In this document: piece after piece, positions 1 to 34,845 of the stretch
How positions within the stretch are numbered: the first letter of the stretch is position 1
How the letters are laid out: each line of letters starts with the position of its first letter
Assembly: GCA_026692965.1 (NCBI GenBank)
Contig: JAPLNF010000296.1
Coordinates: 5,109 to 39,953 of the forward strand
Source of the DNA: Planctomycetota bacterium
GTDB taxonomy: Bacteria > Planctomycetota > Planctomycetia > Gemmatales > Gemmataceae
DNA length: 34,845 nt
Direction of reading: 5' to 3'
Translations under genes and position numbers: made by a program
Notes under the pieces: model-generated
Seen by the model: the letters and a program-made list of their open reading frames with translations, nothing else
What the model was told of the DNA's origin: nothing
The model's database searches: none

Positions 1-888
1 GTCAAGGGCTTATACGAATCCCTTACCGATGCGCAAAAAAAAGAAATCTGCTTCGATTGGGATCATAAAGACGCTGACAGAGGGTTGTTACGAACCTTCG
101 TCTCCAATAACTGGCAGATTACCAAGCCACACATTCGCAGCGAATATTATTCAAAAAAACAACAAGACATCATTCACGATATTTTCAAAGGCCTCGTCAA
201 CCCTGAGTGGTATTCCAAATTCCTTAAACAGCTTAAAGATGATACCAATGGCAAAGAATGGGGTGCTGACCAAAGCATCGCAATCTTCGGCAAACCTGGT
301 TCTGGAAAATTCGAATTTGTCATGACCGGCAGGCATATGACTCTCCGAGCTGATGGTAACTCTGAAGACAGTGTGGCTTTTGGTGGCCCCATTTTTTACG
401 GGCATGCCGCTGATACTTTTAACGAAGGGGCAGACCACAAAGGCAATATCTTCTGGCCTCAAGCCTTGAAGGCAAACAAGGTTTATCAACTTCTAAGCGA
501 AGACCAAAGAAAAATCGCATTGGTTAAAAAAACTCCTCCTGAATCTGCGGTTGAATTCAAAGGCAAGGAAGGCAAGTTCTCCGGGATCGCAGTAAATAAA
601 CTGGATTCCACTCAGAAAAAAGAACTACAGGGTGTTCTCAGCGGATTGATCGAACCATTCAGAATGGCTGACCAAAACGAAGCAATGACTTGCTTGGAAA
701 AACAAGGCGGCTTAGATAGCTGCAATCTAAGTTTTTATCAACAAGGCGATATCGGTAAAGATGGTATTTGGGATAACTGGCGTTTGGAAGGCCCCTCTTT
801 TGTCTGGTATTTCAGAGGCAGCCCCCATGTTCATGTTTGGGTTAATGTCGCGGATAACTCAGCTATTAAGCTTAACGCCAGGGGCTAA
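1..888 (+). CDS. DUF3500 domain-containing protein, 5'-truncated by window edge
   Basis: Frame 1 is open from base 1 (VKGLYESLTDAQKKEICFDWDHKDADRG...) into the listed ORF; 'TGRHMTLRADGNSEDSVAFGGPIFYGH' and C-terminal 'GSPHVHVWVNV' resemble DUF3500 proteins of planctomycetes. Confidence 0.8.
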   Translation, partial: VKGLYESLTDAQKKEICFDWDHKDADRGLLRTFVSNNWQITKPHIRSEYYSKKQQDIIHDIFKGLVNPEWYSKFLKQLKDDTNGKEWGADQSIAIFGKPGSGKFEFVMTGRHMTLRADGNSEDSVAFGGPIFYGHAADTFNEGADHKGNIFWPQALKANKVYQLLSEDQRKIALVKKTPPESAVEFKGKEGKFSGIAVNKLDSTQKKELQGVLSGLIEPFRMADQNEAMTCLEKQGGLDSCNLSFYQQGDIGKDGIWDNWRLEGPSFVWYFRGSPHVHVWVNVADNSAIKLNARG

Positions 889-891
889 GTT

Positions 892-1332
892 TCAGCGTAA
901 CATCATCGGAACTTTCCCCGGTTTTAATTGCAATAATTCCGGGGGAATGGAAATGCCCGGTATTGTCACCAGATGTACTCTGGCCAGATCCCTTAACATC
1001 AACGGGTAATCTGGCCATTTTCCTTCCACTGACTGAAGTTTAACTTTTTCATCATCCTGCAACATTCGAATTAATTCGTTCTCCACAACAGTCCGAATAT
1101 CTTCGGGCATGTCTTCAAATTTACATGCCCCGAATTCATAATTAAATGAAGGATCGCTTCTTCTAATTATTTCTGTCACTCCACGGGCAAATGCAGGCCA
1201 CTTCTTTTCGATTTTTATTAATTCAAACGGTTTATAAACCCCTTCTTGTTTCAGACTTTTCAACTGTGCCGAAACCTCAGGCGGAAGATCATTAGACGAT
1301 AGATATTTGATGCCCATTTTGTTTAATGGCAA
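892..1332 (-). CDS. hypothetical protein
   Basis: 146 aa ORF co-directional with upstream genes; TTG start at 1332 overlaps the upstream stop, alternative ATG at 1317; convergent with the DUF3500 gene, stops 3 bp apart. Confidence 0.6.
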   Translation of the reverse strand: MPLNKMGIKYLSSNDLPPEVSAQLKSLKQEGVYKPFELIKIEKKWPAFARGVTEIIRRSDPSFNYEFGACKFEDMPEDIRTVVENELIRMLQDDEKVKLQSVEGKWPDYPLMLRDLARVHLVTIPGISIPPELLQLKPGKVPMMLR

Positions 1333-2009
1333 TATTGATCGCTACTAAGCTGTTGTTTGATTTGGGTAATAAACTTTTGCGTTTCCTCCGAATACAACCC
1401 ACCTTTTTTCTTTTTGTCAAATGATTGCGCAACTCTTATCTGCTCTTCTTTTTTCATCTTAACTATTTGAATCGAACGCATTGGTTCATCCAACTTAAGC
1501 AATGCATCAGAATCAACCTTAGGCAGGCGCGATATCCATTGGCTTGTCAAAATCTTTTTAATCTCAGCAATGCGCTCATCAGGATAAGATGCTTTTGCTA
1601 GCCTATCTTTTTCCTTTAGATCCAAAGCTTCATACCACTCCCCAAACTTCTGAAAAACTTCAAGTAGCCTCCCAGCCTCCTGAGAATCCGACTTGCCCGC
1701 TGTTTTCTTTAGGGCAAGCTGTTTATCCTTCCCCAATGCCTGGAAAGAATCATGACTCTTGATTAGTTGATAAATAGCGTCATCAAGGTCTTTAAGTGCT
1801 TTTTGTTTTTCCTGGGGTAAGGCTTGAAATGATCTATAATTCTTCTTCAATTGGTTATAATGCTCGGTTGAGGCTTTCAGTTTTTTAAGAAGGCTTATGT
1901 ATTTTTGTTCTTGCTCATCACGGACATCGGCAAAAATCCCCGCAGGTTTCCCCAAGGTAATAAAAAACACCAACATCAGCAAAATTACAGACAGTTTCAT
2001 CAAGTTCAT
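1323..2009 (-). CDS. secreted DUF3106-like protein
   Basis: N-terminal signal peptide (MKLSVILLMLVFFITLGKPAGIFA); repeated 'SFQALPQEKQKAL' / 'SFQALGKDKQLAL' motifs as in DUF3106-type proteins. Confidence 0.6.
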   Translation of the reverse strand: MNLMKLSVILLMLVFFITLGKPAGIFADVRDEQEQKYISLLKKLKASTEHYNQLKKNYRSFQALPQEKQKALKDLDDAIYQLIKSHDSFQALGKDKQLALKKTAGKSDSQEAGRLLEVFQKFGEWYEALDLKEKDRLAKASYPDERIAEIKKILTSQWISRLPKVDSDALLKLDEPMRSIQIVKMKKEEQIRVAQSFDKKKKGGLYSEETQKFITQIKQQLSSDQYCH

Positions 2010-2021
2010 TATCGTTCTCTT

Positions 2022-2522
2022 TCACAAGCCAGAGGGTTCCTGACCAAACAAATCCGGTGCGTCCAGTTTTTTCAGAAACTCAATGTTTTCGATTTGCTCG
2101 TATAGATTTTTATTTTCGTAGAGCCGCAAATTATTTACCAACTCTGTATCTACCTTGGTTGTGTCATTAAAAGTTAACGAACCAACTCCAAACCCGCCTG
2201 CAAATAAAACCATCAAGGCTGCAGCAATCAACAGGCCCCTGTCCCCGTATGAATACTCTTTTATTGCGATAGTTGGATTACTTAACGCCCTCATTTTTTC
2301 CATGGTGTTCGCAGTAAACGCCATGGTTACATCCGGCTTGGGAAGATAATCAAGCATTTCCCAAGTTTTCTTCATTGCTTGAAAATTGGCACGCTCCTCA
2401 GGATTTGAGGCCAACTTGGCTTCAAACTCGCGAGCTTCCTCTTCCGTCAACTCACCATCCAGATAAGAAGAATATAGTTCTTCTTTTTCCAGCGAATCAT
2501 CGGGGCGTTTTGGTTCAGTCAT
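2022..2522 (-). CDS. putative anti-sigma factor, single TM helix, no zinc-ligand motif
   Basis: N-terminal 'YLDGELTEEEAREFEAKLASNPE', TM segment 'GLLIAAALMVLFAGGFGVGSL'; immediately downstream of an ECF sigma gene. Confidence 0.75.
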   Translation of the reverse strand: MTEPKRPDDSLEKEELYSSYLDGELTEEEAREFEAKLASNPEERANFQAMKKTWEMLDYLPKPDVTMAFTANTMEKMRALSNPTIAIKEYSYGDRGLLIAAALMVLFAGGFGVGSLTFNDTTKVDTELVNNLRLYENKNLYEQIENIEFLKKLDAPDLFGQEPSGL

Positions 2523-2541
2523 TTCTTGTTATTCCTTAAAA

Positions 2542-3192
2542 CTACGACTCGGAGTTCTCTGGCGGGGTGCTATCCATGTATATGTATTTTTTTAATACTT
2601 CACGCAGATTAACCCTTGCTCTGCTTAAAAGCGATTTCACAGCCTTTGGAGTTAGCCCCATAACCACTGCAATATCTGCATAATTCATGTCTTCGTATTT
2701 GTTCAAAACAACGGCCATTCTTTGGCGCTCATTCAACCCATCCAAAGCTTTTGCAATAACATCTGCAAGTTCAGAATTATTAAGCTGGATTTCAGGTTGA
2801 CTTTGTTTTTCAGGCAGACGCTGATCAACCCCGACCTGCTGTTGCTGACCTGATTCTGAAGTAAGATAAGAGACTTGAGGCCGCCGCTTTTTAGAACGGA
2901 TGCTGTTCAATGCAAGATTATTGGCAATGGTAAAAAGCCAAGTACTAAATTTCGCTTTCGGATGATAGTTCTTACGCGATTTGTAAACCCTAAGAAATGC
3001 TTCCTGCGCAAGATCCTCTGCTTCCTCTCTGCTTCCAACCATCGGCTTCATGATTACCACAAGCCTTTGTTGAAACAAAAGTACCAATTGTTCAAATGCA
3101 CCTGCTTCATCAGCACGCACCCTCAACATCAATCTGATGTCTGGGTCGCGTAAAGCATATTGGGCACTTGATTGGCCAATTGCTGTCAACAT
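2542..3192 (-). CDS. ECF-type RNA polymerase sigma-70 factor
   Basis: Region 2 'EAEDLAQEAFLRVYKSRKNYHPKAKFSTWLFTIANNLALNSIRSKKRR' and region 4 'LNERQRMAVVLNKYEDMNYADIAVVMGLTPKAVKSLLSRARVNLRE'. Confidence 0.93.
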   Translation of the reverse strand: MLTAIGQSSAQYALRDPDIRLMLRVRADEAGAFEQLVLLFQQRLVVIMKPMVGSREEAEDLAQEAFLRVYKSRKNYHPKAKFSTWLFTIANNLALNSIRSKKRRPQVSYLTSESGQQQQVGVDQRLPEKQSQPEIQLNNSELADVIAKALDGLNERQRMAVVLNKYEDMNYADIAVVMGLTPKAVKSLLSRARVNLREVLKKYIYMDSTPPENSES

Positions 3193-3288
3193 ACTCTCCT
3201 AGATTAGCGGCTAGCATTTAAAACTTTAATATGCGTATTATTATAACACTCAACAAAGTGAACTTTAAAAGGTTATTTCCAGCTTTAA

Positions 3289-4374
3289 TCAGTCTTTAAT
3301 CTTTTGCGCACTTGCTCTACGCAACTGGCCGCAGGCTGCATCAATGTCGGCACCCTTGCGTTTTCGAACTGTAACGGTTTGCCCAGATGCCTTTAAAATC
3401 CTAACAAACTCATGCACAGCTTCCTGTTCCGGCTTTAGGAAAGGCAATCCCTGAACACGATTAAACGGAATCAGGTTTACATGTGCTTTTCTTTTCCTAA
3501 GCAATGATGCAAGCTCTTGCGCATGATCATTCTGATCATTGATCCCGCCTAACAATATGTATTCAAAAGTCACTTGCCTGCCTGTAACTTCTTGAAAATA
3601 ATCCGCAGCATCAAGAACTTCATAAATACCAATCTTAGAGTTAGTAGGCACAATCTTGGAACGAATCTCGTCGTTAGGTGCATGCAGAGAAACCGCAAGA
3701 TGATACTGCTTTCCTGTATCGGCCAATTGCTTTATTTTTACAGGAAGCCCAACCGTCGAAATTGTTATATGCCTTGCGCTCAACCCAAGACCCTTGGGGG
3801 AACATGCAGTTTCAAGGGCTTCGAGCAAGTTATCGAGATTTGCCATCGGTTCGCCCATGCCCATGATAACTACATGGCTCAGCCTTTCACTTTCAGGCAA
3901 TAAGTTCCGTGCAAGAATCATCTGCTCTAGGATTTCATAAGCCTTCAAGTTTCTAACTACGCCATCAATTCCACTGGCACAAAAAACACAACCCATGGCA
4001 CAACCAACTTGTGTGCTTACGCAAACAGTTCTCCGGCTCTCCTCTTTCATCAACACACATTCAATCCGGTTACCATCCTGAAGCTTTAGTATTAGTTTTC
4101 GAGTATCATCTTCTGCGATTTTATGAATTTCAATTTCTTCAGAATACAATGCAAAAGAGTTAGCGAGGTCATCTCTTAACGATTTGGGTAAATCGCTCAT
4201 GTCGGAAAAAGCCATGCATCTTTTTAAGAGCAACCACTGTTGAATTTGCACCAAGCGGTGTGCAGGTTGCTGTTTTTCCATGATCCAAGCTTTAAGGCTT
4301 GGAGGCGATAGAGAAAGCAGCGCAGGCTTGACGGGTGTTGAAATCACATCAAGCGAAATATTGTTGTTAGACAT
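3289..4374 (-). CDS. rlmN: 23S rRNA (adenine2503-C2)-methyltransferase, radical SAM
   Basis: 'GCAMGCVFCASG' CxxxCxxC motif, 'HVVIMGMGEPMANLDN', 'ISTVGL', 'LAVSLHAPNDEIRSKIVPTN', C-terminal 'RKRKGADIDAACGQLR'. Confidence 0.95.
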   Translation of the reverse strand: MSNNNISLDVISTPVKPALLSLSPPSLKAWIMEKQQPAHRLVQIQQWLLLKRCMAFSDMSDLPKSLRDDLANSFALYSEEIEIHKIAEDDTRKLILKLQDGNRIECVLMKEESRRTVCVSTQVGCAMGCVFCASGIDGVVRNLKAYEILEQMILARNLLPESERLSHVVIMGMGEPMANLDNLLEALETACSPKGLGLSARHITISTVGLPVKIKQLADTGKQYHLAVSLHAPNDEIRSKIVPTNSKIGIYEVLDAADYFQEVTGRQVTFEYILLGGINDQNDHAQELASLLRKRKAHVNLIPFNRVQGLPFLKPEQEAVHEFVRILKASGQTVTVRKRKGADIDAACGQLRRASAQKIKD

Positions 4375-4609
4375 GTTTCTATTCTAAGTAGACTGATCTA
4401 GCTTGCAATGAATCTCGCTAACCTCTTCTTAAATTTCTGCTTTTTTATTTAAGAACACACTATTACAACCAACTTAAAGCCTTAAATAACAAACACTTAG
4501 GGCAATTATATAACCCTGAACCCCACTTTTATTCTAAGTTTTCTATACTAACATTGGTGTAAAATATGCATCAATGCTTCGATTCACCCTAAAAAATTGG
4601 GGCCCTACC

Positions 4610-5749
4610 ATGGCGGAACCCGAATACCGTCCCGGATTGGCTGATGTGCCAGTTGCGGAATCTGCAATTAGCTTTATTGATGGCAAAAGAGCTCGACTTG
4701 AGTACCGGGGGATCGCTGTCGAAACCCTTGCCAAGGAAAGTTCCTTTGAAGAAACATCATGGCTCCTCCTTAAAGGTGAGCTACCTACGCAAAAGCAACT
4801 TGCCACCTTCGACAGCCAACTGCGCGTCCATCGCAGATTAAAATACAAAATCATCGATCTGATCAAATGCCTTCCCGAATCTGGCCATCCCATGGATGCA
4901 TTGCAAGCTGGGGTTGCGGCATGTGGCATGTTCTACCCTACGAAGGATCGGACTGACCCTGAAAAAAATTGGGAAGCTGTCATCAGGCTAATTGCAAAAC
5001 TTCCAACTATTGTTGCAGCGTTTCATAGGCTCAGGCGTGGCGATGAGGCGATTCCGCCCCGAGATGATTTAGGCCATGCAGCAAATTTCTATTACATGCT
5101 TACCGAAGAAGAGCCTTCTCCTTCGATAACCAAAGTGATTGATGCCTGCCTGATTGTTCATGCAGAACATACGATGAATGCATCTACTTTTAGCAGTCGG
5201 GTTACTGGTTCAACCTTAGCAAACCCTTTCACCGTGGTAAATTCTGCGATAGGAACTCTTGCTGGGCCACTTCACGGTGGTGCCAACGAAGAAGTGCTTG
5301 ATATGCTTGAGGAAATCGGCACTGCAGAAAAGGCCAAGGGTTGGCTTGAAGATGCAGTATTGCACAAAAAGAAAATCATGGGTTTTGGGCATCGTGTTTA
5401 TAAAGTCAAAGATCCGCGGGCAACGGTGCTCCAGGAACTTGCAGAGCACATGTTTGCGGAAACCAGCAAGCCTGAAATCTACAACCTTGCGGTTGAAATC
5501 GAAAGGATTGCAACTGGTATTTTAGGACCCAAAGGTATCTTCCCGAATGTGGATTTCTATTCAGGGATTGTTTACCAAAGCATGGGTATACCACGCGATT
5601 TGTTCACTCCTATTTTTGCTATTTCCCGGGTCGCTGGGTGGACTGCCCACTGGCTAGAACAATTGAAAAACAACCGCATCTTCCGCCCAGAACAAATCTT
5701 TGTAGGTAAGAATGATCAACCCTACACGCCTCTGGGAAAAAGGCCCTGA
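4610..5749 (+). CDS. citrate synthase
   Basis: 'HTMNASTFSSRV', 'GPLHGGANEEVLDML', 'IMGFGHRVYKVKDPRA', 'NVDFYSGIVYQSMGIP'; ORF opens at 4574, ATG at 4610 preferred (MAEPEYRPGL...). Confidence 0.93.
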   Translation: MAEPEYRPGLADVPVAESAISFIDGKRARLEYRGIAVETLAKESSFEETSWLLLKGELPTQKQLATFDSQLRVHRRLKYKIIDLIKCLPESGHPMDALQAGVAACGMFYPTKDRTDPEKNWEAVIRLIAKLPTIVAAFHRLRRGDEAIPPRDDLGHAANFYYMLTEEEPSPSITKVIDACLIVHAEHTMNASTFSSRVTGSTLANPFTVVNSAIGTLAGPLHGGANEEVLDMLEEIGTAEKAKGWLEDAVLHKKKIMGFGHRVYKVKDPRATVLQELAEHMFAETSKPEIYNLAVEIERIATGILGPKGIFPNVDFYSGIVYQSMGIPRDLFTPIFAISRVAGWTAHWLEQLKNNRIFRPEQIFVGKNDQPYTPLGKRP

Positions 5750-5798
5750 TTAGCGCCCTTGTTTTAGTTCTCTTTCTGTTTTGGAGGCCTGACTTCTC

Positions 5799-7088
5799 AT
5801 GCTTGATGCTGCTTTTATTCGTGCCAATCTTGAGGCTGTCAAATCCAATTGCAAAAACCGTAACCTTGTTGCGGATGTAGATAAAGTTATCGTTATCGAT
5901 GACGAACGAAAAAAATTACTCTCCAACATTCAGGCCATCCAACAAAAACAAAATGAGTTGTCCAAACTCATCCCCAAAGAAAAAGACCCAACTATAAAAC
6001 AACAACTTGTTGGCGAAGGTAAATCTCTTCGCGAACAAGCAAATGCAATGGAAGCACAAGCTAGAGAAATCGAAAGCAATCTGAAATCCGTTCTGAATAT
6101 TATCCCCAATATGACTCATCCGGATGCACCGGTTGGATTGCTTGCTGAGGATAACAAAGAAATCAAACACTGGGGCCAGCCAAGAAAATTCGATTTCACC
6201 CCAAAGGATCATGTTGCGCTTTGTGATTCATTGCAACTTGCAGATTTCGAAGCAGGCGCTTCTGTAGCGGGCCAGAAATTTTACTACCTCAAAAACGAAG
6301 GTGCTTTGCTAGAACTTGCACTTGTTCAATACGCAATGAACACGCTGGTTCAAGAAGGCTTTATCCCCGTAATTACTCCAGATCTTGCTAGGGTTGAAGT
6401 TCTTGAAGGAATCGGTTTCATTCCGCGTGATCCAGACCCCGAAAAACGCCAAGTTTACACTATCGCTGATACCGATCTTTGCCTTGTTGCCACCGCAGAA
6501 ATCACCCTCGGAGGCATGCACCGCGATCAAGTTCTTGATGAAGCCAACATGCCATTGCGCTATGCTGGACTATCCCACTGCTTCCGAACCGAAGCTGGTG
6601 CTCCCGGAAAAGATACCAGGGGTTTATACAGGGTTCATCAATTCACCAAAGTCGAAATGTTTGCATTCTGCACCCCCGAGCAAGCTGAAGCTATTCACCT
6701 CGACATTCTTCGTATCGAAGAAAAAATATTCCAAGGCCTTGGACTTTGCTACAGGGTTATCGACACCTGCACGGGCGATTTGGGCGGCCCTGCATACCGA
6801 AAATACGACCTCGAAGCTTGGATGCCTGGCAGAGGTAAAGACGGGGATTATGGCGAAGTTACCAGTACTTCCAACTGCACAGATTACCAATCACGAAGAT
6901 TAAATATTCGTAGCAAATCTCAAGGTCAAAAAGGTACACGCTTCGCCTACACCCTCAATGGCACTGCTGTTGCTGTTACGAGGGCAATCGTTGCAATCTT
7001 AGAAAACAACCAGCAGGCGGATGGATCTGTTATCATTCCAGAAGTGTTACGGCCAATGATTGGCAAAGACCGGATTGTCCCCCGGTAA
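5799..7088 (+). CDS. serS: serine--tRNA ligase
   Basis: N-terminal coiled-coil arm and class II motifs; 'CFRTEAGAPGKDTRGLYRVHQFTKVEMF', 'EVTSTSNCTDYQSRRLNIR', 'YTLNGTAVAVTRAIVAILENNQQ'. Confidence 0.97.
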   Translation: MLDAAFIRANLEAVKSNCKNRNLVADVDKVIVIDDERKKLLSNIQAIQQKQNELSKLIPKEKDPTIKQQLVGEGKSLREQANAMEAQAREIESNLKSVLNIIPNMTHPDAPVGLLAEDNKEIKHWGQPRKFDFTPKDHVALCDSLQLADFEAGASVAGQKFYYLKNEGALLELALVQYAMNTLVQEGFIPVITPDLARVEVLEGIGFIPRDPDPEKRQVYTIADTDLCLVATAEITLGGMHRDQVLDEANMPLRYAGLSHCFRTEAGAPGKDTRGLYRVHQFTKVEMFAFCTPEQAEAIHLDILRIEEKIFQGLGLCYRVIDTCTGDLGGPAYRKYDLEAWMPGRGKDGDYGEVTSTSNCTDYQSRRLNIRSKSQGQKGTRFAYTLNGTAVAVTRAIVAILENNQQADGSVIIPEVLRPMIGKDRIVPR

Positions 7089-7121
7089 ATTTGCTCTATT
7101 TTTCTTCTGGACTGGGGTTAG

Positions 7122-8489
7122 ATGGAAAACAGCCTGCCTCCTTCCGAAAAAGTCAAAACTTTCCCTACCTCACCTGGTGTTTACATCATGAAGGACGGCA
7201 AGGGTGTTGTTCTCTATATAGGCAAGGCTAAGAATCTCCGCAACAGAGCATCGCACTACTTCACCAAGGCGGCGGCTGAAGACCCCCGAACGCAGAACCT
7301 CGTGCCCTTGATTGAAGAAATCGAATTCCTCCAGGCTGAAACTGAAGTCGATGCTCTTCTTCTTGAAGCTAGGCTTATCAAAGATATTCAGCCCCGGTTC
7401 AACGCTGCATTAAAAGATGGTAGAACCTTTCCCTATTTACAAATAAGGGTACGCGAAGAATTTCCACGGGTCGAATTTACACGTTCGCCTCGTAGGAAGG
7501 GAGTCAGGCTTTATGGCCCATTCACCAACTCCAAAGCGCTTAAACACGCTCTTCTAATTCTGCAACGAGTATTTAAGTTTCGAACTTGTAGCCTCGATAT
7601 TAAATCCGATGAGAATCGATGGCGCTGGTTCCGCCCCTGCCTGCTTCACAGCATTAGGCAATGCACTGCACCTTGCAATTTCAGAGTGACCAAAGAAGAA
7701 TATCGTGCCCAGATCAAATCATTGATTCATGTACTGGAAGGGCGTAAAAAGAAACTCCTTAGGAAAATGCGCAAAGAAATGGAAGCAGCAAGCAAAGAAC
7801 TTTTGTTTGAAAAAGCAGCACGAATCCGCGATGAAATCCTATCCCTAGAAAAACTTGAAGATCGAGGCGACAATAAACGCGATGTACAGCCGGGTGCCTT
7901 TCCTATCGATCCAAAAAAAGGCCTCAGCGGATTAAAAAAAATCCTTGGGCTAGCTACAACTCCCAGGACTGTTGAAGGCATTGATATTGCTCATCTGGGG
8001 GGAACCGAGACGGTGGCATCGCTTGTGCGCTTCCTAGATGGTCTACCTTTTAAGCCAGGTTATAGAAAGTTTCGGATTAAATCCGTCCAAGGGATTGATG
8101 ATTACGCTTCCATTCGAGAAGTGGTTTTCAGGCGCTTCAGAAAGCAACGCGATTCCGAAGAAATATTCCCCGATGTCATTCTCATCGATGGAGGTAAAGG
8201 CCAGCTTAACGCCGCATTAGATGCTTTTAAGCTTTTGGGTATCGAACCTCCATGCCTGATTTCACTTGCAAAGAAAGATGAAGAGATCTTCCGCCCAGGA
8301 GATTCTGAACCCATCCGGTTAGGCAGGCATTCATCTGCTTTACGCTTGCTGCAATATGTAAGGGATGAAGCACATCGCTTTGCACAACATTATCACCATG
8401 TACTAAGGCATAAAAAACTGGAAAATGAAATCGAGTCCGCCTTCGAAACAGAAAAGGAACCCGAAGACAATGCGAATCCTACTGACTAA
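7122..8489 (+). CDS. uvrC: UvrC-family excinuclease subunit C, compact (455 aa, no C-terminal HhH domain)
   Basis: GIY-YIG 'SPGVYIMKDGKGVVLYIGKAKNLRNRASHYF', UVR-type helix 'FEKAARIRDEI', endonuclease motifs 'VEGIDIAHLGG', 'PDVILIDGGKGQLNAA', 'VRDEAHRFAQHYH'. Confidence 0.9.
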   Translation: MENSLPPSEKVKTFPTSPGVYIMKDGKGVVLYIGKAKNLRNRASHYFTKAAAEDPRTQNLVPLIEEIEFLQAETEVDALLLEARLIKDIQPRFNAALKDGRTFPYLQIRVREEFPRVEFTRSPRRKGVRLYGPFTNSKALKHALLILQRVFKFRTCSLDIKSDENRWRWFRPCLLHSIRQCTAPCNFRVTKEEYRAQIKSLIHVLEGRKKKLLRKMRKEMEAASKELLFEKAARIRDEILSLEKLEDRGDNKRDVQPGAFPIDPKKGLSGLKKILGLATTPRTVEGIDIAHLGGTETVASLVRFLDGLPFKPGYRKFRIKSVQGIDDYASIREVVFRRFRKQRDSEEIFPDVILIDGGKGQLNAALDAFKLLGIEPPCLISLAKKDEEIFRPGDSEPIRLGRHSSALRLLQYVRDEAHRFAQHYHHVLRHKKLENEIESAFETEKEPEDNANPTD

Positions 8490-9237
8490 CGACGATGGTA
8501 TTTATGCTCCTGGCCTCAGGGCTTTGCGCTTGGAGCTACAAAAAATTGGGACTGTCGAAGTTGTTGCGCCAGCAACCGAACAAAGTGCTACGGGCCATTC
8601 GGTAACACTTAACAATCCGATTGTGGTTCAAGAAATCTACGACGAAAAAATGGCTCGCATTGGCTGGGCTGTCGAAGGCAGGCCTGCAGATTGTGTTAAA
8701 CTCGCTTTAAGAGAACTCCTGGGCTATAAGCCCGACCTTATCGTCAGCGGGTTGAACGCCGGCTCTAACGCCGGTATTAATGTGCTTTATTCTGGAACGG
8801 TTGCGGCTGCAATTGAAGGTGCTTTTTTTGGTATCACTAGCATTGCTTGTTCATTGGAATACACCAAGCCTAGGCCTATGGATTTTAACACGGGTGCAGG
8901 TTTGGCGAGGCAAATCGTAGAACAAATAATCAACAAAAAGCCCGCACCAGGCGCCTTGTTTAATGTAAACATTCCCAGCCTTGAAAATGGACCGGTTCTT
9001 GGCGTTCGTGTTGCACCTCAAAACACCTCTACCTATGAAGAATGCTTTGATAAACGCACCGATCCTAGAGGCAGAACTTATTTCTGGTTAGGTGCCGATT
9101 TCACCTGCCCTAATCCAACCCCAGAAACCGACACCGCTGCCCTTAGAGATCGATTTATTACCGTTACACCTTTGCAATTTAACCTTACCGAGCACACGCA
9201 ACTTGAAGAAATGTATTCTTGGAATTGGACACTTTGA
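8470..9237 (+). CDS. surE: 5'/3'-nucleotidase SurE
   Basis: 'MRILLTNDDGIYAPGLRAL', 'APATEQSATGHSVTL', 'VVSGLNAGSNAG' type motif, 'YSGTVAAAIEG'; ATG at 8470 overlaps the uvrC end by 20 bp. Confidence 0.95.
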   Translation: MRILLTNDDGIYAPGLRALRLELQKIGTVEVVAPATEQSATGHSVTLNNPIVVQEIYDEKMARIGWAVEGRPADCVKLALRELLGYKPDLIVSGLNAGSNAGINVLYSGTVAAAIEGAFFGITSIACSLEYTKPRPMDFNTGAGLARQIVEQIINKKPAPGALFNVNIPSLENGPVLGVRVAPQNTSTYEECFDKRTDPRGRTYFWLGADFTCPNPTPETDTAALRDRFITVTPLQFNLTEHTQLEEMYSWNWTL

Positions 9238-9293
9238 TTCCTTAGATTTCATGCTATGATTCTTTTCTAACTTTTAACCCAAGAGGAAACGCA

Positions 9294-9785
9294 ATGAACG
9301 CGATTGAAATTACAGCTTCTGCTTTGGAATCCACCGGGCAAATGCTTTCCATGTTCCTTTCTGATTTATCTGATGCTGACCTGCTGGTTTGTCCGGTCGA
9401 AGGGGCTAATCATATAGCTTGGCAAATTGGACATTTGATTTCTGCTGAAAGAATGACTCTTAATAATCTTCCTGATGTTTCCTACCCAATTCTGACACCA
9501 GAATTCGAAGCAACCCATAGCCGTGATTCCACTACGAAACAGAGCCATGCAGGATTTTTAACCAAGGCCCAATATCTGAAGATGATGGAAGAATCTCGAT
9601 TGGCTACTCTTACAGCTTTGCGAAAGCTAAAAGATGCGGACTTGGATAAACCAACCGTTGGAAGGCTTGCGGCAAAGGCCCCCACCCTCGGAAAACTTTT
9701 ACTTCTTTGCTCTAACCACACTTTGATGCACATGGGGCAATTCAGCGTAATTCGCAGAAAACTAGGCAAACCGGTGCTATTCTAA
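9294..9785 (+). CDS. DinB-family protein
   Basis: 'HIAWQIGHLISAERMTL' and 'SNHTLMHMGQFSVIRRKLGKPVLF', typical DinB/DUF664 metal-site pattern. Confidence 0.75.
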   Translation: MNAIEITASALESTGQMLSMFLSDLSDADLLVCPVEGANHIAWQIGHLISAERMTLNNLPDVSYPILTPEFEATHSRDSTTKQSHAGFLTKAQYLKMMEESRLATLTALRKLKDADLDKPTVGRLAAKAPTLGKLLLLCSNHTLMHMGQFSVIRRKLGKPVLF

Positions 9786-9789
9786 ACTC

Positions 9790-10204
9790 ATGCATTATTC
9801 TTTTCTTGCAGATGCGCTGGTCATACTCCATCTTGCCTTTGTTGCATTTGTGGTACTTGGCCAGCTTGCAATTTTAGTTGGTATTATCTTCAAAAAAAAC
9901 ATGGGCTAGAGGCTTTGTTTTTAGAATCATCCACCTTATTTGCATCGGTATAGTCGCAGCAGAGGGCATGCTTGATATCGAATGCCCCCTTACCGTTTGG
10001 GAAAGAAATCTACGAACCGAAGCAGGGCAGGATGTTTCTGAAGCCCCTTTTATTCCACAACTAGCCAACAGAATTCTTTTCTACCCCGATATTCCTCATG
10101 TTTATTTCGAGAGAATGCACATCGCATTCGGGTGTTTGGTTCTATTGACCTTCCTAATTTGGCCACCCAAACTTCAAAAAAAACAAAAAGAATCCTTGAA
10201 TTAA
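9790..10204 (+). pseudogene. DUF2784-like small membrane protein, apparently frameshifted at an A8 tract
   Basis: Frame 1 from ATG 9790 reads MHYSFLADALVILHLAFVAFVVLGQLAILVGIIFKKNMG*; dropping one A at 9892-9899 gives ...IFKKTWARGFVFRIIHLICIGIVAAEGMLDIECPLTVWERNLRTEAG..., a DUF2784-like pattern. Confidence 0.7.
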
Positions 10205-10296
10205 CAAGATTCAAACCTTTGTTCTTTGAAATTCGGGATGTTATAATGATCGCTGATCTAATGAAGCCATACTTGACTATTTCGGAGTTTATCCCA

Positions 10297-11544
10297 ATGC
10301 GCTTGATTTTCTTTACTTTTTTAGTTCTGATTTCACCCGCACTTAGTTTTGCAGAGACAACCAACTGGTCTAGATTTCGTGGCCCCAATGGCACCGGAAT
10401 TTCGGACTCCAAAAACATTCCTCTCAAATTCTCCAACACCGAAAATATCCGCTGGAAATTACCTCTTACCGATGTCGGAAATTCTGCGCCGGTTATCTGG
10501 GGCAACCATCTTTTTCTGCATTCTTCCCTTCCCGATGGCAGCAAACGATTCCTCCAATGTATCGACTCCGAATCCGGAAAACTCCTTTGGAAAAAGTCTT
10601 TCAACGCCAGCGTCGCTAAAACACATATTAAAAACTCTTTAGCTTCCTGCACCCCTGCAACCGATGGCGAAAGAGTTTACAACATCATCTGGGATGGCAA
10701 GAACATCGCATTATATGCTCATGATTTCAAAGGTACAGAAGTTTGGAAAAAAGATCTCGGTGCCTTCAATAGCCAACATGGACCAGGCCACAGCCCCATC
10801 GTTCACGACAACAAAGTGATTTTTAACAACGATCAAGATGGCACTGCTCAACTTCTTGCATTAGATTCCAAAACAGGAAAAACCATTTGGGATATCCCCA
10901 GAAAAGCATTCAGAGCTTGTTATTCTACCCCTTTGTTTAACACTCTTGAAAACGGAAAATTAGAACTCCTCGTCGCGACCACAGCGGGCATCACCAGCTA
11001 TGATGCAGATAAAGGCCTAGAAAACTGGACCTATACTTGGAGCTTCTCAAAAATGCCCCTGCGCACTGTTGCTTCACCTGTTGTTACCTCTGGCGTTATT
11101 GTGGCGTGCAGTGGGGATGGAGCTGGCGACAGGCACCTTATCGCTGTCAAACTTGGCGGCACAGGTGATGTTACCCCCACCAACCTTCTTTGGGAAAACC
11201 GCAAGTCGTTCCCTTATGTTCCTTCCATGATCTCCAAACAAGAATATATTTTTAGTGTTACAGACAAAGGAATGGCCATGTGCAACCTTGCTGTCAGTGG
11301 CAAAGAATTATGGAGCGAAAGGCTCGACAGCCCCGTTACGGCTTCTCCACTGATGATCGATAACAATATTTTTGCTATTGGCGAAAATGGCGATGTTTAT
11401 ATTTTTCAGGCTGAAGGTAGTTTTAAAATGATCAACAAAAACTCTTTGGGAGAACCTGTTTTCTCGACCCCGGCTGTAGCTAATGACAAGCTTTACATTA
11501 GGGGCAAAGACCATCTTTTTTGCATTGGTAAACCCGTCAAGTAA
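10297..11544 (+). CDS. secreted PQQ-like beta-propeller repeat protein
   Basis: Signal peptide MRLIFFTFLVLISPALSFAE; 'WSRFRGPNGTGISD', 'CIDSESGKLLWKKSF', 'ALDSKTGKTIWDIPRK' repeats; ORF opens at 10132 but ATG 10297 precedes the signal peptide. Confidence 0.88.
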   Translation: MRLIFFTFLVLISPALSFAETTNWSRFRGPNGTGISDSKNIPLKFSNTENIRWKLPLTDVGNSAPVIWGNHLFLHSSLPDGSKRFLQCIDSESGKLLWKKSFNASVAKTHIKNSLASCTPATDGERVYNIIWDGKNIALYAHDFKGTEVWKKDLGAFNSQHGPGHSPIVHDNKVIFNNDQDGTAQLLALDSKTGKTIWDIPRKAFRACYSTPLFNTLENGKLELLVATTAGITSYDADKGLENWTYTWSFSKMPLRTVASPVVTSGVIVACSGDGAGDRHLIAVKLGGTGDVTPTNLLWENRKSFPYVPSMISKQEYIFSVTDKGMAMCNLAVSGKELWSERLDSPVTASPLMIDNNIFAIGENGDVYIFQAEGSFKMINKNSLGEPVFSTPAVANDKLYIRGKDHLFCIGKPVK

Positions 11545-11566
11545 CTTTTTTAACAAGGATTCACAC

Positions 11567-12019
11567 ATGATCGCAAGCTTTAAGAACCGGACGATTGTTT
11601 TTATGGCAATCTTAACCACACTTACTATTTCAAGCATTTCTTCCATTAGAGCACAAGAGGCAAAAACCGTGAACGAATCCAAGACCGAGCGAATTTTCGA
11701 AATGCGAACCTACTACGCTGAACCAGGCAAAATGGACGCCCTCCATGCTAGATTTCGTGATCACACATGCAAACTTTTTGAAAAACATGGCATCACCATC
11801 ATTGGCTTTTGGAAGCCTACCGACAAAACCAAAGCTGAAGATATGATGGTTTACATCCTTGCTTACCCAAGCAAAGAAGCTGCTGACGCCTCTTGGAAAG
11901 GCTTCCGCGCTGATCCTGTTTGGAATTCTGCAAGAGATGCTTCTGAAAAAAACGGGAAGCTTGTCAAAAAAGTTGAATCGGTTTTCTTAAACCCTACTGA
12001 CTATTCTCCAATCAAGTAA
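11567..12019 (+). CDS. secreted NIPSNAP-family protein
   Basis: 'RIFEMRTYYAEPGKMDALHARFRDHTCKLFEKHGITIIGFWKP' and 'SWKGFRADPVWNSARDASEKNGKLV' match the NIPSNAP fold pattern; signal peptide at start. Confidence 0.88.
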   Translation: MIASFKNRTIVFMAILTTLTISSISSIRAQEAKTVNESKTERIFEMRTYYAEPGKMDALHARFRDHTCKLFEKHGITIIGFWKPTDKTKAEDMMVYILAYPSKEAADASWKGFRADPVWNSARDASEKNGKLVKKVESVFLNPTDYSPIK

Positions 12020-12040
12020 TTGGAAGAAAGTACTTCTCTG

Positions 12041-12883
12041 ATGCTTTTCATTCGCAAGGCTTGGATCGCTTTTTTTATTGCTCTTATACCTATCCTGAGC
12101 ATGGATGCCGCGGACCAAGCCTTGCCTATTCATATCCCTTTCCGCGTCAACAAATCCAGCCATTTAATTGTCAGAGCGAAAATCAATAACAAAGGCCCTT
12201 TCAACTTCATCCTTGATACGGGTGCACCTGTTACTTTTTTTGCTGCTGAACCAGGCAATGCACTCGGGCTGAAATCTGATGAAAACGGCTGGTGCTTTCT
12301 CGATAAATTCCTTCTTGAAGGTGGGCTTCTCTCTGAAAACTTACGCGTCAAGCTCGAAACCCCTTTCCAACTTGTTGGCATGAACGGCATGGCACTTGGC
12401 GGTTTAGAAATTCATGGCCTCATTGGCTACGACTTACTCGCAAAACACAAAATAGAAATTGATGTCGCCAAAGACTCCATGACTTGGACCCCCCTAGATT
12501 TCAAACCTAGATTCCCTCTTGGAGTTTCAGGCAAAAACTCAGGATCAAGCCTTGATGCACTTGGATCTTTCATGAAAACCATAGGAGCATTAACAGGAAA
12601 AAAACAAGATTCATCCCCCTTACTTCGTGGATCATTAGGCATTATCATCGACCCAGATTCAAAGCCCTTGATGGTTATAGATGTGCTAAAAGATAGCCCT
12701 GCGTTCAAAGTTAATATCCAAAAGGGCGACCTACTCCTTAAATATAATAATGATGAAATAACTTCCTTGGATGATCTTTCAAAAATGTATCGATCAACTC
12801 CAGAAGAAAAAAAAATACAAATCGAAATCATGCGAAAAAAACAAATCCTCGCATTGGAACTTACGCCTGGGAAAGGGTTGTAA
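12041..12883 (+). CDS. secreted retropepsin-like aspartic protease with C-terminal PDZ domain (copy 1)
   Basis: 'NKGPFNFILDTGAPVTF' (DTGA), 'GLEIHGLIGYDLLAKHKIEID', PDZ 'VIDVLKDSPAFKVNIQKGDLLLKYNNDEI'. Confidence 0.83.
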   Translation: MLFIRKAWIAFFIALIPILSMDAADQALPIHIPFRVNKSSHLIVRAKINNKGPFNFILDTGAPVTFFAAEPGNALGLKSDENGWCFLDKFLLEGGLLSENLRVKLETPFQLVGMNGMALGGLEIHGLIGYDLLAKHKIEIDVAKDSMTWTPLDFKPRFPLGVSGKNSGSSLDALGSFMKTIGALTGKKQDSSPLLRGSLGIIIDPDSKPLMVIDVLKDSPAFKVNIQKGDLLLKYNNDEITSLDDLSKMYRSTPEEKKIQIEIMRKKQILALELTPGKGL

Positions 12884-12885
12884 CC

Positions 12886-13698
12886 ATGCATTCCATAAAT
12901 CGCTTGGGTTTACAATCAAGTATTCTCTTTTTGTTTCTCTGCTCAATTGTAAGTGCGCAAGAACCTGTTCATGTTCCTTTGGAAATCTTGAAAACAGGCC
13001 ATATCGTTGTTTCCGTTAAGGTTAACGATAAAGGTCCTTACCGACTGTTATTTGATACTGGCGCTCCTGTCACCCTCATCAGCAGCAAGATTGCCACTGA
13101 AGCCAAGGTGATCAAACCTTCGTTGGGCTTTGCCCTGTTTGGCGCAGGCGGGCAAGCTACCATTGAATCACTTGAACTCGGCAATTTAAAAACTCAAAAC
13201 AATTCTGTAATTGTTATGGATCATCCAACAATCAAAGTCATGTCTAAATTCTTTGGCCCCATCGAAGGCATCATTGGATTCTCAACCTACTCACGATACA
13301 AATTAACCATTGACTACAAAAATTCGTCCATCGCTTTTGCACCCAACGGATACATCCCTCAAGATACTGTCAAAGCTATGATGGATCGCCTTATGGCTAA
13401 CAATAAAAACCGCGAGATTTTATGTTCCAAAGGTGTTTGGGGGTTCGAAGTTCAAAAGCTTGAAACTGATAACACGGAAGGCTTAGATATTATTTCCGTA
13501 GCGCCTAACAGCGTAATGGCAAAAGTAGGAATTAAAAAAGGCGACCGAATTCTTTCATTCAACAATATTTGGACCGACTCACTTGAAGATCTTTTTTACG
13601 CCTTCAGCAAATGCAACACAAACGAACAATCGATACTTCGAATTCTCAGAAATAACGAAATTAAAACAGTTCTCGTAATTCCAGCAAATGGCATTTAA
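12886..13698 (+). CDS. secreted retropepsin-like aspartic protease with C-terminal PDZ domain (copy 2)
   Basis: 'DKGPYRLLFDTGAPVTLIS', 'GPIEGIIGFSTYSRYKLTIDY', PDZ 'IISVAPNSVMAKVGIKKGDRILSFNNI'; same architecture as the preceding gene. Confidence 0.83.
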   Translation: MHSINRLGLQSSILFLFLCSIVSAQEPVHVPLEILKTGHIVVSVKVNDKGPYRLLFDTGAPVTLISSKIATEAKVIKPSLGFALFGAGGQATIESLELGNLKTQNNSVIVMDHPTIKVMSKFFGPIEGIIGFSTYSRYKLTIDYKNSSIAFAPNGYIPQDTVKAMMDRLMANNKNREILCSKGVWGFEVQKLETDNTEGLDIISVAPNSVMAKVGIKKGDRILSFNNIWTDSLEDLFYAFSKCNTNEQSILRILRNNEIKTVLVIPANGI

Positions 13699-13718
13699 CA
13701 CTACTCCGGGTCCTATCT

Positions 13719-16700
13719 ATGTACAAACTCATTCATGTTTCACTTATTTTGCTTTTCATCGGGTTTAACCCCTTTGAATCAATGATTTTTGCCCAAGCCA
13801 GCAAAAAGTTAAAATCAAACATGATCGATCAAGGGCAATTTAATCCGGCGCTTAAAGGCATCGCAGTTTTTGAAGGATTTAAAGTCGAAGTTGTTGCACA
13901 AAACCCAAACATTGTTACCCCCTCATCAATTTCTTTTTCAGATGATGGCAAAGTCTTTGTCTTAGAGCGAAGCCCAAATTTCACCAAAAAAATGAAAGCT
14001 TCCTCTTGGCCTATAGGGAACTTAAAAGAAGGGATTGTTTTAAAAAAGCTCATACCTGACAAAATTAAAGCCCTCACTATAAACAAAACCACTGGGTTCT
14101 GGGAATCCCCCACCACTCTACTTGAGCCTTTTGCCCCATCTGCTTTTGTTACCCATGATTCTTTTATTTATCTTGCAGATTCGGGATCCATTCTTCGCTA
14201 TAAAATCAAGCCCGATGGCGGACTTGAAATGAAATCTGAAATCATCATTAAAGGCATCGCAGGTTTTAATGAGGCATCGCAGGTTTTAATGAATATCAAG
14301 TTAATGCGCTTGCCTTTGGTCCAGATGGCTGGCTTTATTTCCATTTCCCACCTGGCGACTCTCTCCTTGAAGGTACCGATGGTAAAAAAATAGCCGTCCT
14401 TCGCACCGGTGGCTTCGCTCGTTGCAAACCAGATGGCAAAAACCTTGAACTCTATTCGACCGGCATTCGACAAGCTCAGGGGAATCTTTCCTTCGATTTA
14501 CAAGGAAACTTATTCTCAGTCGATGATCAAATTTCTTCAGGTGAAAAACCTGAGGGCGCTCGACTTCTGCACTTAACGGAAGGATTCGATTTCGGCTGGC
14601 ATCTTGCACACCGCTCCAATTGTTGCGATCCAGACCTTTTCAGGATTTTAATGGAGGGGGATGATGCTCCTTACTCTGTCATCAATTTGCCGAAAATTCA
14701 TGCAACTTCATCTCATGCCTATACCGATAACAAGTTGCCTCAAAAATTTAAAAATCTATTTCTTGTTGCAAATGGCCTCTCCCATGAAATTCTTGGTATC
14801 TTTCCTGCCAAAGATAAAAGCACCTTCCTTTCCAGTGAATATTTTCCTTTCCTAAGTTCGAGCGACCCAACGTTTTTCCCTTCTCAAATAACACAAGGGC
14901 CTGATGGCGCAATCTATATTGTGGATCAAGGGTGCTCGAACGAAACTGAAGGATTAGGAGTAGGTGGGAGAATTTTAAGAATCCGTTGGCAAGGAACTGC
15001 CACTGATCCTGAAATCCCTCTTAGAAGCTTAGATTCTTTTTCTTCGTTTGATGAAAAATCAGTTGGCGATTTAATCGCACTTCTAGATTCAGGAGAAAAC
15101 TTCATAAAAATCGCAGCTAGAAATGCTCTAATTCGTAAAGGCAAAGATGCAGTTGATTCGTTAGTAAAACTCCTTAAAGATGAGGATAAAGCTTCAGAGC
15201 CAAAACTGCACGCACTAGAGGCGCTCGCCCATTTCTGGGATAAAGAAGTCCAATCAATATGCGAAAACATACTTGCAGGCGGAGACCCCAACCTTCAACT
15301 TATGGCAGCACAATATCTGTGCCGGTTTGCCTCTCCTAGTAGTGATTCAATTTTCAATGTTTTACTTAAACATCTGGGATCTGATACGCCCGAACTCAGA
15401 AATGCAATCACACTGGCTATGGGAAAAAACAATGCTCCAGGATCTGCAGAAAGTCTAATAAACTCGATCTTATTTTATGAGGGATCAGATATTAGAATGC
15501 TCGAGGTTTTTGCTCGTGCCTTGGAATTTACTGGAAAAAATGGTATGGAACGCATACTTGCGGTTGGTGATACAGGCGTAAAAAAAGACATCAGGAAAAT
15601 CTTAGAAGTTCAAACACTGATGCGCACTGCGCCCGCATTAGAAGGAACTCTGGCATGGCTTGAAAATCAAAACATCAGTGCTTCTGAGATAGTCGATTTA
15701 CTAAAAAGCCTTAAAAACCATAAGCAAATTCCAGAGAGTATTCTTTCCCAACTCGCTGTTTATTGTTTTAAGCAACCCGCCATGGAAGCGCCCATTAAAA
15801 TTGCTTTACTAGAATCTTTAAGCTATTTCCCTAGTGCCTCGTTTAAAGAGTGGGAAAAATTTTTGGATGCCTGCCTAGAAGATGCAGACATAAAAACCAA
15901 AATAGCCTGCATTAATATGATCAAAAACGCCAACATAAGTTCGTATTCAAAAAAACTTACTTCACGCATAAGCAGTCAGGAAATTCAAGACGAAGAGAAA
16001 GTACCGCTTTTAGAAACCCTTGCTGTTTTAAAAGGCAAGGAATCTATTCCTATAATCATTAATATTTTAAGCGGCACTAGGTCACAAAGAGAAAGCTTGA
16101 AAGTAAGGCAAACGGCATTACATGCCTTATTTGCAATTGACCCCGATAAAGCATCTGAAAGTATTCAAGGTTTACTTGGTTCGGTTTTATTCCCTGATAC
16201 TTTAAAAAGTGAAGCTTTGCAATTATTAGAAAAAAACCCATCAGGTGCTAAAGTCCTATTTGAGTACTTCGATTCTGGAAAATGCGACCCCAATTTATTG
16301 CCCGCTATATCCGAGTGCCTAAAAAAGTCTGGCCTAAAATCGCCTGAAGGTAAAGATTTAAACAGCTTGCTACTTAAAAAAGCTCTCTTAGCAGACGATA
16401 ACCTTTCACAGCTAAATCTTTTTGAAGCATCTATGAAATCTTCCGCAACCCTCGAAAGAGGAAAAGAAACTTTTCTAAATGCCAATAATCAGTCTTGTAT
16501 CATTTGCCATGCAATAAACAAAAACGATACTACGATAGGCCCAGATTTAACCTTTATACAAAAAATGGAAACAGCAAAAATAATCCGTTCGTTGCTAGAT
16601 CCTGCGCACGAAATAAACCCAGCCCATAGCACTTTCGAACTTAAAACCAAAACAGGCAAAACTGCTGTCGGCGTGAAAATCCGGTCTCCACAAAATCAGA

Positions 16701-17287
16701 TCATGTTGGCAGACGGAGCAGGAATAATATCAATCTTCAGTAAAAATGAAGTTACTTCTTTAACCCCTCTGAAAGGTTCAACCATGCATGACAACCTTTC
16801 CAGCGGACTTAGTTATAGAGAGTTGTTGGATTTGGTTTTTTTCCTTAAAGACCCTTCAAATAGCAAAACGTTTTCGGGCTCATCTTATGCTGGTCAAATC
16901 AAGGTAAATAAAGGTTTGAATGATTCTAAAAGCGTTTTGATCTCTGCAAGAAATGATGGTTTTTTTGATTTACAGAAGTACACCCAGGGTACCTCTGAAC
17001 AACTTTCCTTTCACTTCTATTTAAACGCGAATAACCAATCTAAATCCTTAGTAACCATTACCTCTCGGGATTCCTTCGAATTAAGAATCAACAGTGTCCT
17101 AATAACGGAGCAGCAAATCAAAAAATCAGTTACTACTTGCACTTTTGATATAGCTCTTAATTCTGGTTCGAATCTTATCGAAATTGATTTTTTAAAGGGT
17201 AAAAAGCCGGAAGGGTTTTATTTGCATTTCACGGGTGATGAGATAAATGGTTCAAGTATAAACAATAACCCGGCTCCTAAAGATTAA
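13719..17287 (+). pseudogene. PVC-type membrane-bound dehydrogenase / HEAT-repeat / CxxCH heme-binding protein, split by a 20-bp tandem duplication
   Basis: ORFs 13719..14393 and 14651..17287 join if one copy of the 20-bp repeat is removed: ...IIIKGIAGFNEYQVNALAFGPDGWLYFHFPPGDSLLEG...DLFRILMEGDDAPYS...; HEAT-like middle; C-terminal 'CIICHAINKNDTTIGPDLT' heme motif. Confidence 0.85.
14253..14292 (+). repeat. Perfect direct tandem duplication, 2 x 20 bp (ggcatcgcaggttttaatga)
   Basis: Copies at 14253-14272 and 14273-14292 are identical; length is not a multiple of 3 and accounts for the frame change. Confidence 0.97.
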
Positions 17288-17297
17288 GAGTCGGGTT
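17267..17297 (+). terminator. possible intrinsic terminator hairpin after the heme-binding gene
   Basis: aacccggctc / gagtcgggtt 10-bp stem with one G-T pair, loop ctaaagattaa, followed by a weak gaatcttttaa tail; overlaps the stop codon. Confidence 0.5.
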
Positions 17298-17322
17298 GAA
17301 TCTTTTAAAATTAAAACTCGGT

Positions 17323-17541
17323 TTACTGCAAACCGCCATCCACTCGTTCGTTTGTAAGGTGGGAAGGATGATCTGTGAACCAAATCCTAGACCATTCCTG
17401 TTCGATCTGCCTAAGATCTTCAGATTGATTAACCAAAGCTTTTATACGCATGCTAGGATCAGAAGAATAAGCATTAATCAGACAACCAGTGTTGCATAGG
17501 ATAGCCAAGCCAACTGCAGAGAACAAAAAAATACGGCTCAT
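17323..17541 (-). CDS. small putative lipoprotein (72 aa)
   Basis: Hydrophobic N-terminus ending in a Cys (MSRIFLFSAVGLAILCNTGC), then 'MRIKALVNQSEDLRQIEQEWSRIWFTDHPSHLTNERVDGGLQ', resembling small planctomycete proteins as recalled. Confidence 0.65.
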   Translation of the reverse strand: MSRIFLFSAVGLAILCNTGCLINAYSSDPSMRIKALVNQSEDLRQIEQEWSRIWFTDHPSHLTNERVDGGLQ

Positions 17542-17779
17542 GATTAAATCCCTTCAAGCATTCAAGATCTATCAAAAAGATCTAAAGGTTTGTTGCCCTA
17601 GCAGGAAAATAACTGGGAACTCAACTAAACCTGAATGATATATCGGATGTAATGATTTTAAGCTTGAGAGGAAAATAAGGAATGATAATGGATTTAACGA
17701 AAAGGAAAGATGGGGGCCCTGGGGCCATTAGGATTCTAGGTTTTTGGTGGTTTTGAAATTAAAATAATAGGATGGGGTA

Positions 17780-18148
17780 TTACAAAGATGCCCCGGGTTT
17801 AGAAACTTCATCGGTATCGCCCAAGACTAGCCCTTCGCCATCAAGATTAACGGGTAAACTGGTAAGTTTTTTGACTCTTTCTTCCATCTCTTTACCGGGT
17901 TTAAAAGTTACAACATATTTAGGGGGAACATCAACGCGTTCGCCTGTCCTTGGATTTCTTGCTTTTCTAGCTTTCCGCTGTTTAACTTCAAAAACGCCAA
18001 AATTCCTTAATTCAATACGGCCCATCTCTAAAAGAGCATCCACAATCGCATCAAAAGTTTGTTGTACGATGTCTTTGGTCTTTAGCTGTGTCAAACCGAT
18101 TTTGTCAGAAATCTGCTTTACGATTTCTTTTTTAGTCACGGTTACCAC
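17780..18148 (-). CDS. HU/IHF-family DNA-binding protein with ~25 aa C-terminal extension
   Basis: '[88 protein letters not shown]'. Confidence 0.93.
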
Positions 18149-18357
18149 TCCTGAAATTGTACGGCAAGGAATAAACTTATTTCCACCGCCAAGTGACTTA
18201 AAGTTAAATCCAGTTAAGGATTATGTCAAGTCTAAAGACCATATTCCTTAATATTCATCGATTCTTTTTAAAATCAAATCGAAAAATGATCTTCCCAAAC
18301 ACCCTCTAAAAAAGTTACTTCATACCTATAACCATTGGCACACATAAAGGATTGTTC

Positions 18358-19368
18358 ATGGAAAAGTTAGTTGTTACAGGTGGTTGCGGATTTATTGGCA
18401 GCAATTTCATTCGCATGATTCTAGAAAAAGAACCCACGGTTGAAGTAATCAACTTCGATCTTCTCACCTATGCTGGTAATCTTGCCAATCTTAAAGATTT
18501 GGAAAAGAATCCTAGGCTCAAGTTCTTTAAGGGCGACATTGCCAACAAACAAGATGTTGATACAGTCCTAAAGGACGGAGTTTCTTCGATAGTACATTTT
18601 GCTGCAGAAAGTCATGTTGATCGAAGCATTTTAGATTCTGGGCCTTTCATTCGAAGCAATATTGTTGGCACCCAGGTGCTTTTAGATTCTGCAAGAACCC
18701 ACAACATCAAAAGATTCGTCCATGTTTCAACAGATGAAGTATATGGAAGCTTAGGTGATACGGGTTTTTTCACCGAAGATACTCCACTTGCTCCCAACAG
18801 TCCTTATTCTGCAAGCAAGGCCTCTTCCGACCTCATTGTTCGCAGCTATGTTCATACCTTTGGTTTTCCTGCAATGACCACACGCTGCTCCAACAATTAT
18901 GGGCCTTATCAATTCCCCGAAAAACTGATTCCACTTTTCATCAGCAATTTGCAACGAAATGAACAAGTCCCGGTGTACGGGGATGGTTTAAATGTACGCG
19001 ATTGGATTCATGTAAATGATCATTGTTCAGGCATTCTTGCTGTACTGCGAAAAGGCCGTGTAGGTGAAGTTTATAACCTAGGCGGAAAAAGCGAACGAAC
19101 TAATCTTGAGTTAACGCATGCAATCCTCAACAACCTGCAAAAACCACACTCATTAATTCGCTATGTTAAAGATAGGCCAGGCCACGATAAACGATACGCC
19201 ATTGATTGTTCTAAAGCAGAAAAAGAATTAGGGTGGACGCCAACGGTTGTTTTCGAAGAAGGTTTAAAGCATACTGTAGAATGGTATCTTGCAAACACTG
19301 ATTGGATTAATTCCATTCGCACAGGTGATTATCTTTCGTACTATCAAAAGCAATATGGGCACCGATAA
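18358..19368 (+). CDS. rfbB: dTDP-glucose 4,6-dehydratase
   Basis: 'VTGGCGFIGSNFIRMIL', 'HFAAESHVDRSI', 'HVSTDEVYGSLG', 'NSPYSASKASSDLIVRSY', 'RCSNNYGPYQFPEKLIPLFI'. Confidence 0.92.
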   Translation: MEKLVVTGGCGFIGSNFIRMILEKEPTVEVINFDLLTYAGNLANLKDLEKNPRLKFFKGDIANKQDVDTVLKDGVSSIVHFAAESHVDRSILDSGPFIRSNIVGTQVLLDSARTHNIKRFVHVSTDEVYGSLGDTGFFTEDTPLAPNSPYSASKASSDLIVRSYVHTFGFPAMTTRCSNNYGPYQFPEKLIPLFISNLQRNEQVPVYGDGLNVRDWIHVNDHCSGILAVLRKGRVGEVYNLGGKSERTNLELTHAILNNLQKPHSLIRYVKDRPGHDKRYAIDCSKAEKELGWTPTVVFEEGLKHTVEWYLANTDWINSIRTGDYLSYYQKQYGHR

Positions 19369-20359
19369 TAAAAAAATTGATAGCAGTACGGTTCTTATTA
19401 CTGGGATTACCGGATTTGCTGGTTCGTATCTTGCAGAACATCTTCATGGGTTCGCTAGGGAAATCCATGGGATAAGCAGGTCCGGAAAGTGGCCTAAAAC
19501 TTGCCCTGCAAATCTTCATAATATCCCACTACATACCAGCAATTTTCAAGACTCAGCCCAATTAGCTTTACTTTTAAAAACAATCAATCCAACACACATC
19601 TACCACCTAGCTGGATTTGCCCAAACAGGAAAATCTTTTGTAAATCAACATGATGCGTGGTTGGGTAATCTTAACGCCCCACAAACTCTTTATGATGCCA
19701 TCAAAAAATCAGGCATTAACGCAAAAGTTCTTTTCGCTGGGTCCGGTTTAATTTATGGATCTGCTAGATACGACAAAGAAATTAAAACCGAATCTTCAGA
19801 GTTAATGCCCCAAAGTCCCTATGCATCTAGCAAAGCTGCGGCCGACCTTTTGAGTTATCAAGTTTGGGTAAACGACAAGATAGAAATAATTCGTGCACGG
19901 CCTTTTAATCACATCGGGCCCAGGCAATCAATTGATTTTGCAATGGCGAGTTTTTCCAAACAAATTGCTGAAGTAGAACTCTTAGGAAAAAAGCCTGTCA
20001 TTAAAACAGGCTCACTATCTGCTTTCAGAGATCTCACCGATGTACGGGACACGGTAAGAGCTTATGCAAGCCTAATGGAGCATGGAAAACCCGGCGAAGC
20101 TTATAACATCGGGTCTGGTAAAAACACTCGTATTTCTGACGCTTTAAAAATGCTCGTTTCTTTTTCAAATAAGCCCAACTTAATAATTGAGGAAGAACCT
20201 TCCCCTTCCACTCAAGATTTTGAATTGCTTGTCGGCATTGATAAACTTAACAAAACTATTTCATGGGAACCGGCCTTTTCTCTTGAAAAAACTCTTACTG
20301 ACACTTTGAACTATTGGCGTCAGGTTATTGCCGCTCAATTGCAAAACCCTAAGGAATAA
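19355..20359 (+). CDS. NAD-dependent epimerase/dehydratase (GDP-mannose 4,6-dehydratase / GDP-6-deoxymannose reductase-like)
   Basis: '[18 protein letters not shown]', '[16 protein letters not shown]', '[16 protein letters not shown]', '[15 protein letters not shown]'; ATG 19355 overlaps the preceding gene by 14 bp. Confidence 0.87.
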
Positions 20360-20361
20360 AA

Positions 20362-21681
20362 ATGAAAATTGCTGTAGTTGGAACAGGTTATGTTGGCTTG
20401 GTTACTGGTACTTGTTTTGCAGATAGCGGGAATGAAGTAATATGCATCGACAAAGATGAAGCAAAAATTGCGGTCTTAGAGAAAGGGAAGATTCCAATCT
20501 ATGAGCCTGGCTTATTGGAAATGGTGCATCGTAATTCCCGAGACGGCCGACTTGTATTCACAACGGATTTACAAAAAGGCGTCCAAGCAAGTGATTTGGT
20601 ATTCATTGCTGTGGGCACGCCACAAAGTGAAACAGGAGCTGCTGATCTCTCCACTGTTTTTGCTGTTGCTAAATCTATCGCACTTGCTGCAAACAAAACC
20701 AAAATTGTAATCATAAAAAGCACAGTTCCTGTAGGTACCAATAAAAAAGTTCAAGACATTGTAAATGCGAACAGCAAATTCCCAATCCACATTTGCAGCA
20801 ATCCTGAATTCCTTAAGGAAGGGGCTGCAATCGAAGATTGCACCAAACCAGACAGGGTCGTCATAGGAATTCGCTCTCCAGAACTGTCCGAAATTTTCAA
20901 AGAATTATATGCTCCTTTTTTAAGGACAGAACGCCCTTTATTAATCATGTCGCCTGAAAGCGCTGAAATGACAAAGTATGCAGCCAATGCGATGCTTGCT
21001 ACCAAAATCAGTTTTATCAATGAGATGTCAAATATCTGCGAAAAGATGGGCGGGGATATTAATGATGTCCGCAGAGGGATCGGGCATGACATTAGAATTG
21101 GATTTCAATTTCTGTTTCCGGGAGCGGGATATGGCGGCAGTTGTTTTCCCAAAGATATTCGTGCGTTGATACACATGGCAAATGAAATCGGAATTGCCCC
21201 CACCATGCTTGCTGCAATTGATGTGGTTAATGAACTTCAGAAGGAGCTTCTTTTTTCCAAAATCCATGATCATTTCAAAGGAAACATCAAGGGTTTAACT
21301 TTTGGAATCTGGGGATTGGCTTTTAAACCACGAACAGATGATATCCGGGAAGCCCCTGCATTGGTGCTTATCGACGCCCTTCTTAATGCGGGCGCTAAGG
21401 TTCAAGTTCATGATCCGGAAGCAATGCCTAATGTTAAAGCGATTTACGGAGATAAAATTTCATACTGCAGTAAACCCTACGATGCCCTTCAGGGCGCAAA
21501 CGCACTGGCTATCGTTACAGAATGGCAGGAGTTTCGAAATCCAAACTTCCAATTCATGGCAGGAATGCTTAAAGAAAATGTCATTTTTGATGGACGAAAT
21601 CTATACGAACCTAAAGTTCTTTCCTCTGTTGGTTTCACTTATTATTCAATCGGAAGAAAAACTGCCTTCCCAAATTCTTGA
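20362..21681 (+). CDS. ugd: UDP-glucose 6-dehydrogenase
   Basis: '[36 protein letters not shown]', '[13 protein letters not shown]', '[14 protein letters not shown]', '[16 protein letters not shown]'. Confidence 0.95.
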
Positions 21682-21722
21682 CTCATGATCCCCAAGATAA
21701 AAATCTTTACAATGGGACTATC

Positions 21723-23060
21723 ATGAATTACATGGAAAACAAAAACACCCCAACCCCTTGGGATCTGGATGCAGAAGCCATCGTTGTAAAAATTCGATGG
21801 TTTGGCGTTTTAATAGGCTATTTTCTTGTTAATGCAACAGATATGAGCGGCGACCGCAGGGGTTTATTAAACCTAATCCTTGCGATCGGGGTTGGGTACA
21901 CACTTTTAGACACGTACTTTAGTTGGAAAAAAAAAGTTTTCCTAGCCGATTACCCTTTGTTTATCGCAGCTATGGAATCGCTTTTCATCGGCCTACTTTG
22001 CTATTATGAAGAAGGCCTTTCCAGCACTTTTCGTTATTATTATTTCCTTTCAATCTTATGTTGCGCATTGCGATACTCTTGGATTGTGACTGCGCTTTGC
22101 TTTACTTTTCATTGCATCAGTTATACTACCTTAGTTTTTCTTTTGAATGATAATTCACAAAGTAAACTTTTCATCTCACTAACCATGATTGTCATGGGTT
22201 GGCTTGCATGGGCATCAACATCATTAACTTCGCTTCTAAGAAGAACCAGTTCCTCTTTGGAAATTTTAAATCAGGAGTTATTAAAAAACCAATCCGAGCT
22301 TGAAGCAAGAATTGCAGAAAGATCAAAGCAGTTACAAGAAGCACAAGCGCAAGTATTACAGCAAGAAAAAATGGCAGCGTTTGGACTATTAGCAGCAGGA
22401 ATCGCCCATGAGGTTGGCAACCCACTCACCTCTATTTCCTCTATGGTGCAAATCCTTCAAAAAAAAGAACTCGATGATTACACAAGAGAAAAACTTGACC
22501 TAATGAGTGGCCAATTAATAAGGATTCGAGATACTCTTCGAGAAGTAATGGATTTTTCTAGGCCAGCTAATCTCGAACGAAAAAAAATCAAGCCCCTGCC
22601 TGTCATTGAAGAAGCAATGAATATTGCAAAATATTACAAAAGGACCAGAGGTAAGGTTATTTTGATTCCTGTCCCTCAAAACCTACCAACCATCAACGGA
22701 ATTCATGATCAATTGGTACAGGTAATTCTCAATCTTATTTTAAACGCCATTGATGCTGCGGGCACAGGGGGTATTATTGAGGTTGGAATAGTAGTCGAAG
22801 GTGACTCCATTTGTTTCCAGGTAAGCGATAACGGCCCAGGAGTCGCAGAAACTGATGTTAAAAAACTGTTTCTTCCTTTTTTCACTACTAAAAAACATGG
22901 GACCGGGCTTGGTCTTTTTGTGTCACAAAAAATAATCGAGGAACACCAGGGAATGATTCGCTATTACCAAAAACCCGAAGGTGGATCACTTTTTAGCGCA
23001 ACTATTCCTTCAACTAATTTTGCACTTTCAATCGAACCAAACAAGGTGCCCCATGACTGA
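21723..23060 (+). CDS. NtrB-type sensor histidine kinase with multi-TM N-terminus
   Basis: H-box 'AAGIAHEVGNPLTSISSMVQIL', N-box 'QVILNLILNAIDAAG', 'DNGPGV', 'FLPFFTTKKHGTGLGLFVSQKIIEEHQG'; several hydrophobic N-terminal segments; ORF opens at 21678, ATG 21723 preferred. Confidence 0.92.
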   Translation: MNYMENKNTPTPWDLDAEAIVVKIRWFGVLIGYFLVNATDMSGDRRGLLNLILAIGVGYTLLDTYFSWKKKVFLADYPLFIAAMESLFIGLLCYYEEGLSSTFRYYYFLSILCCALRYSWIVTALCFTFHCISYTTLVFLLNDNSQSKLFISLTMIVMGWLAWASTSLTSLLRRTSSSLEILNQELLKNQSELEARIAERSKQLQEAQAQVLQQEKMAAFGLLAAGIAHEVGNPLTSISSMVQILQKKELDDYTREKLDLMSGQLIRIRDTLREVMDFSRPANLERKKIKPLPVIEEAMNIAKYYKRTRGKVILIPVPQNLPTINGIHDQLVQVILNLILNAIDAAGTGGIIEVGIVVEGDSICFQVSDNGPGVAETDVKKLFLPFFTTKKHGTGLGLFVSQKIIEEHQGMIRYYQKPEGGSLFSATIPSTNFALSIEPNKVPHD

Positions 23061-24480
23061 ATTAAAAAAGAATCTATCCAGTCTAAAAGACTCACTCCCA
23101 AACATTCTTGTCATTGATGATGAGCCATTGATCCGCGAAACTCTTACAGAATTCCTTAATCAAGAGGGATTTAAAGTGATTTGCGCAAGTAGTGGCGAAG
23201 AAGGTATCAAGTTAGCAACAAGCACAAGATTTGAATTATGCCTTTGTGATCTGCAACTACCTGGGATGGATGGCATCGCATTTTTACAGGAACTTCAACG
23301 AATTAGCCCTGAAGTATTTGTAGTGATGATCACTGCGTATGCCACTGTTGAAAATGCAGTTGAAGCATTCAAGCGTGGTGCGCAAGATTATCTTATCAAA
23401 CCTGTTATCCTTGCAGAGTTATCAGAAAAAATAAAAAGATTGCTCGAACAAAAAAGGCTGGCACTTGAAAACCAATGGTTGAGAAAAGAACTCAACCGCA
23501 TCTACCCTGAAACCAAACTCATTGGTAAAAGTCAGGCAATGCGCCAAACAATTGAATTGGCAAACAAAGTTGCGCCAACAAGATCGACGGTATTATTAAC
23601 AGGAGAAAGTGGCACGGGCAAGGAATTACTGGCACGGGTAATCCATGATGGAGCAAACCCAGCCTCAACCAATTTAAAAGATTCTCCGAGCAGATTTTTG
23701 GCAATGAATTGCGCTGCCATACCACACGATTTACTGGAAAATCAATTGTTTGGTCATAAAAAAGGAGCGTTTACTGGTGCAGATAAAGATCAAAACGGTG
23801 TCTTTATGCATGCTGGCAAAGGCACCGTTTTCTTGGATGAGATTGCTGAACTTCCCCTTGCAACCCAGGCTAAACTTTTACGCGCAATTGAATTAAAAGA
23901 AATACTTCCTGTCGGTGCCAACGAACCCATCACCGTGGAAGCGAGGATTCTCGCTGCTACCAATAAAGATTTGCAAAAAGAAGTGGAATCTGGGCGGTTT
24001 CGTGAAGATTTGTATTATCGCTTAAATGTTGTAGCAATCACAATTCCGCCACTTCGAAACCGAATGGAAGATATCCCGGAACTTGTAGAGTATCTTTTGG
24101 ATAAACACGCAAAAGCAATGGGCAAAAGATTCACTGGGGTGAATCATGAAGCAATGCAAATATTAATGGCGTGCCCTTGGAAAGGAAATGTACGCGAACT
24201 TGAAAATGTATTACAACGAGCGGTCATCCTTTCTGATGGGCCCTTAATTACACCTACAGACCTACCACCTGGCTTGGCCCCGGCAATAGGGGAATTCGTT
24301 TTAATCGATGGATTGGATGAAGCCGTAAAAAGGTTTGAAAAAACACATATTGAGTTAATACTAAATCAAAACAGCGACAAGCGAGAAGCAGCTAAAAAAC
24401 TAAAAATAGCACTCAGTTCGCTTTATCGAAGAATGACTGAATTAGGAATTGCAACCGGATTGACCATACCATTCGCGTGA
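23053..24480 (+). CDS. NtrC-family sigma-54-dependent response regulator
   Basis: REC domain 'NILVIDDEPLIRETL...LCLCDLQLPGMDG', AAA+ 'LLTGESGTGKELLARVIH', 'GAFTGAD' sigma-54 contact loop, 'LDEIAELPLATQAKLLRAIE', C-terminal Fis-type HTH; 8-bp overlap with the kinase gene. Confidence 0.95.
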   Translation: MTELKKNLSSLKDSLPNILVIDDEPLIRETLTEFLNQEGFKVICASSGEEGIKLATSTRFELCLCDLQLPGMDGIAFLQELQRISPEVFVVMITAYATVENAVEAFKRGAQDYLIKPVILAELSEKIKRLLEQKRLALENQWLRKELNRIYPETKLIGKSQAMRQTIELANKVAPTRSTVLLTGESGTGKELLARVIHDGANPASTNLKDSPSRFLAMNCAAIPHDLLENQLFGHKKGAFTGADKDQNGVFMHAGKGTVFLDEIAELPLATQAKLLRAIELKEILPVGANEPITVEARILAATNKDLQKEVESGRFREDLYYRLNVVAITIPPLRNRMEDIPELVEYLLDKHAKAMGKRFTGVNHEAMQILMACPWKGNVRELENVLQRAVILSDGPLITPTDLPPGLAPAIGEFVLIDGLDEAVKRFEKTHIELILNQNSDKREAAKKLKIALSSLYRRMTELGIATGLTIPFA

Positions 24481-25284
24481 GATCCAATAGAGTATCGACT
24501 TCATCTCAAAAGGTTTGATCGTAGGGCATAAAGAAGCAATTTTAGCAGCAGTACCAGCGAGGTGGGCGGTGGCCCAAGATGTTTCAAGATCTGAACCAAT
24601 TGGCGCAAGGTCTGCGTAGCCATGCCCTAAAAATTCGAGCCCTGCTTGAGGAAAATATTTAAACTTTAGCATTCCATCCAACAACTTCTTGTTGACCGAA
24701 AAAAGTGAGGATTCAAACACCGCAGGAAAACTGCGGGTCAATGGATGATCGTTATTCCCTGCAGCAAAAACAAGAACATCATTCCGATAGGCGTCTTCAA
24801 GCGCATTTAAAAACTGCAATCTACGCCAAGGTTGCTGCAGCCTTTCTTCGGGCAATCCAAGCGAAAGATTGATAACCTTGCATTTCCAATCATGGATTGC
24901 AACATGAATTGCATGAAGCAGCAAATCAAGTTCGGTAAAGGATCGAAACTCAAAAACATTTGCAGAATATAATTGTGCCTGGGGCGCATGGTTTAAAAGA
25001 ATATCTGCAACCACTGTTCCATGAGGCAGAACCGGGGGCGCGATGGAAGAATAATCAATTACTCCATTGGGTTTAAACAATGCATTTGTGATGGGTTTAA
25101 ATTTAACACCCTTGCCATCAAATTTTCTTTGCAACTTCGCTACATTTACTCCGGTATCAATCAAAGCAATATTTACACCACTCCCATCCGCAAGTGGATT
25201 ACCAAGCAATCCATCTCGAAAGCCGAGTTTAATCAGATCCTGCAAGGCTTTAAAAAAATCAAAGGAAGGTTGCCCCTCAGTCAC
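24442..25284 (-). CDS. S8-family (subtilisin-like) serine protease, compact, no signal peptide
   Basis: Catalytic-motif candidates 'NIALIDTGVN' (Asp), 'LPHGTVVADILL' (His), 'VFAAGNND' (oxyanion Asn), 'TSWATAHLAGTAA' (Ser); GTG start at 25284. Confidence 0.88.
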   Translation of the reverse strand: MTEGQPSFDFFKALQDLIKLGFRDGLLGNPLADGSGVNIALIDTGVNVAKLQRKFDGKGVKFKPITNALFKPNGVIDYSSIAPPVLPHGTVVADILLNHAPQAQLYSANVFEFRSFTELDLLLHAIHVAIHDWKCKVINLSLGLPEERLQQPWRRLQFLNALEDAYRNDVLVFAAGNNDHPLTRSFPAVFESSLFSVNKKLLDGMLKFKYFPQAGLEFLGHGYADLAPIGSDLETSWATAHLAGTAAKIASLCPTIKPFEMKSILYWISREWYGQSGCNS

Positions 25285-26474
25285 TTGGAAGCCTCCCCAA
25301 AAGATGCAAGGAGCATTTTTTCAACAGTTTTCAAGAGTTCAGTACTGGAAATTAGAGCACTTTTTCCAAAGCGATTCTGCAATGCCCGGACTTGATTTAA
25401 AAACTCGATTTCTTCAGGAGGGATACCCGTTTCAGCAATTGCATTATTGATATTATCCCCTAGGCTTTGACTACTAATTTCCAAGGGGCTCAACGAGTCT
25501 GAAAGTTTTAACGCTTTTTCCATAATAAGAAGAAGATGGGTTCTCGCCTTATCGTGACCCATTGATTTAGCAAGTAATTCGGCGTAAATACCAGTCAATT
25601 TTTCCCACTTAATTAGGGCAGATTCTTGCGGATCGACAAATTCAAGAATAGCGATTAATTGGGAATCATAAACGAGAGGTAGGAACAAAGCGGTTTGAGC
25701 ATTAGCTTCAAAGGGATGAATAACAAATAACTCTTGATTCCCATTTTTAGAGAGATCAACCCGAAGTGGAATAGTGGAATTTTGATTGCAAACCGCAGAA
25801 GCTAGGCTGGAACTAAAATCCACATTGGAAGAAACAAAACTTTCCCCATCGTAGGTAATCACGGGGCAACCATTATTGGGAATAAAGCCGCCCGCATTGA
25901 TTTGATACACCGAGGCATTCTTCATGGGGAAAAATTCAAATGCTGTTTGAATTATTTTATTACAAGTAGCATCTAGGGTGTTTTCATTTTTAAAAGCACT
26001 GTTGGCGTCAAGCAATTCTAGAGAGCGAGCGACCATATCCTTAAAAGATTCAAGTTTCTTTTGAAATACTCTTTGGTTTTTTAGGGGTCGAAGTTTTTGC
26101 AATTGCTTCAAGACTGCATCAAGAAATTTTTCCCGAGTCAGATCCTGACTTTTATCAAGATAATCTCGCACACCTATTCGCATTGCATGTAGAGGGGTAG
26201 CCTGATTGGCATATCCGGTGACAAGAATCGCAACAATATCGGGTTGAAAAACAAAAAGGTCTTCAAGTAAATCAAGGCCGTTCAACCCTGTACCTAAATT
26301 CCAGTCAAGGATTGCGAGATCAACTTGAAATTCTGCTGCAATTTTAAGTGCTGTTTCTGCATCTCTGGCTCGATGAATATTGATATCAAACCCTGAGGAT
26401 TGCAACCATTCTACAAAAGTCTGCAAAACGCCCGGCTCGTCTTCCACTAGCAAAATATTATCGTTGTTTTTCAT
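25281..26474 (-). CDS. response regulator (REC) with GAF-like sensory domain, no recognised DNA-binding output
   Basis: 'NILLVEDEPGVLQTFVEWL...LAILDWNLGTGLNGLDLLE...VTGYANQATPLHAMRIGVRDYLDKS'; GAF-like centre 'TALFLPLVYDSQLIAILEFVDPQESALIKWEKLTGIYAELLAKSM'. Confidence 0.85.
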   Translation of the reverse strand: MKNNDNILLVEDEPGVLQTFVEWLQSSGFDINIHRARDAETALKIAAEFQVDLAILDWNLGTGLNGLDLLEDLFVFQPDIVAILVTGYANQATPLHAMRIGVRDYLDKSQDLTREKFLDAVLKQLQKLRPLKNQRVFQKKLESFKDMVARSLELLDANSAFKNENTLDATCNKIIQTAFEFFPMKNASVYQINAGGFIPNNGCPVITYDGESFVSSNVDFSSSLASAVCNQNSTIPLRVDLSKNGNQELFVIHPFEANAQTALFLPLVYDSQLIAILEFVDPQESALIKWEKLTGIYAELLAKSMGHDKARTHLLLIMEKALKLSDSLSPLEISSQSLGDNINNAIAETGIPPEEIEFLNQVRALQNRFGKSALISSTELLKTVEKMLLASFGEASK

Positions 26475-26653
26475 ATTGCTATCGATCTTTAAGAACCATA
26501 GATGTAAAACCTACCGCCTCCTAATTTACCCTAACCGACAAAGATTAAAATCTATTTATTATTTTGAGCAGAGAGATGTGAGGTTATGGTTAATTTTCGC
26601 AAGTTTAGCTTGACTGGCTCAAATACGCCTTTATAAGTAGTTTATTAATTTCC

Positions 26654-27136
26654 ATGGATGGAACTCTTGTCATGGCAGATAATTTTAACTCTCCCTCGTT
26701 GTTGCAAGCGGCATCTATTCCGTGTTTTGAAGGTAATGTTTGCCTTGTAACCTCAAAAAGTGGTAAAAAGTGGGTAATTCCCAAAGGCTCGATATCCAAA
26801 GGAAAAACAGCAGCAGAAACTGCCCTTCTGGAAGCTTGGGAAGAAGCTGGGTTAACGGGTAAATTAAACAATAACCCTCTGGGGTCCTATCGCTACTCAA
26901 AATCCGGGCTCTCCTATCTTGTTACGGTTTTTTTAATGCATGTTTCTAGTGTTGCAGAAGTTTATCCTGAACACCGACAAAGATTACGAAAATGGGTCTC
27001 AATTTCAGAAGCCAACGCACTTGTTCAGGAAAAAGACCTATTGGACCTCCTTCAATCGTTACCTTTGGACTTTGCATTACAAGATAAAAGCAATTCTAAG
27101 GCAGAAACGTCGCTTGGAGAGGTAATTTCCAGATAA
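26654..27136 (+). CDS. NUDIX hydrolase
   Basis: Nudix box 'KGSISKGKTAAETALLEAWEEAGL' and 'WVIPKGS'. Confidence 0.9.
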   Translation: MDGTLVMADNFNSPSLLQAASIPCFEGNVCLVTSKSGKKWVIPKGSISKGKTAAETALLEAWEEAGLTGKLNNNPLGSYRYSKSGLSYLVTVFLMHVSSVAEVYPEHRQRLRKWVSISEANALVQEKDLLDLLQSLPLDFALQDKSNSKAETSLGEVISR

Positions 27137-27181
27137 CCACCTATAATGTTCTAAGGTGAGATATTAACCCTTAAAACATCA

Positions 27182-29257
27182 ATGGTGCGGATTTTAATGC
27201 AAGACAGCACTAAGACAAAAAAAAACCGATTCGAACTACCTTTATCTGCGGATAATAGTGCCCCCTTATGCCCCACTACCTTTGAAGAAATGAAGGCCCG
27301 GGGTTGGTCTGAAGTGGATATCGTTTTTGTAACGGGCGATGCCTACATTGACCATCCTAGCTTCGCAATGGCTATTCTTGCACGCAGTTTAGAATATGCA
27401 GGATTCAAAGTTGCAATGCTCAGTCAACCCGATTGGAAAACAGTCGAACCTTGGCGTCAATTTGGCAGACCGAAATTATTCTTTGCGATCAGTGCGGGCA
27501 ATCTTGATTCTCTAATCAACCACTACACCGCAAATAAAAAAGTCCGTAATGATGATGCTTATTCCCCAGGTGGAAATATTGGGCTCCGACCCGACCGCGC
27601 AACTCTACCTTATTGCCATCGCGCTCGAGAAGCCTTCCCCGGCGTACCAGTTATCGCAGGTGGGGTTGAAGCCTCTTTACGAAGATTGGCTCATTATGAC
27701 TACTGGAGCGATACCGTACGAAAATCCATTCTCTTAGATTGCAAAGCCGACATCGTCGCTTATGGAATGGGCGAAAACACAATTGTCGAGATGGCCCAAC
27801 GGTTGGCAGCAGGCGAAAGTGTTCAACAATTACGGGATATGCGTGGGATTGCATTCGCACTGGGTGCAAAAGAAACTCCACCCGTAGGGCAAGAGCATTT
27901 GATCGCAGAAAAGTTTTTAATCAAAGACGAAAATGGTATCAAAGCAACAGTTGGCTTTGAAGTCCTACCAACTTTTGAAATGGTTAAGACGGACAAGCTT
28001 GCTTTTGTACAAGCGACAAAAACCATCCATCTAAATACCAACCCGTTTAACGCTAAAACCCTGATCCAGTACCACGATAATCAGGCAATCGTTGCAACGC
28101 CTCCTGCATTTCCAATTTCAACAGCCGAGATGGATCGGATATACGGATTTGCTTACACTCGAAAAGCACACCCAAGTTATAAAGAAAAAATCCCAGCACA
28201 TGAAATGATCAAAGATTCTGTAACCATCATGCGAGGTTGCTTTGGGGGTTGCACTTTTTGTTCTATCACCGCACATCAAGGGCGAATAATTCAGTCTAGG
28301 TCTGAGGAATCGGTACTCCAAGAACTGGGAAAAATGGGCAAAGATGAGTCCTTTAACGGAATAGTAAGCGACATTGGTGGCCCTACTGCAAACATGTACA
28401 AAATGCGTTGCACCCGCCCTGAAGTGGAAGCGAAATGCAAAAGGCTATCGTGTGTACATCCAACGATTTGTAAATTACTGGGAACGGACCACGGGCCGAT
28501 CATCAAGCTGATGCAAAAGGCACGGGAAATACCAGGCATCCGAAAGGTACTGGTTGCCAGCGGTATTCGCATGGATTTAGCACAACTTTCTCCAGAATAC
28601 TTGGAAGAGTTAACAGCTCATCATGTGGGGGGGCATTTAAAAGTTGCACCGGAAGCCGCGGACGAGAATGTTTTAAAGCTGATGAAAAAGCCCGCACACG
28701 ACAACTTCAAAACCTTTTCCGATGGTTTCAAAAAAGCTTCACAAAAAGCGGGCAAGCCCAAACAATATCTCGTCCCTTATTACATCGCCAGCCATCCAGG
28801 GTCTGATTTACATTCCATGATCGCACTTGCCCTATTTTTAAAACGCAATGGCTACAAACCAGATCAGGTACAGGATTTCATCCCTGCTCCTTTCGATATT
28901 GCTACTTGCATGTACTACACAGGTATCGACCCAATGACAGGCGAGCAAGTGTACATAGCAAAAAACATTCGTGATCGAAAAATGCAAAGGGCTTTGCTGC
29001 AGTTTTTCAAACCGGAAAACTACTTCGAAGTAAGAAAAGCCCTTGAAGCTGCGGGCAGAACAGATTTGATAGGAAATTCTTGTGATGCCCTGATCCCTGC
29101 AAATCCTCCAAAAGAAGCGTTTGAATCCCGAATCGCCAAAGCAAATAACACCCTTGAGGGTGAGTACTATCATGCCCCCGCAAACAATCCTGCAAACAAA
29201 CAAAACAAAGGTTACCGCCCAGGTAGAGCATCAGTAAAGAAAAGACGAGAGAGCTAG
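27182..29257 (+). CDS. YgiQ-family (UPF0313) radical SAM protein
   Basis: 'MRGCFGGCTFCSITAHQGR' CxxxCxxC, 'VFVTGDAYIDHPSFAMAILARSLEYAGFKVAML', 'LKVAPEAADENVLKLMKKP', 'VQDFIPAPFDIATCMYYTGIDP'. Confidence 0.94.
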   Translation: MVRILMQDSTKTKKNRFELPLSADNSAPLCPTTFEEMKARGWSEVDIVFVTGDAYIDHPSFAMAILARSLEYAGFKVAMLSQPDWKTVEPWRQFGRPKLFFAISAGNLDSLINHYTANKKVRNDDAYSPGGNIGLRPDRATLPYCHRAREAFPGVPVIAGGVEASLRRLAHYDYWSDTVRKSILLDCKADIVAYGMGENTIVEMAQRLAAGESVQQLRDMRGIAFALGAKETPPVGQEHLIAEKFLIKDENGIKATVGFEVLPTFEMVKTDKLAFVQATKTIHLNTNPFNAKTLIQYHDNQAIVATPPAFPISTAEMDRIYGFAYTRKAHPSYKEKIPAHEMIKDSVTIMRGCFGGCTFCSITAHQGRIIQSRSEESVLQELGKMGKDESFNGIVSDIGGPTANMYKMRCTRPEVEAKCKRLSCVHPTICKLLGTDHGPIIKLMQKAREIPGIRKVLVASGIRMDLAQLSPEYLEELTAHHVGGHLKVAPEAADENVLKLMKKPAHDNFKTFSDGFKKASQKAGKPKQYLVPYYIASHPGSDLHSMIALALFLKRNGYKPDQVQDFIPAPFDIATCMYYTGIDPMTGEQVYIAKNIRDRKMQRALLQFFKPENYFEVRKALEAAGRTDLIGNSCDALIPANPPKEAFESRIAKANNTLEGEYYHAPANNPANKQNKGYRPGRASVKKRRES

Positions 29258-29260
29258 ATA

Positions 29261-30226
29261 ATGACCATTTCCAAAAATATTCAACATAAGGTTTCACCTG
29301 AAAACGAAGGTGCAACCCTAGCAACTATTGTTCGCAATCTTAAGCCTGATCTAAGCTGGTCTAGGATAAAAAAACTAATCGCCCAAGGGCATATTAAAAT
29401 CAGCAATGATATATGCCTTGACCCTGCTAGAAGGGTCCGTGCTGCTGAAGATGTTGAACTACTGGTAAAGCCAGATGGCAAAGCATCGGATAAGCAAGAA
29501 ATAACGATTAGATTCCTTGATGAGCACCTAGTCGTGGTGGAAAAACCACCGGGTGTAAATTCCGTCAGACACCCGGCAGAACGAACTTGGAAAGAATCGC
29601 GGAAATCGCTTAGCCCAACCTTGGAAGATCTGGTCACCAAGCAAATAGGTTTTTTGACCAAAAAAGGAGCTAAAAGCAAATCTTCTAGGCTTCGTGTGGT
29701 GCAACGTTTAGACAAAGAAACCAGTGGCTTGCTAGTCTTCGCCCGCACTGCGGATGCAGAACGCGGCCTAGGAATGCAATTCTTTAACCATTCGGTTGAA
29801 AGAAAATACCTGGCGTTAATACCGGGCACCATTGCGCCTCAGTCCATTGAATCTATTTTGGTTCGCGACCGAGGCGATGGCCGTAGAGGAAGTGCGCCAT
29901 TTTCCCAGCCCGGGAAAAAAGCAGTCACCCATGTACATATAGTCGAAAAATTCCAGGCTTTTACTCTCGTTGGATGCCAACTTGAAACAGGCCGTACTCA
30001 TCAAATCAGAATACATCTGGCAGAAAAAGGTTCTCCCGTTTGCGGGGAAAAAGTATACAGAACCACAGTAAATGGATCCATTCTGCCTGATGGTAGTGGG
30101 TTCCCTAGGCTTGCATTACATGCTGCAGAACTAGGTTTCATTCATCCCATATCGGGCGAACCAATGCACTGGAACATGGCTTTACCCGAAGATTTTAGCA
30201 AGCTTCTTCAACATCTAAGAAAATAG
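29261..30226 (+). CDS. RluA-family RNA pseudouridine synthase with N-terminal S4-like domain
   Basis: 'VVQRLDKETSGLLVFARTADAE', 'ETGRTHQIRIHLAEKGSPVCGEKVY', 'LALHAAELGFIHPISGEPM'. Confidence 0.93.
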   Translation: MTISKNIQHKVSPENEGATLATIVRNLKPDLSWSRIKKLIAQGHIKISNDICLDPARRVRAAEDVELLVKPDGKASDKQEITIRFLDEHLVVVEKPPGVNSVRHPAERTWKESRKSLSPTLEDLVTKQIGFLTKKGAKSKSSRLRVVQRLDKETSGLLVFARTADAERGLGMQFFNHSVERKYLALIPGTIAPQSIESILVRDRGDGRRGSAPFSQPGKKAVTHVHIVEKFQAFTLVGCQLETGRTHQIRIHLAEKGSPVCGEKVYRTTVNGSILPDGSGFPRLALHAAELGFIHPISGEPMHWNMALPEDFSKLLQHLRK

Positions 30227-30242
30227 TAAAGAGGCTTTCCTG

Positions 30243-30512
30243 ATGATAGAAATCAAATGGCATGACATCGATCCAGAAATGGGCGTGAAACGATACATAA
30301 GCGCAGAAAGATTTGCAGGGGTTTGGACCTTCAAATTCAAATTTAAAAAACGAGGCGAATGGACCAAAGGCCTTGTCGCTGACCGGGTAATGTGGCTTCA
30401 TGTTCTTGACAGCCTAAAGCGCAGGTATCAAAGGCGCGAAGGCGTTGATATAAAAGACATTAAACTTGTCGAGAATATACTATTAAAGCACCCACCTGAA
30501 GTGGCTTCATAG
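30243..30512 (+). CDS. small conserved hypothetical protein (89 aa)
   Basis: ORF with own ATG 17 bp after the pseudouridine synthase stop; basic, aromatic-rich 'IKWHDIDPEMGVKRYISAERFAGVWTFKFKFKKRGEWTKG'. Confidence 0.65.
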   Translation: MIEIKWHDIDPEMGVKRYISAERFAGVWTFKFKFKKRGEWTKGLVADRVMWLHVLDSLKRRYQRREGVDIKDIKLVENILLKHPPEVAS

Positions 30513-30513
30513 G

Positions 30514-31800
30514 CTAATTCCCGTGTAGCTTCACTTCTGTTCCGGGGATCTTTTTATAGATCAATAAACTTGCAGGGGCTTTGGATTGCACAAAAGTAGC
30601 AAGTTGTGGTACTGCTGCTTTATCAAGTTTTTCCATATCGCTGAGCCCGAGTCCGATTTTCTGAATCATTTCGACTATATACGGAACGTTTTTCACTTCT
30701 TTATTAAGCTCATCAAGGGTATCAGTAATTCTTGCAGCATAGTACTTCCAAGGGAACAACTTATCCGCATCGGTATCATTGCGGGTATTAAATCGCTGGA
30801 AATAATCGATGAGAAACGAACTGAATTGGTATAAAGCTGCTTCCATATTGTATTCGCTTGCATCTGGATCTTGAAGGCGAAGATTAAGCAGACCAATTGC
30901 AGCCTCGGCCCTTTCATCTAACCTAGGTTCAGGTTTAATATCCGAACCATTGGCAAATTTAGCTAGAATAAATGCAGTTCTACCTTTTTCCCCAGAAATG
31001 GGGGCCCTTGATTGGGCAAGCGCTTTCAGAGCTTCACGCCTTAAAACCCTGTAACCTTCGACGATTTCAGGTGCAGTTCCTACGGGGTAAACAATCGGGG
31101 TCTCAATAAGCTGTGCCAATGTTTCAGCAACTTTAACTTCTAATGCGGGGCTCAAAGTGACCCTACTGCTAGCTTTCTTCACCACAGCCATGGGGCGGAT
31201 AACCTTATAGGTGTCTCGTATACCTTTTAAGGCATAAAGCTTCATGCCATCATCGGGGGATTTTTGTAATATCGTGATGAAGGATTCCATGAATTGCTCA
31301 GGAAGAATCTTCTGGCCAGCAAGATCACAGTTGGCGATTTCTGCTGGACACATTGCTTGCATACGAACAGCGTTAATACGTGCGCTAATCGAAGTATTGG
31401 GGATTATCTCCTTGGTTTTCTCAAGGATTTTTTCAAGGAAGCTAGTGTTAAAAGGGTTATCTGCTTTAGTTTTAAGTTGCTTTAAAACGCTTTCAAACTC
31501 TTTGAAAATGGAATCCATTTTACCAGGTTCTGATTGGATTTCCGGCCTAGTCACCCTATAGACAAAAAACCTAGCATTAACATCCACGGCTTTCATATGA
31601 GCAGGATTTTTAGCATCGAAAGCAACCTCGCCACGCAGGGTCTTGTTGAAAACTTCTGCGCTTGCAGATCTTTCCTTTAAAACATCTTCCAAAGGAAAAG
31701 GCTGCGCCAAGGCAAACATTGGTATTACCAAGGCAAAGAACCCAAGAGCTTTGATCAATCTAATGAATGAAAACATGAATAATTCCCTAAGCAGCGACAA
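30514..31800 (-). CDS. secreted hypothetical protein
   Basis: 428 aa; hydrophobic signal-like N-terminus 'LIKALGFFALVIPMFALAQPF'; no recognised domain. Confidence 0.7.
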   Translation of the reverse strand: MSLLRELFMFSFIRLIKALGFFALVIPMFALAQPFPLEDVLKERSASAEVFNKTLRGEVAFDAKNPAHMKAVDVNARFFVYRVTRPEIQSEPGKMDSIFKEFESVLKQLKTKADNPFNTSFLEKILEKTKEIIPNTSISARINAVRMQAMCPAEIANCDLAGQKILPEQFMESFITILQKSPDDGMKLYALKGIRDTYKVIRPMAVVKKASSRVTLSPALEVKVAETLAQLIETPIVYPVGTAPEIVEGYRVLRREALKALAQSRAPISGEKGRTAFILAKFANGSDIKPEPRLDERAEAAIGLLNLRLQDPDASEYNMEAALYQFSSFLIDYFQRFNTRNDTDADKLFPWKYYAARITDTLDELNKEVKNVPYIVEMIQKIGLGLSDMEKLDKAAVPQLATFVQSKAPASLLIYKKIPGTEVKLHGN

Positions 31801-31857
31801 CTCAAATTAAAAGAAATCATCTGCGATAATAACACTTTACAGGGAAAAATGTTGGAA

Positions 31858-32673
31858 TTATTTTCGAATATGGTCTGATTCAGCGAATTTTCTGACAAGA
31901 TGAAAGTCTTGAAATTCCTTCGGGGTCAAACATTCCACCGAGGCATCTTGGGCTGTAATTCGATACCATCGCTGCGCGGGTTGTGAACACGCCAACTTGT
32001 TCCAAACTAGGTAAAGATACCAGCAAGGCCGGATTTGATCATTTCGAGTCAATCGGGCTTGGGTCAGTTCTCCTGCTGCGCGAAACAGTAACGCTTCCAA
32101 GTTTTGATCATTAGGTACTTCCTGCTGATCCTTTTTCGTTTTCTCCAAAGCCAGCAAGTACAAACCAATACCACGATTTAAATGCTCTTCATAAACATCG
32201 CCCAATTGCTCTGAAATTGCCATCAATCTGCTATGGGCATGGATCATATGCCGGTTAGCCTGTTCGCCAAATTGCTGGGTATCTTTGATGAACAAGTTAA
32301 ATTGGTCCCTTGCTTCTTCAAGCTGATTCATCCGCAATAAAAGGTCCGCATAATTCTGCCTGACAATCACATTACTAGGTTCAAGCTCGAGACTAATTTT
32401 CAGATGAATAGCTGCAATGGAATCATTACCCTGAGCCAGGCAAGCCGCCGCCATTGAAAGGTGCGTTTTAGCAGAATCAGGATTAATAGAGAGGGATTGC
32501 CTAAAAGAGCGGAGAGCATTTACCGGGTCACCTGCATCTAAAGATTTTTGGCCCGCTCGCCAATGTAATTCTGCAAGTGAATCTGACTCCGAGGTATCAG
32601 CCAAAGCAACTATAGGGATACCTGCCAATAATATGATTAAAAAGAAATAAGCTATTATGAAGTAACGCATCAT
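31858..32673 (-). CDS. secreted tetratricopeptide repeat protein
   Basis: Signal-like 'YFIIAYFFLIILLAGIPIVALA' and TPRs 'AELHWRAGQKSLDAGDPVNALRSFRQSLSINPDSAKTHLSMAAACLAQGNDSIAAIHLKISLELEPSN'. Confidence 0.85.
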   Translation of the reverse strand: MMRYFIIAYFFLIILLAGIPIVALADTSESDSLAELHWRAGQKSLDAGDPVNALRSFRQSLSINPDSAKTHLSMAAACLAQGNDSIAAIHLKISLELEPSNVIVRQNYADLLLRMNQLEEARDQFNLFIKDTQQFGEQANRHMIHAHSRLMAISEQLGDVYEEHLNRGIGLYLLALEKTKKDQQEVPNDQNLEALLFRAAGELTQARLTRNDQIRPCWYLYLVWNKLACSQPAQRWYRITAQDASVECLTPKEFQDFHLVRKFAESDHIRK

Positions 32674-32786
32674 CTCCCCAAATTACGAAGGAACAACATT
32701 CCTCATAATCCTTATCGGCCAGTAAAGGCCGGGAGATAAGCCGTATAAATGATTGAATTACTATGGAGCGAATGCCGACAGATGCA

Positions 32787-32814
32787 AAAAAGGGCAACTT
32801 TAATTGCCCTTTTT
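32787..32814. terminator. bidirectional rho-independent terminator
   Basis: aaaaagggcaa-ctttaa-ttgcccttttt: perfect 11-bp stem, 6-nt loop, A/T tracts on both sides; downstream of the minus-strand sigma factor gene. Confidence 0.9.
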
Positions 32815-32821
32815 ACCCATA

Positions 32822-33661
32822 TTAAGAATTAACGCCCATACTGACGCCAAGTTTTTCGAGAGCTTCGCTTTCGATTTGTCGAACGCGTTCTCTAGTAAGG
32901 CCTAAACTTTCCCCAATTTCTTTTAGGGTTTTAGGTTCTTCATCATCGAGCCCGAAGCGCATTTTAAGAACGATCGCTTCGCGTGGATCCATTTTGCCTA
33001 GCAAATCTTTAACATGAACCAAATCATCAGCTTCCACCATTTCGTTATCAGGGGATTTGCTGTTTGAATCCATGATCATCTCTTCCAGAGACCAACCACT
33101 GTCGGATTGTTCTGGTTGAGGAGCAGAGTGGTAAACCTTGATGGCTTTCTTGATGATATTGAGCTTCTTTTTGGGTAAATCCAAGCTTGCTGCAATTTCT
33201 TCATGGGAGGGAGCCCTGCCAAGGGTATCATGGAGAATCGCATTGGCTCTGCGCCATTTAGCAAGAAGTTCAACCATGTAAGCTGGAACTCGAATGGTTT
33301 TCGCAGTATTCACCAAGGCGCGTTTTATGGATTGTTTAATCCAATAGCTAGCATAGGTGCTAAAGCGGGTGTTCATGGTCGGGTCAAAACCTTCAACAGC
33401 CCTTAAAAGCCCGAGGTTGCCTTCTTCAATAAGGTCTTGTAGTGCAAGGCCTTTCCCGGTGTAGCTTCGGGAAATATTAACGACTAATCTTAGGTTGGCT
33501 CGAACCATACGGTCCCTAGCCTCTGCATCGCCTTTTTCAATTCGATAAGCAAGTTGCTTTTCCTCATCTGCATTAAGAAGAGAGGTTTCGTTAATTTCCT
33601 TTAGATAGGTTTCTAAAGGAGATTGAACTGCTTCACTGCGAGGGCGACTTGGTCGAGTCAT
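32822..33661 (-). CDS. RNA polymerase sigma factor, sigma-70 group 2 (RpoD/RpoS-like)
   Basis: 'DPTMNTRFSTYASYWIKQSIKRALVNTAKTIRVP', 'LKMRFGLDDEEPKTLKEIGESLGLTRERVRQIESEALEKL'; lacks region 1.1. Confidence 0.93.
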   Translation of the reverse strand: MTRPSRPRSEAVQSPLETYLKEINETSLLNADEEKQLAYRIEKGDAEARDRMVRANLRLVVNISRSYTGKGLALQDLIEEGNLGLLRAVEGFDPTMNTRFSTYASYWIKQSIKRALVNTAKTIRVPAYMVELLAKWRRANAILHDTLGRAPSHEEIAASLDLPKKKLNIIKKAIKVYHSAPQPEQSDSGWSLEEMIMDSNSKSPDNEMVEADDLVHVKDLLGKMDPREAIVLKMRFGLDDEEPKTLKEIGESLGLTRERVRQIESEALEKLGVSMGVNS

Positions 33662-33957
33662 GGTGTTTTCCGGTGGTTACTAGGTCGCTAAAGTTCAATT
33701 ATCATTACTTACATTTTAGCAAAGCGAGGTTAAGTTGTTCATGATGTTGAAAAAAACAGCAGCATGTTAAAACTACCACACCTTCACTTAAAATAATTAT
33801 CGACCTGAAGAACGCATCTCTGAAAAGGTGTTACCGGTCTAACAAGGTTGAAGTTGTCAAAACGATATCAATAAGGAACTAACCCTTGCAAGCTACCAAA
33901 CACGTAAGACAGGAATAATTAAATGATAAGGGATGACCGTCACAACCGGAACAAAAA

Positions 33958-33995
33958 AATAACCGCTCCGGGAATAAATCCCCGGAGCGGTTATT
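33958..33995 (-). terminator. rho-independent terminator of the S1-domain gene
   Basis: 15-bp perfect stem aataaccgctccggg / cccggagcggttatt with 8-nt loop; minus-strand readout followed by a T7 tract. Confidence 0.93.
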
Positions 33996-34011
33996 ATAAA
34001 AGGAATAACCC

Positions 34012-34845
34012 TTATTGTTGATCAGGTTCGGATTCAGGCATGTTAATCAAATTGCCCGCACCAGCAGAGCCGGTTCCGCCTCGAAGCTCTCTTTGTGGCC
34101 TGTTTGAATCATCGCCAGCAGTTTCTTCAGGTTCTTCCACATAAGGCTCGTTCAATTTTCTGCGAGAAAGACCGATCTTACGATCAGCAGCATCAACGCG
34201 AAGAACTCGAACTTCGATATCGTCCCCAACCTTTACAATTTCTTCAGGGCTTTCGATTTTATCATCGGAAAGCTCGGAAATATGCAGTAGGCCTTCGAGA
34301 CCGGGTTCAAGTTCAACAAACACACCAAAATTAGTGAGTTTGGTAACTTTACCCTTACGAAGTTCGCCTGCTTTGTATCGGCCTGGGATATCACCTTCCC
34401 AAGGATCGTTGTTCATTTGTTTCAGGCCAAGCGCAATTCGCTTTCTTTCCTGATCAACATTTAAAACAACGCAAGTGACAGCGTGGCCCTTATTCACAAC
34501 TTCACTTGGATGAGTGACTTTGCGAACCCAACTCATGTCGGTTACGTGCAACAAGCCATCGATACCTTCTTCGATTTCGATGAAAGCACCATAATTGGTA
34601 AGGTTGCGAACAGCGCCTGAAACAATGGTGCCTGGAGGATATCTCTCTGCAACTTTGTCCCAAGGATTATTCTGAACCTGCTTCATACCAAGAGAAATCT
34701 CTTGTTTATCTTTGTTGATGTTCAGAACTTGAACTTCAATCTGGTCGCCAATTGATACCATTTCGTTAGGATGGTTGATTCTCTTGGTCCAGCTCATTTC
34801 GCTGATATGAACAAGGCCTTCGATGCCTGATTCAAGTTTAACGAA
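34012..34845 (-). CDS. 30S ribosomal protein S1-like multi-S1-domain protein, 5'-truncated by window edge
   Basis: Repeated S1 motifs such as 'GAFIEIEEGIDGLLHVTDMSW' and 'GVFVELEPGLEGLLHISELS'; frame open to the window end (FVKLESGIEGLVHISE upstream of the listed Met). Confidence 0.92.
   Translation of the reverse strand, partial: FVKLESGIEGLVHISEMSWTKRINHPNEMVSIGDQIEVQVLNINKDKQEISLGMKQVQNNPWDKVAERYPPGTIVSGAVRNLTNYGAFIEIEEGIDGLLHVTDMSWVRKVTHPSEVVNKGHAVTCVVLNVDQERKRIALGLKQMNNDPWEGDIPGRYKAGELRKGKVTKLTNFGVFVELEPGLEGLLHISELSDDKIESPEEIVKVGDDIEVRVLRVDAADRKIGLSRRKLNEPYVEEPEETAGDDSNRPQRELRGGTGSAGAGNLINMPESEPDQQ

Follow-up and report, generated by a model that had tools for sequence, protein, structure and literature searches.

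Most bacterial signals are read out by DNA binding or through second messengers, and regulated proteolysis is mostly carried out by AAA+ machines or membrane proteases. RssB steers proteolysis, working with ClpXP. Among the subtilases, intracellular subtilisin (ISP) has a short inhibitory N-terminal extension with a LIPY/F motif.

Leaderless or cytoplasmic subtilases are not unprecedented. QhpE (NF049966), the leader-cleaving subtilase in quinohemoprotein amine dehydrogenase biogenesis, is an operon-encoded, single-turnover, suicidal cytoplasmic enzyme, and its substrate is encoded in the same operon (PMC7876137). PopC of Myxococcus xanthus, a subtilase of 50.8 kDa without a signal peptide, is complexed with PopD (PMC6434023).

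The locus considered here lies in a 34,845-nucleotide stretch of DNA from a planctomycete of the order Gemmatales, referred to here as the window. Like QhpE, the window subtilase is compact, predicted to be cytoplasmic and encoded in an operon with a partner; unlike in the QhpE system, this partner is a GAF or REC-GAF protein. Identity with QhpE was rejected (67.7 bits against the NCBIfam equivalog cut-off of 165, less than half). The QhpC gamma subunit (PF08992) was absent from 102 genomes of the order, in a search that was equally silent in all control genomes. PopC/PopD, in which a partner controls the protease by forming a complex with it, is a precedent in mechanism, and the window subtilase, like PopC, has no signal peptide; PopC, however, is larger and has an N-terminal part, and no evidence of export was seen at this locus. 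The REC-GAF protein resembles RssB and PorX, both of which are in its fold-search list, in joining a REC domain and a long helix to an output other than DNA binding, whereas its partner is a subtilase and that of RssB is ClpXP. RssB itself was rejected as its identity (NCBIfam, 39.1 and 43.1 bits against cut-offs of 329 and 700), as were IetS, mycosin and PatA for the subtilase (16.8, 40.3 and 13.0 bits against NCBIfam cut-offs of 900, 278.75 and 421). By eye, no LIPY/F motif of the ISP type was seen in the window subtilase. A search of the open-access literature, with subscription papers largely outside it, returned no description of GAF- or REC-paired subtilases. The module of a GAF or REC-GAF protein and a subtilase matches no known system that we found and looks like an undescribed one.

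Gene layout of the locus

The features of the locus are listed in Table 1. The first-pass annotation of the window had described a stop-start overlap between the two genes, and both open reading frames were recovered with it: the four plus-strand bases TCAC read GTGA on the minus strand, where the TGA stop of the REC-GAF gene overlaps the GTG start of the subtilase gene.

Table 1. Features of the REC-GAF/subtilase locus, in positions of the window
Feature	Position	Strand	Basis
REC-GAF protein gene, 397 aa	25281..26474	-	ORF, Pfam, orthologues
Leaderless compact S8 subtilase gene, 280 aa	24442..25284	-	ORF, Pfam, orthologues
4-bp GTGA overlap of REC-GAF stop and subtilase start	25281..25284	-	Sequence
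NtrC-type response regulator gene (REC, sigma-54 AAA+, Fis HTH), convergent with the subtilase gene	23053..24480	+	ORF, domains
Histidine kinase gene (HisKA, HATPase_c), hydrophobic N-terminal part	21678..23060	+	ORF, domains

At its other end, the subtilase gene shares its last 39 bp (24442-24480) with the last 39 bp of the gene for the NtrC-type regulator, which converges on it. This regulator adjoins the pair in several genera of the order, not in most. A few other genera have the block of kinase and NtrC genes in the corresponding convergent position (L077, L093, L105, L097; in L092, NtrC alone). The kinase is a possible phosphodonor for the REC-GAF protein, and it is linked to the pair in only a few genera. 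Apart from this block and some upstream genes in a few genera, no extra neighbours are conserved in the order beyond the pair, and no transporter is kept beside it there. A sigma-54 site upstream of the pair was considered and rejected: the pattern matched 28 times in the window against a mean of 20, with as many matches in 5 of 100 shuffles, and none of the matches listed lies inside the gap upstream of the REC-GAF gene.

The REC-GAF protein

From its N-terminus, the protein comprises a REC domain (about residues 1-112, phosphoacceptor D57), a long helix (114-157), a divergent GAF domain (about 160-290) and a C-terminal helical region (290-392). It scores 65.1 bits against Pfam Response_reg (cut-off 30.2), and no DNA-binding domain was found, in line with the annotated lack of a DNA-binding output. 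Residues D12, E13, D57, T86, Y105 and K108 are invariant in all 38 REC-GAF orthologues. Five of them make up the response-regulator residue test (the acidic pair D12 and E13, phosphoacceptor D57, T86 and K108), and on these residues the REC domain appears fully equipped for phosphorylation.

The GAF domain is less regular. The window protein falls below the Pfam GAF cut-off (16.6 against 22.4 bits); the assignment is nevertheless firm across the orthologues, because GAF_2 matched in 11 of 38 of them with a best E value of 1.7e-9. As the domain is poorly conserved, a common ligand is doubtful. The structure model (pLDDT 78.8, pTM 0.56) shows the REC domain, the single long helix 114-157 and the C-terminal helices, with moderate confidence in the GAF-like part. 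In one genome (G001:C2:735527-736760), the unlinked REC-GAF gene consists of two overlapping frames matching profile positions 2-259 and 254-411, which may reflect a frameshift, a fault in the assembly or a gene that is truly split.

The subtilase

With 53.1 bits against Peptidase_S8 (PF00082; Pfam cut-off 21.8), the window subtilase belongs to the S8 family, and it is the sole match to PF00082 in its source genome bin, which is 74% complete. The recognised Asp, His and Ser motifs hold throughout the family: the alignment of 42 orthologous subtilases shows no substitution at catalytic D43, H88 and S236 or at the oxyanion Asn, N178. An apparent loss of the oxyanion Asn in two relatives, with His seemingly in its place, was rejected on the same alignment, in which N178 is kept throughout and the substitution lies one residue earlier, at the Gly.

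The annotated absence of a signal peptide and of a propeptide was borne out. No missed leader was detected, since the maximum 12-residue hydropathy within the first 30 residues stays below 1.9 in all 42 orthologues, and the open frame of the window gene begins only 12 codons 5' of the predicted GTG start. The protein aligns with mature subtilisin from its N-terminal region onward, which leaves no room for a propeptide.

The fold model (pLDDT 86, pTM 0.86) retrieves subtilisins at a probability of 1.00, at a TM of only about 0.6. An intact geometry of the triad, whose loss the first-pass annotation had listed among its refuting conditions, is suggested by this match and by the invariant residues. 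Because the window subtilase is without the high-affinity calcium loop, the best PDB matches by sequence and fold include the calcium-independent engineered variants of subtilisin BPN' (1sua, 1gnv, 1dui, 1suc), which, unlike the window protein, are engineered and of extracellular origin. Absence of the loop would fit prodomain-free folding in a low-calcium cytoplasm. As a unique signature of the family, loop loss was rejected, 16 of 27 generic planctomycete subtilases being without it as well. The residue preceding the oxyanion Asn is His, Asn, Asp or Ala in the family of the order and Gly in all 27 generic planctomycete subtilases; replacement of this Gly should narrow the S1 pocket and thereby restrict specificity.

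Conservation within the order

A sample of 102 genomes of the order was surveyed for the subtilase by protein search and for the REC-GAF protein by a full-length profile. The first-pass annotation had named in advance a lack of conservation in relatives as grounds for abandoning the module, and the counts contradict such a lack. The subtilase is present in 94 genomes, in nearly all as a single copy, and the REC-GAF protein in 93; both occur in 92 and neither in 7, while 3 have a single one of the two, the REC-GAF protein in 1 and the subtilase in 2, in both of which the contig ends shortly past the gene. This co-occurrence gives a Fisher p of 1.5e-8, a value that ignores phylogeny and treats genomes that are not independent as if they were. 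Several genomes without both genes are 87-100% complete, and the module is dispensable, as ten genomes of the order are without one or both genes.

In 78 of the 92 genomes holding both, the genes are adjacent on the same strand in the order REC-GAF, then subtilase. In the other 14 they are far apart or on different contigs, some of these cases being contig-end artefacts. Separation did not entail loss: both genes are kept 1.65 Mb apart in a single-contig genome, and on different contigs in six genomes of one genus. In 21 of 39 linked loci, an NTG codon is placed so that translation starting there would overlap the REC-GAF stop by 4 bp; start codons are predicted, and four of these loci come from the genus of the window itself.

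Outside the order, the profiles found no counterpart of either protein among 298 genomes drawn from the class, where the best subtilase match reached 61 bits and the matches were long generic subtilases. Copies 97-98% identical to this planctomycete subtilase lie on contigs (L006, L007) of a bin titled Candidatus Kuenenia stuttgartiensis, which is apparently mislabelled or contaminated.

Relatives beyond the order

When the subtilase profile was run across the phylum, nine further subtilases (92-122 bits) were found in other planctomycete classes. They are compact (about 240-290 aa) and leaderless, and a profile built from them scores its own members at 328-370 bits against at most 162 for the rest. 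A GAF-domain gene stands directly upstream in eight of the nine loci, with 4-bp overlaps in three; the GAF neighbour at L120 was recovered at E 7e-47 by a GAF profile built without it. The same GAF profile found no such neighbour at 10 control planctomycete subtilase loci. ECF sigma genes, mutually homologous, lie directly downstream in four loci (L116, L118, L121, L122), and ABC transporter genes lie upstream in only two (L119, L120). At L116:6745-11861, the leaderless subtilase gene comes after a hybrid histidine kinase gene (HisKA-HATPase-REC-REC-Hpt), at a distance of about 60 bp, and before the ECF sigma gene; the locus has no GAF gene of its own.

A plasmid search for subtilase relatives yielded two high-scoring ones, from Gemmatirosa kalamazoonensis (Gemmatimonadota) and Miltoncostaea oceani (Actinomycetota, WP_246551678.1). 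A neighbouring GAF gene had been predicted from the planctomycete loci, and it was found in both, here downstream of a subtilase that is again compact and leaderless. The Miltoncostaea subtilase gene has a sigma-70 gene upstream and a protein kinase gene in the same row. The lower-scoring plasmid subtilase of Exiguobacterium (142 bits) has no GAF neighbour, the window subtilase itself had no plasmid relatives, and a phage search with the Miltoncostaea subtilase gave only weak matches below 80 bits. On plasmid 2 of Gemmatirosa (L164:2577-8365), an unannotated gene row holds a weak sigma-70 region-2 match upstream, the leaderless subtilase, the GAF protein and, downstream, a TPR-CHAT protein (caspase-like).

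Taken together, 10 of the 11 relatives outside the order adjoin a GAF protein without REC, the eleventh being the hybrid-kinase locus L116, and the conserved core is therefore GAF plus subtilase, to which REC is an order-specific addition. This modifies the initial idea of a response regulator and a protease as the system: the pair is real, ancient and conserved, but the constant partner across three phyla is the GAF protein, not the response regulator. The spread seen across phyla, which draws on a single locus in each phylum outside Planctomycetota, is a minimum, as the scan of public genomes was capped.

A tree of 62 subtilases places the family of the order together with the GAF-partnered set, on the same side of a branch with moderate support (UFBoot 82, SH-aLRT 88). 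Members of this clade are compact and leaderless, replace the Gly before the oxyanion Asn and adjoin a GAF gene, with two exceptions: L116, which has the hybrid kinase instead of the GAF gene, and L121, whose oxyanion Asn column does not hold Asn. Six other compact subtilases (L154-L159) were rejected as members, forming a separate group without the oxyanion Asn and without GAF neighbours. These six, from other planctomycete genomes and with an aligned part of about 210-255 aa, keep the Asp, His and Ser motifs and have Phe, Leu, Val or Ile in the oxyanion Asn column.

Proposed function and alternative explanations

We lean, by a modest degree, towards a cytoplasmic protease of restricted sequence specificity that has the GAF protein as its regulator and is gated in this order by phosphorylation. 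A prodomain-free cytoplasmic subtilase would be paired with a dedicated GAF-domain regulator, usually made from one message, and the N-terminal REC domain present in this order would allow a histidine kinase to feed the switch as well. A change of phosphorylation at D57, a ligand in the GAF domain, or both, could be signalled through helix 114-157 and so activate or silence the subtilase towards a single cytoplasmic target or a small set of them, presumably through direct contact. If so, a small soluble subtilase under a dedicated response regulator would be a direct phospho-to-proteolysis switch, of which almost every member of an order keeps a single copy, and two unannotated genes of bacteria with an unusual cell biology would gain a function that can be tested.

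In the main competing explanation, the subtilase has the GAF or REC-GAF protein as its substrate and cleaves it, perhaps once, as QhpE does with its own, so that the released fragment is the signal. An operon partnership could be that of substrate and enzyme and not that of regulator and enzyme; QhpE is the nearest curated family for 42 of 42 members, and its encoding with its substrate in one operon (PMC7876137) is a layout suited to such a relationship. We nevertheless consider this unlikely, as both genes are retained even when separated, the GAF architecture varies widely while the protease is constant, and no conserved linker motif marking a cleavage site was noticed in the REC-GAF alignment.

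Less probable again is an arrangement of the PopC/PopD kind, in which the partner would hold the leaderless subtilase inside the cell and gate its signal-peptide-independent export, the protease acting outside. The PopD complex does block the secretion of leaderless PopC until starvation (PMC6434023), but PopC has a large N-terminal part, against the bare subtilase domain of 280 aa here, and a transporter beside the pair is not conserved in the order, ABC genes appearing only at the two extra-order loci already mentioned. It is similarly improbable that a general intracellular peptidase and a stand-alone regulator are merely co-transcribed neighbours with independent functions. Neighbours can persist without interacting, and the pair is missing from some genomes; against this, the two genes are absent together, both stay when they have become separated, and in three phyla a GAF gene adjoins the subtilase gene although no other neighbour is constant. 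A defence or conflict module with the protease as an effector released upon infection, to which weak PADLOC matches to a subtilase and IetS and the TPR-CHAT protease gene after the subtilase and GAF genes of Gemmatirosa might point, is very improbable: defence islands are patchy, unlike this pair with its one copy in almost every genome of the order, and, in the part of a conflict-systems survey consulted (PMC7159879), GAF-subtilase pairs were not found.

The regulatory reading may extend beyond the order. In our view it is somewhat less likely than not that the leaderless subtilases with GAF partners form one class of cytoplasmic proteases, spread across phyla and gated by a sensor, with the GAF protein as regulatory subunit and with inputs and outputs that differ by lineage. 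Inputs would be REC in this order and the hybrid kinase at L116; outputs would be the ECF sigma factors encoded next to the subtilase in five or more loci and the CHAT protease in Gemmatirosa. An ECF sigma gene adjoins the subtilase gene in at least 5 of the 11 relatives outside the order, which suggests a transcriptional output in those cases, probably by cleavage of the sigma factor or its controller. Such a class would represent two-component and ligand signalling with intracellular proteolysis as the direct output, and the arrangement of GAF, subtilase and sigma genes across phyla provides concrete candidates for substrate and input.

Elsewhere in the window, two consecutive open reading frames (13719-14393 and 14651-17287) seemingly represent one large planctomycete protein of the haem-binding type, split by a frameshift or gap.
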